A DNA stretch of 64,000 nt from Halocatena halophila (lineage in GTDB: Archaea; Halobacteriota; Halobacteria; Halobacteriales; Haloarculaceae), in the NCBI GenBank assembly GCA_027563145.1, contig CP071306.1, forward strand, positions 682,001 to 746,000, in the 5' to 3' direction. A program made the translations under genes and the position numbers. The notes below the pieces were generated by a model. It had not been told where the DNA came from. It searched no databases and saw nothing but the letters and a program-made list of their open reading frames with translations. Positions 1 through 64,000 of the stretch are shown piece after piece (within the stretch, counting starts at the first letter, position 1; each line of letters opens with the position of its first letter).

Positions 1-450
1 CCCATCGAGTACGTCACGAATGTCGTGGAGCTGGTGATACTGTTCTGGATCGTCACCGCCACCTTCGAACACCTCGGGATCGATCTCGATTGGCGCGTTC
101 GTACGTGCGGCAAGCGCAAGCGCATCACTCGGTCTGGCATCGATCACTGCCGATCCTCGCGGCGTGACCAGATGGAGATCGGCAAAATATGTCCCCTCCT
201 CGACGGACGAAATCGACACGCGATCGACGCGGCCACCGAGCTCCTCGAAGCCGTCAAGCAAGAGATCGTGCGTGAGCGGCCGTCCTATGTCGTCGGCGTC
301 GAGACCGCGAACGATGCTGGTCGCCTCCGAAAAGCCGATGAAAATCGGGAGTAAATCCGTCTCCTCCTCGTCGTCGGGAGCAAGCGTCACCACGGGAACG
401 GCGCCGCGCTGAGTCCCGGCCACGCGGACGCCCTCGATGGATGCATCCAT
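1..450 (-). CDS. DUF151 bifunctional nuclease-domain protein (partial)
   Basis: Reading leftward from an ATG at 450, the frame stays open for all 150 codons to the window edge, so the C-terminus is missing. The translation has the features of the DUF151 (BFN, bifunctional nuclease) family: an early segment that reads LPIFIGFSEA, then RPLTHDLLLDGFEELGG, then a SAVIDARPSDALALAAR block that is the family's most conserved stretch. Members of this family have been reported as DNase/RNase in plants and occur widely in haloarchaea; the role here is unknown. It is transcribed in the same direction as the pdxT gene, with 43 bp between them, so cotranscription downstream of pdxT is plausible. The family call is confident and the function is not. 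Confidence 0.85.
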   Translation of the reverse strand, partial: MDASIEGVRVAGTQRGAVPVVTLAPDDEEETDLLPIFIGFSEATSIVRGLDADDIGRPLTHDLLLDGFEELGGRVDRVSISSVEEGTYFADLHLVTPRGSAVIDARPSDALALAARTNAPIEIDPEVFEGGGDDPEQYHQLHDIRDVLDG

Positions 451-493
451 ACGCGTACTGTCGGGGGCACGGGGCAAAACCCCTCGGGGTCGA

Positions 494-1084
494 TCAGGAG
501 AACTGCTCGAACAACGCCAGCTCGTGCAGCCGAGAATCATGCGTCAGTTCAGGGTGGAACGACGTGGCGACGACCGACCCGGATCGAACCGCAACTGGGC
601 GGTCCTCCCACGCTGCGAGCACCTCGACCGACGGGCCGACGCTATCGATCAACGGCGCACGAATGAAGACTGCGGGAAACGGTCTCTCGAGACCGCGAAT
701 CGGTAGCGGTGCTTCGAAACTGTCGCGCTGACGGCCGAACGCGTTTCGATCGACAGAGATGTCGAGACAATCGAGCGTGTGAACTCTCTCGTCCCGTGGA
801 TCTCGACTCACCACGATCAACCCGGCACAGGTGGCCAACAATGGATTGCCGGCCTCGACGTGGCCGACGATCTCTGATGCAATTTTTTCGGTCACCAAAA
901 GGTCCGAAATGGTGGTCGATTCCCCGCCGGGCAATACGAGCATATCACACGAGGGGACCGTCCCGGCCGTGCGTACCCGCTGGACGGTGAGATCGACGCC
1001 ACACGCCGTTGCACTCCGTTCGAGCGCCGCGACGTGCTCGGAAACGTCCCCCTGAACCGCGATTACACCCGCTGTGAGCGTCAT
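494..1084 (-). CDS. pdxT: Pyridoxal 5'-phosphate synthase glutaminase subunit PdxT
   Basis: This 196-residue class-I glutamine amidotransferase hydrolyses glutamine and passes ammonia to the PdxS synthase for vitamin B6 (PLP) synthesis. The N-terminus reads GVIAVQGDVSEH, typical of PdxT. The GGES motif sits near residue 53, the nucleophilic cysteine is in LATCAGL near residue 85, and the His-Glu of the triad is in SFHPEL near residue 177. Length matches the family. No pdxS lies in the window, so the partner is encoded elsewhere. The ATG at 1084 is the natural start because the conserved beta-strand begins a few residues later. Confidence 0.96.
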   Translation of the reverse strand: MTLTAGVIAVQGDVSEHVAALERSATACGVDLTVQRVRTAGTVPSCDMLVLPGGESTTISDLLVTEKIASEIVGHVEAGNPLLATCAGLIVVSRDPRDERVHTLDCLDISVDRNAFGRQRDSFEAPLPIRGLERPFPAVFIRAPLIDSVGPSVEVLAAWEDRPVAVRSGSVVATSFHPELTHDSRLHELALFEQFS

Positions 1085-1136
1085 ACATATAGAAAAGACT
1101 GTCCCGTAGAAAAGAAATACGTTATGTAGACCGCGT

Positions 1137-1295
1137 TTAGAGGGCGTTCAACACGAGGATCAACACGCCGAACAACACGCCAAACGCGACGACGGTTCGC
1201 GGATCGATACGTGGGGCGTTCCGGTCTTCGGACTCAAAATACCGAACCAATCCGGCACTTGACATCAATCCGCCGGAGCTCTGTCCTTTACTCAT
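1137..1295 (-). CDS. secG: Preprotein translocase subunit SecG (Sec61-beta)
   Basis: A 52-residue protein. It begins [20 protein letters not shown], has the conserved acidic/Pro segment [10 protein letters not shown], and ends in one transmembrane helix (roughly residues 34-52). That is the archaeal Sec61-beta layout: a cytosolic N-tail with a single C-terminal membrane anchor. It is the accessory subunit of the SecYEG translocon in the cytoplasmic membrane. The length and the Gly-rich start followed by [11 protein letters not shown] are diagnostic of haloarchaeal members. It is 52 bp upstream of pdxT and in the same direction. Confidence 0.93.
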
Positions 1296-1384
1296 GGGAT
1301 ATCTTTCGAGTCGGTGCTTGTATGGGTTTCGACCTCCGACAGTGAAAACCCTTATTCCCCGGGCCAGACTAGCTCGTGTGTACG

Positions 1385-1654
1385 ATGACCATCACGCTGA
1401 AAGACTTCTACGCCGATTGGTGTGGACCGTGCAAAACGCAGGATCCGATTCTCGAAGAACTTGAAGAAGACTGGGAAGACGAACTGCAAGTGGAGAAAGT
1501 CAACGTTGATGAGCAACAGGACATCGCCAACGAGTACCAGGTGCGATCGCTGCCCACCCTCATCATCGAGAACGACGACGGTGTCGTTGAACGGTTCGTC
1601 GGTGTGACCCAGCGCGCCGACCTCGAATCTGCGCTCGAAGAAGCTGGCGCGTAA
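1385..1654 (+). CDS. Small thioredoxin-like protein
   Basis: A short 89-residue thioredoxin fold. The redox motif WCGPC lies at about residues 11-15, and the cis-proline loop is at RSLPTLII. The long N-terminal beta-alpha unit of classical thioredoxin is trimmed, so it is shorter than the usual 105-110 residues. It is a cytosolic thiol-disulphide exchange protein. A GTG nine bases upstream (1376) could also start it; I chose the ATG because the redox strand starts directly after it. A weak TATA-like CTTATT lies about 30 bp upstream. Confidence 0.9.
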
Positions 1655-1659
1655 CCGCC

Positions 1660-1914
1660 TCAGTCATCACAGACGGCACAGATTTCGCCCGTTATTTCGT
1701 ACAGATTCTGTCTGGCGTCAGCGAAATACACGTCCTCGTCGACCGCATTGATCTCCTCGAGACGTTCGAGGGCGTACCGAACCGTGCGCGCGGACAACAT
1801 CGACTCTTCGACAATTCCTTTCTGCGTCAGCGGACCGTTGTATTCGAGCACTTTGTACACCAGTTTCGCACTCGGAGGCAGGTCAACGAGATTCTCTGTA
1901 GACGAATCACTCAT
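1660..1914 (-). CDS. Small winged-helix transcriptional regulator
   Basis: An 84-residue single-domain winged helix. The recognition helix region reads SARTVRYALERLEEI, preceded by LTQKGIVEES, and the wing reads DVYFADARQNLYEI. It ends in a CAVCDD tail that could bind metal or act as a redox switch. It resembles the small MarR/TrmB-like regulators common in haloarchaea; no target can be read from sequence. It is convergent with the thioredoxin gene, 5 bp apart. An in-frame ATG 60 bp further out (1974) exists, but the extra residues look non-coding, so I use 1914. Confidence 0.82.
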   Translation of the reverse strand: MSDSSTENLVDLPPSAKLVYKVLEYNGPLTQKGIVEESMLSARTVRYALERLEEINAVDEDVYFADARQNLYEITGEICAVCDD

Positions 1915-2081
1915 TTTCTGGAAACTCACACGTCCGTGCCGTATAAAGATTGAGGCATGACGTGCCGGCGCCACAATGTCATTTCAAAATCATGAAATGT
2001 GGGTGAGTCCGCGCTCACCAGATCAGACACCAGCTCTGGCTAATCGAACGGTTTTTGCAGCCGGCGAGCGGATTCGTTCGC

Positions 2082-2399
2082 ATGGCAACCGATGCGTCTT
2101 CGTCCCGGAGCGACTACATTCGGAGTGTGACGGTCACGGCTCTGGCCGCCATTCTCGGAATTGTTGGCGCGATCGGGGCACTCGTCGTCAACAGCTCGAT
2201 GGCTCCAGCCGCCATCGCCAAAAGCACGGACTCCGTGCTGTTGTTGGTCGTGGTCATCGCCGTACAGATCCCGTTGTTAAAGGTGAGCGGTGCGGTTGAG
2301 GAGCTCTCCGGGAAAGACATATTGTTCATTGTATTCGTCACCTTCTCATTCTGGTTTGTTACCCTGACGATTCTTCTAACGAGTGGAGTGAGCGTCTAA
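2082..2399 (+). CDS. EMC6-like small membrane protein
   Basis: A 105-residue protein with three hydrophobic helices (about residues 15-36, 47-63 and 83-103). It matches the haloarchaeal EMC6-like membrane protein layout, including the polar GKDILF loop before the last helix. EMC6 is a core subunit of the eukaryotic ER membrane insertase complex; an insertion role in archaea is inferred from homology only. Its TAA stop overlaps the ATG of the ABCE1 gene by one base (TAATG), which suggests translational coupling with the ribosome-recycling factor. Confidence 0.75.
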   Translation: MATDASSSRSDYIRSVTVTALAAILGIVGAIGALVVNSSMAPAAIAKSTDSVLLLVVVIAVQIPLLKVSGAVEELSGKDILFIVFVTFSFWFVTLTILLTSGVSV

Positions 2400-4222
2400 T
2401 GGCCGAAGACAGTATTGCCGTCGTGGATCTCGACCGCTGTCAGCCCGACCGGTGCAACTACGAGTGTGCAAACTACTGTCCGCCGAATCGCACCGGCAAG
2501 GAGTGTATCACAAAGCGGGGCGAGGAAACGATGCAGGGCCAGCCGGATCAGGTCCGGATCTCCGAGGAGATCTGTCTGGGCGAGTCCTGTGGGATCTGCG
2601 TCGTGAAATGCCCATTCGATGCGATCGAGATCATCAACCTCCCCCAGGAGTTAGACGAAGCGCCAGTGCATCGGTACGGCGAGAACGCCTTCTCGTTGTA
2701 CGGACTTCCGGCACCACAGGAAGGGAGCGTTACTGGTATTCTCGGTCCGAACGGAATCGGTAAAACCACGGCCGTTCGGATTCTCGCCGATGAAATCACG
2801 CCGAATCTCGGCGATTACGGCACAGACACCGAGTGGGAGACCGTGATCGACGCCTACCGCGGCACGGAACTGCAGACGTATCTCGAAGCAATGCAGGCCG
2901 GAACAGTGACGGTTGCCAGAAAACCACAGTACGTCGATCGGATTCCGGATCAGTTCGACGGCAACACCCGGGAGTTGCTCACAGGAACTGACGAACGTGG
3001 CGTCGTCGACGAACTGCTAGAGCGACTGTCGATCGAGCCGATCGCCGATCAGCCGATCGATACGCTCTCGGGCGGCGAGCTCCAGCGGGTTGCACTCGCT
3101 GCAACGCTTGCTCGCGATGCGGATTTCTACTTCCTGGATGAGATCACGCCGTATCTCGATATTGGCCAGCGCGTCACGGCCGCCCGACTAATCCGCGATC
3201 TCGCCGAAACGGAAGATCGATCGATGCTCGTCGTCGAGCACGACCTTGCAGTATTGGATCTGCTTGCAGACAGCTTACACGTCGCGTACGGTGAGCCCGG
3301 AGCATACGGCGTTATCACACCGCCGAAATCGACACGCCAGGGTATCAATGAGTATCTCTCGGGCTATCTCGAGAACGAGAACATGCGGATTCGCCCCGAA
3401 GCGATCGAATTCGAGGCCCACGCACCCCGAACGGCGTCGGCGGGCGACGTGCTCGTAGAGTATCCCGCACTCGGAAAATCCTACGGCGAGGACGAATTCT
3501 CCCTAGAGGTCGAGGGGGGCGTCATTCGCGAAAACGAGGTCCTAGGTGCCGTCGGACCGAACGGCATCGGTAAATCTACGTTCGCGAAGCTGCTGACTGG
3601 CGGGCTCGAACCGACAAGTGGTTCGCTCTCCGAGTCACTCGATATCGCGTACAAACCACAGTACATAGAGATCGATGAGCCGATGCGCGTCGACGCGTTT
3701 CTTGCGTCGATCACCGACCAGTTCGGGTCGTCATACTGGCAGACGGAGATTGCGCAGCCACTCCAGCTCGAACGGATTCTTGAGCAGTCGCTAATGGATC
3801 TTTCAGGGGGTGAACGCCAGCGCGTGGCTATTGCGGCCTGTCTCTCGAAGGACGCAGATCTCTATCTTCTTGACGAACCATCAGCCCATCTCGATGTCGA
3901 ACAGCGCGTGCTTGCCACCCGGGCAATCCGGCGATACGCAGAAAATCACGACGCGACCGCGCTCGTTATCGATCACGACATATATATGATCGATCTGCTC
4001 GCCGATCGACTGCTCGTCTTCGACGGTGAGCCCGCAAAGCACGGACAGGTTTCTGCACCGGTCGGGATGCGCGAGGGAATGAACGAATTCCTATCGAATC
4101 TTGACATTACGTTCCGGCGCGACCAGCGAACGACACGGCCACGGATCAACAAACCAGGAAGCCAACTCGACCGCCAGCAGAAAAACGCCGGGGAGTATTA
4201 CTACGCCCCAAGCGAAGAGTGA
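2399..4222 (+). CDS. abcE1: ABCE1/RLI ribosome-recycling ATPase
   Basis: This 607-residue soluble twin-ATPase splits 70S-type archaeal ribosomes after termination together with aRF1 or Pelota. The N-terminus carries the two [4Fe-4S] clusters: CQPDRCNYECANYC and CLGESCGICVVKC. NBD1 has Walker A GPNGIGKTT and signature LSGGELQR. NBD2 has GPNGIGKST and LSGGERQR with Walker B LLDEPSAHLD. The hinge segment follows both domains. Length and order match the family exactly. It overlaps the EMC6-like gene by one base. Confidence 0.97.
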   Translation: MAEDSIAVVDLDRCQPDRCNYECANYCPPNRTGKECITKRGEETMQGQPDQVRISEEICLGESCGICVVKCPFDAIEIINLPQELDEAPVHRYGENAFSLYGLPAPQEGSVTGILGPNGIGKTTAVRILADEITPNLGDYGTDTEWETVIDAYRGTELQTYLEAMQAGTVTVARKPQYVDRIPDQFDGNTRELLTGTDERGVVDELLERLSIEPIADQPIDTLSGGELQRVALAATLARDADFYFLDEITPYLDIGQRVTAARLIRDLAETEDRSMLVVEHDLAVLDLLADSLHVAYGEPGAYGVITPPKSTRQGINEYLSGYLENENMRIRPEAIEFEAHAPRTASAGDVLVEYPALGKSYGEDEFSLEVEGGVIRENEVLGAVGPNGIGKSTFAKLLTGGLEPTSGSLSESLDIAYKPQYIEIDEPMRVDAFLASITDQFGSSYWQTEIAQPLQLERILEQSLMDLSGGERQRVAIAACLSKDADLYLLDEPSAHLDVEQRVLATRAIRRYAENHDATALVIDHDIYMIDLLADRLLVFDGEPAKHGQVSAPVGMREGMNEFLSNLDITFRRDQRTTRPRINKPGSQLDRQQKNAGEYYYAPSEE

Positions 4223-4229
4223 ACGACCC

Positions 4230-4433
4230 TCAGTGATCCTTGTGGTCGAACACGCCACGGTGGTAGAGAACTACCATTACGCCAATCGCACAGCCCAGCA
4301 CCACGGGAAGGGCCCACTCGAACTCCACGTCGACCGGGAGTGGATCGTACACCGCAACGGCCAGTACCAAAAACGTGAGTAGCACTAGCGCGGCTAGTGC
4401 CCGGATCGTGGCATCCCCTCGCATACTCACCAT
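4230..4433 (-). CDS. Small two-helix membrane protein
   Basis: A hypothetical protein of about 67 residues. It has two predicted transmembrane helices (AALVLLTFLVLAVAV and LPVVLGCAIGVMVVLY) and a His/Asp-rich end FDHKDH. No function is recognised. Three in-frame ATGs (4454, 4433, 4424) could start it. A TATA-like run near 4485-4494 would favour a start at 4454 or 4433. It is convergent with ABCE1 with a 7-bp gap. Confidence 0.6.
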   Translation of the reverse strand: MVSMRGDATIRALAALVLLTFLVLAVAVYDPLPVDVEFEWALPVVLGCAIGVMVVLYHRGVFDHKDH

Positions 4434-4530
4434 AGGTACTATTTCAGCTAACATAGTACAAACCTTTCGTTAAGTCAAGTCTCTCATATATAAATTTCAC
4501 AACTTGTTCGGCAGGACGAACCATCGTCGA

Positions 4531-5052
4531 TCAGTGAACGTGCCGGCTACAGCTCCCACAGAGATACTGTTCTTTGACATCGACTTCACGAACGGTGGGT
4601 GAAAAGTTCATCACGCAGCGTTTGTTGTCACAGTGTTCGAGCCCGAGCGTGTGGCCGATTTCGTGGATGACTTCCTTTCGTATCCGGTCGGCGAACACCT
4701 CGCTGTTAGAGTTGGTGGCGAGTCCACCGTCGGTTGTCGTCTGGAGACGATACGTAGAGACGACGCTACCATTCCCGTCGAGATAAGCGAGTCCGAAGAC
4801 GTAGTTTCGTCGTCGGTAGAACAGATCCTCAGTAGTGACTGCGATGGTTTTTCCGCTGGTACCAACGTGACTGGCGAGTTCAATGAACGCTTCGGCCCGG
4901 TACTGGTCGCGATTCGAATCGTAGGCATCGTTCGGAACCGGTCGATCGTCGTGCACAGTGACATCACAATCATACACTGAACGGAGGCCAGAAGAGGCCT
5001 CACGTTTTACCGCCGCGGGGACATCACCGACCGGCACGATGTCGACATGCAT
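4531..5052 (-). CDS. amzA: Archaemetzincin zinc metalloprotease
   Basis: A 173-residue peptidase family M54 member. The zinc site is HEIGHTLGLEHC, the extended HExxHxxGxxHC metzincin form, followed by the second zinc cluster C-x4-C...C-x2-C (NKRCVMNF, YLCGSC) and a conserved Met-turn. The N-terminus MHVDIVPVGDVP is standard for archaeal members. It is a cytosolic peptidase with a poorly known substrate. A TATA element about 27 bp upstream of the ATG predicts a leaderless mRNA, which supports this start. It is divergent from the UPF0146 gene. Confidence 0.95.
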   Translation of the reverse strand: MHVDIVPVGDVPAAVKREASSGLRSVYDCDVTVHDDRPVPNDAYDSNRDQYRAEAFIELASHVGTSGKTIAVTTEDLFYRRRNYVFGLAYLDGNGSVVSTYRLQTTTDGGLATNSNSEVFADRIRKEVIHEIGHTLGLEHCDNKRCVMNFSPTVREVDVKEQYLCGSCSRHVH

Positions 5053-5073
5053 AGAAAGGGATTAGAACGGGGC

Positions 5074-5083
5074 GGGTATAAAC
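5074..5083 (-). promoter_or_regulatory. TATA box for archaemetzincin
   Basis: Read on the minus strand this is GTTTATACCC. Its centre is about 27 bp upstream of the archaemetzincin ATG at 5052, which is the spacing expected for a leaderless haloarchaeal transcript. Confidence 0.6.
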
Positions 5084-5091
5084 ATCCCGAC

Positions 5092-5505
5092 GTGACGACA
5101 TCCCGCACGCGTGCGGCGTTGGTCGATCGACTCGCGCCGTATCAGACGCTCGTGGAAATCGGCATCGGATCCCGGACCGATGTCGCCGCTGCGCTTGCGA
5201 CCCGCGCGAGCGTGACTGCCGTTGACGTTCGGACCCATCCGGTGCCGGCCGCGGTTTCGTTCGTCCAAGACGACGTGACTGACCCACAGTTGTCGGTGTA
5301 TAACGGAGCGAACGCACTGTACGCGCTTAACTGCCCGCCAGAGCTCCAGCGACCGTTGCAGTCGCTCGCTACCGAAATAGACGCTGACTGTCTGTTTACG
5401 ACGCTCGGCGCAGATCCAACGCTGGTTGGCGTCGAACCCGAGACGATTCCCGGCGACACGCTCTATCGAATCCCAACCAATGGAGGGCCCCACTGTGACC
5501 GTTGA
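5092..5505 (+). CDS. UPF0146 family protein
   Basis: 137 residues from a GTG start. It resembles the core of a methyltransferase Rossmann fold: LVEIGIGSRTDVAAAL (glycine-rich loop) and VTAVDVR (acidic strand end), then FVQDDVTDP. Archaeal UPF0146 proteins have this length and motifs; the activity is unknown. An upstream ATG at 5047 would overlap the divergent archaemetzincin gene by 6 bp and adds 15 residues not typical of the family, so I prefer the GTG. The following HAD gene starts inside its last codons. Confidence 0.82.
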   Translation: MTTSRTRAALVDRLAPYQTLVEIGIGSRTDVAAALATRASVTAVDVRTHPVPAAVSFVQDDVTDPQLSVYNGANALYALNCPPELQRPLQSLATEIDADCLFTTLGADPTLVGVEPETIPGDTLYRIPTNGGPHCDR

Positions 5506-6361
5506 TGCCATTGTACTCGACATCGACGGCGTGCTGATCGACGTCCACGATTCGTATCGACGAGCCGTCGTGGAGTCAGTTGAGCAAGTGTACGGAACGA
5601 CAGTCTCGAAATCGGCGATTCAACCATTCAAAAACGCATCGGGTTTCAACAACGATTGGGAGCTGACACACGCGATCGCACTCTACGTCCTTGCACGAAA
5701 CGAAGGACTCGAACTGGATATTCCGTCGTTTACGAACGAGGTTGCCATCGTCGGTGGCGGTCGACAGGGGGCGAGAACCGTTGTGGCCGATAGCCTGGAT
5801 CCAGCCGCACGTGAGCGCGTGCTCACCGCCTGGGACCCAGAGCGGCTCACTACCGTCTTCCAGCAGCTCTATCTCGGCAGTGAACTGTACGAACAACTCC
5901 ACGACGCGACCGCGACTCTCGATACGACAGGATTCATTCATGACGAGCCAGTGCTGCTCGAACCGAGCACTCGAGATCGGCTCGACGACTGGGAACTGGG
6001 TGTGTTCACCGGACGGCCCGGAGCCGAGGCGACGATCGCGCTCGATCGGGTTGGCCTCGAAATCGCCAAAGAGCGTTGTTACACGATGGACAGTCCGACG
6101 CCTGGAAAGCCAGCTCCGGACGCGTTATGCGAAATCGCAGCATCAATGGCCCGCTGTGAGACCGTCGCCTTCGTCGGTGACACGCTCGACGACATCGAGA
6201 CCGCACACAACGCCAACGAGACCGACGACGATCACACGTACGTTCCTGTTGGCGTCGAAACTGGCGGACTCAATGGTGAAGAGGGCCGCCAACTGCTCGC
6301 TGACGCCGGCGCCAAGATCGTCGTCGAATCGATCAACGAGCTCCCTGTAGCACTCACCTGA
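5480..6361 (+). CDS. HAD-superfamily hydrolase (TIGR01548 type)
   Basis: 293 residues. HAD motif I is DIDGVLIDVH (nucleophile Asp near residue 11). Motif II is in GVFTGRPGAE, the Lys of motif III is at GKPAPDAL, and motif IV is FVGDTLDDIETA. The large helical cap between motifs I and II fits the haloarchaeal subfamily IA proteins annotated TIGR01548, presumed phosphatases with unknown substrate. It overlaps the UPF0146 end by 26 bp, so the two are probably cotranscribed. A GTG at 5495 is an alternative start. Confidence 0.85.
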   Translation: MEGPTVTVDAIVLDIDGVLIDVHDSYRRAVVESVEQVYGTTVSKSAIQPFKNASGFNNDWELTHAIALYVLARNEGLELDIPSFTNEVAIVGGGRQGARTVVADSLDPAARERVLTAWDPERLTTVFQQLYLGSELYEQLHDATATLDTTGFIHDEPVLLEPSTRDRLDDWELGVFTGRPGAEATIALDRVGLEIAKERCYTMDSPTPGKPAPDALCEIAASMARCETVAFVGDTLDDIETAHNANETDDDHTYVPVGVETGGLNGEEGRQLLADAGAKIVVESINELPVALT

Positions 6362-6462
6362 TCGATCGGTGCTCTCGACAGCGAAACGACGAATCCGAGT
6401 AAATAACAATCATTTGTATAGAATCAGGGATATCGGGAACGTTTACGGTGTCGGACAAATTC

Positions 6463-6468
6463 GGAGGG
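6463..6468 (+). promoter_or_regulatory. Shine-Dalgarno for the beta-CASP nuclease
   Basis: GGAGGG ends 4 bases before the ATG at 6473. A strong SD is unusual among the mostly leaderless genes here and supports that start. Confidence 0.55.
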
Positions 6469-6472
6469 AGTA

Positions 6473-8305
6473 ATGAACAGCCCTGACGGTCTTGATCATC
6501 CGTGGCTTCCGAACAGTCTCGACGATTCGTTCGATCCGCTCGCACATGCTGACGTCCAGCCTTCTCCAGAGACGCCGTTGATCGTGACGCCACGCGGAGG
6601 CGCACGCGAGGTCGGCAGAAGTTGTATACAAATTGACACCCAACACGGTCGGTATCTCGTCGATTGTGGGTTGAATCAGGGTGCTGGAGAGCAGTTTCCG
6701 GCGTTGTATGGGATCGAACCGAAATCGATCGACGCGGTGTTTCTCACACACGCTCACATCGATCACAGTGGTGGATTGCCGGTGCTCACAGCACGTGGCC
6801 TGCTGGCCGACGACGCACCAATCATCGCGACGCCACCGACGGTCTCGCTTGCGACCGTACTGCTCCGCGATTCGCTAAAAATTCACCGCCAGCAGGCCCA
6901 CCAATCGGGCGTTTCTCAGCAGTACACCGAAGACGACCTCGAGGACGTGTTCGATCGGTTCACGACGATCAATTACGGTGGTGGACGGATCGAAGGACTC
7001 GCGCCGGTTCCCGACGGCGAGACGCTCGTGTTTCAGTACGGAAACGCGGGTCATCTGCTCGGATCGGCGTGGATCATGCTCCAAACAGGTGGCTATCGGG
7101 TAGTACTCTCCGGAGATCTTGGCGGTCGGATGACACAGCTGCCAGACATCACGCCTCCACCGTCTGCCGACCTGCTCGTGCTCGAATCGACCTACGGCGA
7201 CACCCACAGCCACACTGCGATTGCAGACGCCCGATCGACGCTCTATTCGGCCGTCGAACGCGCGATCCAAAACCGCGAGCCGGTGTTGCTGCCCACGTTT
7301 GCCGTCGGCCGAGCCCAGAGCCTGTTGTTGTTGTTCGCCGAGCGGTTGCATATGCTCTCCGATGAGCTACATGACCGCGTCAGGCTCGTCGTTGACGGGA
7401 TGGCACAGGAGGCAACCGAGATCTACCACGAGTACGTGACCGACGACACGTATATGGACGAGTCAATCGTCAACCGGGTGACTGACAGCGGCTGGGAAGA
7501 ACCGTTTTTGCCCCCATCCACGACGTTTCCCGACTCCGACGAGGATCGCCAGCGGCTGCTTGCGGAGACAAAACGCGGTGAGATCGTTCCCGTGATTATT
7601 GCGCCATCGGGGATGCTCACCGGTGGCAACTCGCCGCGGTATCTCGTCGAATTTGGCGCCCGGTTTGACGCTGCGACGGTCCTGTTGACCGGCTATCAGG
7701 CGCTGAACACGACGGGGCGAGCGCTCCAGAACCAGCAAAAAGCAAAGGATGATACGCTGACCATAACCACTGCGGCCGAGCCGTTCGGAACGGATTGGCC
7801 CGAATCCCCAGCCGTAACGTGGACGAGCACCGGGAGTGATGATCCGACCGAGCGCGTGACCCGGGCGACGATCCCAGCGGACTGGGTCGAAACGGTTGAT
7901 GGCCTGAGTGCACACGCTGCCCAGCATGGACTGTTGGAGTTTGCCCGTACCGTTGGTCCCGATACGATCGGACTCGTTCACGGTCCGGAGTACGCACAAG
8001 CGAATTTCGGCACGCATCTGGCCGCGAACGTGGCCGGGCTTGAGCAGGCGACCCGCTGTCGGCTGCTGACGCCCATGGTTGTGGGACAGAGCGAATCGCT
8101 ACAGACCGCCGCAGTCTCACCGGAGATGCTAGAGCGAACCGGCTATCAGGAGCTCGACGAACAGCTCGATCAGGTCTACGACCAGCTAGTGGCACTCAAT
8201 GAGGAAGTCGCCGCCGCCCGAAACGATACTGGACTCTCTGAAGCAGAAATCAGGGAAATCGTGCGCGACGAGCTCGAAAATCACGAATTGGCGGCTGGGA
8301 ATTGA
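6473..8305 (+). CDS. Metallo-beta-lactamase/beta-CASP family ribonuclease
   Basis: A 610-residue nuclease of the archaeal CPSF/RNase J type. Metallo-beta-lactamase motifs are visible: THAHIDHSG (motif 2), GNAGHLLGSA (motif 3) and SGDLGG (motif 4). The beta-CASP insertion shows LLPTFAVGRAQ, SGMLTGG and the C-terminal histidines in DGLSAHAAQHG and GLVHGPEYA. The N-terminus lacks the KH domains of aCPSF1, so it is closer to the aCPSF2/halobacterial exonuclease group. The last 80 residues contain an acidic helical extension. It would act in RNA processing or decay in the cytosol. Confidence 0.88.
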   Translation: MNSPDGLDHPWLPNSLDDSFDPLAHADVQPSPETPLIVTPRGGAREVGRSCIQIDTQHGRYLVDCGLNQGAGEQFPALYGIEPKSIDAVFLTHAHIDHSGGLPVLTARGLLADDAPIIATPPTVSLATVLLRDSLKIHRQQAHQSGVSQQYTEDDLEDVFDRFTTINYGGGRIEGLAPVPDGETLVFQYGNAGHLLGSAWIMLQTGGYRVVLSGDLGGRMTQLPDITPPPSADLLVLESTYGDTHSHTAIADARSTLYSAVERAIQNREPVLLPTFAVGRAQSLLLLFAERLHMLSDELHDRVRLVVDGMAQEATEIYHEYVTDDTYMDESIVNRVTDSGWEEPFLPPSTTFPDSDEDRQRLLAETKRGEIVPVIIAPSGMLTGGNSPRYLVEFGARFDAATVLLTGYQALNTTGRALQNQQKAKDDTLTITTAAEPFGTDWPESPAVTWTSTGSDDPTERVTRATIPADWVETVDGLSAHAAQHGLLEFARTVGPDTIGLVHGPEYAQANFGTHLAANVAGLEQATRCRLLTPMVVGQSESLQTAAVSPEMLERTGYQELDEQLDQVYDQLVALNEEVAAARNDTGLSEAEIREIVRDELENHELAAGN

Positions 8306-8320
8306 CCCAGTGTCACCGTG

Positions 8321-8358
8321 ACTGAATGATCGACGGCCGATTGCACACATCATTCAGT
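8321..8358. repeat. Inverted repeat between convergent genes
   Basis: A perfect 10-bp inverted repeat (ACTGAATGAT at 8321-8330 and its complement at 8349-8358) with an 18-nt loop. It lies 16 bp after the nuclease stop, in the 184-bp gap between two converging genes. It could be a bidirectional terminator hairpin or an operator; there is no U-tract directly after it. Confidence 0.5.
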
Positions 8359-8489
8359 GGCCACACAAGAGCGTGACAAGCAGCGATAACAGCTATGCAA
8401 CGAAACAGTCAGTCCGACCGATGACGGCCAGTTCTGGTGATTCGATCCGTTCGATCGACCCTGGTGGTCATCCGCCGTGACCGACGGTC

Positions 8490-10385
8490 TCAGTTCGATG
8501 ATGACGCGTCGTCGTCCACGTCGTCGAAGTCGGCATCGACGTATTCGGTGTCGTCGCCCATCCCAGCACCGTCCGGTCCAGCCCCACCCGGGCCAGCTGC
8601 ACCGGCACCGGGGCCAGCACCAGCACCGCCAGCACCCGCAGCCTGCTGTTGATACATCTGTTTGCCGATTTCCTGAAGTGCTTCGGTGAGCGCTTCGGTG
8701 TCGTCTTTCAGCGCCTCGGTCGAAGCGTCCTCGTCTTCGAGCGTCTCCTCGACCTGCTCGATTGCCGACTCGATATCCGAGCGAAGATCATCAGAGACCT
8801 CTTCGTCGTTCTCTTCGAGCAGCGTCTCGGCCTGCTGGATCGTGGATTCGGCGTTGTTGCGCGCCTCGACCCGCTCACGACGCTTCTCGTCTTCTTCGGC
8901 GTGAGCCTCCGCGTCCGCTTTCATCTGCTCGATCTCATCATCCGAGAGACCAGTGCCGCCCTCAATGGTGATCGACTCGGCGTTGCCGCTGCCTTTGTCC
9001 TCGGCCTCGACGTTGACGATGCCGTTCTCGTCGATGTTGAACGTCACTTCGATCTGGGGCGTTCCGGCCGGGGCCGGCGGAATGTCGGTGAGCTGGAACG
9101 CGCCGAGCAGCTCATTCTCCTCGGCAACCTCGCGTTCGCCCTGGAATACCCGCACCTGCACGGCCTGCTGGTTGTCGGCCGCCGTAGTGAAGATCTTGGA
9201 CTCTTTGGTTGGAATCGTGGTGTTTTTCTCGATGAGCCGCTCGAACAGCCCGCCTTTCACTTCGATGCCGAGCGACAGCGGCGTCACATCGAGCAACACC
9301 ATGTCGTCGACCTCGCCACCGAGGATGCCACCCTGAATCGCCGCGCCAAGCGCAACCGCTTCGTCAGGGTTGACGTTTTTCTTTGGCTCCTGGCCGGTGA
9401 GCGTCTCGACTTTCTCCTGGATCATTGGCATGCGCGTCGAGCCACCGACGAGGAGGACGCTGTCGATGTCGTTTTTCGAGTAGCCAGCATCGGCGAGTGC
9501 CTGCTCGGTCGGCGGAACCGTCCGCTCGACGAGATCCTGCGTCAGCGATTCGAATTTCGCGCGGCTGAGTTTCTTCTCGAGCGTCAGGGGTCCAGAGTCC
9601 GTCGTCGCGATAAACGGTAGGTTGATCGTCGTCTCCTTCCGGCTGGAGAGTTCGACCTTCGCGTCTTCGGCGGCGTCTTTCAGCCGCTGGAGCGCCTGGC
9701 GGTCATCTGTGAGATCCTTTCCGTGTTCTTGCTCAAACTCGGCGGCGAGCCAGTCGATGATTGCCTGGTCCCAGTCGTCACCACCGAGGTCGTTGTCTCC
9801 GTTGGTCGCCTCAACGTCAATGACGCCGCCACCGCTTTCGAGGACGGAAACATCGAACGTGCCGCCACCAAGGTCGAACACCATCACGGTCTGCTCGGAA
9901 TCGTCGTCGAGACCGTAGGCCATCGACGCCGCCGTCGGCTCGTTGACGATTCGCTCTACCTCAAAGCCGGCAATCTCGCCCGCATCTTTCGTCGCCTGGC
10001 GCTGGCTGTCGTTGAAATAGGCAGGAACAGTGATGACAGCTCGCTCGACGGTGTCACCGAGATACTCCTCGGCATCGCGTTTGATCTTCTGGAGAATCAT
10101 CGCCGAGATCTGTTCGGGCGTGTACTCCTCGCCGTCGATTGGGACCGTATAATCGTCCTCACCAATGTGTCGTTTGATCGACTCAATGGTCCGATCAGGA
10201 TTCTGGACGGCCTGGTTTTTCGCCGGCCCACCAATGAGTCGCTCGTCGTCGGTGAAGGCGACCACCGACGGCGTAGTGCGATTGCCCTCAGCGTTCACGA
10301 TTAGTTCGGGATCACCGCCTTCCATCACCGCAAAAGCGCTGTTTGTGGTACCGAGATCGATACCAAGAATCTTGTTGCTCGCCAT
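8490..10385 (-). CDS. dnaK: Molecular chaperone DnaK (Hsp70)
   Basis: 631 residues. ATPase motifs are intact: [13 protein letters not shown] (phosphate 1), [12 protein letters not shown] (phosphate 2) and [10 protein letters not shown] (adenosine). The catalytic Lys in SIKRHIG and Glu in NEPTAAS are present. The substrate-binding domain starts at [16 protein letters not shown] and a long helical lid follows. The C-terminus is a Gly/Ala/Pro-rich linker ending in an acidic tail. It refolds proteins with DnaJ and GrpE, neither of which lies beside it. The ATG at 10385 directly precedes the conserved [11 protein letters not shown]; longer frames upstream are not part of it. Confidence 0.97.
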
Positions 10386-10542
10386 GTTGTCTCCCTCTAT
10401 TGCTGTCGAACCGTTAAACCTTGCTGAATAGAGCGCTTCACCGGCCGATACCGTCCCCATAGCCGCTTGCGATTTCGTCCGATCAGGCCACGTGTGCACG
10501 AGACGGGAAAGCCTTTACTGTCGGATGAGCTAGGCTGAACCA

Positions 10543-11925
10543 ATGGTACTCGACGATCTTGGAAGTTCACTCAGGGGGTCATTATCGAAGCTACAGGGCA
10601 AGTCCCGGCTGAGCGAAGAGGATGTCGCCGATATTGTCAAAGAAATTCAACGATCGCTGTTGCAGGCCGACGTTGACGTCTCGCTCGTGATGGAGCTCTC
10701 CGATTCGATCGAAGCGCGGGCACTACAGGAAGATCCGCCGGCAGGAACGAGCGCACGCGATCATGTCCTGCGGATCGTGTACGAGGAGATGGTCACGCTC
10801 GTTGGCGATTCGACCGAACTGCCACTCGAAGAGCAGACGATCTTGCTCGCTGGATTGCAAGGATCGGGAAAAACCACCTCTGCTGCGAAGATGGCGTGGT
10901 GGTTTTCAAAAAAAGGGCTCCGGCCAGCCATCATCCAGACGGATACCTTCCGTCCGGGTGCGTACGATCAGGCAAAGCAGATGGCAGAACGCGCGGAAGT
11001 GGAATTTTACGGCAATCCAGACGGAGAAGATCCGGTCGAGATTGCCCGTGCCGGGCTCGAAGCCACGAGCGACTGTGACGTACACATCGTCGACACGGCC
11101 GGTCGACACGCGCTCGAAGACGATCTCATCGATGAGATCGAAGAGATAGACTCGCTGGTTGAGCCCGACACCAGCCTGCTCGTCCTCGACGCGGCAATCG
11201 GCCAGGGGGCGAGCGATCAGGCCCAGGAGTTCGAACGCGCGATCGGTATCGATGGTGTCGTCATTACGAAGCTCGACGGAACAGCAAAAGGTGGCGGTGC
11301 GCTGGCAGCAGTCAACGAAACCGACTCTACGATCGCGTTTCTTGGAACCGGTGAGACCGTCCAGGACATCGAACGCTTTGAGCCCAGCGGCTTTATCTCG
11401 CGGCTGCTCGGAATGGGCGATCTCAAACAGCTCTCCGAGCGGGTCGAGCGCGCCATGGATGAGACCCAGGCCGAAGACGACGACTGGGATCCCGAAGATC
11501 TGATGTCCGGGCAGTTCACGCTCAATGACATGCGAAAACAGATGCAAGCGATGAATCGAATGGGGCCGCTTGATCAGGTGGTCGACATGATTCCGGGATT
11601 TGGCGGCTCGATCCGAGATCAGCTTCCGGATGACGCGATGGACGTCACTCAGGACCGACTCCGAGATTTCGAGGTGATCATGGACTCGATGACCGAAAAC
11701 GAGCTCGAACAGCCTCGATCGGTCGGCGCTGACCGCGTTCGAAGGATTGCACGCGGGGCTGGCCAATCCGAAGAACGGGTGCGCGAACTGCTCGAACAGC
11801 ACAAAATGATGGAACGGATGCTCAAGCAGTTCCAGGGCATGGGCGACAGCGACATGCAGCGAATGATGAAAAAGATGGACGGCGGCGGCGGTGGTGGCGG
11901 TCTGGGTGGACTGGGCCCCTTCTGA
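10543..11925 (+). CDS. srp54: Signal recognition particle protein SRP54
   Basis: A 460-residue GTPase that binds 7S RNA and signal sequences and targets nascent membrane proteins to FtsY and SecYEG. It has an N-terminal four-helix N domain, then a G domain with [26 protein letters not shown] and [13 protein letters not shown]. The methionine-rich M domain (residues about 310-435, many MxxM pairs) is followed by a short Gly-rich tail. Length and order match archaeal SRP54. It is divergent from dnaK with 157 bp between the starts. Confidence 0.97.
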
Positions 11926-11985
11926 GCGCGGCATTCGAGTACCAAATTCTACGTTGACCACACAGTCACTCGGCGTGTAACGAAG

Positions 11986-11998
11986 ATTATTAGTCTAG
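11986..11998 (+). promoter_or_regulatory. TATA element with adjoining CTAG site
   Basis: ATTATTA is centred about 27 bp upstream of the methyltransferase ATG (12017), the leaderless spacing. A CTAG tetranucleotide sits at 11995-11998, immediately after the TATA element, which is notable because the downstream gene looks like a CTAG methyltransferase. Confidence 0.45.
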
Positions 11999-12016
11999 GC
12001 GTCGAAAGCATCCGGC

Positions 12017-13150
12017 ATGAAAACGACCCACTCGGTCCGGATCGAAGATGTTCGAGAACTGACGCTTCCAGCCGATTCGGTCGAGCTGGTGGTGACTTCG
12101 CCACCGTATCCGATGATCGAGATGTGGGACGAGTTATTTTGTTCGCTCGACGAGGAAATCGAGGGAGCACTCGATGGTTCGGATGGAGAGACGGCGTTCG
12201 AGTTGATGCATCAGGCTCTCGATCCGGTCTGGGATACGTTGTCACGAGTGCTGGTCGATGGGGGAATCGCCTGTATCAACGTCGGTGATGCGACCCGAAA
12301 CGTTGGCGAGGGGTTTCGGGTGTTTCAGAACCACGTTCGAATCAGTGATGCGCTGACCGACCGTGGCTTTTCGCCGTTGCCCGACGTGCTCTGGCGAAAG
12401 CCATCGAACTCCGGTGCGAAGTTCATGGGGAGTGGGATGCTCCCGCCGAACGCGTATGTCACGCTCGAGCACGAGTACATTCTGGTGTTCAGAAACGGCT
12501 CGAGTCGGCGATCGTTCGAGTCCAACGCCGACGATCGCTACGAGTCGGCCTTTTTCTGGGAGGAGCGCAATCGGTGGTTCTCTGACACCTGGTCAGACAT
12601 CAACGGAACCGAACAGCCCCTTGAGCTCCCCGGCGAGGACGACGACGTTCGTGATCGCTCCGGAGCGTTCCCGTTTTCGATACCGTATCGGCTGATCAAT
12701 ATGTACTCGGTCTACGGCGACACCGTGTTCGACCCGTTCTGGGGAACGGGAACGACCTCACTCGCAGCGATGGTGGCGGCCCGCAACTCCATTGGCTGTG
12801 AGATCGAGCCGGCGATGGCAGAGCTGTTCGAACAGCGACTCGAGTCGGTCGTAGGGTTCGCCGAGGATGTGCTCTCAGGGCGTCTCGATGCCCACGAGTC
12901 GTTCGTCGACCGGCGGACCACAGACGAGGGGCCGCTTTCGTACGACGCTTCGAACTACGATCTCCCGGTGATGACCAAACAAGAGCGCGATATACAGCTG
13001 TACGCCATTGACGGCATTTCCGCAACCGAGAAACCCGAAGGAACACAATACACCGTCGAACACGACCCGTTTTACCGCGACACCACAGGCGAGCCATCGC
13101 TCACAGAGACGCTCGAACGGGCAAAAATCGATTCATTGTCAGACATTTGA
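12017..13150 (+). CDS. zim: Solitary DNA methyltransferase, probably CTAG m4C (Zim-like)
   Basis: 377 residues. The catalytic motif IV TSPPYPMIEMW is at about residues 29-39, and the SAM-binding motif I DPFWGTGTTSLAA is towards the C-terminus (about residue 238). This order is the beta-class arrangement used by N4-cytosine and some N6-adenine methyltransferases. The sequence around MGSGMLPPNAYVTLEHEYILVF resembles the haloarchaeal Zim/CTAG methylase as I remember it; that specificity is inference. No restriction endonuclease gene is adjacent, so it appears to be an orphan. A leaderless promoter precedes it. Confidence 0.8.
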   Translation: MKTTHSVRIEDVRELTLPADSVELVVTSPPYPMIEMWDELFCSLDEEIEGALDGSDGETAFELMHQALDPVWDTLSRVLVDGGIACINVGDATRNVGEGFRVFQNHVRISDALTDRGFSPLPDVLWRKPSNSGAKFMGSGMLPPNAYVTLEHEYILVFRNGSSRRSFESNADDRYESAFFWEERNRWFSDTWSDINGTEQPLELPGEDDDVRDRSGAFPFSIPYRLINMYSVYGDTVFDPFWGTGTTSLAAMVAARNSIGCEIEPAMAELFEQRLESVVGFAEDVLSGRLDAHESFVDRRTTDEGPLSYDASNYDLPVMTKQERDIQLYAIDGISATEKPEGTQYTVEHDPFYRDTTGEPSLTETLERAKIDSLSDI

Positions 13151-13199
13151 GGCCCCACCGAACGGTTGTCTTTTTGTGAGCAGGGCTCGCCCCTAGGGT

Positions 13200-13766
13200 A
13201 TGAGCGTCCGTGGGGTGGCAGCGACCGTGTATCGCGAGGGTGTTGGCGCACTTGGCGTGAGCTCGGTTGGAAGTTTACTCGCGGGGTCCCTCCTTGGCGG
13301 ACTCGAGACGGAGCTGCAGCGGCTTCCTGGCTTGCTCGTGCTCGTCCCCGCATTATTGGCCACCCGCGGAAACGTATACGGATCGCTCGGTGCGCGTCTC
13401 GCCACCGCACTCCAGCAGGGACTGCTCACGCCCACGCTTCGGTCGCACGACCGGCGGCTCTACAACGCGCTGGTAGCTGCCCTGTGTACCGGGCTGTTCA
13501 CCAGCGTGTTCGCGGCCGTGGCCACCGTTGTGGTGTTGTGGCTGCTGAACGCCGCGGTCGCGCCGGCTTCGCTGGTGGCCGTCTCGTTTCTGGCCGGCCT
13601 CGCTTCCGGAATCGTTCTCTCAGCAACCGTGACAGGTGTCGTGTTCGTAGGCTACCGACGAGGGCTGAATCCCGACACGCTCGTCGGTCCGGTGGTGACG
13701 ACGACCGGTGACGTGTTCGGAATGATGTTTCTGTATCTCGCAGCGCGGGTGGTACTGGCGTGGTGA
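13200..13766 (+). CDS. MgtE-type divalent cation transporter, first half
   Basis: 188 residues with about five transmembrane helices, corresponding to one SLC41/MgtE integral membrane domain. Conserved features are PGLLVLVPALLATRGNVYGSLGARL in the first pore helices and a final GDVFGMMF segment with the conserved Asp. It lacks the cytosolic N and CBS domains of bacterial MgtE. The next gene is a second copy of the same domain, and the two probably pair to make one Mg2+-type channel. The two genes overlap by 4 bases (GTGA), so translation is coupled. Confidence 0.85.
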   Translation: MSVRGVAATVYREGVGALGVSSVGSLLAGSLLGGLETELQRLPGLLVLVPALLATRGNVYGSLGARLATALQQGLLTPTLRSHDRRLYNALVAALCTGLFTSVFAAVATVVVLWLLNAAVAPASLVAVSFLAGLASGIVLSATVTGVVFVGYRRGLNPDTLVGPVVTTTGDVFGMMFLYLAARVVLAW

Positions 13767-14317
13767 GTGGTGAATGGACGGTCGAGGCGATCGTTCGAGC
13801 CACGCTTCCAGTGTTGTGTGTGCTGACACTGATCGAAATCGGCAGCGGAATGGTTCTCCACGGTTTCGAGGCCACGCTGGTTCAGTATCCAACGCTGCTC
13901 GTGCTCGTTCCGGTGGTGATCGGCACGGCCGGCAACCTCGGGAGCATGCTCGCCTCACGGCTTTCGACGGCGCTCCATCTGGGAACACTGACGTTCGGAA
14001 CGAACGCGCTTCTGGTCGGCCACGTGCTTGGAACGATACTCCTCGCCGGAACGCTCTTTCCGGCAGTTGGTGCGGGTGCCTGGCTACTCACGTCGGTGAT
14101 TGGATCGCCAACGCTCGGACTTGGCCGTGTGCTGATCGTCGCGACGCTCAGCGGCGTTGTGTTGGCCCTGGTGGTCGTGATTGTCACCGTGAGCGCGACG
14201 TATATCGCGTATCGACGACGCGCTGACCCGGACGACGTGGTGATCCCAACCGTCACGAACGTCTGCGACGTGCTCGGGGTATTGGTGTTGTTCGCCGTCG
14301 CACAGCTCGTGGTGTAG
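13763..14317 (+). CDS. MgtE-type divalent cation transporter, second half
   Basis: A 184-residue paralogue of the preceding protein with the same five-helix domain: YPTLLVLVPVVIGTAGNLGSMLASRL aligns with the PALLATRGNVYGSLGARL segment next door, and the end has CDVLGVLVL. The GTG start overlaps the upstream TGA. Together the pair covers both halves of the pseudo-symmetric transporter. Substrate (Mg2+, Co2+ or another divalent ion) cannot be fixed from sequence. Confidence 0.83.
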   Translation: MSGEWTVEAIVRATLPVLCVLTLIEIGSGMVLHGFEATLVQYPTLLVLVPVVIGTAGNLGSMLASRLSTALHLGTLTFGTNALLVGHVLGTILLAGTLFPAVGAGAWLLTSVIGSPTLGLGRVLIVATLSGVVLALVVVIVTVSATYIAYRRRADPDDVVIPTVTNVCDVLGVLVLFAVAQLVV

Positions 14318-14333
14318 TCCACTCGATGGAGAG

Positions 14334-14777
14334 TTACTCGTCGTCGACCGGGACGCCGTCTTCTGTCGGTGGTGCGAGCTGTCTGACGTACGCCGCCGGA
14401 TCGCCCTCAGAAACCGTGATCGTCACCGTGATATCGCCAAGTTCGTCGGGATCACCGACCGCGAAGTTGACAACGTCTGCGTAGGCGGCTTGCTTTTTCA
14501 GTCGGAACGTCACCGTGTTCGTTTCGGGGGTGAGTCCGTCGAGCATCGTGGTCCGAGCGGAGTCGAGAATCGCCTGCTCGTGAAACCGTTCCGAGAGCCG
14601 TTCGAGCGAGTGTGTCCTCGCAACGACAGTGCCGGGAGCCCTCTCGTCGCCAGATTGCGTTTCGACCGTTGCTTCTGGAGCGAGTGTGTCGATTGCCTCG
14701 ATCACCCGCTCGGTGCGTTCAGTGGCGTAAACGGGTGCTTCGAACGTCGCCGTAACGTGAAAAATTTGACTACTCAT
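14334..14777 (-). CDS. UPF0201 family RNA-binding-domain protein
   Basis: 147 residues. It starts MSSQIFHVTATFEAPVYATE and continues with TERVIEAIDTLAP and a SDLERFHEQAILDSAR-like helix (seen here as SERFHEQAILDSA). This is the archaeal UPF0201 (PF01877) pattern, a predicted RNA-binding fold related to ribosomal L5. It overlaps the upstream UPF0200 kinase gene by 8 bp. UPF0200 and UPF0201 are neighbours or fused in many archaea, so a joint function is likely. The frame is open further upstream, but those residues are a shadow of the kinase gene. Confidence 0.88.
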   Translation of the reverse strand: MSSQIFHVTATFEAPVYATERTERVIEAIDTLAPEATVETQSGDERAPGTVVARTHSLERLSERFHEQAILDSARTTMLDGLTPETNTVTFRLKKQAAYADVVNFAVGDPDELGDITVTITVSEGDPAAYVRQLAPPTEDGVPVDDE

Positions 14778-15309
14778 CGTCTTCGAGCAGGCGTCGAACC
14801 TGCTTGTGGTATGCCTCAATGCTTTCAGTGTTCTCGATCGTCTCATCTGCCATCTCGATCGCAGCACCCATCCCGAACCCGAGTTCGCGGGTGTCGCGTT
14901 CTTCGAGGGTCTCGACGGAGGGATCGTCACGCTGGCGCTCGGAGAGTCGGTCCTTGCGGAGCTCGAACGGGGCAGTGATTGCCACCAGCGTGAATTCGTC
15001 GCCAAACGCCTCAAGGAACCGTTCGACTTCCGCATCGGATCGAATGCCATCGATCAGCACGGTGTCGTGCGTTTCGAGCGCGTCGCGGATGGGTTTGAGC
15101 GATCGCTCGGCGATTGCCCCCGGGCCATTTTCTTCTCGCAATGCGACCGCGATCTCCCCGTGGTGGTCTGAGGGATCCAGACCGCGAGCGCGACACTCCT
15201 CTCTGATCACGTCGCCCATCGTGATCACTGGAATGTCGAGTTCGGCTGCGACGGACGCGGCCTCGCCCTTTCCACTGCCTGGTAGTCCCACGGTCCCAAC
15301 GACGTTCAT
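14770..15309 (-). CDS. UPF0200 P-loop kinase (dephospho-CoA kinase-like)
   Basis: 179 residues. The P-loop is GLPGSGKGE at about residues 8-16, followed by the nucleotide-kinase features DVIREECRARG and LIDGIRSDAEVE, with an arginine-rich lid RKDRLSERQRDD. It fits UPF0200, a nucleotide-kinase-like family related to adenylate kinase and dephospho-CoA kinase, for which an archaeal dephospho-CoA kinase role has been considered. It overlaps the UPF0201 gene downstream. The substrate is not determined. Confidence 0.85.
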   Translation of the reverse strand: MNVVGTVGLPGSGKGEAASVAAELDIPVITMGDVIREECRARGLDPSDHHGEIAVALREENGPGAIAERSLKPIRDALETHDTVLIDGIRSDAEVERFLEAFGDEFTLVAITAPFELRKDRLSERQRDDPSVETLEERDTRELGFGMGAAIEMADETIENTESIEAYHKQVRRLLEDDE

Positions 15310-15410
15310 TACTGGACGGTCGGGACGAGATGGCCTTAATGGCTCCGTTCGATCGAGCCCTCGGTGCGAATCCAACTGCTTTTGATGGTTGACGCAGATG
15401 ATCCGAATGC

Positions 15411-15485
15411 GGGCACGTAGCTCAGCCAGGATAGAGCGTCGGACTTCTAATCCGACGGCCGTGGGTTCGAATCCCACCGTGCTCG
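15411..15485 (+). tRNA. tRNA-Arg (anticodon UCU)
   Basis: A 75-nt cloverleaf. The acceptor arm GGGCACG pairs with CGTGCTC, including one G-U pair, and the discriminator is G. The D arm is GCTC...GAGC. The anticodon stem TCGGA/TCCGA encloses loop CTTCTAA, giving anticodon TCT. The T arm is GTGGG-TTCGAAT-CCCAC. No intron and no encoded CCA. It would read AGA/AGG arginine codons. Confidence 0.97.
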
Positions 15486-15527
15486 TGGCCGGTACGCTCT
15501 TATTCGATCCCCTGTAATCACTCTCCG

Positions 15528-15932
15528 ATGAAGTCCTCAGAACACGCCGTCGTCGGCACGGTCGTCAGTGCGATCGGCGTCCGGCTGTTCGGTCAGGAGC
15601 TGTCCGTCGCCCAGAAGCTCGGTCTCTGGCTGTACGGCGTCGTGCTCAGCGTCGTCATTGATCTCGATCATTTCGTACTCGGACGCTACTATCTCGGCGA
15701 CTGGTCAATGCTCAACGAAGCAATCAGTGAGCCAGCCCGGGCGTTCACCGATCCGGCGTGGCTGTTCACAGACGTTGATATGGACACCGAACGGCTGTTG
15801 AGCCACGCCATCATCGGCGGGCTACTCTCGCTCGGATTGTTCGTTGTGACGCCACTGCTAGGGGCATTCACTGCCCTCGTGCTCTACGCGCACGGGTTCT
15901 GTGATCTGCTCCGCGATACGAACACGCTGTAG
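15528..15932 (+). CDS. YdjM/DUF457-like membrane protein
   Basis: 134 residues with three to four hydrophobic helices. It carries an early His (SSEHAVVG), a VVIDLDHFVLG motif and a later LLSHAIIGG, the spacing seen in the YdjM/DUF457 membrane-bound metal-dependent hydrolase family. The metal ligands would be the two histidines and the Asp/His of DLDH. Enzyme activity in this family is unproven. It follows the tRNA gene by 42 bp and is convergent with the aminopeptidase. Confidence 0.65.
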   Translation: MKSSEHAVVGTVVSAIGVRLFGQELSVAQKLGLWLYGVVLSVVIDLDHFVLGRYYLGDWSMLNEAISEPARAFTDPAWLFTDVDMDTERLLSHAIIGGLLSLGLFVVTPLLGAFTALVLYAHGFCDLLRDTNTL

Positions 15933-15935
15933 GAC

Positions 15936-17030
15936 TCAGGCGTCTTCGAAGCCGTCTTCGAAGACGAACGTGCCGTTTTGCTGTACGATTTCGCCGTCGA
16001 GTTCGATTCGTGAGTCTTCGCTCATGTCCACGATCATGTCGACGTGTGTTGCGCTCTCGTTTGGCTCGTGGTCCTCGCCCACGGTTTCGGGGTAGGCCCG
16101 ACCGACCGCCATGTGGACGGTGTCGCCCATCTTCTCGTCAAACAGCATGTTGTACGTAAACCGGTCGATGTCGCGGTTCATGCCGATGCCGAGTTCGCCG
16201 AGCCGGCGAGCGCCTGGGTCGGTCTCGAGGACGCTCTGGAGCACCGATTCGTTCTTCTCGGCCTCGTGTTCGACGACCTCGCCGTTTTCGAAGACGAGCC
16301 GCGCGCCGGTCACCTCCTGGCCCTGGTGATAGAGTGGCAGATCGAACAGCACCTCGCCCTCGACTGAGTCGGGAACTGGAGCGGTGAACACCTCACCGCC
16401 AGGAAGATTTTCGTGGCCGTCATCGTTGATGGTAATCATTCCTTCGACGGACATCGTCAGGTCCGTCGTCTCGGAGCTGACGATTCGGACCTCACTGGCC
16501 GCGTCGAGTCGCTCAACCATTGCCGCCTGGTGGTCGTGCTGGGCTTGCCAGTCCTTATCGATTGCGTCCCAGACGAAGTTCTGGTAGGCGTCGGTACTCA
16601 TCTCTGCGAGTTGGGCGTTGCCGCTCGAGGGATACTGCGTGAGACACCAGTCTTTCGACATGATCGTCTCGCTCACCGGCTGGTTGACCCGCGAGCGCTC
16701 GGCCACGATTTCTGGCGCGACGTCGCTGAGTTCGGTGACGTTCGAATCCCCCCTGATCCGGATGATTTTGTCAGTTGCTTCTGCGAGCGCAAGCTGATGG
16801 GTGGGGGTTTCGAGACCGTCCGTACCGGCCGCCTTGAGATATGCACGGCTGGCGCGCCCATTCGAGAGCGTGTTGACCGGCACGCCGCCGATATCCCCGA
16901 CCGCCTCGTTCAACGCGACGATGAGATCTTCGGCCGCTGCTGGACCGGTAATGAGGACGTTGTCACCTTCCTCCACGCCGACCGAGTGGTTGACGATGAT
17001 CGACGCGTGTTGGCGAATTCGTGGATCCAT
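15936..17030 (-). CDS. M29-family aminopeptidase
   Basis: A 364-residue cytosolic metallo-aminopeptidase of the thermophilic aminopeptidase (M29) family. Recognisable blocks are NLPGGEVFTAP (metal-ligand Glu), GELGIGMN (second Glu), DEKMGDTVHMAVG (His ligand and catalytic region) and ATHVDMIVDM (His and Asp ligands near the C-terminus). The N-terminal domain opens with ASIIVNHSVGVEEGDNVLI as usual. It removes N-terminal residues from peptides. Length matches family members of 360-410 residues. Confidence 0.92.
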   Translation of the reverse strand: MDPRIRQHASIIVNHSVGVEEGDNVLITGPAAAEDLIVALNEAVGDIGGVPVNTLSNGRASRAYLKAAGTDGLETPTHQLALAEATDKIIRIRGDSNVTELSDVAPEIVAERSRVNQPVSETIMSKDWCLTQYPSSGNAQLAEMSTDAYQNFVWDAIDKDWQAQHDHQAAMVERLDAASEVRIVSSETTDLTMSVEGMITINDDGHENLPGGEVFTAPVPDSVEGEVLFDLPLYHQGQEVTGARLVFENGEVVEHEAEKNESVLQSVLETDPGARRLGELGIGMNRDIDRFTYNMLFDEKMGDTVHMAVGRAYPETVGEDHEPNESATHVDMIVDMSEDSRIELDGEIVQQNGTFVFEDGFEDA

Positions 17031-17175
17031 ACCAGGTGGCTTTGTCGCACCAGCTGAATATCCTTTCGAAGGTGCGAACGCAGTTGGTGGTGAGACGGAG
17101 TGTTAATATTCGGATTCGGCGTTATCCTGGGCGCAGAGTCAACCGATCGTCAGCGGTATATCAGTACTGCGTACA

Positions 17176-18198
17176 ATGACACCCATGATCGATCTCCGAA
17201 GCGACACGGTGACAAAACCGACCGACTCAATGCGTGAGCTGGCCGCCCAGGCGACGGTCGGCGACGACGTGTACGGCGAGGATCAGACCGTCAACGAACT
17301 CGAGTCCAGAGCCGCCGAACTGCTTGGTTTCGAGGACGCCCTCTACGTGCCATCCGGAACGATGGGCAATCAGATCGCTGCCAGAACGCACACTGAACCC
17401 GGCCAGGAGATTATCTGTGAACGGGACAGCCACATTTACCGCTGGGAGCTCGGTGGACTTGCCCAGCACAGTGGCCTGCAGACCAGACCGATCGCTGGCA
17501 CCGATCGAGGCGTGCTCAGACCATCGGCGATCGCCGACGGAATCGTCGAGGAAGACGCCCACCGTCCCGGCACCGGCCTGCTTGCACTTGAGAACACCCA
17601 CAACGCGGCCGGCGGGACAGCAATCGCACCGTCGCGGATCGATGAGGGAGCAACCACAGCCCACGAGCAGGGTGTTCCGGTCCATCTCGATGGAGCACGC
17701 CTTGCCAACGCCGCGGTGGCACACGACGTGGCACTCGATCGGTTCACCGACGCGGTCGACTCGGCAACGCTCTGTCTCTCGAAAGGGCTTGGCGCACCGG
17801 TTGGCTCGGTACTTGCTGGCTCTGTGTCGTTTATCGAGCGCGCGCGCCGTGTGAGAAAACTCCTCGGCGGGGGCATGCGCCAGGCCGGAATGATCGCTGC
17901 ACCTGGACTAGAAGCGCTCGAATCGATCGACCGGCTCGAAACCGACCACGAAAACGCCACCATCCTCGCCGATCGGCTTGATGCGATCGACGGGCTCACC
18001 GTTCACCCCCCAGAGACGAATATCCTCCTTGTGACAGTACCAGAACCGGCTCCAACGTTTCTTGATGCGTGTGCCAACGCCGATGTTCTCGCGACGGCGT
18101 TCGATGAGTACCTCGTTCGATTTACGACACACCGCGACGTTAGCAGGGCGGCTGTCGAAACTGCCGCCGACAGAATTGCGAGCGTTGTTTCGGCCTAG
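17176..18198 (+). CDS. ltaE: Low-specificity L-threonine aldolase
   Basis: 340 residues, a fold-type I PLP enzyme that cleaves threonine/allo-threonine to glycine and acetaldehyde. It begins with the family hallmark MIDLRSDTVTKPT, has GDDVYGEDQTVNELE, PSGTMGNQIA, VHLDGARLANA, and the PLP-binding lysine in LSKGLGAPVGS (about residue 206). An alternative ATG at 17185 would remove three residues. The stop overlaps the end of a small convergent gene. Confidence 0.95.
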   Translation: MTPMIDLRSDTVTKPTDSMRELAAQATVGDDVYGEDQTVNELESRAAELLGFEDALYVPSGTMGNQIAARTHTEPGQEIICERDSHIYRWELGGLAQHSGLQTRPIAGTDRGVLRPSAIADGIVEEDAHRPGTGLLALENTHNAAGGTAIAPSRIDEGATTAHEQGVPVHLDGARLANAAVAHDVALDRFTDAVDSATLCLSKGLGAPVGSVLAGSVSFIERARRVRKLLGGGMRQAGMIAAPGLEALESIDRLETDHENATILADRLDAIDGLTVHPPETNILLVTVPEPAPTFLDACANADVLATAFDEYLVRFTTHRDVSRAAVETAADRIASVVSA

Positions 18199-18329
18199 CG
18201 ACGATCATTGTTGGCACCCTCCTGGAACGCGAGCATTGTTCTTCGGAAGACCAGATAGAGCGCCAGAAGAAAGCCAATGATGAGAACGAGAACGATGAGC
18301 AACATCGGGTCGTTGAGCAGGGATGACAT
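18195..18329 (-). CDS. 44-residue single-helix membrane protein
   Basis: The translation starts MSSLLNDPMLLIVLVLIIG, has one long transmembrane helix to about residue 26, then a basic turn FRRT and a polar tail ending NNDRR. The topology is clear but no function is known. Its stop overlaps the ltaE stop by four bases in convergent orientation. The hydrophobic core with flanking charges and a clean ATG-to-stop frame make coding likely. Confidence 0.6.
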   Translation of the reverse strand: MSSLLNDPMLLIVLVLIIGFLLALYLVFRRTMLAFQEGANNDRR

Positions 18330-18378
18330 ACTTCTGCTCGGCCCCGCGCCACCAAAATGATTTCGTCCGATCGCACCG

Positions 18379-18894
18379 TCACGGTGTCGTATCGATGGAG
18401 ATCTGATCGAATGGCGTTCCGTCCATCGAACAGAGCGTTGCCGTTATCGTCCCCGCATCCACGGTGAGCCGTCCATACGCCCGTTTGTTTCCGCGAGGGT
18501 CGGCATGGCTCCCCGGATTGAATACGGGAATCGATCCGAGCGAGTCTATTGATGGCTTGTGTGTGTGTCCGACGATAACGAGATCTGCCTGGCGTTCCCT
18601 GGCGAACAGTGACAACGCCTGGGCCGTGTGACTGTGACCATGGACGAGTAGCAGGCGTGCATCACCGATCGAAATCGTCCGATGATCAGGAAGCGCTCTC
18701 TGGAGATCGAGTCGGTCTCTGTTTCCCACAACAGCGAGCAGTTCGGCCGCCTCTGCACTGATCGCGTCGTAGACGGCCCGCGTCGTGAAATCGCCGGCGT
18801 GTATCACCAGCGACGACGAACGGACATCTGCCAATAGCTGCCCGGATAGCCCATGGCCCGTCCGACCATGTGTGTCTGAGAGGATTACGACCAT
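18379..18894 (-). CDS. YfcE/MJ0936-type metallophosphoesterase
   Basis: 171 residues of the calcineurin-like fold. Metal-binding motifs in order: SDTHGR near the start, HAGDFT, VVGNRD, VHGHSH, VGHTHKP and NPGSHADPRG. This spacing is that of the small archaeal/bacterial YfcE and MJ0936 phosphodiesterases. It hydrolyses phosphodiesters with two metal ions; the physiological substrate is unknown. It is a cytosolic protein, and the gene is monocistronic by position. Confidence 0.9.
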   Translation of the reverse strand: MVVILSDTHGRTGHGLSGQLLADVRSSSLVIHAGDFTTRAVYDAISAEAAELLAVVGNRDRLDLQRALPDHRTISIGDARLLLVHGHSHTAQALSLFARERQADLVIVGHTHKPSIDSLGSIPVFNPGSHADPRGNKRAYGRLTVDAGTITATLCSMDGTPFDQISIDTTP

Positions 18895-19205
18895 GGATAT
18901 ATTCCAGAGGCGAGCAAGTTATCTCATAGGATCGAAAACCAGTCAATTATTAGACATTCGTGCCGATCGTGTATTTTACAACCAGGATATTGAGTACGAA
19001 TAGGGAAACCGAATCAGCACCACCAGAACACGAACAGGATCGGGTCAACAGTTATTAGTCACCACTGAGATGAACACCAATAGATACGTTACTACACGAA
19101 CGAGACGGCTGGCGATGATTGGACATATCCACTTTGCGCGACGAGCGACACCCGAATCACACCGTCGGGGGCGGGCAGTACCCGTCCAGAAACGAACGGT
19201 GTGAA
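18895..19205. other. Divergent intergenic region
   Basis: A 311-bp AT-richer gap between the phosphoesterase and the histidine kinase. It must hold both promoters: CAAGTTATCTCATAGG and TCAATTATTAGAC near 18915-18956 are TATA-like. The kinase frame is open upstream to 19119, but its residues there do not look like protein. I see no RNA gene or clear repeat. Confidence 0.4.
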
Positions 19206-20732
19206 ATGAGCGATCTGCCCCAGCGACCGGTGTCGAGACGACTCCAGAGGCGACTCTGTGGACTCGTAATCGTTGGGTATGGCTGCCTCACCGGGACGGT
19301 CCATCTCTATCACCTTCTCGGTGATAGCTCGCCAGGATTGATTGCCACCGTCTACGGGGCGTTCGTTCCGTTCTGTCTCTCGGTTGGGCTGATTGTCGGG
19401 GGGCTCTGGGCTGGGCAACGATCGATCGACCCCCAGTATCTCCGAAAGCTTGTCGTCTGGACGATAACCGGAGGGGCGGTGTTTCTCGTCTCTGGGATGT
19501 TACTGATGTCGTATCAGTCCGCCGTTGGTGGCGTGCTGGTAGAGCAGCTCTACGTTCTCAGCAACGTCGCAACCGGCGGTTCAGTGGTGGGATTCATCAT
19601 TGGACAGTATGCGGGGCAGATCGAACGACAGAACGAACAGCTCGACCGATATCAACAGCGACTGGAGCGAGAACACGATCGATACGTGGCACTGTTCGAC
19701 TCACTGTTGAACCCGGCAATCCAGTACGATCTTCTGGGAGACACGGCCGTGATCCGCGTGGCGAATCCGGCGTTCAAGCGCCTCTTCGATGTCGATTCGG
19801 AAGCAGTTTCGGGCACTCGCGTCGAATCGGCGATCGAACCGTCCGACATCGAAACCTCGGCGTTCGACATCGAGCGCGCACTGCGTGCGGACACCGCCGT
19901 ACAGAATGAAGTGCGGCTGAAAACGGCCGTTGGAATCAAGGATTTTCTCGTCCACGTGATTCCACCGGCTGTTGCCTCGGTCGGAACCGGCCATCTCGTG
20001 GCGGTCGACATTTCTGATCGCAAGCAGTACGTCCGGCGGCTCGAAGTCCTTAATCGCGTTCTCAGACACGATCTCCGCAACGACGCCGGCGTGATCATCG
20101 GAAACACCCAGCTCCTAACAGAGGTAAACGGCCCGTGTGAGTATATCGAGACGATACGAAACACGGCCACAGATCTGGTATCGCTGAGCGAAACCGTCCG
20201 CGAGATCGAAAACGCCCTCGACAGCGACCAGCGGGCGAACGGGACACTCAAACTACAACAGATCCTGAGTGGCTGTATCGACCGTGCCATGACGGACTAC
20301 CCGAACGCAGAGATTGTGAGTTGTTGGGAGACTGATTCTGCAGTTCGCATTCTCGGGAACGATCAGCTCGCAATCGCGTTCGACAACGTGATCGAAAACG
20401 CCATCGAACACAATGACAGGGAAAAACCATCCGTCACGGTCACCATCTCGAACGAGATAACGGATTTTGTGACCGTCGAAATTGCTGATGATGGACCGGG
20501 ATTGCCAGAACGAGAACGGCGGGTGTTCAACGACGGCACTGAATCCGAACTCGAGCACTCATTTGGACTGGGCCTCTGGCTCGTCAACTGGGTGGTCGTC
20601 GATTCGGGCGGGAACGTTATTGTGGACGAAACCGATGATGGCGGTGGACTCATTCGGATACATCTCCCAAAAGCGTCGATCTCAAGCAGTCAGCAGGAAG
20701 CGTCGGTAGGAGTCGATAAACTTAAACAATGA
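19206..20732 (+). CDS. Membrane histidine kinase with PAS domain
   Basis: 508 residues. The first ~140 residues hold about four transmembrane helices (e.g. VVGFIIGQY). A short coiled-coil linker RQNEQLDRYQQRLEREHDRY leads into a PAS-like domain (ALFDSLLNPAIQYD). The phospho-accepting histidine is in LRHDLRNDAGVIIG, the haloarchaeal HisKA form. The HATPase domain shows NVIENAIEHND, DDGPGLPERE and FGLGLWLVNW. It would sense an unknown signal and phosphorylate a response regulator not found next to it. ATG at 19206 is chosen because the hydrophobic domain follows soon after. Confidence 0.88.
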   Translation: MSDLPQRPVSRRLQRRLCGLVIVGYGCLTGTVHLYHLLGDSSPGLIATVYGAFVPFCLSVGLIVGGLWAGQRSIDPQYLRKLVVWTITGGAVFLVSGMLLMSYQSAVGGVLVEQLYVLSNVATGGSVVGFIIGQYAGQIERQNEQLDRYQQRLEREHDRYVALFDSLLNPAIQYDLLGDTAVIRVANPAFKRLFDVDSEAVSGTRVESAIEPSDIETSAFDIERALRADTAVQNEVRLKTAVGIKDFLVHVIPPAVASVGTGHLVAVDISDRKQYVRRLEVLNRVLRHDLRNDAGVIIGNTQLLTEVNGPCEYIETIRNTATDLVSLSETVREIENALDSDQRANGTLKLQQILSGCIDRAMTDYPNAEIVSCWETDSAVRILGNDQLAIAFDNVIENAIEHNDREKPSVTVTISNEITDFVTVEIADDGPGLPERERRVFNDGTESELEHSFGLGLWLVNWVVVDSGGNVIVDETDDGGGLIRIHLPKASISSSQQEASVGVDKLKQ

Positions 20733-20797
20733 ATACAATTCCATAATACTCCAGATATGTAGGGACATACGATGAGTTATGGCAACTAATACCGAGG

Positions 20798-20806
20798 TTT
20801 TTTATA
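20798..20806 (+). promoter_or_regulatory. TATA box for NhaC antiporter
   Basis: A TTTTTTATA run centred about 29 bp upstream of the ATG at 20832 fits a leaderless transcript and supports that ATG over the GTG at 20823. Confidence 0.5.
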
Positions 20807-20831
20807 GAAGTAAACGGAGTTTGTGCCAGTT

Positions 20832-22505
20832 ATGGCGCTCGAATCCATTTCGGCCGGTCCGTGGGCACTGGTGCCCCCACTGCTGGCAATCATTCTCGCA
20901 TGGCACATTCGCGATGCACTGATTGGACTGTTCGTCGGTATCATGAGTGCAGCGGTCGTGTACGGTGCCCACAAACCCGCGGCCGTCGGCGTCCCACCGG
21001 GGCTCGTCGATGGTCCCATCGGGAACGTTGTCGGTGCAGTCCTGGGTTTGACTACGATTCCGACGCTCATCGCCACAGCCCCGCTGTTTAATGACTCGTG
21101 GTACGTCGAAAACGTACTCGTTGCACTGTTTATGATCGGTGGCATGATCGGCCTGATGATCCGATCCGGGGCAATTCAGGGGGTGCTCGAGGCACTGACC
21201 GACCGCGTCAGCAACGAAGCCCAGGCCGAGCAAGCGACTTTTCTCGCAGGGGTCATCATCCACATTGATGATTACTTCAACTGCCTCGTTGTCGGGTCGA
21301 TGATGCGCCCACTGACGGACAAATACAACATTTCGCGGGCAAAGCTCGCGTACTACGTCGACAGCGCCGGAAGTCCGGCCGCTCGATTGGCGTTCTACTC
21401 CACCTGGGGTGTTGCGCTCATCGGCTTTATCGGGCAGGGAATCGTCACGGCACAACAGGATGGACAGCTTCCAGCCCATCTGAGTGGGCTCGTTACCGGC
21501 ACTGGAGCCGATGCGAGCGCCGCGACCGGACAGATCTGGCCACTATTTTTCAATAGTATTTTGTTCGGATTCTACTCCTGGATTGCGCTCATCATCGCTG
21601 CGCTGGTTGCCTGGCAGGTCATTCCAAACTTTGGGCCGATGAAACACGAGGAAGATCGTGCGCGCGCCGGTGACGGCGTGTACGGACCTGACGATAACCC
21701 CATGATCTCCGAGGAGATGGACCAGTACGGGATGGCTGAATCTGCCACGCCCGACTGGCGCAACTTCGCAATTCCAATTGGAACGATGATTGTGCTGGCG
21801 TTTGCGGCGATGTTCTGGCGTGCGTCGCCGGTGTTGCAAGCACCGTCAATGCAGACCCTGTTTTCGATCCCAGGATACACGCTCAGACTCCCGGCAGGCG
21901 GGCAGTGGTCGTTCAACATCGGGGGGGTGCGGCTCGGATTGGCAGCCACGGGTGCAATGGTTGTTGCATTTGCGCTGTATCGACTGCGTGGTGACATTCC
22001 GTCCAACTCCGATGCCAGCGATGCGATGGTTCATGGATTTAAGGGAATTCTCCTTGCGGCCGCGATCCTGACGCTTGCAAGCTCAATCCAGAACAGCGTG
22101 ACGACGCTTGGCATCTCCTCGTTTGTCACCAACTGGTTCGCCGGCGTTCCTCCCGAAATCATCCCCGTTTCGTTGTTCCTCGTGACTGGGTTCATTAGCT
22201 TCTCTGATGGGAGCTCCTGGGCAACCTACGGTGTGATGCTCCCGATTGCGATTCCAATCGTCTTTTCCACTGGTGCGAACCTGCCGCTGGTCATCGGTGC
22301 GGTGTTCAGCGGAGGCATTTTCGGCGATCACTGTTCGCCGATCAGCGACACGACAGTGCTCTCCTCATCGACGAGTGGAAGCGACCACATGGTTCACGTC
22401 CGGACACAACTGCCATACGCACTGGTTACGGCTACGATCGCGGGCGTGTTGTTCGTAATCCTCGGATTCATTGTTCCGGCTGGCTTTCGGATCTTCCCCT
22501 ACTGA
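20832..22505 (+). CDS. NhaC-family Na+/H+ antiporter
   Basis: 557 residues with about 11-12 transmembrane helices. Family blocks: a PPLLAIILAWHIRDALIG start, DDYFNCLVVGSMMRPLTDKY, YYVDSAGSPAA, and near the end SFSDGSSWATYGVMLPIAIP and GDHCSPISDTTVLSS. These last two are highly conserved in NhaC/YqkI-type carriers (COG1757). It exports Na+ (or exchanges organic anions) across the cytoplasmic membrane, sensible for a halophile. Exact ion pair is inferred. Confidence 0.9.
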   Translation: MALESISAGPWALVPPLLAIILAWHIRDALIGLFVGIMSAAVVYGAHKPAAVGVPPGLVDGPIGNVVGAVLGLTTIPTLIATAPLFNDSWYVENVLVALFMIGGMIGLMIRSGAIQGVLEALTDRVSNEAQAEQATFLAGVIIHIDDYFNCLVVGSMMRPLTDKYNISRAKLAYYVDSAGSPAARLAFYSTWGVALIGFIGQGIVTAQQDGQLPAHLSGLVTGTGADASAATGQIWPLFFNSILFGFYSWIALIIAALVAWQVIPNFGPMKHEEDRARAGDGVYGPDDNPMISEEMDQYGMAESATPDWRNFAIPIGTMIVLAFAAMFWRASPVLQAPSMQTLFSIPGYTLRLPAGGQWSFNIGGVRLGLAATGAMVVAFALYRLRGDIPSNSDASDAMVHGFKGILLAAAILTLASSIQNSVTTLGISSFVTNWFAGVPPEIIPVSLFLVTGFISFSDGSSWATYGVMLPIAIPIVFSTGANLPLVIGAVFSGGIFGDHCSPISDTTVLSSSTSGSDHMVHVRTQLPYALVTATIAGVLFVILGFIVPAGFRIFPY

Positions 22506-22563
22506 ACGGCACCCACGACGGGTGACCGCGACCGTTTTACGCGCGAGTCGGATAGACTCGCCA

Positions 22564-23634
22564 ATGAGCACTCCCGACCCCGACGTCTACGAACAGGGTC
22601 GCGGAATGGACGCCCACAACCAGGTGATGCGTCGCATCCGCGCACAGAATCAACAGTCCTACGATCCTCATGAGCCAACGCGTGTCTGGCTCGATGAAGA
22701 CAACACCCCAGATGGTGTACGCCAGTCACTGACGATTATTCTGAACACTGGCGGCTGCCGGTGGGCAAGAGCCGGCGGCTGTACGATGTGTGGCTATGTG
22801 GCCGAATCCGTCGATGGGGGCTCGGTGAGCCATGAAGCACTCATTACGCAGATTGAGGCCTGTCTCGACCACGAAGCAGAACAAACTGACACGCCAGCAG
22901 AGCTGGTGAAAATCTACACCTCGGGGTCATTTCTCGACGAGCGAGAAGTGCCTGCTCGAACCCGGCGGGCGATCGCAGAAACCTTCAGTGATCGGGAACG
23001 ACTCGTCGTCGAGAGCCTTCCGGATTTCGTCGACGACGACGCCCTCGCCGATTGTATGCACAGTGGGCTGGCCGTAGACGTTGCGATCGGACTCGAAACT
23101 GCCACGGATCGGATTCGTCACGATTGTGTGAACAAATATTTCGATTTCAGTGCGTTCGAAGCGGCCAGTGAGACCGCTGTGAAAAACGGTGCCGGGATCA
23201 AGGCGTATCTGTTGATGAAGCCGCCATTTTTGAGTGAAGAGGAGGCAATCAACGACATGATTCGGTCGGTTGAGCGGTGTAGCGAGTACGCCCATACCGT
23301 CTCAATGAATCCGACAAACGTCCAGCGCTACACGATGGTCGAAGAAATCTACCACGACGGGGGCTACCGGCCACCGTGGCTCTGGTCGGTCGCAACCGTG
23401 CTCGAAGCGACTGCAGACGCAGATGCGATCGTCGTCTCCGACCCGGTAGGACACGGCAGCGATCGAGGACCACACAACTGTGGTGAGTGTGATGAGCACG
23501 TACAGATCGCCATCAAAGACTTCAACCGCCGCCAGGATCCATCGGTGTTCGAAGAAGTGTCGTGTGACTGCGAACGGATCCACGCTGGAGTCCGCAAGCG
23601 AGAAACGAGCTACAACCAGCCGCTCATTCGATAA
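22564..23634 (+). CDS. raSEA: Archaeosine biosynthesis radical SAM protein RaSEA
   Basis: 356 residues, an Elp3-like radical SAM enzyme. The cluster site is GGCRWARAGGCTMCGYVAES: the cysteines of this family have a longer spacing than CxxxCxxC. Further blocks are LVKIYTSGSFLDEREVP and SLPDFVDDDALAD, then AIGLETATDRIR, and a C-terminal CGECDEHVQIAIKDFNRRQDPSVF typical of TIGR01210 proteins. RaSEA acts with ArcS to turn the lysine adduct of preQ0-tRNA into archaeosine at tRNA position 15. arcS and tgtA lie at the right end of this window. Convergent overlap of 11 bp with purQ. Confidence 0.9.
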   Translation: MSTPDPDVYEQGRGMDAHNQVMRRIRAQNQQSYDPHEPTRVWLDEDNTPDGVRQSLTIILNTGGCRWARAGGCTMCGYVAESVDGGSVSHEALITQIEACLDHEAEQTDTPAELVKIYTSGSFLDEREVPARTRRAIAETFSDRERLVVESLPDFVDDDALADCMHSGLAVDVAIGLETATDRIRHDCVNKYFDFSAFEAASETAVKNGAGIKAYLLMKPPFLSEEEAINDMIRSVERCSEYAHTVSMNPTNVQRYTMVEEIYHDGGYRPPWLWSVATVLEATADADAIVVSDPVGHGSDRGPHNCGECDEHVQIAIKDFNRRQDPSVFEEVSCDCERIHAGVRKRETSYNQPLIR

Positions 23635-24322
23635 CGGTCGTTCTCTCACTGAAGCCGTGTAAAATACCCTGTCCGTCGGTGCCTGCTTGGCGGCGTGATG
23701 GCAGTGTTGCGCGCTCGGGATGGGGCATCAACACCGCCGTCGTGTCTCGGTCGCCGAGAACGCCCGCAATGTTGTCCGTCGAACCATTTGGATTTGCCCC
23801 ATCGGTTACATTTCCGTTGGGATCACAGTACCGAAAGAGAACGCGATCGTTCGCTCGAAGCGTTGCAAGCCGTTCTTCGGTGATCTCGAACCGTCCTTCT
23901 CCATGAGCGATCGGGAGTGAAATTACTGCCCCCTGTTCGAAGCGTCGGGTCCAGGGTGTCTCTGCGTTTTCGACCCGCAGATGAACGTGTTCACACTGGA
24001 ACCGTGCTCGCTCGTTCGTCGTGAACGCACCGGGGGTTAGGCCACTTTCAGACCCAATCTGTGCGCCGTTACAGACGCCCAGCACTGGAACCCCTCGTCG
24101 TTCGTGCTCGCGAATGTCTGCCATAATTGGAGACTGGGCGGCCATCGCCCCTGCCCGAAGGTAATCACCGTACGAAAACCCACCAGGCAAGACGATTCCG
24201 TCGGTGTCTGCTGGCAGCCCATCCTCGTGCCAGACGCGTTCTGCCGTGTAGCCGAGTTGTTCGAGGGCCTGCACGGCGTCGCGATCACAGTTGCTCCCGC
24301 CGAACTGTACGACAGCAATCAT
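23624..24322 (-). CDS. purQ: Phosphoribosylformylglycinamidine synthase, glutaminase subunit PurQ
   Basis: A 232-residue class-I amidotransferase. It begins MIAVVQFGGSNCDRD. The oxyanion segment is LPGGFSYGDYLRAGA, the nucleophilic Cys is in VLGVCNGAQIG (about residue 84), and the His/Glu pair lies in MPHPERA. It supplies ammonia to PurL in the fourth step of purine synthesis. It overlaps purS by four bases (ATGA), and the two are translated together. purL is not in the window. Confidence 0.96.
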   Translation of the reverse strand: MIAVVQFGGSNCDRDAVQALEQLGYTAERVWHEDGLPADTDGIVLPGGFSYGDYLRAGAMAAQSPIMADIREHERRGVPVLGVCNGAQIGSESGLTPGAFTTNERARFQCEHVHLRVENAETPWTRRFEQGAVISLPIAHGEGRFEITEERLATLRANDRVLFRYCDPNGNVTDGANPNGSTDNIAGVLGDRDTTAVLMPHPERATLPSRRQAGTDGQGILHGFSERTTVIE

Positions 24323-24570
24323 CGTTCGGAGATCTGAACCTCGTAGTCGTGAATCGTCGGATTCGCGAGCAACCGATCTGCCATCTCTGTCACTTGCTCT
24401 CGTGCCTTTCCAGTAGATGGAGCTTCGAGGTCGATTTCGTACTGATCGGCAGATCGAAGGGCAGAGAGTTCGAATCCCAGGCGATCGAGCGCACGCTGAG
24501 TCGTCTTCGCCTCTGGATCCAGAACACCGTGTTTCAACCGTACGGTAACCGTCGCCGTGTACGCGGTCAT
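24319..24570 (-). CDS. purS: Phosphoribosylformylglycinamidine synthase subunit PurS
   Basis: 83 residues. Family features: VTVRLKHGVLDPEAKTTQRALDRLGF, the PurS signature, followed by VRSADQYEIDL-like strand (here LRSADQYEIDL) and MADRLLANPTIHDYEV. It bridges PurQ and PurL in the FGAM synthase complex. ATG at 24570 is chosen since the first beta-strand (YTATVTVRL) follows directly. Confidence 0.95.
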   Translation of the reverse strand: MTAYTATVTVRLKHGVLDPEAKTTQRALDRLGFELSALRSADQYEIDLEAPSTGKAREQVTEMADRLLANPTIHDYEVQISER

Positions 24571-24939
24571 TGGCGTTCGATCAGAGACGAGCAGCAAAAG
24601 GGGTTGTTATCCTTACGTACTATCACAGCCTGGTGTCCACCCTGTGGAGACCCATCACCACTGGGCGAACGGAAGGCAAAAAGACACTACAATAGCTGAG
24701 ACATCCCGCCGTCGTGAGTGAATCGCCGTTTTTCGGTGCTGGATTCGACATATCGTAATATTTTTCATGAAGGAGGTATGTATCTGGCTATTGATACACT
24801 GTTAGATCAGGCAGTAAAGTCGACTATGTCGGGTATATTTGGATCTTCAACGGACATATCGGGAGTGAGAACACGTTATGTAATTTACCAAAAAATATAA
24901 TTATCTCGCTAATAAAGAATCTTACGAGGTTTGAAAAAC
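24571..24939. other. AT-rich divergent intergenic region
   Basis: 369 bp between purS and the B3/B4 gene. From about 24740 it is strongly AT-rich. A 60-codon frame at 24718-24900 starts with GTG but has no family resemblance or promoter at a suitable distance, so I leave it uncalled. AAAAATATAATTATC near 24890-24905 is a likely TATA element for the downstream gene. Confidence 0.4.
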
Positions 24940-25638
24940 ATGGATAGCGCCAATTCGATAATCGTCCGAGAGGACGCCCGAGAGCTGGGTGTCACGGCTC
25001 CGGTCGGCTGTGTCATTAGCGGTCTTGACGTGCGCTCAGAGGCACCAGAACTGGATTCGGACGTGGCTGCAGTTGAGTCGCTCGCACAGGAACGCCCCGA
25101 AGAAATACTCGACTCTCAGATCGTCGATGGGTCTCGCAAGCTGTACGCCGAAATGGGATATTCGGACATCAAGCCCGACGGCGAGATGCGGTTCGATCTA
25201 GTTCGACGCCGTGGACTCAAGCGACACAACAATGTGGTGGACGCCTACAACATCGTGGGGGCTGAATTCGGGCTTGGCCTCGGAATGCACGACACTGCTC
25301 AGCTGGGCGGCGACATCGTCATCGAACGGGCATCCGGTGGCGAGCGGCTGATTCCGCTGTTCCGTGAGAGCTACCGATCGGCAAATCCGGGAGATCTGCT
25401 CTATGGAACGCGCCGACATCCGCTGTGGATCTCCGGGCAGATCGGCCGCGACTCCGACGAGTTCAAGGTGACAGAATCGACAGACGAAGCCCTGTTGATG
25501 GTTGTGGGCAACGAGAACACGACCGAATCGCACAACCGAGCTGTCTGCGAGCGGACGGTTGAACTGATCCAGAAGACCTGTCCTGAAGCGACCGCCGAGT
25601 ACCTGGACGTTGTTGACGAAGCGCTGATTATCGCGTAG
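24940..25638 (+). CDS. B3/B4 domain protein (PheRS-beta B3/4-like)
   Basis: 232 residues. It contains the B3/B4 fold found in phenylalanyl-tRNA synthetase beta and in stand-alone proteins: RRRGLKRHNNVVDAYNIVGAEFGLGLGMHD is the core, followed by GDIVIERASGGERL and NPGDLLYGTRRHPLWISGQ. Stand-alone members may deacylate or bind mischarged aminoacyl-tRNA or amino acids; the role here is inferred only. A TTG nine bases upstream is also in frame, but the ATG is preferred. Confidence 0.82.
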   Translation: MDSANSIIVREDARELGVTAPVGCVISGLDVRSEAPELDSDVAAVESLAQERPEEILDSQIVDGSRKLYAEMGYSDIKPDGEMRFDLVRRRGLKRHNNVVDAYNIVGAEFGLGLGMHDTAQLGGDIVIERASGGERLIPLFRESYRSANPGDLLYGTRRHPLWISGQIGRDSDEFKVTESTDEALLMVVGNENTTESHNRAVCERTVELIQKTCPEATAEYLDVVDEALIIA

Positions 25639-25674
25639 ATAGACAGGATCTTTTTTGCGGCCGTCACACCCCGA

Positions 25675-26601
25675 TTACAGCTCTCTTGCATTCTCCCAGA
25701 GCTCGTCGAACACCCGATCCGCAGTCGTGAGATACGAATTATCCATGAGAGAGTCCGCTCGACCTTCGATCGATGGTGGCGCAACATACCCCACGCAACC
25801 ATCCGAATTCATACAGTTGCGCTCCATCAAAAACTCGTAGAGAATTTCGTGCTTTTCTTCAAACGCCGCACGATCCAGGTTGTAGACACCGTATCCCACG
25901 ATAAGGGGTGCGTCAGTGATTCTGAATTTGCAGTTTCGCGCTACAGTCATCTCACCGCCAGAATGGTCGCTGAGCAAGTCAGTGAAATCACCGATGCAGG
26001 TTTCCCAGTCCTCATCAGCATCAGCCACGAGGAGATATTTGTACTCCCTATCCTGGCTGATGTTGGATGACACCGCATTAAAAAACTGACCCGGTGTCTC
26101 CGAATCCCCATTCGCGAGGTTGTATTCGAAATTTCGAAGCACGAGCTTCGTTTCGATACTGTGTTCCTCAAGGCAGATAGTTTCTCGATTGGAGACTATT
26201 CCTGCGTTGTACTCGGTTCGATCAGTTTTCAGATAATCGTTAATTTGCTCATCAAGTGACTCAGAGATTGTCCGTCCGACTCGTGCCAGCAGTGACGTTC
26301 GTTCGGCCGTTCGATCCTGTAGATTACCCAATGATTTATCGACGTGGCGGATGACGGGATCGTAATCCTGGTTCGTGTGTTCGTCTTTTTCGCCGAACAC
26401 CAGAAAATCGAGGGTTACGTCGAAAACGTCTGCCAGTGCGACAAGATTTTCGAGGCTCGGTCGAGACTGCCCTTTGCGGTACTGGGCGATTGAGGACGAT
26501 GACACACCGATCTCATTTGCAACTTCGTTGTAACTTTTATCAGATACAGCCAGTAATTCTGACAATTTCTCTTCTAGTTTGATCTCAGTTTCTTCTTGCA
26601 T
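25675..26601 (-). CDS. XRE-type HTH regulator with a large unknown C-terminal domain
   Basis: 308 residues. The N-terminal 70 residues form an HTH_3/Cro-C1 domain: SYNEVANEIGVSSSSIAQYRKGQSRPSLENLVALADVF. A coiled linker follows. The C-terminal ~170 residues include KYLLVADADEDWETC and FRITDAPLIVGYGVYNLD; I do not recognise this as a named family, though its end could be an effector-sensing domain. Lower GC and looser codon use than neighbours hint at acquisition. It is transcribed convergently with the B3/B4 gene, 36 bp apart. Target unknown. Confidence 0.75.
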   Translation of the reverse strand: MQEETEIKLEEKLSELLAVSDKSYNEVANEIGVSSSSIAQYRKGQSRPSLENLVALADVFDVTLDFLVFGEKDEHTNQDYDPVIRHVDKSLGNLQDRTAERTSLLARVGRTISESLDEQINDYLKTDRTEYNAGIVSNRETICLEEHSIETKLVLRNFEYNLANGDSETPGQFFNAVSSNISQDREYKYLLVADADEDWETCIGDFTDLLSDHSGGEMTVARNCKFRITDAPLIVGYGVYNLDRAAFEEKHEILYEFLMERNCMNSDGCVGYVAPPSIEGRADSLMDNSYLTTADRVFDELWENAREL

Positions 26602-26838
26602 AGTTATCCTTCACTGCGTTCCGACATAAAAAGTTTTTTGAGTTGATATTCGGAGCCACAGATAGATGCGATCAACGAACGCTGGATAAACGCAGGTTTA
26701 TAAGTTAGTTCGGATCTATCTGATCTAGTATGTAAATACGCCCATCCAGGTATTGCATCCGGCAGATGATAGGACTCCAACCGTGATCGTATAGCTGTGA
26801 GCAAAACGGATAGTTGCCACTATAGTCAGAATTCAGAT
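26602..26838. other. Intergenic region with divergent promoters
   Basis: 237 bp between the XRE regulator and the zinc-finger protein. AAAGTTTTTTGAG and CAGGTTTATAAGTTAG (about 26692-26707) are AT-rich promoter-like stretches. An open minus-strand frame here has no support. No RNA gene is visible. Confidence 0.35.
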
Positions 26839-27339
26839 ATGAGCAAAACAATGAAACAAACGGGCCCACGAACGGCCCCCGACAGGGAGTACGTATGCAC
26901 GAACTGTGATCGTGGATTCAGTACGCGAATGGCCCAACAGATCGCGATGATTACCGACGAAACTGCAGAACTGATGTGTTCGTGGTGTCGCCACACGGAT
27001 TGCTACGATGCACCCGATGAAGCCGATATCGAGCGCCCGCCACCCGTTGTCGATGTGCGCCAGTCGCTGGAAAATGAATCCAGCCCCACCGTCGATATCG
27101 AATTCGAGGGCGGTGTCATCGTGCAGTTCAGACTGGGTGACGACGGGATTGTACGCCAAGAGACGGTCGACACCGACGGGACAACGCTGGCGAGTCGGGT
27201 AGCTCGCCACGATGGGCCCCCAACAGCTTCGCCGTCAGTTCACGGTGAGCGCTTGCTCGAAACGTACCGTCGATACACCGTCAGAGGGCTTGGCATACAG
27301 CGTCCGCACCTGGCAGTTGGGCTGTTAGAAGATTACTGA
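26839..27339 (+). CDS. Hypothetical zinc-finger protein
   Basis: 166 residues from the ATG at 26839. Near the N-terminus are two CxxC knuckles (VCTNCDRGF and LMCSWCRHTDC, about 23 residues apart) that would bind one zinc ion. The rest is acidic and contains a beta-rich segment VDIEFEGGVIVQFRLGDDG. It is a probable small zinc ribbon of haloarchaeal type with no known role. An earlier in-frame start at 26797 would add 14 residues containing another MSK start-like string; I prefer the second. Confidence 0.6.
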   Translation: MSKTMKQTGPRTAPDREYVCTNCDRGFSTRMAQQIAMITDETAELMCSWCRHTDCYDAPDEADIERPPPVVDVRQSLENESSPTVDIEFEGGVIVQFRLGDDGIVRQETVDTDGTTLASRVARHDGPPTASPSVHGERLLETYRRYTVRGLGIQRPHLAVGLLEDY

Positions 27340-27382
27340 AAGCTAAGTGAGAATCGCCAGTTCGAGTGCAGCCGTGGCGATC

Positions 27383-28189
27383 TCACTCGAAAATATCAAA
27401 GTAATCGAGGATTCCTCGAGTGATTGTCGTCTGGAATTGCACGCGTGCACCCATATCGAGATTTTCGTACGTTTCAACGATAAAGGACGGAATATTTGCT
27501 TCGTAGGTGGCCTTTTCGCTGAGCAGTCCATTCGGCTTAACTGCTGGCCCGCTGATGGTGTCCATACCAAATTTCAGTCGCTGAGAGCCGATCTGGGCGT
27601 TGGCGCGCCGAACACCCATGGTAGCACCATCACGGGCGCTCTTCGAGGGCGCGTGAAACACCATCTGTCCGACGCCTGACGGGGTGCTACCCATGATTCC
27701 CCTCGATTCCTGGAGAGTGAACAGAACGTCGGGCGATAACTTCTTGACGGCGGACCAGATAGATTGCGAGAGCGCTGATGTCGGCTTTCTATTATATATG
27801 AATTTCCGGTTCAAATCACCTCGGTCGTTGACCCGTGTGTTTTGCTCGATCGCCTGTGGATTCGCCTCCGGAATGACAATAATTCTGCCGTAATCTGGGT
27901 TCCATTCCGAAATTTCATGGGCTGCAACGATTCCGGCACGCTCATCGCCATGTATCCCGCCGACGATGAGCGCAGTCGGTCCCTGAATATGACTGTGGCG
28001 TTCGGTCATCTGCGGGACGGATTCGTCAACCGGACCAACCTGATTCTGCTGGACAGCCTTCGAATCGTCAGCCGATTTGCGTGCACACACCGAACTACTC
28101 GCCGCCGCCGAACCCACTGTGGCGTATCCTGTTCCGATCGTTGCTAGAGCTGACAAAAATCCTCGTCGATGCTTTTGTTCCCCAGGCAC
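27383..28189 (-). CDS. Exported M14/AstE-like zinc hydrolase
   Basis: 268 residues. The N-terminus has a twin-arginine signal (HRRGFLSALATIGTGYATV) with a cleavable-looking AAAS end. The mature part has LIVGGIHGDERAG, the first zinc-ligand motif (H..E) of succinylglutamate desuccinylase/aspartoacylase (M14-related), then VIPEANP, and LNRKFIYN. Towards the end FIVETYENLD may supply the catalytic Glu. It is short for this family. I infer a Tat-exported amidohydrolase or carboxypeptidase of unknown substrate. Confidence 0.72.
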   Translation of the reverse strand: MPGEQKHRRGFLSALATIGTGYATVGSAAASSSVCARKSADDSKAVQQNQVGPVDESVPQMTERHSHIQGPTALIVGGIHGDERAGIVAAHEISEWNPDYGRIIVIPEANPQAIEQNTRVNDRGDLNRKFIYNRKPTSALSQSIWSAVKKLSPDVLFTLQESRGIMGSTPSGVGQMVFHAPSKSARDGATMGVRRANAQIGSQRLKFGMDTISGPAVKPNGLLSEKATYEANIPSFIVETYENLDMGARVQFQTTITRGILDYFDIFE

Positions 28190-28345
28190 AAATATGTAGT
28201 TCGTCCAACTTCCAAATAAATCTTTGGAGCACTATATATACATGTGTGAAATACTGTCTTTACTACCGATAGATTATCCACTACATACCAATCGATGGCT
28301 GTAGCTCTCCCAAGAGTAGCTCAGCCCGTAGACATCGTGGAGTCG

Positions 28346-29365
28346 CTACAATTCTGAGACGGCTTCGATGGCTGCATCGATAGACGGCGTATCGAAGAGA
28401 TCCCGCGAAACGTACGCGTTTGCGCCGGCAGTGTAAAGATCTGACATCGTTTCGATGACCGATCTATCGAGCGGTTCGGGCTCAACATCACAGAGTGAGC
28501 GCCAGTCGGCAATATCCTCTTCTTTTGCCGTGTCTTTGGCCGCAGAGACGGCCGAAACCCACTCGGGCTGCGTTCGCTTGTGGAACTGTCTGAGTACCTC
28601 TTTGGAGAGTTGCTGGCCATTGTAAGCGAATCGGTTCTCGTCAAATGTGCCGACAACGTCTGCGACACGCAGTTCGCCATCGAAGTAGAGACACTCGATC
28701 TTTCCGTCCTGATGGTCGAATCCAGCCGACGCTGCGCGTTCGGTGATGCATTCGTTGACCGATCGTGCCAGTTTTTCGAGTTCGTCTACCCCAGCCTTAC
28801 CGGCGATGCGGTCGGCCTGGTCGCGATCGAGAAGCCGATCGGAGTTTTCGTATTTCGTGGTGAATTCGATCACGGGCTCTGGCAGATCGACCGGCTCATC
28901 TGGCCACGAATCGATGTCGAGGCCGATATCCTCCGGCGATCGGCGATCGCGCAGGCTCGAGCCAACGGGTACCGTGTTTCGAAAGACAATCTCGAGTGGG
29001 ACGAGATAGTTCTCGCCAGCGGCCGCGTGGAACGCATCGTAATCGTAGGTACGTCCCTCATGCGGGAGTTCTGGAACACGCGTGAGATCGATCACCATCT
29101 CCTGAGGTGGCAGCGTAACCTCTTCGAGGGTTGTGGTCTCACCCTTATCGATCACGCCGCCGTAGTGTGTCGCAATGCCGTTGTCTTCGAGCAACTCGAA
29201 GTTTGCAGCCCCCATCGAACAGAGACTTGCTCCTTTCTCCGGTATCGCATCCGGCATCTTCCCCCAATCGAACACCGAGTAGTCATCGGTAAAGAGAAAA
29301 CGACCCTGGCCGAGACGGTCCGGAGTGGGTGCCTTCTCGACCTGGAATTCCTTGACGCTCGTCAT
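28346..29365 (-). CDS. purC: Phosphoribosylaminoimidazole-succinocarboxamide synthase
   Basis: 339 residues, the haloarchaeal long form of SAICAR synthetase. Blocks: GRFLFTDDYSVFDWGKMPDAIPEKGASLC (ATP and CAIR loop), a LVPLEIVFRNTVPVGSS strand, and DGKIECLYFDGELRVADVVGTFDENRF with the metal-binding Asp/Glu. It joins CAIR and aspartate in purine synthesis. It starts at MTSVKEFQVEK; the longer open frame upstream to 29473 lies in the intergenic region. It is 5 kb from purS-purQ on the same strand. Confidence 0.94.
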   Translation of the reverse strand: MTSVKEFQVEKAPTPDRLGQGRFLFTDDYSVFDWGKMPDAIPEKGASLCSMGAANFELLEDNGIATHYGGVIDKGETTTLEEVTLPPQEMVIDLTRVPELPHEGRTYDYDAFHAAAGENYLVPLEIVFRNTVPVGSSLRDRRSPEDIGLDIDSWPDEPVDLPEPVIEFTTKYENSDRLLDRDQADRIAGKAGVDELEKLARSVNECITERAASAGFDHQDGKIECLYFDGELRVADVVGTFDENRFAYNGQQLSKEVLRQFHKRTQPEWVSAVSAAKDTAKEEDIADWRSLCDVEPEPLDRSVIETMSDLYTAGANAYVSRDLFDTPSIDAAIEAVSEL

Positions 29366-29558
29366 ACAGCATTCTACCCCGGGGCGCACTAATCGATTTC
29401 TATCGTGAGTTCTGCCCCCGACTGTCGATGGCACACACAGCAATCTGTGACGAATTGCATACCGATCTGGCACGTATGGTAGCCAAACAATTTATCGCCC
29501 TGGCGAACCTTCCAGTGATCGTACTGGCCCTGTGCGTTCAGAAGGGCCACCCAGATCG

Positions 29559-31157
29559 ATGGAGTCGTTACCCGTTGGCATCGATGTCGGCAGTTCGAGT
29601 AGTTCACTTGCCGTCTTCCATGCTGGGTCCGTGCATACAGTCACCGTTCCAACGGTCGTCTCCGTTTTTGACGATACAGTCGTTGTCGGTTCGAGCGCTC
29701 TTGACCGGATGACGGAGGCCCCTGCTCAAACCGTGACGGGGTTCAACCGACGGCTTGGGACGAACGCTCGAATCAATCTTCCCGGCGAGTTGTCCCCGGT
29801 CTCGCCGGTCGAGCTGACGGCGAGCGTGCTCAGGGCACTCTGCGATGGAGCACCAATAGAGCGACCCAGCTCGATCGATCGAGCTGTGCTGACAGTTCCC
29901 GCCACGTACACTGCCACACAGCGCCGAGCATTGCGAACGGCCGGAGCCGTGGCAGACATTTCGGTTGATCGTATTATCGACGACCCGACGGCAACGGCAA
30001 TCGGCTACTGTGCACAGACAGATATCGACGGCCGGCTGTTCGTCTACGATCTTGGCGGTGGAACTTTCGACGCAGCGGTTATCGATCGGACGGACGGACT
30101 GTTCGATGTTTGTACAACGGGGGGTGACGCACGGATTGGCAGCGATGCGTTCGACGCGGCAATCGTCGAATGGCTCGAGATCCACCTCGAACAACGCCAC
30201 GACGTGGTGATAGGAGACGATCCGGTGGCCCTTCAGCAGCTGTTTCAGACCGCACAAGCGGCAAAACACGCGCTGGCCACACACCGTTCGACCGAGATTT
30301 CGACGACAATCACCCACAGAGGCAACGAGTACGACATCGAGCAGTTGCTCCATCGGACGCAGTTCGAACGACAGGCACAGCCGATCGTTGAGCGGACGAT
30401 TGGTGCCTGTGAGTCATTGCTTGAGGCCAGTGACATCCCGAAAGCATCGATCGATCACCTGCTGATCGTGGGACAAACTGCACAGCTTTCGTTCATCCCC
30501 GAGGCCATAGAACGGTCGTTCGGCCAGTCAGCAACGATTGTCACAGCTGATGCGATCACCGCGACGGGGGCTGCACACCGGGGAGCCTGGATTCGTAACA
30601 TCGATCACGGTGCGAGTGAACCTGGTGTCGTTATCGATGTCGTCCCACACTCGATCTGTGTTCACTCGGAACCACGCGACCGTCGGGAGTGGATTCCAAA
30701 CAACGCAGCCGTTCCCGCACGAACCACAACCATCGTCACTACCCGCACGAACAGACAGGAATCGATCATTGTGCCGGTGTACTATGATTTCTCACAGAAG
30801 ACAACACACCGCCCACCGACAATCGAGACGGACACCTCCGAAACCCGGCACGAAAAGGGTACGCATCACCGAAGCACAGATGGTGACAGCCGGCGAACGT
30901 CAGCGACAGAGTCAGCCGAGAGGCGCGCACCCAGTGGTCTCCTCGATGCGTTCAGGATCGGCCCTCTGCCACCCCAGCCAGCAGGCGAGCCGGCGATCGA
31001 ACTGACACTTGAGTGTAGCTCCGACGGCGTCGTCTCGGCGACAGCAACCAGCCAGGCTACAGACCAGCACACACAGATCGACGCTGTCTCACTCTTTAGC
31101 CACGACGAATCGACAATTGAACGGATGAAACGCGATCGGCCACCCGTCAGACGATGA
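29559..31157 (+). CDS. Divergent lidless Hsp70-like protein
   Basis: 532 residues, about 100 shorter than the DnaK encoded at 8490-10385. It keeps GIDVGSSSSS (phosphate 1 region) and [13 protein letters not shown] (phosphate 2). Compared with DnaK, the catalytic lysine region SIKRHIG is GFNRRLG (Lys to Asn), NEPTAAS is DDPTATA (Glu to Asp), and the adenosine motif VGGSTRMP is VGQTAQLS. A substrate-binding domain follows (VIDVVPHSICVHSEP), then a polar insert, and it ends without the helical lid. It lies directly upstream of a membrane J-domain gene (61 bp), suggesting a paired system. Function unknown; reduced or altered ATPase is inference. Confidence 0.85.
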   Translation: MESLPVGIDVGSSSSSLAVFHAGSVHTVTVPTVVSVFDDTVVVGSSALDRMTEAPAQTVTGFNRRLGTNARINLPGELSPVSPVELTASVLRALCDGAPIERPSSIDRAVLTVPATYTATQRRALRTAGAVADISVDRIIDDPTATAIGYCAQTDIDGRLFVYDLGGGTFDAAVIDRTDGLFDVCTTGGDARIGSDAFDAAIVEWLEIHLEQRHDVVIGDDPVALQQLFQTAQAAKHALATHRSTEISTTITHRGNEYDIEQLLHRTQFERQAQPIVERTIGACESLLEASDIPKASIDHLLIVGQTAQLSFIPEAIERSFGQSATIVTADAITATGAAHRGAWIRNIDHGASEPGVVIDVVPHSICVHSEPRDRREWIPNNAAVPARTTTIVTTRTNRQESIIVPVYYDFSQKTTHRPPTIETDTSETRHEKGTHHRSTDGDSRRTSATESAERRAPSGLLDAFRIGPLPPQPAGEPAIELTLECSSDGVVSATATSQATDQHTQIDAVSLFSHDESTIERMKRDRPPVRR

Positions 31158-31218
31158 CCGTAGCTGATGTGAGGACTTTGATGCAACGCACGCCAATCGA
31201 ACTGCTTGAATCGGGACC

Positions 31219-32634
31219 ATGAGCCAGGAGTACTACGACGTGCTCGGGGTTGATCCCGACGCGTCCGAAGCAGAGATCGAAGCAGCGTATCGCGAGCGCG
31301 TGAAAGACGTGCATCCGGATCGAAACGACTCGCCAACCGCAGAAGATGAGTTCATCCGCGTTCAGACCGCCCGGGACGTTCTGACGGATCCACAACAGCG
31401 AGCGCGTTACGATCACGACGCCGGCGGTTTTTCATCGACTGATAAGCGAGCCTACGATGGCACAACCCCATCTGAAGGGACAAGCACGGATCACGAGCGA
31501 ACGTATCGCACGCGGTGGACTGACCGGACCGAGCGGGCGGAGCCGACCGAAACCCGGACTCCGCCACAGCGCGCCTGGATGCCGACACCCAACGGGCTTA
31601 CAGACGAAATTGTCACTGGTGTCACAACCACTTCCCGCGGTGTTGGACGGTTTCTGGCGGCAGTTCGCTGTCCACGCCGTCTCACGCCAAGCAAGCAACG
31701 CATTAGCGCCGCGCTGGTGACACCTACAGGTATTCGGCTGATCGCCACGACGCTGTTTATCCTCGGTGGCACCATCAGCGCGAACTATCTGGGCATTGAT
31801 CCACATCAACGGCCGTGGATTGGGTTCTTGATCGTTGTTATTGGCCTGCTCGTCAGCTACGCCAGCTACGATCTGCTGTTTTCGACGCCGTACTACGAAC
31901 CGTCGAATCGGCAATCGTTCGATCCATCTGGAACCCCTCGTCTCTGGCCAATTCCGGTCATTAATGGGCTTGGGCTCTCTCTGATCGGAATCGCGTTCAC
32001 CCGGGGAGCTCCGACTGGAGGCCTTGCCTTTACTGCTGTAGTTTTGCTTCCGATCGTCGTGGCGGTGGCCATCTCACGGGTGATTCGCCCATCAATCACC
32101 GCCTCGTATCCGATCGGTCTCGATCAGTGCATTCGATTCATCGCGCGGACGGTCCAGTTTCTCCCCCTGATCTGTCTGTTCATCGCAGGATTCACGGTCT
32201 GGGGGTTCGATACGCCAGGAATGCTTTCGAGCTGGGCGCTAACGGGGAGTGCGCCGTGGTTCGACCACCTGACGCTCTGGGGAGTTTATGTGGGAATGTT
32301 GTTGAATCTCTGTGTCGGACTGCTCGTGGGCATCTCACTGTGCTGGTCAGTGTACGCGATGTGTACGCAGTTGACCGCTGCACCGTGGACCGATCGGTAC
32401 ACCAATGGCTATCAGATTCGACCAGGAGCCTGGAACGCGCTCGTCACTGGACCGTTCGTCGTCTCGGTCTGGATGGTGATCGCCGGCATCTCCTCAATTC
32501 GGATCCCGGTCGGTGTCTCTTCGATTCTGATCACACAGAATGGACTGTTGCTCACACTGTTCATGCTTCCGTCAGTGCTCACCGGGCTGTACATCCTCCG
32601 CCGCCAGCTTGAGCCAGTGTTTCACCTACAGTGA
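31219..32634 (+). CDS. Membrane-anchored J-domain protein
   Basis: 471 residues. Residues 1-70 are a complete J domain: YYDVLGVDPDASEAEIEAAYRERVKDVHPDRN with the essential HPD at about residue 34, ending QQRARYDHDAG. A ~100-residue polar linker follows, then about eight or nine hydrophobic helices to the C-terminus. It lacks the Gly/Phe and zinc-finger regions of classical DnaJ. It could recruit an Hsp70 to the membrane. The adjacent divergent Hsp70 is the obvious candidate partner. It overlaps the convergent cofG by 9 bp. Confidence 0.85.
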   Translation: MSQEYYDVLGVDPDASEAEIEAAYRERVKDVHPDRNDSPTAEDEFIRVQTARDVLTDPQQRARYDHDAGGFSSTDKRAYDGTTPSEGTSTDHERTYRTRWTDRTERAEPTETRTPPQRAWMPTPNGLTDEIVTGVTTTSRGVGRFLAAVRCPRRLTPSKQRISAALVTPTGIRLIATTLFILGGTISANYLGIDPHQRPWIGFLIVVIGLLVSYASYDLLFSTPYYEPSNRQSFDPSGTPRLWPIPVINGLGLSLIGIAFTRGAPTGGLAFTAVVLLPIVVAVAISRVIRPSITASYPIGLDQCIRFIARTVQFLPLICLFIAGFTVWGFDTPGMLSSWALTGSAPWFDHLTLWGVYVGMLLNLCVGLLVGISLCWSVYAMCTQLTAAPWTDRYTNGYQIRPGAWNALVTGPFVVSVWMVIAGISSIRIPVGVSSILITQNGLLLTLFMLPSVLTGLYILRRQLEPVFHLQ

Positions 32635-33756
32635 TCCATCCTTGAGTATCGATCGAAATCGCCGGCCGTCGGACGTATCGGCCTCGATTGCCGATTCAAT
32701 CCGATCGGAGAGCCAGTCTTCTGTGACGTAGTGGTCGTACACCGGAAGCCGTTCGGTGAGAACTGCGTCGCCGTGGTCGGCGATCGACTGGAGCTCTTCG
32801 ATCGCTGGCCAGGCGTGTTCGGGATTGATGTGATCATCGGTAACCGGTGAGACGCCACCGAGATCGTCGACACCACAATCGAGCAGCGATCTAACTGGGG
32901 CGAGATTCGGTGGGACCTGGACACTCACCGTTTCTGGGAGGGCCACCCTGGCCATCGCCACTGCCCGTCTGAGTGTCTCAATCGAGACTGGGTCGCCCCG
33001 CCACCGTTCGTTCTGTACGACCGGTTGGACGAGCACCTCCTGGATGTGTCCATATCGTTCGGAAAGCTCGGCGATTGCGAGCAGACTCTCGGCACGGTCG
33101 TGCCAGGTTTCACCGATTCCAATCAGGATTCCGGTGGTGAACGGGACGCCAAGCTCGCCAGCCGTTCGGAGGGTTTGCAGTCGTTGTGCTGGTGATTTCG
33201 CTCGCGGGCCACCGTGGGCCTGTACGTCTGCGGTCGTTTCTAGCATCACGCCCATGCTCGCGTTCACGTCCGCAACGGTTTCCATCTGTGCGCGCGTTTG
33301 GTCGCCGGGATTTGCATGCGGAAGCAGTCCCTCCTCCAGTGCGATTTCACAGCCGTGGCGAAGATAGTCGTGGATCGTCTCGAATCCCCATTCACTGAGC
33401 TGCTCGTGGATTTCCGTGTATCGGTCGTCCGGATCGTCGCCGAAGGTGAACAGCGCTTCGGTACATCCAGTTTTCGCCCCTGTCCGGACGATCGATCTGA
33501 TCTCCTCTGGAGTGAGCAACGAGGCCTGGCCAGGTGGATCGTAGTACGTACAGTACGTGCAGGTGTAGCGACACGCCGTCGTCAACGGCACGAAAACGTT
33601 GCGCGCGAACGTCAGTTCAGTGGCCGGTGTAACGTCGCCCGGCGTCACCGAACAGAGTGCTTCGATCGCGTTCGAATCGATCGAGAGCCAGTCGGGCAGC
33701 GTTCTGCTCTGGTCGTGGGTCTCTGTGGCCTGGGATGACACGCTCTTCGATTCCAC
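32626..33756 (-). CDS. cofG: 7,8-didemethyl-8-hydroxy-5-deazariboflavin synthase subunit CofG
   Basis: About 376 residues, a radical SAM enzyme making the F0 deazaflavin chromophore of coenzyme F420 with CofH. The cluster motif is CRYTCTYC (CxxxCxxC). Downstream come EALFTFGDDPDDRY, GVMLETTADVQAHG and ITGILIGIGET-like (here TTGILIGIGETW), and NLAPVRSLLDCGVDDLGGVSPVTDDHINPE, typical CofG blocks. Start codon is uncertain: GTG at 33756 or 33741. It lies downstream of cofC in the same direction. cofH is not in the window. Confidence 0.93.
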   Translation of the reverse strand: MESKSVSSQATETHDQSRTLPDWLSIDSNAIEALCSVTPGDVTPATELTFARNVFVPLTTACRYTCTYCTYYDPPGQASLLTPEEIRSIVRTGAKTGCTEALFTFGDDPDDRYTEIHEQLSEWGFETIHDYLRHGCEIALEEGLLPHANPGDQTRAQMETVADVNASMGVMLETTADVQAHGGPRAKSPAQRLQTLRTAGELGVPFTTGILIGIGETWHDRAESLLAIAELSERYGHIQEVLVQPVVQNERWRGDPVSIETLRRAVAMARVALPETVSVQVPPNLAPVRSLLDCGVDDLGGVSPVTDDHINPEHAWPAIEELQSIADHGDAVLTERLPVYDHYVTEDWLSDRIESAIEADTSDGRRFRSILKDGSL

Positions 33757-33939
33757 ATGCCAATAAAAAAAAGCTGTCACTCCCGATCTGCGACCAGCCA
33801 CGGTCACAGCGCCATCTGTGATCGGGAGCCGCGTCTGGCCATTCGCACACGGTGATTGCGCACCGTGTCCGACCCCCGCATGATGTGGTATGTTATGGCA
33901 TAGTATAGTCCTTGGGGTGGTAAGCTGTTTCGAGCGCTC

Positions 33940-34539
33940 TCACTGCCGTCGGAGTTCGACTCGACTTGTGCTCGTATCGAGCGTGAATCGGTCGGAGAGC
34001 CAGGTTGCTGATTCGTTGGTGGCATGCATGAGCAGTTCCGGGAGATCCGCAGGCGTATCGATATCGGTTGCGAGTCGGTAGGAGTCTATGACAGACAGCG
34101 ACAGATCGAGTGTGTCGCAGTTGCGCCGATGGTCAAGCAGCGAGCCGCCGTGGTAGTCTACGGTAAACGCGTCGTCTCTGATGACGATCGCGTTCGTTCC
34201 GCCGCCGCGACCGGGAGCAATGACCACGTCACCGGGCGTTTCGAGCAGTCTCGTGATTGCGTCCGGTGTTGCGAGCCCGAGATCGGCCATGATGACGGCG
34301 GTTGGTGGTTCCAGATGTGCATTCACTGCCGCAGAGAGTCCCCGATCGTCAACGATCTCTGGATCAGCGTCGGTTGGTTCGGTCGAGAGCAATGTGGGTT
34401 CATAGCCGGCGTCGCGAATGGTGCGACAGACATCTCGGCGCAGGCACGTAGCGAGCGCCGTTCGTTCCGACGGCGCAAGCACCGGCGCGAGGCGGGTTTT
34501 TGGGTCGGAGGATCGGAACGGAACCAGAATTTGGGTCAT
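33940..34539 (-). CDS. cofC: 2-phospho-L-lactate guanylyltransferase CofC
   Basis: 199 residues of the nucleotidyltransferase fold. Key blocks are LVPFRSSDPKTRLAPVL (GTP-binding Arg/Lys), VIMADLGLATPDAI (metal-binding Asp), and VIAPGRGGGTNAIVIRDD. It activates 2-phospholactate (or a related acid) with GTP in F420 assembly. cofG follows 183 bp downstream, so the two F420 genes probably share regulation. The ATG at 34539 is preferred over an upstream one at 34557. Confidence 0.93.
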   Translation of the reverse strand: MTQILVPFRSSDPKTRLAPVLAPSERTALATCLRRDVCRTIRDAGYEPTLLSTEPTDADPEIVDDRGLSAAVNAHLEPPTAVIMADLGLATPDAITRLLETPGDVVIAPGRGGGTNAIVIRDDAFTVDYHGGSLLDHRRNCDTLDLSLSVIDSYRLATDIDTPADLPELLMHATNESATWLSDRFTLDTSTSRVELRRQ

Positions 34540-34702
34540 GGATGGAGACGTTCCCACCGTGAGTGGCGGGCTCTATGGGGCTGTCGTGTCTCCTGGTGAA
34601 AAAAGGTGCGCGAATCTGTGGCTGTGTGCGAACTCGCATTCGATTGTGGTTGCAGACAGCCGTTCCACAGCTGGTTTTTTCACTCGAGACTATTCACTCA
34701 CA

Positions 34703-35392
34703 ATGGCAATTGTAGTCGAGATTCTGCTCGCCGATCGGTCCTTTCCCCTGGTTGGACTCGCCCAAGCGATTCCGAGTCCAGAGATTGAAATCGCCAACAC
34801 GGTACGACTCAAGGACAGGCAGTATCTGTTCACCATCACCGTCGACGCGGACGCACAATCCGCTTTCGAGCAAGCGGTTGACTCACAGCCGGCAGTCAAC
34901 GACAGCACACGAATTGGGAGGACTGCTGACAGACTGTTTTATCAAGTAACGGTCAATGGCCAATCAGCCCTGTTCGATTCGCACGATCCGTCCGAGTTCG
35001 AAGGGGCATTGATTGAGGCCGCGGTGACGCCTGATGGGCTCCGGGAACTGAAAGTGTTCTCGAACTACGATGCGTTCAGTACGTTTCGTGATCGGTGTGA
35101 CGTGTATGACATCCCCCTCGAACTGTTGAACATCGCTTCCGATCCTGAGAATCCCAGCGAACGCGCCCGATTTGGGCTCACTGACCGGCAGTACCGGGCG
35201 CTTTCGCTCGCGTTGACTGGGGGTATTACGATTCCCCACGGCAACTGTCGACCGAGGAGCTTGCGAACGAACTCAAAATCAGGCAGTTTCGTCTGTCAAG
35301 CTCTCAAGGTCATCCCTCGCAGATGGCAATATCTCTTGGTCCATTCCGCACCTATATCCCCGGTTAAATCGAGATCCTCGCGGACCTTTTAG
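34703..35392 (+). pseudogene. Bat-type (HTH_10) regulator, frameshifted in the HTH
   Basis: From the ATG at 34703 the frame reads MAIVVEILLADRSFPL and runs through a Bat-like sensing domain, reaching ARFGLTDRQYRALSLAL, the start of the HTH_10 domain. A G-run at about 35218-35223 then breaks frame: the expected GYYDSPRQLSTEELANELKI continues in the +1 frame. A second shift near 35290 moves the expected VSSVKLSR helix into the third frame. I read this as two single-base losses, so the DNA-binding domain cannot be made intact. Sequencing error is possible. It starts the accessory region. Confidence 0.7.
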
Positions 35393-35436
35393 AAGTCGGC
35401 TCTGGGGATTTCTAATGGAACAATTGATATTGAAAT

Positions 35437-35757
35437 CTATCTTAACAGTCTATGTTTCGCGAGGAATTGAGCATGACGAAAATCCGTAACCGACATCAGT
35501 CCATCAGCAATAGTGGCTCTCGAAGCTAATAGGACGAGGCACGACATTTGATCAGTGATGTATGTCCCACGATATCTATCGTGAGCACCTAATAGCTCCC
35601 AAGAAAGAGCTCTCATATGGAGCCAGCAGCGTTCGAGATCGGCCAGCGTTCGCTGACCGCGATGACGACTTCCCGAGTACCCAGCTGACGCACACATGGT
35701 AATCACCGCTTCATTGATGTGCGCGTAGCCCAAAATCGTACCATAGATATCATTCAT
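35437..35757 (-). CDS. Hypothetical 106-residue protein divergent from halocin-like gene
   Basis: The frame opens MNDIYGTILGYAHINEAV and has no membrane helix or recognised motif; it holds CASAGYSGSRHRGQR and a WELLGAHDRYRG segment. A minus-strand TATA element (TTTTATAATT, centre about 35782) lies 25 bp upstream of the ATG, as expected for a leaderless gene, which supports it being real. It is divergent from the halocin-like precursor and shares the AT-rich promoter region. Its role in regulation or self-protection is speculation. Confidence 0.45.
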   Translation of the reverse strand: MNDIYGTILGYAHINEAVITMCASAGYSGSRHRGQRTLADLERCWLHMRALSWELLGAHDRYRGTYITDQMSCLVLLASRATIADGLMSVTDFRHAQFLAKHRLLR

Positions 35758-35776
35758 TCTTTATTTTTAGTTAATT

Positions 35777-35810
35777 AATTATAAAATAGTAGATATTGTT
35801 TTATAATATG
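35777..35810. promoter_or_regulatory. Back-to-back TATA elements
   Basis: In a 75-bp AT-rich gap, AATTATAAAA (35777-35786, read on the minus strand) faces the small gene at 35757, and TTTTATAATA (35799-35808) faces the halocin-like gene, 25-30 bp upstream of each start. It is a compact divergent promoter. Confidence 0.5.
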
Positions 35811-35833
35811 AGTCTATAATATTTTCTGTGGAT

Positions 35834-36802
35834 ATGATAAAGGAATCGAAAGCAAATGAGGTCGATTCATACCAGGAGGAACTGAGTAATGCGGTTGATG
35901 ACGGTGGCGGCTGTTATGAGGCATGGGAAACTGCCCAAGTGTCCCGGATGGGAAGCCGACGGTCGTTCATGACGGGTGTGGTTGCAAGCCTCCTTACCGG
36001 TGCTTCAATTGGGAGTATCTCTGCTGCAGAAACCATTTCAGCAGATCCCGAAAAAGAGATATCGGAGCTAACAAAGACTGAAAAGCAACAGCTCGTTAAA
36101 GAAGCACGATCTGATACACGCGTACAAGCGATCCAGCGAGAACATGTGTCTCGTGGCCTTAAACCAGACAGCAACTCAGTAGTTGGGTACAAAACCACCT
36201 ACCAAGACCGTGAATTGAGATTTGTTAGGATTCCGTTCAGTACCAACGGTAGTAGTTCTCTTAGACTCTCTGACGATGGTGATGTATCGAAAACTGGTTC
36301 AATAATTTGGAACACTGCGGAGGAGATCGACCCGTACGGCTATGTTACTACCTACCAGGTGGACTACACTGCTACTCCAGATGAAATAGAACAAGCCCTT
36401 CGTGAGAATGGTGTAAGCATAGACTCAATCGATACTGCCCCGGTTGTGACTGATTACACCCATATTGGGACAAATGGCCGTACGAATGTCAATACGAACT
36501 CAAACTCCGTAACCCTCCCAATAGCAACGGAAAGAGAGATAACTGCTCAAGGCTGTGAATGTTCTTCTGCGTTTTTCAACCCGATAACCGCGTGTGCTCC
36601 CTGTGGAGTTCCCGATGGTGAGTGTATGAATGACCTGGCAAATGTATATGCTCTCGAAATCGTTGCTTGTGGATCCTGTGTAGCCACCAGTGGCTGGTTA
36701 ACGAAAGCATGTGCGGCCTGTGTGGCAACGATCATAGAGGAAAATCAGCTTGGATTCACCTGTTGTCCGTGTAGAGCGTGCGATGGAATAATCATATGTT
36801 AA
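35834..36802 (+). CDS. Halocin C8-like Cys-rich secreted precursor
   Basis: 322 residues. After a ~40-residue polar leader comes a twin-arginine signal (GSRRSFMTGVVASLLTGASIG...SAA). A middle domain of about 170 residues follows (e.g. TEKQQLVKEARSDTRVQAI, VTTYQVDYTATPDEIEQAL). The last ~83 residues carry 14 cysteines, starting GCECSSAFFN and ending CCPCRACDGIIIC. Known halocin C8 precursors have the same plan: Tat signal, an immunity/HalI part, and a C-terminal Cys-rich peptide of about 76 residues with 10 Cys. Homology is inferred from layout, not searched. A GTG at 35828 is an alternative start. Confidence 0.78.
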   Translation: MIKESKANEVDSYQEELSNAVDDGGGCYEAWETAQVSRMGSRRSFMTGVVASLLTGASIGSISAAETISADPEKEISELTKTEKQQLVKEARSDTRVQAIQREHVSRGLKPDSNSVVGYKTTYQDRELRFVRIPFSTNGSSSLRLSDDGDVSKTGSIIWNTAEEIDPYGYVTTYQVDYTATPDEIEQALRENGVSIDSIDTAPVVTDYTHIGTNGRTNVNTNSNSVTLPIATEREITAQGCECSSAFFNPITACAPCGVPDGECMNDLANVYALEIVACGSCVATSGWLTKACAACVATIIEENQLGFTCCPCRACDGIIIC

Positions 36803-36824
36803 TGTAAGGAATAGACTCTGGAGA

Positions 36825-37208
36825 TTACCTTCTGGTCAGCAGGACAAAATGTCCCACAGCAGAACCCCAAAATGAGGCCAATAGTCCAATTTCAACAATG
36901 ACTGGAATATCAATTGGTGGGACTAAAACGGCAATCGTGACAGCGATGAGAAAAGCGATGCCGTACCAGGAACCCAGGCGTTTGCCCCGCACGCCGCCCT
37001 CTGCGTGAACTGTGAATGCCCCAATAATAACGCCAATTCCTATCGATGTGGCAGTTATCAGCGGTCCGGGAAGATCAGGTAGGACTCCGTTCCACAGATC
37101 AACATAGAACGCCCATGTTATGAGCACCGCAAATGACAGTTTCAAAGATGGTTGTCGCAACTGTTGCCAACGAATTTTGCCTTTTTCATTCTCCGTATTG
37201 TTTTCCAT
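36825..37208 (-). CDS. Four-helix membrane protein beside halocin-like gene
   Basis: 127 residues from the ATG at 37208 (another at 37217). It has a basic, polar N-terminus (TENEKGKIRWQQLRQPSLK) and four hydrophobic helices (about residues 18-32, 41-59, 71-90, 94-112). No family recognised. It is convergent with the halocin-like gene, 22 bp apart. Small membrane proteins next to bacteriocins sometimes confer immunity, but nothing in this sequence proves that. Confidence 0.6.
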   Translation of the reverse strand: MENNTENEKGKIRWQQLRQPSLKLSFAVLITWAFYVDLWNGVLPDLPGPLITATSIGIGVIIGAFTVHAEGGVRGKRLGSWYGIAFLIAVTIAVLVPPIDIPVIVEIGLLASFWGSAVGHFVLLTRR

Positions 37209-37371
37209 TATATGCATTTAATAGATCGATGCATAAATGACTATCTTGTCATGTTAATGGGAATAAATCAGACAGACAGCGTACCCAGAATGACACCAGA
37301 GAGATGCCTGTCTTATCAATCGACACTGCAAGAAGAAGTAACACCTATCACAGCACCAACAGAATAGCCAG

Positions 37372-37671
37372 GTGGAGCGCGGCAGTGGATTGATCAAGCG
37401 CTGTCCTACAGACGACTGCACACGCATGCTCCAGAACGGGCGGAGTTCGGAATATGGCAAGATTGGCAGCGAGGTTGATCGCCGGATTACGGACATCCTC
37501 AACGACGGTACAACTGTACAGGACGTGAACTTCGACTGTGAAAAGACAGAGGCGTTGACCGGCATAGCGGTCGATCCGGGGGACACCGCGCGCGCAATCA
37601 ACTACGCCGTCACACAGCCCGCACACGTGGATGTGAACGAGATGCTCATTCGTCCGACCGGACAGGTGTGA
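37372..37671 (+). pseudogene. C-terminal remnant of a short-chain dehydrogenase
   Basis: The end of this frame, ALTGIAVDPGDTARAINYAV followed by QPAHVDVNEMLIRPTGQV, matches the C-terminal tail of YdfG-type short-chain dehydrogenases. The Rossmann N-terminus (TGxxxGIG) and the YxxxK active site are missing, and the residues before 37480 (CPTDDCTRML...) do not resemble the family. I see it as a truncated, inactive fragment next to the DoxX gene. Confidence 0.6.
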
Positions 37672-37673
37672 AC

Positions 37674-38072
37674 TCACCCGAGCGCGTAGGGCCAGATGAA
37701 ATCGGCAAGGCTGGCGAAGACGAGCGCACCACCAACCAGGCCGGCGTTTTTCATGAAGTGGATTAGCTGGCTTTCGTCAGCATCGCCTCGGAAGTCGTGC
37801 ATGATCGGCGTCACGGGGAGTAAAAACACAAGGATGAAGATCGATCCTATCAGGGGGGCGATCCCAAGGATTAGAAACAGGCTGCCGAGGACGACGAGTC
37901 CGCTGGTTGCCGGCACGGTGATCGAGGCCAGTGGTGCGCCCTTGCTTTCTGCATACGCGATCGACTCCTCCATATTGAGCAGGTTGTCGAGTGCGAGGTA
38001 GGCCAGTGTGCCACCGAAGAGCAACCGTCCGAGCAGAAAGGCGATCGCGTTGAGACCGGTCAGAAACGCCAT
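37674..38072 (-). CDS. DoxX-family membrane protein
   Basis: 132 residues with four transmembrane helices: LNAIAFLLGRLLFGGTLAYLAL, VPATSGLVVLGSLFLIL, IGSIFILVFLLPVTP, and NAGLVGGALVFASLADF. The sequence HDFRGDADESQLIHFMKNAGLVGGAL is a DoxX/DoxD family hallmark. It is a membrane subunit associated with redox enzymes in some species; its role here is not known. The gene is intact and convergent with the dehydrogenase remnant, 2 bp apart. Confidence 0.8.
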   Translation of the reverse strand: MAFLTGLNAIAFLLGRLLFGGTLAYLALDNLLNMEESIAYAESKGAPLASITVPATSGLVVLGSLFLILGIAPLIGSIFILVFLLPVTPIMHDFRGDADESQLIHFMKNAGLVGGALVFASLADFIWPYALG

Positions 38073-38544
38073 TGAACCACCTCGACGCCGGCGTCGGTGC
38101 TGAGTACGGGCGAGCAGTTCGTTGGGAGGTGAACCGGGAGTTCCATCACGGCTACCCGTTCATCGACGACCCATATATTGTTCAGTGTGAGTACAGCAGA
38201 ATGTGTGCGTGGAGGTGGCTGAACACTTCAGAGTTAGTGTTCTGTGAATATGATATACAAGCAGTATGAATTGGGATGATACGCGCCCAGGTCCTACAAT
38301 TCGGATGTTGTGGCTGTTGTGCCGAGTATCAGCATCCACCACAGATCAACCCAGAATGTCTACACATACGAAATTTTATAAACCAAGCGGTTGCCAACAA
38401 GAGTAGGGAACGCCAGCCCCGATCGTTGGTTGCGCGTGTATCAAATCGCGCCGGGTGTAGCAGCACCCGACGCTGGGGTTCCCTGCGGATCAGAGACCCA
38501 TGAAGGGAATAACACCGCGGTATTGTAATCCTGTCGTATCGTCA
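38073..38544. other. Intergenic region with gene debris and structured element
   Basis: 472 bp without an intact gene. The first 140 bp encode, in the forward frame, NHLDAGVGAEYGRAVRWEV, which reads like protein debris of unknown origin before a run of AT-rich sequence. TTTTATAAACC near 38375 is TATA-like. An 80-nt structured element follows at 38405-38484. Confidence 0.4.
38405..38484 (+). other. 80-nt three-stem structured element (candidate RNA)
   Basis: The ends AGGGAACGCCAGC (38405-38417) and GCTGGGGTTCCCT (38472-38484) pair over 13 positions with one mismatch. Inside, GCGCG/CGCGC and CGGGTG-TAGCAG-CACCCG form two further hairpins, giving a three-way junction. It lacks a TTCRA T loop and tRNA proportions. 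It lies 60 bp before a zinc-finger gene and could be a small RNA, 5' leader element, or plasmid-type recombination or replication site. Confidence 0.45.
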
Positions 38545-38637
38545 ATGACTAGCACACGCTGTACTCGCTGTGGCCAACCAGTGGCTCGTCCACGGGCGCA
38601 TGCTACGGGCTGTCCGTCGTGGAGGGTTGGCTCGTGA
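38545..38637 (+). CDS. 30-residue zinc-finger microprotein
   Basis: The ATG at 38545 opens a 30-residue frame with CTRCGQPVARPRAHATGC, a CxxC knuckle plus later His and Cys able to bind one zinc. It is short, but the start and the GTGA overlap of its stop with the next gene's GTG support it. Very small zinc-finger proteins are common in haloarchaea. Function unknown. Confidence 0.5.
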   Translation: MTSTRCTRCGQPVARPRAHATGCPSWRVGS

Positions 38638-39158
38638 GTCTCCCACAGTTCAGCTTTCGGACTGTGGACGGTCAGATCAGCACGCTGGAGGGGATCGAGG
38701 ATCGCGGGGAGCTTTCCTCTGCTGAGTTGCACCATGTCGTGGATATCGCCGAGAGTTGCTGGTGTCGGCCCTGTCAGTCAACGGAATGTACGCATTGTCG
38801 TCAGGTGGAGGAAGTGCTCGCGATTGCTGATCTGAGCGAGCGCTCGGGCGGTGGTCCGGATGAGCTTCCGTCGCTCGATCGGATCACTCGCTTTTGCTCA
38901 CAGGGCGAGACGATCTACACCGCCTGGTTCGAGAATGATGCTCGGTTGCGTGCGCATGAACAACGGAGCGGAGACGTGACGTTGTTGGCGTTTTCTCCCG
39001 ATCGTCCGGAGGATCCGGCACGAGCGCAGACGCAGGACGAGGCTGTGTCTGCTGCGAATTGTTTGCTAGAGGCTGTTGTTCCGTTCTGTGAAGCTCGATC
39101 GACCGAGGAACTTCCCGTAATCCTCCAGTTGTTGGTCTCTCCAGCGCACGACGGCTAA
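38634..39158 (+). CDS. Hypothetical protein with Cys cluster
   Basis: 174 residues from a GTG coupled to the preceding microprotein. It contains ESCWCRPCQSTECTHC (CxCxxC...CxxC) near residue 40, a probable metal-binding cluster, and a C-terminal half LLAFSPDRPEDPARAQTQDEAV...LPVILQLLVSPAHDG. That half is duplicated 432 bp downstream. No known family recognised. The pair (microprotein plus this gene) may be a small accessory operon. An in-frame GTG at 38619 would lengthen it by five residues. Confidence 0.6.
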   Translation: MSLPQFSFRTVDGQISTLEGIEDRGELSSAELHHVVDIAESCWCRPCQSTECTHCRQVEEVLAIADLSERSGGGPDELPSLDRITRFCSQGETIYTAWFENDARLRAHEQRSGDVTLLAFSPDRPEDPARAQTQDEAVSAANCLLEAVVPFCEARSTEELPVILQLLVSPAHDG

Positions 39159-39287
39159 CCTCTACGGAGGAATTTTTCGAAATCGCTTGTGGCTAGGACT
39201 CCCCACCGCGAGCGCAGCGAGCGGCCTTTTTTGGTCCAGATTTTTTGATCGAGCGGTTGCCGAAGGCAACCCGAGATTAAAAAAGGT
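38977..39287 (+). repeat. 311-bp tandem duplicate, copy A
   Basis: This copy covers the 3' half of the preceding gene, its stop, and 3' flank ending AAAAAAGGT. A near-identical 311-bp copy starts 432 bp downstream. Both contain the GAGCGNAGCGAGCGGCC motif and the CGAAGGCAACCCGAGATTAA tail. Confidence 0.9.
39209..39226 (+). repeat. CGAGCGCAGCGAGCGGCC motif, copy 1
   Basis: An 18-bp low-complexity GAGCG-type motif, followed by a T-run. Variants recur at 39641, 44923 and, more diverged, around 39335-39375. Confidence 0.7.
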
Positions 39288-39362
39288 GGGTGACGCGGCC
39301 TTTTTTCATCAACGTTTTTTCGTTCTCGCGCGCGAACGGAGTGAGCGACCGGCTCGCCAGGG

Positions 39363-39590
39363 ATGAGTGGTGAGCGAAGCGAACCCGAGTCGAAAAAAGG
39401 TTGGACGCTGACGTTGTTGGCGTTTTCTCCTGATCGGCCGGAGGATCCTGCACGGGCGCAGACGCAGGATGAAGCTGTGTCTGCCGCGAGCTGTTTGCTA
39501 GATGGGGTCGTGAAGTTCTCCGACGCACGATCAACTGAAGAACTTCCCGTAATCCTCCAGCTGTTGGTCTCTCCAGCGCACGACGGCTAA
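39363..39590 (+). pseudogene. Duplicated C-terminal fragment of the 38634 gene
   Basis: 75 codons: a repeat-derived start (MSGERSEPESKKG, encoded by a GAGCGAAGCGAACC motif) joined to the conserved C-terminal half LLAFSPDRPEDPARAQTQDEAV...VSPAHDG of the upstream gene. The Cys cluster and N-terminal half are missing. Most likely a non-functional or truncated duplicate. Confidence 0.65.
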
Positions 39591-39719
39591 CCTCTACGGA
39601 GGAATTTTTTGAAATCGCGTGTGGCTAGAATTACCCACCGCGAGCGGAGCGAGCGGCCTTTTTTCATCAACGTTTTTTGATCGAGCGGTTGCCGAAGGCA
39701 ACCCGAGATTAAAAAAGGT
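39409..39719 (+). repeat. 311-bp tandem duplicate, copy B
   Basis: Matches copy A over its full 311-bp length with scattered substitutions and no net length change. The two copies are 432 bp apart, with different 121-bp spacer between them. Confidence 0.9.
39641..39672 (+). repeat. GAGCGGAGCGAGCGGCC plus T-run and CATCAACG
   Basis: The 32-bp element recurs at 44923-44953 with few changes (also a partial GGCCTTTTTTCATCAACG at 39297-39314). It brackets a 5-kb stretch of accessory genes. Confidence 0.75.
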
Positions 39720-40022
39720 TGGGCAGTGTGACCACAGACCCCCAATAGCCCCCGAACCCCGGGGGGTCTGTGGTAAATGACTATTCGATGAACGAATGAT
39801 CGTCCCGGAAATCCACAGATCGCCCGAAGGCTCCAGCACAAGCATACTCACAGTTTCCAACCAGAACGACTGTAAGCTCTCTTAACACTTCTATCGGAAT
39901 TCCATCACATACTAATAGTGGTATTTCGATGTGGTAAGTATACACATCCGACTGGGACAAAACCGGTTGCCCGGTTTTCCCCAGACGTGTACTAGCACGA
40001 CCGAGGATGGGTTGGATTGAAA
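39720..40022. other. Non-coding region before coiled-coil gene
   Basis: 303 bp with no convincing gene. It contains the long inverted repeat at 39732-39773 and a smaller GAAAACCGGGCAACCGGTTTTGT-like palindrome near 39957-39978, possibly a terminator or promoter hairpin. Confidence 0.4.
39732..39773. repeat. Perfect 12-bp inverted repeat
   Basis: CCACAGACCCCC at 39732-39743 and its exact complement at 39762-39773, spaced by 18 bp containing AATAGCCCCCGAACCCC. It is a candidate hairpin, operator, or transposon-type end; no transposase is beside it. Confidence 0.65.
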
Positions 40023-40850
40023 ATGAACTTCAAACCCAACAACAGCGACGGACGGAGCATAGATAATTCTACTGATGGCAGCGATGGTGACGGCTTTCTC
40101 CCAGAGTCACTTCGAGCATGGAAAGCTGAGATAGAGGAATGTATCTCCCGCAAGGATGCACAGATCGACGCTCTGCAATCACAAGTCGATACGCAACAGA
40201 CAAAAATTGAGACACAGCAATCGACGATTAACAGCCAAACAACCGCGTTACACCAGAACAAAGCGAAAATTGCGGAACTGGAGGACACAGTTGAAGCGCT
40301 CAAACGGGAGCAGACGGACTACCGCGAGACAAACGAACGGGACAAGGCCGAAATCAGACAGGACATAACGGAGAACGCTCGCCAGACGGAAGCGTCAGAG
40401 GCACACACGGAAGCCGTCGCGCGGAAGGTCGAAACGCTCGATGGCCGCGAACAACGAACTCCGCTGGAGCAAATCGTTCGATTGCCGGAGGAAATAATTC
40501 ATAAAGCGAAGCTGACGGCCAACCAGCGACGAGCGCGGTCGATCGCCATGGAGATCGGCGGACTGGCCACGACAGTGCCGAAAGGAAAGCGCCTGGATTC
40601 AACGACGATCAAACAGGAGCTCAAACAAGCGTATGGATCGGCCCACGACCAGACGGTCGCCCGAGTGATGTCGTTCCTTGATCGCCTCGGTGGCGATCGA
40701 ACGGAGGTCGTCCACACCGGCCAAGGAAAAGCCGTGATATTCGACGACTGGCTTGCGAGACGCCTCAAAACCGCTGAACAGCTCACTGCGGATGCTGTTG
40801 ATCGCGTCCTCACGAACGTTGTGAGCGTGACTCCCGGGAGGGGGAGCTAA
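40023..40850 (+). CDS. Coiled-coil protein with C-terminal winged-helix-like domain
   Basis: 275 residues from ATG at 40023 (a TTG at 40017 is in frame). Residues about 30-130 form a long heptad coiled coil (ISRKDAQIDALQSQVDTQQ... ETQQSTINSQTTALHQNK). The C-terminal ~90 residues, LTANQRRARSIAMEIGGLATTVPKGKRLDSTTIKQELKQ, look like a winged-helix DNA-binding region. The style is like hypothetical genes on haloarchaeal plasmids and integrated elements. No direct homologue is asserted. Confidence 0.65.
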   Translation: MNFKPNNSDGRSIDNSTDGSDGDGFLPESLRAWKAEIEECISRKDAQIDALQSQVDTQQTKIETQQSTINSQTTALHQNKAKIAELEDTVEALKREQTDYRETNERDKAEIRQDITENARQTEASEAHTEAVARKVETLDGREQRTPLEQIVRLPEEIIHKAKLTANQRRARSIAMEIGGLATTVPKGKRLDSTTIKQELKQAYGSAHDQTVARVMSFLDRLGGDRTEVVHTGQGKAVIFDDWLARRLKTAEQLTADAVDRVLTNVVSVTPGRGS

Positions 40851-41191
40851 GGTGTGAGCAACCGCCCTCCGATAGGAATCTATACAGGGAACACACTTCA
40901 GCACGAATGACGGTCGGTGGAGGAGTAGCAGCAGGTGTGAGCAAACGTCCTTCCTTTCAGTAGTCGTACGCTGGATATTGCTAGCTATTGCTGGTCGAAT
41001 AACGACCATCTAGATTCTAGCTCACGACGATCGTGAGTGGTGGTACTACTGAGTCTGGGGGATGACAGTAACCCAGGCACACGGAGTTACTCTATAGCAT
41101 CTGCCATACAGATTCAGATCTATTAGACTAGTCATAGGTTTTCTGTATGAAATCATAAGTCGACGTGGCGGTATTATCTTTGTATTCATAT
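40851..41191. other. Intergenic region with direct repeats and hairpin
   Basis: 341 bp without a gene. GGTGTGAGCAACCGCCCTCC (40851) and a near copy starting at 40934 form a direct repeat 83 bp apart. CTCACGA-CGA-TCGTGAG at 41021-41037 is a perfect 7-bp hairpin. These may be operators or a terminator/promoter set for the flanking genes. Confidence 0.5.
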
Positions 41192-43915
41192 ATGGACCCG
41201 ATAACGACCGGTTTGGGGACGAACCTGCTTGCGGCGGGGCTACTGAATCAGGGGAAGAAACGGTATCAGCAATTCCAGGCAGTGTGTCGAAAGGCAGATT
41301 TTCACGCGGAGATCGATGCGATTGAGACGGAGTTTCACAACAGCCTTCGCACCGCGATCGAGGAGTGCACTACAGCGCACGAGCTAGACGATTTGGCGGA
41401 TATTGGAGACCACTGGGAAACCGTCATTGAGCGTCTTGAGCTCTCGGCTGGGGCGGACGATGAGGCCGATCGACTGGTGTTTACGAGCGAACAAGAGGCC
41501 ATCAACCGAGTGGCACAGGAGATCGGAACCGTCTGTAGATATGACCTGGAGACAAATCCCCAACTGGAACAGGCTCTCAAGCGTGCCGTTACCGAAGCCT
41601 ACAAAGAAGCCGTTGGTTCGTTCGGTGAGCGCCTCGTCGACGCCGGATTGGACCAGCAGTTCGTCGCCGAGGCGAACATCGAGGAACTGGCAGCCATCGA
41701 TGCGCTCCAGGACCGCCTGGCAGAGATGCACGACCGCCTCTCCCATCCCCGATTGTATGAGCTGTACCACGGGAATGCAGCCGGTCGCCGCCAGGCAAGT
41801 CAGATGATCGATCCGCAAGCGCTTGAATTCGTTTCCAGGCCTGAACTGGACGACAACCGCGATGTCCAGCGCCTGTTGGTTCTTGGCCCTGGTGGGTCGG
41901 GAAAGTCGCGAGCGCTGGCCGAGTTCGTTGCCACTGCGGATCAAACAATCGAGCACATCATCCGCCCGAAAGCTGTCCTCCATACTGTTACCGACCTCCA
42001 GCCCCTCCGGAGTGAATCATTTCAGGGTGATGTACTGCTCGTCTGGGACGATATCCATGCGATAAGTCCTGAGACGGGAAACACCGTGTTCCGAAAGGCT
42101 GTCTTCGAACTCGAGGAATTCCTCAGTCCGGAGCATGAGCTGCACGTGATCGCAGCGGCTCAATCCAAATGGGTGAATTTACTTCCTGGGAATATCGAGC
42201 GGGCAGACTCGCCGTTGTGGTCAGGATTCGAGATCGTCGAGTTGGGTGATTTAACGGAGGATTCGATTGGGACGTTGTTCGATCGGGTGGTAGCGAAAGA
42301 AGGGGTTGTTGTGCCCGAGAGGGTTCGAACCGCGTTCGTCGAGAAGGCCAAGAAGACTGATCCCTCACCGCTGTACATCACTTCCGTCGTGGAGACCGTC
42401 AACGGGATGCAGGTAACAATGAAGGATATCGAGAGGCTGCCCGAGGATGCACTCACCATCTGGCAGGAGCAGTACGAGGCCATCAAGGCTGCGAACGATG
42501 AACGACGATTCATCCTCTGGGCAGTGAAACTCCTTGCTGAAGTCGGCCACTCTCAGTTGTCTTACCACTCGCTCCTCCAAGGAATCCACGCGCACGTGTT
42601 AGACCGGGATGAACTGATGTTTGAGTCGTCTCTTGAAGAGTTGTGTCGAGACCAGTGGTTTGTGCCGCAAGCTGAGACAGCAGAGAGGACGAAATACACG
42701 ATCCATGACGTACAAATTAAAGCAATCGATGAGTCAGTGAATGAGCATCTCAGGGAGTACTCAACGTTTCTCTTTGAGACGGTGGAGAGGTTTCTCCCGG
42801 ACACAGAGGGTATTGGGCACCGGCTACATGAGCTCTACGTAAGGTATCTCTTCAATAGATCGGTAATCTGGGATCCTCAAGTGCTTGAACAGCACTGTGA
42901 GTGGGCACTAACACTAGAACCAGAATGTGCTAGCGCTCACATCACCTATGCAAATATTCTATCGGAAACGTTGCTATCGGAAGCGTTGGACGCCTCAGAG
43001 AGGGCCAAAGAGCACTACGAGGAGGCATTAGCTATCAATTCGGAATCATCCATGGCCCATTACAACTACGCGAAGCTTCTGTCAGAGGAGGACAGCACGG
43101 TAGAGGAGGCCAAAGAGCACTACGAAAGGGCATTGGCTATCAATTCGGAATCATCCGTGGTCCATTACAACTACGCGAAGCTCTTGGAGGAAAAATTAGA
43201 TATGCCAGAAAAGGCGAAGCAGCACTACAAGCAGACATTGGCTCTCGCCCCGGAGTATGGTGTATATCACTGTCGCTATGGAAATCTCTTGATTGATGAA
43301 TTGGATGAACTTGAAGAGGCGAAGAGGCACTACAAGCAGGCTTTGCAGTTGTTTCAGGATGAAAGCGGTCACAGGTCGAAATTATCTACTCTTAGTGGAT
43401 TAATTCACGTTCATCGAGTCTGGAACAACAATTCTATGGCATTAGACTACTGTGAGCATGCGCTAAAGGTCCATTCAGCCAATTCCAGCGATCGACGCTG
43501 GTTTGAGGGCATCCATGCTCTTCTAACAGAGACGGACAGCCGGTCGCGGTATCGTCATGGGCTGACAGCAATCTGTGACGACCAAAGTGACCTATCGCGA
43601 GATCTCTTTGAACAAGTGTGGATAAACCGTGACGACCACCTCACTGGGTCCGCGTCCACAGAGGTAGTTTTTGGTGCTGGAGTCATGCTGGCAGCCCTTA
43701 CTCGGATGAACGGTGACGATTCTCAAGCGGTCGAGGAGATCCTGAGCTGTATCGAACCGTCGGTCCTTACTCCTTCTATCAGTATCCTGTACGCATCTCT
43801 AAACGGTGAATCCGCCGACTCAGTCGATGTCTCCATAACTGATGAGCCCCCTGCGGATATTCCAGCGCTCGAACGGCAAGTTGTTGCTCACATTCTGGAT
43901 CATGATGAGCACTAG
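41192..43915 (+). CDS. STAND-like P-loop NTPase with C-terminal TPR repeats
   Basis: 907 residues. An all-helical N-terminal region of ~220 residues is of unknown fold. The NTPase core has Walker A LGPGGSGKSRAL at about residues 231-242 and a Walker B VLLVWDDIH about 50 residues later, followed by helical regions. From residue ~575 come four to five TPR units (e.g. EEAKEHYERALAINSESSV, AHYNYAKLLSEE). This architecture (effector-like N-terminus, STAND NTPase, TPR sensor) is that of AVAST and related antiviral ATPases and of signalling NTPases. ATG at 41192 is preferred to the GTG at 41165. Function is inference. Confidence 0.72.
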   Translation: MDPITTGLGTNLLAAGLLNQGKKRYQQFQAVCRKADFHAEIDAIETEFHNSLRTAIEECTTAHELDDLADIGDHWETVIERLELSAGADDEADRLVFTSEQEAINRVAQEIGTVCRYDLETNPQLEQALKRAVTEAYKEAVGSFGERLVDAGLDQQFVAEANIEELAAIDALQDRLAEMHDRLSHPRLYELYHGNAAGRRQASQMIDPQALEFVSRPELDDNRDVQRLLVLGPGGSGKSRALAEFVATADQTIEHIIRPKAVLHTVTDLQPLRSESFQGDVLLVWDDIHAISPETGNTVFRKAVFELEEFLSPEHELHVIAAAQSKWVNLLPGNIERADSPLWSGFEIVELGDLTEDSIGTLFDRVVAKEGVVVPERVRTAFVEKAKKTDPSPLYITSVVETVNGMQVTMKDIERLPEDALTIWQEQYEAIKAANDERRFILWAVKLLAEVGHSQLSYHSLLQGIHAHVLDRDELMFESSLEELCRDQWFVPQAETAERTKYTIHDVQIKAIDESVNEHLREYSTFLFETVERFLPDTEGIGHRLHELYVRYLFNRSVIWDPQVLEQHCEWALTLEPECASAHITYANILSETLLSEALDASERAKEHYEEALAINSESSMAHYNYAKLLSEEDSTVEEAKEHYERALAINSESSVVHYNYAKLLEEKLDMPEKAKQHYKQTLALAPEYGVYHCRYGNLLIDELDELEEAKRHYKQALQLFQDESGHRSKLSTLSGLIHVHRVWNNNSMALDYCEHALKVHSANSSDRRWFEGIHALLTETDSRSRYRHGLTAICDDQSDLSRDLFEQVWINRDDHLTGSASTEVVFGAGVMLAALTRMNGDDSQAVEEILSCIEPSVLTPSISILYASLNGESADSVDVSITDEPPADIPALERQVVAHILDHDEH

Positions 43916-44081
43916 CTCTTACACTGGTCCCACGACTACAAACCGCTAGCAATCGATGTGGTGTACTATCGGCCCATCGTTCTTCGACTGTTCTGTGGAT
44001 GGTTCCTTAAAGGAAACCAACCGTTTCTGAACAGACTGCTCAAAAGTGATGTAGAACGGGTACGCCACCGACCCCCCTGGT

Positions 44082-44252
44082 GTTGAGCCAGCCGACATCG
44101 AGAACCTCATTGATAAGCAGAGTGGGACGAACACCGATCGAGAGGACTACCGCGAGCTGATAGCCGCGATTGAGGCCGAAGAGTGTTCGGTGGCGACCCA
44201 GATCTCACAGCCGGCGAGTAATCACTCTTCAACACTTTTGGACACCAGATGA
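44082..44252 (+). pseudogene. Serine recombinase (resolvase) N-terminal remnant
   Basis: The frame 44082-44252 reads VEPADIENLIDKQSGTNTDR then EDYRELIAAIEAEECSVA, matching the DKxSGTNTDREGYxEL block of haloarchaeal resolvases. The catalytic Ser region upstream and the rest downstream are lost, with a frame stop at 44250. It is a dead integrase relic next to accessory genes. Confidence 0.6.
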
Positions 44253-44342
44253 AGTTCAGTAAAGAGTACGCGTGGATGAGCTATTTGACGATTTCTCGCA
44301 ACAGATCCAGTTCTATATACTAGTAACTATTTCCAGTAAACA

Positions 44343-44801
44343 GTGCAAACAATTCATTTAACAACTACTATTAACGCCCCAACTGATCGCGCTTTTGATC
44401 TTGCCCGGAATGTTGACATTCATACAGAATCAATGAGTAGAACGAACGAAACAGCAGTTGATGGCGTAACGAGTGGCCTCCTTTCATCCGGTGATAGAGT
44501 CACATGGCGTGCTCGCCACTTTGGAATTCCATTCACATTGACTGTTAAAATCACGAGTTTTGAGTATCCCTATTTCTTCCGTGATAAGATGGTAGATGGA
44601 CCATTTGCTGAGCAGATTCATGACCACTACTTTGTGCCGGTGAGTACTGGAACTCAGATGGTCGATGTATTCCAATTCTCGTCTCCATTTGGAGTGCTGG
44701 GCACTATCGTTGACCGTCTATACCTTGAGCGATATCTAAGACGTCTATTAACAGTACGCAATAATCATCTTCGGCAAGTTGCTGAATCTGACAAATGGTG
44801 A
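44343..44801 (+). CDS. SRPBCC-family protein
   Basis: 152 residues from a GTG start. START/SRPBCC features: an N-terminal strand MQTIHLTTTINAPTDRAFDL, ARHFGIPFTLTVKITSFEYP, and DHYFVPVSTGTQMVDVFQFS, with a C-terminal helix. The ligand is unknown. The gene is markedly AT-richer than the core genes on either side, in line with acquisition. Confidence 0.75.
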   Translation: MQTIHLTTTINAPTDRAFDLARNVDIHTESMSRTNETAVDGVTSGLLSSGDRVTWRARHFGIPFTLTVKITSFEYPYFFRDKMVDGPFAEQIHDHYFVPVSTGTQMVDVFQFSSPFGVLGTIVDRLYLERYLRRLLTVRNNHLRQVAESDKW

Positions 44802-45004
44802 ACATCGGTAGAACCCATCTATATATTCCTGATTTAATTTTTGGAAAAGAATAGAAATATTATAGTCATCAGATGCTTTAACAGTACAAGTGCCAGCCTT
44901 CCACCACTAAGGATGACAACTACGAGCGCAGCGAGCGGCCTTTTTTCATCAACGCTTTTCCGGTCGGGGGGGCTCGGGCAACCCCTCCCGAAAAGAGGTG
45001 GTGG
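44802..45004. other. AT-rich intergenic stretch with GAGCG repeat
   Basis: 203 bp, AT-rich to about 44880, then the CGAGCGCAGCGAGCGGCC motif at 44923-44940 and its T-run. Nothing else is recognised. Confidence 0.4.
44923..44953 (+). repeat. GAGCG motif plus T-run, copy 3
   Basis: CGAGCGCAGCGAGCGGCC followed by TTTTTTCATCAACG, almost identical to 39641-39672. Confidence 0.75.
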
Positions 45005-45307
45005 CTAGCCCCGCGTGAACGCATAGAGAATTACGATCAGTCCGCTGTTGATTAACACCAGCACGATGAGATTCACGGACTGTTGTGTGACAACATCCGT
45101 GATTCGAAGAAGCCCAGCTCCACCGATCGGAACGGTCGTCAACAGCAATATTCCAACGCTCAGCCACAGCAACGTCTGATTGTCGTTGCGTCGAAATCCA
45201 CGATATCCCTGCCACCCTATGACGAGACCGCCTGCGCTGATAAGCCCGAGAACGATGAGCCTGACGAGCAGTGTCTCAGTCATGGATGGAAGAACCGACT
45301 CAGTCAT
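45005..45307 (-). CDS. DUF7521-like small membrane protein
   Basis: 100 residues from ATG at 45307 (or 45283). Three transmembrane helices, with a basic RGFRRND turn between the first two. It resembles small haloarchaeal membrane proteins of the DUF7521 type. It lies downstream of another protein of similar layout and a winged-helix regulator, all on the minus strand. Confidence 0.65.
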   Translation of the reverse strand: MTESVLPSMTETLLVRLIVLGLISAGGLVIGWQGYRGFRRNDNQTLLWLSVGILLLTTVPIGGAGLLRITDVVTQQSVNLIVLVLINSGLIVILYAFTRG

Positions 45308-45385
45308 TGGCCGACTCTGCACAAGGGCTGTACGTTCTCGGTGGGGCAGTACGGCCATCTCGATCCATATTCGTGTCCATTGATT

Positions 45386-45700
45386 TTATAGCTCATAAAT
45401 TGTCACAATGATGATCACGACACCGGCCAGCCGAACCAGATTTGCACCCGTTATGACGATCCAGTGAGGGATGGTCCCCAGCGAAGCAAGCGAGAAACTC
45501 ACTCCGAGCGCACCACCCCCCAGCAACACGATGCCAGCCGTGAGCCAGGCAATTCCACGATCACGTGATTCTCGATACGCACGAATTCCCTTGATCGCGA
45601 TCACGAGCGAAAGGACACAGGCGAGGACAAAACTGGTAACAATCAACAGTTCGATGCCAGCGGCGACGAGCGAATCAATTGTAGTGTATTGAATTTTCAT
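45386..45700 (-). CDS. DUF7521-like small membrane protein
   Basis: 104 residues, three transmembrane helices (e.g. VTSFVLACVLSLVIAI, IAWLTAGIVLLGGGAL), with GIRAYRESRDRG between the first two. It is related in layout to the next gene downstream. It begins 4 bp after the stop of the winged-helix regulator and so is probably cotranscribed. The function is unknown. Confidence 0.7.
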   Translation of the reverse strand: MKIQYTTIDSLVAAGIELLIVTSFVLACVLSLVIAIKGIRAYRESRDRGIAWLTAGIVLLGGGALGVSFSLASLGTIPHWIVITGANLVRLAGVVIIIVTIYEL

Positions 45701-45704
45701 CGTG

Positions 45705-46052
45705 CTATCTGAGATCCTCGACGAGATCGGAGAACCGATCGGCCGGTTCGTGCGTTGTTCGTATGATTTCGACGCTGTAGGTGCCGTCTGTGAGATCGAT
45801 GGCCACTCGATCGAGCCTGGATTCGAACAGCTTGTAATGGTTGCCGTCGGAAGCGACCTGCTGGTGGTCAGTAAGCAGATCGAGTGCCTGTAGCTGCTCA
45901 ATTTTGCGATACACCGTCGGCAACGATGCGTCACAGCGGTCTTTCAGCGACTTTGCGGACATGGGTTCAGTGCTGGTCGCCGCAAGGATCTCGCGGGCAT
46001 ACCGATCATCGAGCAAGGACGCGATCTCGCTGAGATCATCATCGGTGGTCAT
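45705..46052 (-). CDS. ArsR-type winged-helix regulator
   Basis: 115 residues. Winged helix: ILAATSTEPMSAKSLKDRCDASLPTVYRKIEQLQALDLLTDHQQV, with a short wing (SDGNHYKLFES). It likely controls its own operon with two DUF7521-like membrane proteins. Arrangement of a regulator plus small membrane proteins recurs in haloarchaea, as far as I recall. Confidence 0.78.
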   Translation of the reverse strand: MTTDDDLSEIASLLDDRYAREILAATSTEPMSAKSLKDRCDASLPTVYRKIEQLQALDLLTDHQQVASDGNHYKLFESRLDRVAIDLTDGTYSVEIIRTTHEPADRFSDLVEDLR

Positions 46053-46295
46053 CTACTGATCGCTCGTTGTCTGACTATCGATTGTGGGGGCTTCCTCGTC
46101 ACGGAAACACGTCACAGCCGAATGACGAAGAGCACTGATAAAAACCACTGGAAGCAGTTTCAGACTGCGAAACCACTCGCCGCATCTTTTGTCCGCACTG
46201 GAGCTATCGACGTAGTGACGCAATGAATCGAGAAGACACAATTCGAACGACAAACGAATTGGAGCCATCGAAGCGATCACACAGGAGACTGCATC
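46053..46295. other. Intergenic region
   Basis: 243 bp between the divergent winged-helix regulator and the next membrane protein, with promoters for both. I see no RNA gene. Confidence 0.35.
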
Positions 46296-46724
46296 ATGAT
46301 TAACCACTACCGGAACCATACGTTCGCTGTCTGTGGGATCATCTGCGGGATCGGCCTCGTCATGATGTACTGGGGAATCATGTCCATACTTACACCGGGC
46401 ATTCAGTACACATCCGGTATCAGCTGGTTGGATCGCTTTATGCAAACGGTAGCTCAATTCGTCTGGGTCCTTGCAGCTGGTGGCTTGTTGCTGATCATCG
46501 GAACGCTTCCGGGTAGTATCGTCCTGGCACGACGATACTATTGGATCCGGGGTATTTTCACTATTTTGTGCGCCATCGCCATCTGTTTCGGTGGCTTCCT
46601 GACGTTCGCCTCGCTCAATCGGTTCTATGGATTGATCTACTTTTTCCCTATTTACTTCAGCGGCCTCCTGCTGGGTGCAATTGCATTCGAGACCCACGAG
46701 ACATTCCCCAACGTGTGGCGATGA
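46296..46724 (+). CDS. Hypothetical four-helix membrane protein
   Basis: 142 residues. Four hydrophobic helices, e.g. FAVCGIICGIGLVMMYWGIM, FVWVLAAGGLLLIIG, GIFTILCAIAICFGGFL, and LIYFFPIYFSGLLLGAIAF. No recognised family; the start ATG follows a clear frame stop. Confidence 0.6.
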   Translation: MINHYRNHTFAVCGIICGIGLVMMYWGIMSILTPGIQYTSGISWLDRFMQTVAQFVWVLAAGGLLLIIGTLPGSIVLARRYYWIRGIFTILCAIAICFGGFLTFASLNRFYGLIYFFPIYFSGLLLGAIAFETHETFPNVWR

Positions 46725-46924
46725 CCTAGCCGAAAATGATAGAACTCGTCTAGAAGGGCCGTACAATGAGATTGTGGGCGTAGTTTGCGATTATTCACGA
46801 CACATTCGGACAATTTCTGTCGCAGCATTCCCAATCCCTGAAAGTACCGGAATTGACGAATCTGTACAGCGCTCCCGGATCGAAACGTCGCTTTGCTCTC
46901 CCGCCTTAGAAGCTCCAAGCGAAC

Positions 46925-47641
46925 TTACTGACCATCCAGACTCATCTCAACTGCTCGTTCGACGTGAAGCGCCGTCGTGTCGAACAACGGCATAGCAGGT
47001 CGATCAGCCTGTTCAATAAGCATCTCAATCTCTGTACAGCCGAGTACGACTCCCTCTGCGCCCATTGCTTCCATCGCATCCACAGCGTCCAGATATCGCT
47101 CACGAGAGGCTTCGCTAACGACGCCTTTCGTCAACTCCTCAAAAATGATCCTGTTGATTTCTGCTCGCTCCGATGGCTCCGGAACGACGACATCGATGCC
47201 GTGCTCAGCAAACCGATCGCGATAAAACGGCTGTTCCATCGTCGTTGTTGTGCCCAATATCCCGACCGTTCCAATGTCTGCCGCACAGATTGCATCCGCC
47301 GCCACATCGACGATATGCACGAACGGAATCGAGATCGCTGAATCGATGGCGCTTGCAACCCTGTGCATCGTATTCGTCGCCATGACGATGAATGCCGCAC
47401 CGCCGCGTTCGAGTGCCTGTGCTGCCTCGCCGAGATACTCGCCAGCGCGATCGAACTGCTCGGTGCGAATGAACCGCTCGATGGTCGCGAAATTGACGCT
47501 CCGGATCAGCACCTCACCAGCCCCATGACCACCCAGTTCGTTGTTGATACCCGCATTGATCTGGCGGTAGTAGGTAACGGTCGATTCGCTGCTCATGCCG
47601 CCGAGCACGCCGACGGTCTGGATATCGTCTGTGTCAGACAT
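46925..47641 (-). CDS. Aspartate/glutamate racemase-family protein
   Basis: 238 residues. It begins IQTVGVLGGMSSESTVTYY, a typical racemase start. The second catalytic cysteine is in VLGCTEIEML (about residue 199). The first catalytic position, usually CNTxH, reads ATNTMHRV with Thr in place of Cys, like the E. coli YgeA broad-specificity racemase. So it may act on other amino acids than aspartate, with an altered catalytic pair. A Bat-type regulator lies directly upstream on the same strand. Confidence 0.85.
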   Translation of the reverse strand: MSDTDDIQTVGVLGGMSSESTVTYYRQINAGINNELGGHGAGEVLIRSVNFATIERFIRTEQFDRAGEYLGEAAQALERGGAAFIVMATNTMHRVASAIDSAISIPFVHIVDVAADAICAADIGTVGILGTTTTMEQPFYRDRFAEHGIDVVVPEPSERAEINRIIFEELTKGVVSEASRERYLDAVDAMEAMGAEGVVLGCTEIEMLIEQADRPAMPLFDTTALHVERAVEMSLDGQ

Positions 47642-47749
47642 GTGATTTCACTCGTTTGTGTGGATCTCGAAGCAGGGTGACCCACACTCGTGGCAAGCAG
47701 AGATGGCCCATCAGTAACAGCCTGCCATAGAAGGGAGCAGGACAGAAAC

Positions 47750-48451
47750 TCACTCGGAGCCAAGCAGCTTCGCTTCTGCTTTCCGGAGATGTTCGAGAAA
47801 CGTGGCCTTCGAAACGTCGAGATCGGCCGCGAGCGCTTTGACGGAAACGTCCCGTGGCCACGCATAATACCCCCTGCTTCGTGCCAACTCGAACGCCTCG
47901 CGCTGACAGGCGGTGAGCTCCGTTGCTGGGGATGACTGTGTCTGAGTGGTCGTCTCGACCGGTGAAAGACGACGAACTGTGATCTCAGCGTCGCGATCGC
48001 GCCCAATTTCGGCAAGCGTTCGCTGGAACCGGCGACGGGGAGCGTACACGAGCAATTCCCAGGTTTCGAGCCCGCCATCGATCCGATACGTGCCATCAAG
48101 TACGAATCCACGCTCGAAAAACGCCGCTCCCATTCCATCGGCTGCGTCGTATTCGATGAACACGTCCTGGGTGGCGTGGCCAATGCTCGATCGGGAAACT
48201 GGTGTGCAGGTGCTGTCCGCAAGTCGTTCGATCGTCTCGATGAACTGCACGTCTTTTGCGACCTCGATCGCCTGTGCGATGTGCTCCGGTGATTCACCAT
48301 GGATCGTACACCGCTCGTACGCAGAGGAGCCGGTAACAGCGACGCCATGGCCGACGAGACTACTCCCCACCTCGTTCGTCGAAATGATTCCCCAACAGTC
48401 TGGATGCCACACGTCCAGTGTCACCTGTAGCAGTTCTCGGTCGCCGGTCAT
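47750..48451 (-). CDS. Bat-type HTH_10 transcriptional regulator
   Basis: 233 residues. A ~165-residue sensing domain is followed by the HTH_10 domain: ELTACQREAFELARSRGYYAWPRDVSVKALAADLDVSKATFLEHLRKAEAKLL, intact here. It may control the racemase 108 bp downstream on the same strand. Members include the bacterio-opsin activator Bat and many regulators of unknown signal. Confidence 0.88.
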   Translation of the reverse strand: MTGDRELLQVTLDVWHPDCWGIISTNEVGSSLVGHGVAVTGSSAYERCTIHGESPEHIAQAIEVAKDVQFIETIERLADSTCTPVSRSSIGHATQDVFIEYDAADGMGAAFFERGFVLDGTYRIDGGLETWELLVYAPRRRFQRTLAEIGRDRDAEITVRRLSPVETTTQTQSSPATELTACQREAFELARSRGYYAWPRDVSVKALAADLDVSKATFLEHLRKAEAKLLGSE

Positions 48452-48517
48452 TCTCGATCACTGATTGTGCCTATCTTTTCATCGAGATTTGATGAAACTA
48501 TGGATCGATGCGGCCAC

Positions 48518-50278
48518 TCACGCGATGGTGTAGGCTCCGAGCCGGCGCACTGCAAAAAGGTACGCGCATCCAACTCCCAGGATACCACAGCCGATAGCCA
48601 ACGAAGCCAGCAACGTTAGCTGTCCAGCACTCACCAGGATATCGAACGGAAGCCACTGCGAGAGCTGGACGCTGAATAGCTGTGCCACGGCATCATCCGA
48701 GACGGTCGCCACTGCCATCCCTTGTACGGAAACCAGCGTCGAAAGGCTACCGTAGGCGACCTTGCTCGGTGGAACTGCTCGCCGTGATCCGCCGAAATCG
48801 ACGTGTTCGAACCGGGGGAACGCCGAACCGATACCGATAGCGAACACCGACGTTATGAAAAGGGCACCGACTGTAACCACCGCGAGCAAGCTCAGTTGTG
48901 CTCCCGACCGTCCGGCGATCAGTCCGCTCGCGACGGTGAGTACAATAGCCACCGGTGCTGTCGGGAGAAGCGCCGCGAGCAGGTGGCCACGGACGAGCTG
49001 GTGGCCGGTGACGGGTGCACTCAGAACAGCGGGGAGTGTGGCTCCCTGATTGCCGAGGGGATTCAGAGGAATTGCAACACTGGCCGCCCACGCGCAGTAC
49101 CACACCACGAGCCAGGGGGTAAACCAGGGCAACGTGCCACTCGAATACAGCTGTTCGGCCATAGGAATGGCCCCAATGAGCGGATAGGCGACGAACACCA
49201 GCTGTGACGGAGCGCGATAGACGCGCCGGAGTGTCGTACTAGCAATGGCCATTGTTGCTGGTGTCTGGCTCACCAGCCCGACCACGGCATCGAGTCGAGA
49301 CTGTGGAACCGAACTGCTGCTCGAATCTGAACGAGGGGGGTGAACCGGTGTCGCTCGCCAGGCAAACCGTGCGGCAGTCGGTGCGATTGTGAGCCCACCC
49401 AGAACTACCACGCCCGAAACCCCAATTGCAGTCGCTGCCGAAAGCGGACGAACGGTTGCGTCTGGTGTGGTACTCAACCCGAGCGCGCCAAGCCACGTGA
49501 ACGGCGGCCCACTGAGCACCGACTCCAGTGCTGCGATCGCAGCGACGAAATCGCCCGTCACGACAGTTCCGACATATGCGGTCGCGAGCAAGACGCCAAC
49601 GACCGGCTTGAGTCGAGAGAGTAGTGTCGATCGGTGGACGACACCCTTTAACGCGAGACCGATCGGATACCCGACGGCCACCCCTGTCGAGAGCACCACG
49701 ACAATCCCACAAATGCCCCCAACGACCGGCAACAGTGAGCCACTCCCAACCGAGAGTCCAAGATATCCACCAACGATTGGTGGACACAACAACACGGCGA
49801 ATTTACAGACCGAAGCGAGCAGCTTTCCACCCACCAGATCAGGGAGCCGAACGATGGTGAGATACTGACCGTCGTGTGTGAGATCACCATTGCTTCCGAA
49901 CGCATCGAGGGTGAACATCACCACAAAAAACAGCCACAGGACTCCACAGAGAAACACGAACTGATCGATCAATCCAGCTGTGGGCACACCGGCATCGAAC
50001 GCCGAGCCCAGCTTGAGCATGAACGTGTACGATTGCACGGTTGCAAACACCACGCCAATGGCAGAGAGCACTCCGTACAACTGCCAGAAATCCTGTGTCC
50101 GAAGCCACCGCCAGCCCCGGCGGAGTTCAATCCTCGTCAGTTCGACGCTGACCGCTGGTGATGGAAACTGCACGTGACCGTAGGGCCACGTCGAAGTGGG
50201 CCGAGCCCCATCGTTGCATTCACTGGCGGACCCCGTCATCGGTGATGCACGCTCTTCATTGGCCTCGTGTGTCGTCAT
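48518..50278 (-). CDS. ABC-2-type exporter membrane subunit
   Basis: 586 residues with about 12 transmembrane helices and a polar N-terminal leader. It overlaps the ATPase end by 23 bp, so translation may be coupled. The size suggests two fused six-helix modules (a half-site repeat around residue 300). Substrate unknown: such haloarchaeal exporters move antibiotics, lipids or peptides. Confidence 0.82.
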   Translation of the reverse strand: MTTHEANEERASPMTGSASECNDGARPTSTWPYGHVQFPSPAVSVELTRIELRRGWRWLRTQDFWQLYGVLSAIGVVFATVQSYTFMLKLGSAFDAGVPTAGLIDQFVFLCGVLWLFFVVMFTLDAFGSNGDLTHDGQYLTIVRLPDLVGGKLLASVCKFAVLLCPPIVGGYLGLSVGSGSLLPVVGGICGIVVVLSTGVAVGYPIGLALKGVVHRSTLLSRLKPVVGVLLATAYVGTVVTGDFVAAIAALESVLSGPPFTWLGALGLSTTPDATVRPLSAATAIGVSGVVVLGGLTIAPTAARFAWRATPVHPPRSDSSSSSVPQSRLDAVVGLVSQTPATMAIASTTLRRVYRAPSQLVFVAYPLIGAIPMAEQLYSSGTLPWFTPWLVVWYCAWAASVAIPLNPLGNQGATLPAVLSAPVTGHQLVRGHLLAALLPTAPVAIVLTVASGLIAGRSGAQLSLLAVVTVGALFITSVFAIGIGSAFPRFEHVDFGGSRRAVPPSKVAYGSLSTLVSVQGMAVATVSDDAVAQLFSVQLSQWLPFDILVSAGQLTLLASLAIGCGILGVGCAYLFAVRRLGAYTIA

Positions 50279-51029
50279 CGACCGCTTGGTCGGTCTGCTT
50301 TGCAGTCAGTGCCAGAAACGCGCGTTCGAGTCCGGCGTCCTCGTCCGCCTTTGCCCGCTGTTTGAGTTCACTCGGCGTTCCCTCGGCGAGCAACCGTCCA
50401 TTGTCGATCACGCCGATCCTGTCGGCAAGCTCGTCGGCGACGGACAATATGTGGGTCGAGAGGAACACCGTCCGTTGCTGGGTGACCAACGATCCGATCG
50501 TGTCCCGGACTGTTCGAGCAGCGCGAGGATCCAGTCCGGATGTCGGTTCGTCCAGCAACACGACCGACGGCTCGTGAACGATTGCCGCGATCAATCCTAC
50601 CTTCTTCATCATCCCCGTCGAGTACGCTCCGATCCGTCGATCCGCATCAGCCAACAGATCGAATCGCGATAGCAACCGTTCGATTCGCTCGTCAGCGAAA
50701 TCGTCGGACAGTCCATGCAACCGGGCGACGTGACGGAGGTGCTCCCAGCCAGTGAGCTCGTCGAACACGGGCGGTTCGGCCGGGAGATATCCAATTCGTT
50801 CGGTGAGTGTTGGCCGGTCCGTGATCGACACACCATCGACGGTCGCAGCTCCGGCTGTCGGCGGTGTCAGCGTCGTTAATAACCGCATCGTTGTGGTCTT
50901 TCCCGCGCCGTTTGGCCCGAGAAATCCGTACACTGACCCCGACGGAATCGACAGCGAGAGATCTGTAATAGCAGTTGTGTCCCCGTATCGTTTCGTGAGA
51001 CCGTCCGTCGTGATCGCTGGGATACTCAC
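50256..51029 (-). CDS. ABC exporter ATP-binding subunit
   Basis: 257 residues. Walker A GPNGAGKTTTMRLL, Q-loop YLPAEPPVFDELTG, signature YSTGMMKKVGL (variant), Walker B VVLLDEPTSGLD, H-loop STHIL. ABC-2/CcmA-type ATPase that drives the membrane subunit encoded next. It is upstream of the permease and both are on the minus strand. Confidence 0.93.
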   Translation of the reverse strand: MSIPAITTDGLTKRYGDTTAITDLSLSIPSGSVYGFLGPNGAGKTTTMRLLTTLTPPTAGAATVDGVSITDRPTLTERIGYLPAEPPVFDELTGWEHLRHVARLHGLSDDFADERIERLLSRFDLLADADRRIGAYSTGMMKKVGLIAAIVHEPSVVLLDEPTSGLDPRAARTVRDTIGSLVTQQRTVFLSTHILSVADELADRIGVIDNGRLLAEGTPSELKQRAKADEDAGLERAFLALTAKQTDQAVDDDTRGQ

Positions 51030-51143
51030 GTCGGTCGGGCCTCCACGATATGTTGTTTCATTGTATCTAAGCCAGAGCCACCACGAGATGATGAGCGTTT
51101 GGCGAACGAAATTTCTATTTGAGATAGTACATAATTGGGTGGG

Positions 51144-52031
51144 TCACGGCATCGCTGTGAGCGAAGCGTCAATCACACCGGCAGTTTCAGAAAGCGTGAC
51201 GGCCAGCAACTCGCGTTCGAGACCAATCTCGAACGATATCGACGCAGGGTCGCTATCCGGTGGGGCAGCCTGGGGATCACTCCGTGCGAACTCCTGTTGC
51301 CACCAGAATCGGTCGTATATCGATCGATCGTGATGGTGATAGAGCAGTCGAAGTTCGGGGAGAGAAACGAGACAGAGCCCGGCGGGAGCGTCAAGGGTGC
51401 TCCCACAGGGTCCACATGGCGCACGAAATCTGAGGGCTCGGTTCGGTGCATCAACCCGTTCGATCGCAGTGTCGATCGGTGAGAAACAGTCCGGGCAGAC
51501 TCCAGTGTGAGCCACCTCAATCGTGTGGAAAAATTCCCGTGTTGCGATGTCGATGACCGGCTCAATCCGCTCCACACGGGCGGCGTTGGGCGCGAGTGCC
51601 CACACGAACAGCTGGTGGTCGTTCGGACAGGACACCTGCAAAACGCCGTTGTCGTATTTGCCAATTGGCCGTCCACTGCAGATCGGACAGCTCGAATCAA
51701 GCTCCGTCGGCCCCACCGTTGCGTGGTCCGTGTACGTGCCACGGACGATCGCGGAGACGACCTGCCCGCCTGCTGCCGTGAGATGATATTGGCCAGCAGC
51801 CGTTTGTTCGACGAACAGCCCACGTAACTGTTCGAGATGATACCGGAACCGGCCCGAGTCTGTAACACCAACACGCTTCCGAAGCGTTGAAAATGGGAGT
51901 CCTGGCCCGTTTGACTGCGATTTGGTCCGGTCACGGTCGGCCAGGGTCTCGATAATACCAACACGTACGGGATCACCGAGCGCAGCAAACGCCTCCGATG
52001 GATCGTTGCCACCCTCTGCTTTCCGTGTCAT
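51144..52031 (-). CDS. ArsR-type winged-helix regulator with Cys-rich C-terminal domain
   Basis: 295 residues from the ATG at 52031. N-terminal winged helix: EAFAALGDPVRVGIIETLADRD, then FSTLRKRVGVTDSGRFRYHLEQL. The C-terminal half contains CPICSGRP, CPNDHQLF, VCPDCFSP and CGPCG motifs, probable zinc ribbons. It sits upstream of the ABC exporter genes on the same strand and could control them. Haloarchaea have several proteins with this fusion. Confidence 0.8.
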   Translation of the reverse strand: MTRKAEGGNDPSEAFAALGDPVRVGIIETLADRDRTKSQSNGPGLPFSTLRKRVGVTDSGRFRYHLEQLRGLFVEQTAAGQYHLTAAGGQVVSAIVRGTYTDHATVGPTELDSSCPICSGRPIGKYDNGVLQVSCPNDHQLFVWALAPNAARVERIEPVIDIATREFFHTIEVAHTGVCPDCFSPIDTAIERVDAPNRALRFRAPCGPCGSTLDAPAGLCLVSLPELRLLYHHHDRSIYDRFWWQQEFARSDPQAAPPDSDPASISFEIGLERELLAVTLSETAGVIDASLTAMP

Positions 52032-52325
52032 GGCAGTCGCTATGTGCTCAGCACTCGTTTCAGTTGGGCTCGATTTATCAGAGATGTCGCTCGAGACCCC
52101 AGAAGACAATACTACAGAAGTGCTGACAAATCCTCCATCACTCGAATGGCAGTGGCCAGACCCACCGATCACTTACACCGAAACTGTATTCTCTACTTGA
52201 CAATGAAAATTATTATCGATGCATACACGCCATCCGTTTCAGGGCAGTAGTTCTGGAGCAATTGCAATTCAATTCGCTGGACTGAACTCTGAGCGTCTTC
52301 ATCGACCGTGGATCTCCTTTCGAGC

Positions 52326-53897
52326 ATGAGCACGCACACATTCGAGATGAGACAGCTCACGGACACAATCCAGGACCATCTTGACGACGAGCGGTTCTGG
52401 CTTGCGCTTGCGCTCGCCATTTCGAGCGTGATCGTGTGGATATACTACACAACGCATCCGTATCCAGCGTACGGTGGCGGCCTCTATCTCGAAATCGTAG
52501 AGACGCTACGTGCAAACAGTTTCCGACCACCACAAACGATCGCTCACTACACCGCCGATGGAATTCCGTTCGCCTATCCGCCGTTGTTGTTCTATGGCTA
52601 TGCGATCGCCGGCGATCTCGGCGTTGATCTCTTTGAGCTGATGCGCATTTTCCCCGGCGTGGTGACGACCGTCGCGCTCATCCCCTACTACTACTTGGCA
52701 CGCGAACTGCTGGGAGATTCGCGCACGGCTGGTGTCGCTACGGTGGCCTACGCCACGATTCCCGCCGCGAGCCAGTGGCACATCACCGGTGGCGGTTTTA
52801 TCCGCGCTCCAGCGCTGTTGCTTTTACTCACCGGCCTCTACTGTAGTGTCAGATTATTCGATACTGGCGGTCGTCGCTGGCTTGGAGGGTCAAGTATGCT
52901 GTTTGGGCTGACGGTGCTCACACACCCACAGTACGCAACGCTGTTCGGAGTGAGTGCTCTGCTCTACTATCTCTGGAACCACCGAACTCGGGTGGGGCTC
53001 GTCCATGGCGCGATCGTCGCTGGGGGTGGACTCCTCATCGCCAGCCCGTGGTGGCTCCGCGTTGTGAGTGTCTACGGAATAACGCCGCTTACGAGCGCAG
53101 CAAGCACCCATGGCGGTCTGTTGAATCCGCCGTGGGTGGTGATTGATCAGCTGCTGGGACCACTGTTCGGGTGGCCGACGATGGCGATTGTCCACCTCGT
53201 GCTACTTTGTAGCTGTGTCTATGCACTCATCAAACGACAATCGTTCGTGTTGGTGTGGCTCCTCGTTGTGGCGCAGTACTCTGGGGCCCCTCGATACTGC
53301 TTCATTCCCGGAGCGTTGCTCATTGGAGCGCTACTCGCGGAGTTCGTACCCCAGGCGTACAATCGATGGACTGCGCCGGAGTCAGTATCTACAGGAGCTT
53401 TCGCCTGGGGGATTGGGCTACTCATCTGTCTCGGAGCCGCTGGTGGGGCAATGTACGGTGGGATCGCCGTCGCCCCCACCGGCTATGCGCCGTACATCTC
53501 CAGCGATGATGTTACTGCCATGGGATGGGTCCGTGAGGAAACAGCCCCTGGAGACGAGTTCGTCGTTGTCGGCGACGTAGCAGACTGGTTCCCACATTAT
53601 GCAGAGCGCACCTCTCTCGTCAGTCCGTGGGGGGCCGAATGGGTACCCGGACAGTATTCTCACCACAATGAAATGACGGCTGCACTTGTTGCATGTAAGC
53701 GTGCAAACTGTCTCTCCGACGTTCTCGCCAATTATTCACTCTCACCCGAATATCTGTACGTTCCGAACGGGCGGGTGACTGCAGGCGGATTCGATTACCA
53801 ACAGCCACCAACAATGCGACAGTCACTCGCCGCAAGTGATCGATATCGAATCGTCTACACCAATCCCGATGTGACAATTGTCGGCGTCAATTCATAA
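52326..53897 (+). CDS. Large polytopic membrane protein (GT-C-like)
   Basis: 523 residues. About eleven transmembrane helices; after the first helix comes an exposed loop HPYPAYGGGLYLEIVETLRANSF and FAYPPLLFYGYAI, the kind seen in GT-C glycosyltransferases (ArnT/PMT/AglB-type). A periplasmic-side C-terminal soluble domain (GWVREETAPGDEFVVVGDVADWFPHYAERTSL) follows. It likely transfers a sugar from a lipid carrier at the outer face of the membrane. Catalytic Asp cannot be pinned down, so the call is moderate. Confidence 0.65.
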   Translation: MSTHTFEMRQLTDTIQDHLDDERFWLALALAISSVIVWIYYTTHPYPAYGGGLYLEIVETLRANSFRPPQTIAHYTADGIPFAYPPLLFYGYAIAGDLGVDLFELMRIFPGVVTTVALIPYYYLARELLGDSRTAGVATVAYATIPAASQWHITGGGFIRAPALLLLLTGLYCSVRLFDTGGRRWLGGSSMLFGLTVLTHPQYATLFGVSALLYYLWNHRTRVGLVHGAIVAGGGLLIASPWWLRVVSVYGITPLTSAASTHGGLLNPPWVVIDQLLGPLFGWPTMAIVHLVLLCSCVYALIKRQSFVLVWLLVVAQYSGAPRYCFIPGALLIGALLAEFVPQAYNRWTAPESVSTGAFAWGIGLLICLGAAGGAMYGGIAVAPTGYAPYISSDDVTAMGWVREETAPGDEFVVVGDVADWFPHYAERTSLVSPWGAEWVPGQYSHHNEMTAALVACKRANCLSDVLANYSLSPEYLYVPNGRVTAGGFDYQQPPTMRQSLAASDRYRIVYTNPDVTIVGVNS

Positions 53898-54022
53898 TAC
53901 CGATAGTTCATAAAAGCAATATTAGTCAACTAGATAAACAATATTGAGTTCTGAGATGAATGCGGAGAACTACCCGAGATCGACCACAAAATGTATATAA
54001 CCGTTACGTGACAGTATGGTCG

Positions 54023-54613
54023 ATGGTTCGGAAAATCGATGCTGTCACCATTTTAGTCATTATACTGATACTACTTTCTGGTTGTTCTGAAAATAAACCA
54101 ACAGGATCAGTGATGACGCCAACGGACAGTGCTGAAACGACACCATTCGATCACACATCAACAAAGCTGGCGGACCAGACAGCAACTTCGACGGCGGCAA
54201 AAACACAATCAGGGTCCGCAGATCCGTCCGTAACCCCAACACACACGACAACAGGTACACCGATCAGGACAGTCTCTCCAGTACAGACAACGGATACAGG
54301 GAATCTAACGGGGACACCAGTTGGAACGGAGGCCAATAACACACCCGAGCGGACACCGACAGTTGCGCCAACAACAACGGAGGCGACGACAGCGACCGAA
54401 ACAGCCACTCCAACAGCAACATCTACACAAACGGAGACCACGGACACACCTGTTGTGACGCCAACACCCAGCGGAAACGAAAGTGATCCGTACGACTGTT
54501 CGGATTTCGATAGCTGGCAGGCGGCACAGGAAGTTCTCGATTCCACACCTGGCGACCCTTCGGAACTCGACGAGAACGACAACGGAATTGCCTGTGAAAG
54601 CCTTCGGGAGTAG
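54023..54613 (+). CDS. Lipoprotein with Excalibur domain
   Basis: 196 residues. Signal with lipobox ILLSGCSENKP near residue 17-24, so it is likely lipid-anchored outside. A ~120-residue Thr/Pro-rich linker (likely O-glycosylated) leads to the C-terminal Excalibur domain YDCSDFDSWQAAQEVLD...LDENDNGIACESL with two Cys and the DxDxNGxxC calcium-type loop. A longer frame upstream to 53960 is less likely, as the lipobox would be far in. It follows the membrane GT-like gene. Confidence 0.82.
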   Translation: MVRKIDAVTILVIILILLSGCSENKPTGSVMTPTDSAETTPFDHTSTKLADQTATSTAAKTQSGSADPSVTPTHTTTGTPIRTVSPVQTTDTGNLTGTPVGTEANNTPERTPTVAPTTTEATTATETATPTATSTQTETTDTPVVTPTPSGNESDPYDCSDFDSWQAAQEVLDSTPGDPSELDENDNGIACESLRE

Positions 54614-54794
54614 GCTTTAGGTCATCTCAAGTTCATTCGGTGCGGGTTGTGACCGTTCGGCTGGCAATCTGCCGGGACCTCATCGACCGGAACTGATAGC
54701 ACGGCGACCAGCCCTGCATTGGGCCAGGCACCTAGAAGGCGGTTGGGGGTGGAATGACCGCCGCCGGTGGGAGAACGAACCAGTAGCACCAGAA

Positions 54795-56051
54795 TCAACC
54801 ACCCTCGGTATCAGCCACAGCTTGCAAGCCAAGGGTCCGTTTTTCACAGCGGTTCACTGGAGGGAGTCGTCTGATACCAGGATGAGCGAAAAAGAAACAG
54901 CCAATGGCGATTGACAACACGCCAACACCATACAGCGCTGTGGGCGGCGAGAACTGCCCGGCAACAATTCCGCCAAGTAGGCTCCCAAGCGGCGCAACTC
55001 CGGAGAGACAGGATCGAATCAACGCGCTCACGCGGCCCAGCAACTGCTCTGCGACCACACTCTGTACCATCGTGGTGAAAATCACGGTGAACGCACCACC
55101 AGGAAGTGAACTGGCGAACAACAACAGCGCCGTTGGGGTGAGTTCGGAGACGCCCACTGCCACGAGCAACAACGCACCATTTGCGATGGTCGACCCGATT
55201 GCGAGCGTGCCTAATGAGTGAGAGTCGAGCACTGATGCCCCAGCTGCCCCGAGGATCCCACCGAGACCGATCGCACCAACAAACACACCATACGCCACCG
55301 GCCCGCCGACGGTTGACGCGTACGCGGGCAAAATCACCGACACTGCAGCTGCACCCAGATTGCTCATCGCTAATCCACCCAGCAACACCAGAAGAGTAGA
55401 CCCACGAACGTACGAAACTCCATCACGCAGCGCTGTGCTATAGCTATCGATTGATCGAGATGAATTTCGAATCGGCTCGCCATCGGAGATTGCAATGCCC
55501 CGAAAACAGATTGCTGCTATGACAAAGGTGCCGGCATCAATTAGATACAGCCCAATTGGACCAATGATCCCAATAAGTAGTCCACCAACTGCGTTGGCGA
55601 TCGCATCGACGGTTCGCAATGAGGTTGAAAACAGCGAATTCGCCCGTGTGAGTGCATCTTCCGAAACAATCCGCGGGAGTGAGGCGGTCTGTGCGGGATA
55701 CACGAATCCGTTGACGGTGTACAACACCGGGATGACAGTGAGTATGAGCCATACTGGCTGCTGACCGGAGAGTGCTACAACTGGGATGATCAGTACACCA
55801 ACACAGTTGACACCCTGTGACCACAGGAGGATCGACCGGAGCGGCCACCGATCAACGAGCGGACCGACAAAGACACTCAGCAAATCCGGGAGTCGAATGA
55901 GTGCGCCACCAATCGCAGTGTACACTGGCGAGTGAGTCAGCTCCCAGAGCAACCACATCGTAGCTATATAGTACAGGCTATCACCGCAGTCCGTACTCAC
56001 CCGACCAGCGAACAACCGAACGAACGTTCCATTTTGGAGTAGATCGCGCAC
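54795..56051 (-). CDS. MFS-family transporter
   Basis: 418 residues with 11-12 transmembrane helices. It starts FVRLFAGRVSTDCGDSLYYIATMWLLWE, the first helix of the MFS drug exporter (MFS_3/NarK-like) group, followed by VGPLVDRWPLRSILLWSQ (the loop 2-3 motif) and LVFPAQTASLPRIV-like (here FVYPAQTASLPRIV). Macrolide-efflux-like proteins have this pattern. Substrate unknown. The 180-bp gap to the lipoprotein gene has no other feature. Confidence 0.85.
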   Translation of the reverse strand: MRDLLQNGTFVRLFAGRVSTDCGDSLYYIATMWLLWELTHSPVYTAIGGALIRLPDLLSVFVGPLVDRWPLRSILLWSQGVNCVGVLIIPVVALSGQQPVWLILTVIPVLYTVNGFVYPAQTASLPRIVSEDALTRANSLFSTSLRTVDAIANAVGGLLIGIIGPIGLYLIDAGTFVIAAICFRGIAISDGEPIRNSSRSIDSYSTALRDGVSYVRGSTLLVLLGGLAMSNLGAAAVSVILPAYASTVGGPVAYGVFVGAIGLGGILGAAGASVLDSHSLGTLAIGSTIANGALLLVAVGVSELTPTALLLFASSLPGGAFTVIFTTMVQSVVAEQLLGRVSALIRSCLSGVAPLGSLLGGIVAGQFSPPTALYGVGVLSIAIGCFFFAHPGIRRLPPVNRCEKRTLGLQAVADTEGG

Positions 56052-56192
56052 AGCGGTCGCTCTCTCCCTGACGCATTAAATGTAATCTGAATAATATTTC
56101 TGTGTATTCCGAAACAGAAGCGCATTTCTGTCAGCTGATCGTTTCGTTGGCGACACCACCCTTTCCTTGCTGGCTGGCGTAGTATTCATGCT

Positions 56193-56486
56193 ATGTCAGA
56201 CGACCCGTTCGATGACCTCGACGTTCCCGACGATCCGCTGGCGGATCTCGATCGTGCGACCCAGCAACTCACGTTGCGAACGGAGCGTCGACGATACGAC
56301 AAGCCCGTCGTCATCATCGAGGGGTTCGAGGGAAACACGGATCTCGAAGACCTCGCGAGTGAGCTGAAATCGGCACTTGGCACCGGCGGGACCGTGACAG
56401 ACGGGACCATCGAGCTCCAGGGCGACCATAAAGCCCGGGTGAAAACACTCCTCGAGGAGCGTGGCTTCCAGATCGATTCGGCGTGA
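56193..56486 (+). CDS. Translation initiation factor aIF1/SUI1 family
   Basis: 97 residues. The SUI1 domain is complete: VVIIEGFEGNTDLEDLASELKSALGTGGTVTDGTIELQGDHKARVKTLLEERGF, with the conserved GTGGT and QGDHKARV. The N-terminal tail is acidic. It helps set the start-codon choice on the small subunit. Confidence 0.93.
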   Translation: MSDDPFDDLDVPDDPLADLDRATQQLTLRTERRRYDKPVVIIEGFEGNTDLEDLASELKSALGTGGTVTDGTIELQGDHKARVKTLLEERGFQIDSA

Positions 56487-56505
56487 TATGTAGGGCAACG
56501 AGCGT

Positions 56506-56874
56506 TCAGTTCGACCGACCGAGCGCCAATCCGTTGGGCCGGTCAATAGCATTGATGAGCCGATAGCTCACGAGCGCGGTGATGAGCACACCGTCGAGGA
56601 GGCTGTTGGCAAACGGATTCTCGTTGTTCAGAGCCAGCCATATCATCACGATCGCGGAAACAGTGACCGCCCATCCACACCATCGGGTGGATCTCATGCT
56701 CGATTCGGAGATCATGCAGCCTCCGAAGACGGCCCCACTGACTGGAAGCAATACGACCGCAAGTTCGATGGCCATCTGGTCGCCGGTGAGCTGATGAATT
56801 CCAATAAGCCCACACAATCCGACAAAACAGGCCAGACAGAGGAGACGAAGGCGAGTGGCGGAGACCGTGACCAT
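56506..56874 (-). CDS. Hypothetical four-helix membrane protein
   Basis: 122 residues from the ATG at 56874, other starts at 56895 or 56910. It has four hydrophobic helices (LRLLCLACFVGLCGLIG, MAIELAVVLLPVSGAVF, GWAVTVSAIVMIWLAL, LLDGVLITALVSY). The family is unknown. It is convergent with the SUI1 gene, 19 bp apart. Confidence 0.55.
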   Translation of the reverse strand: MVTVSATRLRLLCLACFVGLCGLIGIHQLTGDQMAIELAVVLLPVSGAVFGGCMISESSMRSTRWCGWAVTVSAIVMIWLALNNENPFANSLLDGVLITALVSYRLINAIDRPNGLALGRSN

Positions 56875-56921
56875 ACGCGCACGTATGAGTCGCATTCGAA
56901 AAGAACCCATCGCATCAATGG

Positions 56922-57617
56922 CTACAGGGCAGACAACAGTACCGTCGACACAGCACCGACGGCCTGCTCCCAGAGCGAGATGCCGGTGAACACCGCAAGT
57001 AGCGTATCGCCACCGAAAAAGGCGAACAGCACCGCACCAACGTAATGGGCCGTCCGAAGATCGAACCGGTGGGAAAACCGATGGAAGAAGTACGCGTTCG
57101 CGAGGCTGATCGGAACGATCGCCAGCATCTCTCCGATCCAGATTGCTGACGTGGCCCCATACTGGGCCGCAAGCCCGATCGTGATCAGCTGGGTCTTATC
57201 ACCGAACTCACCGGCAGACATCAGGGTAAACACTGAGAGGAACTGCCCAACTGGACCGCCAACTGAGCGGCCGAACAGCTCGAATTCTCCGGTGATCTCC
57301 GGGATGGCCTGACTGCCGCCGTCGGTTTCGAGGGTCCGACGGTCTGGTGCGGACGTGAACAACACCACGGCAAAGAACAAAAATAACCCTGCCGTGAGCA
57401 GATCGAGAACTACGGCCGGAAACAGTCCCTGGAGCGCGTGCCCAAAGAGTATTTCCAGAACGGTCCACGCGCCAAACGCGGTGCTCGCGGCACCCACAAC
57501 GAGCAACGGCCGATACCGTGTGGCCAGTCCGGCGATGATAAACTGCCCTTTCTCACCCGGAAGCACCGTCAGCTGTGCAATCGCTGCAATCGCGACGAGC
57601 TCAATGAATCCAGTCAT
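56922..57617 (-). CDS. GDT1/TMEM165-family (UPF0016) transporter
   Basis: 231 residues, six transmembrane helices with the twin repeat of the family. The second signature SAGEFGDKTQLITIG (ExGDKTQ) is intact; the first is VLPGEKGQFIIAG (E-x-G-x-K), altered at the usual Asp. It probably moves Mn2+ or Ca2+ across the cytoplasmic membrane. ATG at 57617 begins MTGFIELVAIAAIAQLTVLPGEKG, so the upstream residues of the longer frame are discounted. Confidence 0.85.
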   Translation of the reverse strand: MTGFIELVAIAAIAQLTVLPGEKGQFIIAGLATRYRPLLVVGAASTAFGAWTVLEILFGHALQGLFPAVVLDLLTAGLFLFFAVVLFTSAPDRRTLETDGGSQAIPEITGEFELFGRSVGGPVGQFLSVFTLMSAGEFGDKTQLITIGLAAQYGATSAIWIGEMLAIVPISLANAYFFHRFSHRFDLRTAHYVGAVLFAFFGGDTLLAVFTGISLWEQAVGAVSTVLLSAL

Positions 57618-57826
57618 AGCGTCACCACCGCCTCCAAAGCGCACACACCACGGCCGCTGGGGTATGCCGGTACACTCCCCACTCATCAGTCAGTAGCCCA
57701 TCCATCACGGTTGGATAATTAGACTCGTCTAAGTTATTTGTTGTGGAGTCCTCATTCATCCATCGTGGTAAAATAATACGCGCCTGGAACGGAAACGTTA
57801 CTGTGACGGTACTAGAACGGTCGTGC

Positions 57827-58102
57827 ATGGGCATTGGATTCCCATGGTACGATAGCGCGCTGCTCGTGGGCGTGATTTTTCTGTTGGGTGCGCTTTCGTT
57901 CAGCGACGAATCACCGGTCCGCAAGCGGAGTCTCTGTGGTTTCAGTGTGGTCGTCTGTTGTTCGGTTCTTATTCGACACGTTCCACCAGACGCACCAGTC
58001 CTGCTGGGTGGACTCCTCACAGCGATGTGCGTTGGCCTCGGTGTCGGTATCTATTACGGTGTACACGAGCGGAACGCCGTCGATCTGTTTCTCCCACAAT
58101 GA
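57827..58102 (+). CDS. Hypothetical membrane protein
   Basis: 91 residues from the ATG at 57827, three hydrophobic helices: WYDSALLVGVIFLLGALSF, FSVVVCCSVLIRHV, and VLLGGLLTAMCVGLGVGIYYG. An earlier in-frame start at 57743 is less likely because its residues lie in the promoter region. Unknown function; it is convergent with the next regulator, 8 bp apart. Confidence 0.55.
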   Translation: MGIGFPWYDSALLVGVIFLLGALSFSDESPVRKRSLCGFSVVVCCSVLIRHVPPDAPVLLGGLLTAMCVGLGVGIYYGVHERNAVDLFLPQ

Positions 58103-58110
58103 GTCGCTCG

Positions 58111-58902
58111 CTAGGCTATCGATGATCGATCGAGGGGGCGGCTATTTTCCCAGTGTGATTCGAACTGCTGGACTGCCCACGATCTGACGGTTGCATCATC
58201 AGTATCGATCGACGCCCTGAGAACACCGTCGTCATCACGAACGAGCAGATGGACCGTCTCATCGGCCACCGTTACGGCAAGCGGGATTGTAGCATCTGTA
58301 ACGCGAATGCTGGCTCCATCAGCCTCGATTAGTGCTATCAGTAGCTCTCGCAGTTCGGATTCGCCAGACAGTGCTTCGATCGCCAACGGCGAGAGCACAG
58401 CGTCGAAGGTGAACGTGCCATCGGTAACCCGCTGGACGACCAGCTCCAGACTCCGTTCGTTGAAGGCAAACGAGAACGCCTGGATTTCATCAGCCGTCCG
58501 TTCGAGCTCAAGGAGTCGACCAACTGGTGCGTCGGGTCGCGTGGCCGATGGGAGGACAACGGTCGCATCGACAAGTCTGCCCAACGGAAATGACAGCCGA
58601 TCAGTGGGGAGATGCTCAACGACCGGACGGAGATCAGCCTCTAGTTCCAGCAGGTCGAGAAACTCGGTGAGCCCCTCGGCAAGCAGTTCGCCCGTTGCGG
58701 TGGCAACGTACTGACCATCTCGCCGCGTGATCCACGATCGGTCCACAAAATCGCGAAGAATCCGACTGAGCGTTGCCTGTGAAACGCCCGTCGCCGTGGC
58801 GAGCGATGATCGCGTGTGTCCTTCGTTGGCAAGCAACCGCAAGACAGCAATCCGATTCTCAGAACGGACGAGAAATTCGATCTCTTCTAGCGTCTCCTCC
58901 AT
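58111..58902 (-). CDS. HTH transcriptional regulator
   Basis: 263 residues from ATG at 58902. N-terminal winged helix: FLVRSENRIAVLRLLANEGHTRSSLATATGVSQATLSRILRDFVDRSWITRRDGQYVAT. The C-terminal 180 residues are a ligand-binding-like domain (ADEIQAFSFAFNERSLELVV). Haloarchaea have many such proteins; signal unknown. The residues upstream in the longer frame are not typical. Confidence 0.8.
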   Translation of the reverse strand: MEETLEEIEFLVRSENRIAVLRLLANEGHTRSSLATATGVSQATLSRILRDFVDRSWITRRDGQYVATATGELLAEGLTEFLDLLELEADLRPVVEHLPTDRLSFPLGRLVDATVVLPSATRPDAPVGRLLELERTADEIQAFSFAFNERSLELVVQRVTDGTFTFDAVLSPLAIEALSGESELRELLIALIEADGASIRVTDATIPLAVTVADETVHLLVRDDDGVLRASIDTDDATVRSWAVQQFESHWENSRPLDRSSIA

Positions 58903-59053
58903 ACCCACTGTCAGCGATCCGGTCGGAAAACCGTTTTCACACCCTGAAATGGTTTCACACCCTGTCTTCCGGTCGACTCCGTGCGAGCATTTCTCCTTAT
59001 GTAACAATTTCCAAACAGAACTATCCCCCCATCAGTGCCTACGTTTAGACGAC

Positions 59054-59134
59054 ATGGAACACACAGACTATGGGCGCCACCCCCACGACGATGGGTGCTG
59101 TGGCTGGCCCGCAGACACTGGAGGTGGTGGCTGA
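59054..59134 (+). CDS. 26-residue His/Cys-rich leader peptide ORF
   Basis: Reads MEHTDYGRHPHDDGCCGWPADTGGGG: His/Asp-rich, a CC pair, Gly end. Its TGA ends one base before the ATG of the DMT transporter at 59135, so translation is directly coupled. No family recognised. It may be a leader peptide or metal-binding peptide that controls the transporter, or an accidental frame. Confidence 0.35.
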   Translation: MEHTDYGRHPHDDGCCGWPADTGGGG

Positions 59135-60061
59135 ATGGATCGGCGGGCGATAGTGTTTTTCGTCCTCACGAGCGTCTTCTTCGGCGGAACGTTTGTGGGG
59201 GCAAAAGCCGGACTCACAGCGGTGCCACCGCTGTTGTTGCTCGGCCTTCGTTTCGATGTCGCCGCAATCGTCCTCGGCGGATACGTTCTCTGGCGGTATT
59301 CGCCGTCAGCACTCCGTCCTCGGACACGAGACGATCTCGTTGGAATTCTTGCGACGGGATTCGTCGCGGTCGGTGTGACCAACGCGCTGATTTTCGTCGG
59401 CCAACAGTACGTCACAAGCGGCGTGTCATCGATCATCACCAGCCTGAATCCAATTCTCACGCCCGTGTTCGCAGCGGCACTCGTGGCTGACGAAGAGCTG
59501 TCGCGTCGAGGTGCATTCGGCATGCTGATCGGTCTCGTTGGCGTTGCGCTCGTCGTCTCACCTGATCCAGCCCAGCTCATGGGCGGCGCTATTCTCGGGA
59601 AGATGCTGGTGTTCGGCGCAGCGATAACGGGCGCGCTCGGGAGCGTCCTCATTCGGTGGGCAGACAGTGATCTCTCCGCCTCGATTCGAACGGCGTGGGG
59701 AGTTCCAATCGCGGCCGTCTTCGTGCACCTGCTGAGCCTCCGCGCAGATGAATCGGTTGCAAGCGTCGTCTGGTCCCCCACTGCAATCGCATCGATCGTC
59801 TATCTCGGCGTCTTTGCCGGCGGTGTGGCGTACATTACCTACTTCACGCTGATAGACACTACCGGCGTGATCCGTGCGAATCTCGTCTTCTATCTCGTGC
59901 CAGTCGTCGCCGCTCTCGGCGGGTGGCTCTTGCTGGGCGAATCGCTCACGATGGTCGCTATCGTCGGCTTTTTCGTCATCTTCGCCGGCTTTGCGGTGAT
60001 TGGCAGCGAAGAGCTGTCATACGGAGACCTCGAGCGATCAATGAGTCGACTCGCGAGTTAA
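59135..60061 (+). CDS. EamA/DMT-superfamily transporter
   Basis: 308 residues, ten transmembrane helices in two EamA repeats. Repeat 1: FVLTSVFFGGTFVGAKAGLTAVPPLLLLGLRFDVAAIVLGGYVLW. Repeat 2: GAAITGALGSVLIRWADSDLSA. Closing residues LVFYLVPVVAALGGWLLLGESLT is the family's end motif. A metabolite exporter of unknown substrate. The start follows directly after a small open frame. Confidence 0.9.
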   Translation: MDRRAIVFFVLTSVFFGGTFVGAKAGLTAVPPLLLLGLRFDVAAIVLGGYVLWRYSPSALRPRTRDDLVGILATGFVAVGVTNALIFVGQQYVTSGVSSIITSLNPILTPVFAAALVADEELSRRGAFGMLIGLVGVALVVSPDPAQLMGGAILGKMLVFGAAITGALGSVLIRWADSDLSASIRTAWGVPIAAVFVHLLSLRADESVASVVWSPTAIASIVYLGVFAGGVAYITYFTLIDTTGVIRANLVFYLVPVVAALGGWLLLGESLTMVAIVGFFVIFAGFAVIGSEELSYGDLERSMSRLAS

Positions 60062-60134
60062 TTGCCCACCGGAGTTCGTTGGTATCCGTGTTGCTATCAA
60101 ATCCCTTATCGAAGCGTCGATCAAACGCCATCGT

Positions 60135-60692
60135 ATGAGCGACGACGAACTTGCCTGGGAAACCCTCGATCAAGAGACGGCATTTTCCTGTCCTGGATTC
60201 ACGGTCGAACACCAGACGGTCCGCCTTCCCGATGGCACGGAGACTGATTTCGATTATCTCAGCGAACGGCCTGCGGTGGTGATTCTTCCGTTCACGACTG
60301 ATGGGTCCGTCGTCGTCATCGAGGAGTGGCGACAGGCCGTCGGACGGATCAACTACGGACTTCCTGCTGGGGGCGTCGAAGCCGAGGATGACGACCTCAC
60401 TGACGCTGCGCGTCGAGAGCTCCGCGAGGAAACGGGCTATGAATCAACAAAGATGGAGCCGCTCACGACGGTCGAACCGGCAAACGGGATCGCCGACAGC
60501 GTTCACCACTATTTCGTGGCGCACGGCTGTACGCCGACGGCGTCCCAGGATCTCGATACGAACGAAGCGATACGACCATCGATAACGACGCTTGAGACCC
60601 TCCGCAAAGCAATTCGTGCGGGTGAAATTCGCGACGCACGGACCGTGCTGGGCGTGTGCTATCACGGAATGAGTAAAAGCGACGAGGCTTAG
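60135..60692 (+). CDS. NUDIX hydrolase
   Basis: 185 residues. The Nudix box is GGVEAEDDDLTDAARRELREETGY, with the catalytic REVxEE-type helix REL-REE; upstream VVVIEEWRQAVGRINYGLPAG is the ADP-ribose pyrophosphatase pattern. It hydrolyses a nucleoside diphosphate linked to another moiety, probably ADP-ribose or ADP-sugar. Confidence 0.9.
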   Translation: MSDDELAWETLDQETAFSCPGFTVEHQTVRLPDGTETDFDYLSERPAVVILPFTTDGSVVVIEEWRQAVGRINYGLPAGGVEAEDDDLTDAARRELREETGYESTKMEPLTTVEPANGIADSVHHYFVAHGCTPTASQDLDTNEAIRPSITTLETLRKAIRAGEIRDARTVLGVCYHGMSKSDEA

Positions 60693-60716
60693 GGCGCGCT
60701 GGCGCTATCACGCACA

Positions 60717-62222
60717 ATGAGTGGACAGTTCGAAATCCGGACGTTCGACGCGGCCGGTCGAGTCGGGGAGTTGTCTATCCCCCGCGCGGGCGTCACGATC
60801 GAAACGCCGGCGCTGTTACCCGTCGTGAACCCCCACATTCAGACGCTATCGTCTTCGACACTCGAATCGCTTGGAGCAGAGATTCTCATCACGAACAGCT
60901 ACATCCTCCATCAGAGCGACGACCTGCGCGATACTGTCCTTGAGGAGGGACTGCACTCGCTGTTGGGATTCGACGGCGCGATCATGACGGATTCTGGCTC
61001 GTTCCAGCTGGCAGAGTACGGCGAGATCGAAGTAACCACTGAGGAGATTCTTCAGTTTCAGTCGGCGATTGGCTCGGACATATCCACACCGGTCGATATC
61101 CCCACCCCGCCCGGTGTGAGCCACGAGCACGCAAAACGCGAACTGCAGACGACCCAGGAGCGAATCGAGCTGGCGAGTCGCCTACAATCCGAGCTGGACG
61201 ACGACATACTCGTTAGTGCACCGGTGCAGGGCTCGACCCACCCGGATCTGCGTGAGCGCGCCGGCCGCCACGCAGCCACCAGTGGTCTCGACGTGTTTCC
61301 GATCGGCGCGGTCGTGCCGCTTCTCAACCAGTATCGCTATGCAACCGTCGCCGACGTTGTGATGGCAGCCAAGCGGGGGCTCAGTGCGGATGCGCCGGTC
61401 CACCTGTTCGGTGCTGGCCACCCGATGATGCTGGCCTTTGCCGTGGCGATGGGCTGTGATCTGTTCGATTCTGCAGCGTATGCAATCTACGCCCGTGACG
61501 ACCGGTATCTCACGGTTCGGGGAACGGACCATCTCGACGAGCTCGAATACTTCCCCTGCTCCTGTTCGGTCTGTACGGACCACACGCCGACAGAGCTCCA
61601 GGCGATGGACGATGCGACGCGCGAACGACTGCTCGCACGGCATAACCTCTCGGTGACGTTCGCGGAAATTCGACGGATCAAACAGGCAATCAGGCGTGGA
61701 AACCTGCTCGAGCTGGTCGAAACCCGTGCCAGAAGTCATCCCACAATGCTTGATGGCTACCGGACGCTGCTCGATCACAGCACCCAACTAGAACGTACCG
61801 ATCCGGTGTCGAAAGACGCATTTTTCTATCTCTCGAGCGAGAGCGCACGGCGACCAGAGGTCAAACGACACCACGAGCGACTCCAGCGGCTCTCTATCGA
61901 GGGGTCGGTGTTGCTCACCGAAGGGAATTCAAACGATGCGTATGATGCGTGCTGGCGGATTCGACCACCGTTCGGCCCGTTCCCGCGAGCGCTTTCGGAC
62001 ACCTATCCCTTCACGGCAGAGCTTCCAGAACGGCTCGATCTCGCCGCCTATGCGGCAGCAGCCGACGGGATCGAAGCACTCCTCGAAAACAATCCCAGCG
62101 CAGACGTGACCGTTGCCCTCCACAACTGGCCCGATGCCGTGGTAGAGCGACTGTCGGAGTCAGTCACGATTACGCCACTGCATGAGAACGCTGCGCAACC
62201 GCCGGTTGATAAGACAACGTAG
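60717..62222 (+). CDS. tgtA: tRNA-guanine(15) transglycosylase TgtA
   Basis: 501 residues. The archaeal enzyme swaps guanine-15 in the D loop of tRNA for preQ0. Features: [48 protein letters not shown] (the nucleophilic Asp in MTDSGSFQ), [19 protein letters not shown] and the zinc-binding site [14 protein letters not shown]...H. Length matches TgtA without its long PUA domain in this gene. arcS follows 28 bp downstream. Confidence 0.96.
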
Positions 62223-62250
62223 TAGTGCCGTGATCGTCTGAGGGTAGCCA

Positions 62251-64000
62251 ATGACTGAGTACTTCGAGGTAATCGAGCGCGATGGCCCGGCACGGATTGG
62301 CCGGCTCCGGCTTGCCACACCGGTGGCGACGCCCGCGCTCGTCGACGAGGTGATCGAGGACGCTGGCAGCCTCTGGCCAACAGAGCGCGACGCTCCCGAC
62401 GGTGACGACGAGTCGCTCACGATATTGCCCCACCGTGCGTTTCCCGCCGGTACCGCATCCGAGGTGCAATCGGCGTTTGCCGTCGAACCGGACTCTGTGT
62501 CGTTTCCCAGCGCCACTGTGATCTCCCGAGAGACCGCCAGCGATTACAACACCGATGCGTACGTCCTTTCTGAGGCGTCAGGGATCGTCGGCAATGCTCG
62601 TGCGTTCGTCGAGACAATCGTCGACGTTCGAGCGTCCATTCCGGACGATACGGGGCTGTTTTGCTCCGGGGTGGCAACAGCCGCCAACGCAGCGGTGCTC
62701 GCCTACGCTGGGATCGATTGCTTTGACACCCATCGGGCGTATCTTCGCGGCCTGGAGGGATTCTACCAGACGACGGACGGCGAAATGTTTCTCGAGGATT
62801 TATCGGAGCTGCCGTGTGCGTGTGCGGCCTGTCAGCAGTCACGTGAGGCGTTTGGCCCCGAGGACTGCGCTGCGCACAACGTGAATGCGCTGCGAGCGTC
62901 GCTGGCGACCGTTCGCGAGAAAATTCGAGCGGGGACGCTCAGATCGTACATCGAAGGGCAGGCCCGCCACGAGGCGTGGCTCACCGCCACGTTCCGTCGA
63001 CTGGACCAGCAGTATGGCTATCTCGAAGAGCGGACCCCCCTGGTACGGACGGCCGAGATTCTGGCGTCGAGCGACGACACAATGCGCCGCGTCGAGATTC
63101 AGCGGTTTGCCGACCGGGTCTGTTCGCGCTATCGCAATCGTTTCGACCAGCCGCTCGTGCTCGTCCCGTGTTCGGCACGAAAGCCATACAGCAGTTCACA
63201 GAGCCACGGCCAGTTTCACGAGGCGATCAACTACCGTGCCCACACCGTCTCGATGACCTCTCCTATCGGAGTCGTGCCGCCGGAACTGGAGTACACCTAT
63301 CCTGCCCAGCAGTACGACAGCGTTGTCACCGGCCGCTGGAGCGAGTCGGAGATCGAATTCGTCGCGAACGTGCTCAAGCGCTATCTCGAACGCAACGACT
63401 ACCCACGCCATATTGCCCACGTCCCACCGGGTGGCTATCAGGAGATCTGTGAGCGCGTCGAAGCGCGGACCGACGTAGAGTTCGAGTTCACCGTCACGGA
63501 GCATCCAACGACTGACGACGCCCTCGAAACGCTGTCGGAGACACTCAGCGGTGAATCAACGTTTCGGAAACGCGAGCGCGAGCACAACACCGTTCGGGCG
63601 ATTGCCGACTATCAGTTCGGGGCTGGTGCTGGTGACGAGCTGTTCGGTCCGATCTCGGTCGATGGCTATCTTCCCGGGTTGCGGGTTCACGACGATGGCG
63701 GTGAACAGCTTGCCACGATCGTCCCCCAGTATGGTACGCTCTCGTTCACCCTTGCTGGCGCGCAACGCTGGAACGAAAGCGACGTCCCAACCAACCGCGT
63801 CGAGATCGATCCGTTCGTTCCACAGGGAAGCGTTCTCGCACCCGGGATAACGAGTGCCAGCGAATCAATTCGTGTCGGTGATGAGGTGTTCGTCGAGGGC
63901 GAAAAGGCGATTGCCGTTGGGCGAGCGAAAATGCACGGGACAGCAATGGAGAATTCGTCGCGGGGAATCGCCGTCGAGGTCCGTCACGTCGAAGAGCGCT
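62251..64000 (+). CDS. arcS: Archaeosine synthase ArcS (partial)
   Basis: Open from ATG at 62251 to the window end without stop (583 codons), so the C-terminus is cut. TGT-like N-terminal domain with zinc site LPCACAACQ, ARH helices, the ArcS motif PCSARKPYSSSQSH (about residue 307), and at the end a PUA-like segment (NRVEIDPFVPQGSVLAPG, VGDEVFVEG). ArcS adds lysine to preQ0-tRNA before RaSEA finishes archaeosine. It is 28 bp after tgtA in an operon-like arrangement. Confidence 0.95.
   Translation, partial: MTEYFEVIERDGPARIGRLRLATPVATPALVDEVIEDAGSLWPTERDAPDGDDESLTILPHRAFPAGTASEVQSAFAVEPDSVSFPSATVISRETASDYNTDAYVLSEASGIVGNARAFVETIVDVRASIPDDTGLFCSGVATAANAAVLAYAGIDCFDTHRAYLRGLEGFYQTTDGEMFLEDLSELPCACAACQQSREAFGPEDCAAHNVNALRASLATVREKIRAGTLRSYIEGQARHEAWLTATFRRLDQQYGYLEERTPLVRTAEILASSDDTMRRVEIQRFADRVCSRYRNRFDQPLVLVPCSARKPYSSSQSHGQFHEAINYRAHTVSMTSPIGVVPPELEYTYPAQQYDSVVTGRWSESEIEFVANVLKRYLERNDYPRHIAHVPPGGYQEICERVEARTDVEFEFTVTEHPTTDDALETLSETLSGESTFRKREREHNTVRAIADYQFGAGAGDELFGPISVDGYLPGLRVHDDGGEQLATIVPQYGTLSFTLAGAQRWNESDVPTNRVEIDPFVPQGSVLAPGITSASESIRVGDEVFVEGEKAIAVGRAKMHGTAMENSSRGIAVEVRHVEER

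Follow-up and report, generated by a model that had tools for sequence, protein, structure and literature searches.

Organization of the Locus

The window, i.e., the whole 64,000 nt stretch from Halocatena halophila analyzed here, contains on its plus strand a gene for a 322 aa precursor, counted from the ATG at 35834 and with an alternative GTG start at 35828, and convergent to it a gene for a small membrane protein (Table 1). The precursor ORF is real, and relatives with 56–58% identity and the same layout support its being coding; its GC content is 47.7%, whereas that of four neighbouring ORFs is 58–61%. The product consists of an n-region of 41 aa upstream of the twin arginines (residues 42–43), which contains the motif VDDGGGCYEAWE, followed by the signal, a middle domain of 171 aa, and a tail of 82 aa counted from its first Cys. 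There are 15 Cys residues in total (positions 27, 241, 243, 254, 257, 264, 279, 282, 293, 296, 310, 311, 313, 316, and 322), with C27 in the n-region and the other 14 in the final 82 residues. An earlier, sequence-only reading had described a twin-arginine signal, a middle domain of about 170 residues and a 14-Cys tail, which agrees with our measurements; it also ended the tail in CCPCRACDG, but the terminus is CCPCRACDGIIIC and therefore CCPCRACDG is not the C-terminal end.

Table 1. Features of the precursor locus (positions in the window).
Feature	Position	Strand	Description
Accessory segment	34679..37669		~3 kb, AT-rich, holds precursor and partner; about 845 bp instead in the nearest congener
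AT-rich stretch upstream of precursor	35758..35833		About 16% GC; TATA-like elements read by eye
Precursor gene	35834..36802	+	322 aa: leader, Tat signal, HalI-like propeptide, 14-Cys tail
Leader motif VDDGGGCYEAWETAQVSR in n-region	35894..35947	+	Common to several tail classes; resembles a short haloarchaeal peptide
Twin-arginine signal SRRSFMTGVVASLLTGASIGSISAA	35954..36028	+	Read from sequence; putative cleavage after AA, placed by eye
HalI-like part of middle domain	36041..36268	+	Homology by profile comparison; helix-loop-helix predicted at residues 81–106
ITAQG, candidate processing site	36539..36553	+	Variant of the [VIF][STG]TQ linker motif directly before the tail
14-Cys tail, candidate mature peptide	36554..36799	+	82 aa; Cx1Cx10Cx2Cx6Cx14Cx2Cx10Cx2Cx13CCx1Cx2Cx5C
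Convergent membrane protein	36825..37217	-	130 aa; candidate for a dedicated immunity protein; about 3 TM (crude hydropathy scan)

The arginine pair is present in all nine aligned sequences, that from the window included, and by eye the signal reads as SRRSFM and then a hydrophobic stretch, as in the ProC8 architecture; the Pfam model TAT_signal did not match the window precursor. This signal suggests export by the Tat pathway. No family in Pfam or NCBIfam covers the precursor, and its matches to Patatin (E 0.0041), FlgT_N and ATP synthase epsilon were dismissed because they are under the curated cut-offs; likewise, comparison of the precursor profile with PDB sequences gave nothing significant (best E 0.22). 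AlphaFold2 models were unusable, with a mean pLDDT of 32 for the precursor and 39 for the tail (three input sequences) and of only about 54–59 for the helices of residues 81–106.

So dense a cluster of Cys residues is not expected by chance, the expectation for 14 Cys in 83 residues being about 2e-12 to 5e-10 over 322 positions if a Cys background of 0.8–1.2% is assumed. The number of Cys residues is even in all 41 tails of our main set, while a further TIGR04449-type protein outside this set, L118, has 11 in its last 100 residues. The tail from the window may be held by up to seven disulphides.

Both flanks of the locus are collinear with those of the nearest congener, chosen by CofC (93%), where the replacement of the accessory segment (L153, 3704–4548) contains RelE-type toxin-like and antitoxin-like ORFs, as identified by reading. 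This comparison indicates an accessory placement of the precursor and its partner, and the presence of a RelE-like pair in the same slot makes it look like an exchange site for small conflict cassettes. The genes for CofG and CofC (coenzyme F420 synthesis; 32626–34557) adjoin the accessory segment. Farther downstream, ORFs 38619–39158 and 39363–39590 share a near-identical C-terminal stretch, which is a partial local duplication, and the congener region aligns at one place to both copies. The sequence-only reading correctly saw an AT-rich accessory region, but its divergent partner did not hold up: the minus-strand ORF 35437–35757 matched the own genome alone among 145 searched, and was rejected as a partner for having no homologue in the other 144.

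Relatives and Distribution

A full-length search of 195 genomes gave matches at E <= 0.001 in nine of them, including the own genome, several of which covered the N-terminal part only; the six congeners in the sample had no precursor match at this threshold. The class with a 14-Cys tail comprises the window precursor, L044 (=L002, from Halapricum sp. CBA1109), L045 (from a Haloferacaceae MAG), L047/L069 (G239), L003=L048/L070 (G118), and L004/L071 (G115), and a broken fragment of a precursor of this class occurs in G193 (L005/L072). Among the other five aligned members, the Cys spacing of the tail is the same as in the window in two (L044 and L047), and in L045 it matches over the first 12 Cys. 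At E <= 0.01, a profile of the tail matched 20 genomes, the own one among them, out of the 392 searched from the order, and the majority of these matches are of a shorter tail type sharing the core. The own genome contains a paralogue, L067 (G000:C5:35229-35387), which is a Tat-type precursor with a 12-Cys tail of the short type; a membrane ORF of 91 aa, convergent to it, starts the downstream side at a distance of 57 bp.

Phage records had no precursor match, and the plasmid search produced a single one, to residues 1–111, in halophilic archaeon DL31. Searches by pattern retrieved 16 stretches from viral contigs, none of which was confirmed, and 63 from named genomes, two of them confirmed.

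The Middle Domain, but Not the Tail, Relates to Halocin C8 Precursors

The sequence-only reading had likened the protein to halocin C8, for which the TIGR04449 model is available. This model did not match the window protein at E up to 1, short of its curated cut-off of 24 bits, and in the own genome it matched at another locus only. Across the 392 genomes there were matches in 52, in 50 of them above the cut-off, and these included L017, whose tail we take to be identical to mature halocin C8. A borderline TIGR04449 tail was also seen in L013 (G000:C1:1032413-1032604), on a 719-aa frame that is longer than most such frames.

For profile comparison, 41 proteins were divided into middle domain and tail. 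With hhalign, the six 14-Cys tails gave 0.1% against the 17 TIGR04449 tails and 97.6% against the 13 tails of the short-tail group. A halocin C8 domain in the tail was thus ruled out, both by this value and by the lack of a TIGR04449 match; the Cys spacing is also unlike that of TIGR04449 tails, in agreement with the new pattern that had been proposed. Conversely, after removal of signal and tail, the middle domains matched those of TIGR04449 precursors at 96.1% (P 2.8e-9, 74 columns). Without L009 and L033, the two leader-bearing precursors among the 17, the value was 96.3% with a score of 62.7, whereas none of 200 column shuffles exceeded 18.8 and the reversed alignment scored 12.9. The aligned stretch is the N-terminal part of the HalI-like domain. 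Against only L017, L018, L028, and L030, the sequences taken as nearest halocin C8, the match of the 14-Cys group dropped to 16% (58% with the short-tail group added), so the link with halocin runs via the wider family.

In a search of 4591 six-frame ORFs with an HMM of the middle domain only, the TIGR04449 precursors L021 (6.6e-9) and L034 (3.2e-6) ranked above all other ORFs not belonging to the tail superclass of the window, and many other TIGR04449 precursors had E-values near or above 1. Together, these profile comparisons show homology of the window middle domain, which is HalI-like, to that of TIGR04449 precursors. The earlier likeness to halocin C8 is then upheld for the overall plan and the middle domain, but not for the tail, and the combination points to a precursor of the halocin C8 type that carries another toxin tail.

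A Leader Motif Is Common to Unrelated Tails

A profile of the leader motif (43 positions, 15 sequences) recovered long precursors of several tail classes: A, which includes the window tail and the short form; B, corresponding to TIGR04449; and D (L106, L120), E (L112=L008, L116), and F (L117, L119), each with two sequences. Save for the long and short tails of class A, pairwise comparison of tails between classes gave a maximum of 6.7%, and class B tails gave 26% with a B-like subgroup. By profile comparison, the five Cys-rich tail classes with the leader motif thus show no detectable mutual similarity. The middle-domain HMM reaches L008, of class E, at 0.0085. As judged by reading, the leader is present in all six long-tail precursors, in 4 of 13 short-tail ones and in 2 of 17 TIGR04449 precursors; in L052, a fifth short-tail case, it lies across a stop.

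The leader profile matched 344 of the 392 genomes at E <= 0.01. Six out of seven regions with weak or medium matches that were examined have a short ORF with DGCGCTEIWEH, some of them near-identical, and the own genome carries one as well (L133); the seventh region encodes a 227-aa protein with no obvious Tat signal. The short peptide from L133 (G000:C1:1902156-1902227), L135–L138, L140, and L141 reads VEDGCGCTEIWEHxSE, with VDDG in L141. Leader and short motif matched at 97.3% (P 2.7e-11, 22 columns, a value without shuffle control). Those of the short motif peptides that were checked matched no Pfam or NCBIfam family, and in the five loci compared their ORF is near a gene read as ferredoxin-dependent nitrite or sulphite reductase-like. 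In proteins L124–L128 (226–228 aa), the leader motif is combined with a C-terminal part resembling a CxxC zinc ribbon, and no Tat signal is obvious; the motif extends beyond secreted proteins. Identity of the leader with the Htur_1727/radical-SAM peptide was rejected, as TIGR04031 matched none of the short peptides checked and is absent from the genome; the pseudo-SAM model gave hits below cut-off only.

The linker directly preceding the tail also contains a recurrent motif. We counted 16 instances of [VIF][STG]TQ in 1468 residues before tails versus one in 5381 residues elsewhere in middle domains, an enrichment that is inflated because the motif was picked after looking at the sequences, in a count that includes L008=L112 twice and in which eight rows are short typed stretches lacking the remaining domain. 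The motif occurs in 16 of 49 rows, from classes A, B, and E; the strict STQ form is missing in the other 33, and the window precursor carries a variant instead. It could represent a common processing site, with cleavage near ITAQG in the window precursor.

A Convergent Membrane Protein Accompanies the Precursor

The convergent gene emerged when the ORFs of seven regions were compared all against all, and no Pfam or NCBIfam family covers its product. A homologue lies directly downstream and convergent to the precursor in G239 (L069; 34%, 1.75e-25), and the G239 protein in turn matches the one in the same position in G115 (L071; 27%, 4.9e-5); the leave-one-out E-values of a partner HMM were 1.6e-19 (window), 2.5e-20 (G239), and 3.7e-7 (G115). 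At L045, a partner-like protein was spotted by eye that default filters missed; with the filters off it had an E-value of 0.017, the best match after the known members. In G193 the two genes lie on the same strand and each of them is broken, L070 has no partner alongside and is followed by an Orc/Cdc6-like ORF (identity by reading), and the sole candidate at Halapricum L044 is upstream (E 0.14). Therefore, counting the window, a partner is found by clear similarity at three of the six intact loci of the 14-Cys class, or at four with the weak L045 match. With default filters, the partner family was at none of the compared short-tail or TIGR04449 loci (E <= 1), and with filters off the short-tail locus L011 reached 0.029. 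Overall, these similarities show a linkage of partner and precursor that is conserved in other genera.

The partner family occurs in 62 of 392 genomes at E <= 0.01, and in 16 at E <= 1e-10. Of 30 loci examined, 27 were without an adjoining precursor and the remaining three were those already known; other Cys-rich frames at the loci of the family read as spurious or as zinc proteins. Such a mostly orphan family would look like orphan immunity genes, and equally like a family with another job.

Small membrane ORFs are overrepresented next to these precursors: by a crude hydropathy scan, an ORF with 2–4 hydrophobic segments at no more than 150 bp downstream was present at 15 of 41 precursor loci versus 3 of 79 control ORFs (at least 200 aa, chosen mechanically from six regions, and some of which may not be genes). 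By class, the counts were 3/6 for long tails, 6/13 for short tails, 6/17 for TIGR04449 and 0/5 for others, and three of seven further precursor loci had a small ORF with 2–4 TM within that distance. No small membrane ORF was seen within 150 bp downstream of L017, L018, L028, and L030. According to its title, a report of 2005 by Sun et al. is said to assign halocin C8 production and immunity to one gene; the membrane protein linked to the window precursor suggests that immunity has another gene, beyond that arrangement, and it probably confers self-protection.

Interpretation of the Locus

We consider it reasonably likely that the product of the gene is a precursor from which a halocin-type secreted peptide toxin of haloarchaea is made, with an exchangeable tail and self-protection based on the partner. 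After export by Tat, as predicted from the signal, a protease would cut near ITAQG, where the HalI-like propeptide meets the tail, and release a peptide of ~82 residues with up to seven disulphides. This peptide would act on rival haloarchaea, and probably does so at their membrane. By comparison, the tail behaves like an exchangeable cassette: the homologous middle domain bears an unrelated TIGR04449 tail elsewhere, and the leader motif is found with further tails. Self-protection would probably be due to the convergent protein, perhaps together with the HalI-like propeptide. Toxicity, killing and immunity are predictions for the window system, made from its sequence relationships.

The source of immunity could be different, in that the HalI-like propeptide alone would protect the producer of a halocin-type toxin and the membrane protein would be an unrelated passenger of the accessory segment. 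The homologous middle domain argues for this possibility, because halocin C8 immunity is reported to work in this way; also, a 2008 paper by Mei et al., as its title has it, reportedly found that immunity depends on a helix-loop-helix in the N-terminal part of HalI, which is where the stretch shared by the middle domains lies. It would also account for a partner that is missing at some loci and mostly orphan elsewhere. Nevertheless, both the sequence and the convergent placement of the partner are kept in other genera, small membrane ORFs are enriched beside precursors, and the middle domain, being common to unrelated tails, is a poor candidate for specificity, so we find passenger status for the membrane protein unlikely.

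More distant from the toxin reading, the tail could be a secreted metal- or redox-handling domain, binding Zn or Fe-S or acting as a thiol relay through its CxxC motifs, with the middle domain as a carrier. Indeed, the tail contains four CxxC pairs plus a CCxC, Tat often exports cofactor proteins, and the Mdm2 RING region, ribosomal protein eL40 and a small aldehyde dehydrogenase subunit are among the best PDB sequence matches of the tail profile, although none of these matches is significant (E 0.13 or worse). However, searches of Pfam and NCBIfam at E up to 1 assigned the precursor to no Zn or Fe-S family, the homologous carrier bears the halocin C8 domain elsewhere, and the tails vary among unrelated Cys patterns, all of which make this role quite improbable. 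Since recognition can be a task of proteins that are secreted, variable and modular, the product might also be a signalling or recognition peptide or a surface protein; its homology to a toxin precursor family, and the linked small membrane proteins that resemble bacteriocin immunity genes, render this the least credible of the explanations, and we give it very little weight.

Beyond this locus, the halocin-type precursor that we favour might belong to a haloarchaeal polymorphic peptide-toxin system in which a single chassis (Tat signal, HalI-like propeptide, often the GGGCxEAW leader and an STQ site for processing) is combined with exchangeable Cys-rich tails that are unrelated to each other. 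Many of the tails would have a small membrane immunity protein of their own, and the leader would be read by a common factor. This proposal is tentative, and we rather doubt it in its full extent: most TIGR04449 precursors and many of the short-tail ones are without the leader, which counts against a single chassis. The occurrence of GxGCxExWE, in the own genome and in others, on a short peptide that appears to be cytosolic would imply a common reader of the leader, pointing to an additional cellular factor; if the proposal is true, this reader would be a chaperone, a modifying enzyme or an export gatekeeper. Archaeal antimicrobial peptides and polymorphic toxins are said, from the title, to have been surveyed by Makarova et al. 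in mBio in 2019. We found no description of the window precursor family in the literature searched, and it may have been listed earlier by Makarova et al. in 2019 or by Mei et al. in 2008.

Most halocins are not fully sequenced, as stated in a passage of a review, and with few of them known by sequence, the leader, middle domain and linker motif offer searchable handles, which find toxin-like tails that the curated halocin C8 model misses. Besides, the 14-Cys tail class is now paired with a candidate immunity gene, which makes self-protection of halocin producers testable with two-gene experiments.

Comparison with Known Systems

The window precursor resembles the halocin C8 precursor ProC8/HalI in its twin-arginine-type signal, in a homologous middle domain of similar length and in a Cys-rich C-terminal tail with an even Cys count. 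It differs in a tail unrelated in sequence and Cys spacing to that of TIGR04449, in the leader motif of the n-region and in the linked membrane protein, in contrast to the single gene reported for halocin C8. The short-tail relatives of class A (e.g., L010, L051, L057, and L067) share, in addition to the homologous tail, a homologous middle domain (98.1%) and, in most members, the core Cx14Cx2Cx8-10Cx2Cx13C; however, they have 8–12 Cys, mostly lack the leader motif and have other small membrane neighbours, where any are present. Passages of PMC12893001 describe how the precursors of halocin H4 and HmHapP (HFX_0892) are activated by an extracellular serine protease, and in these, as proposed for the window, a secreted precursor is cut to free an active fragment; the active part of HmHapP is, by contrast, N-terminal (PMC12893001), and the likeness to the window precursor is one of description.
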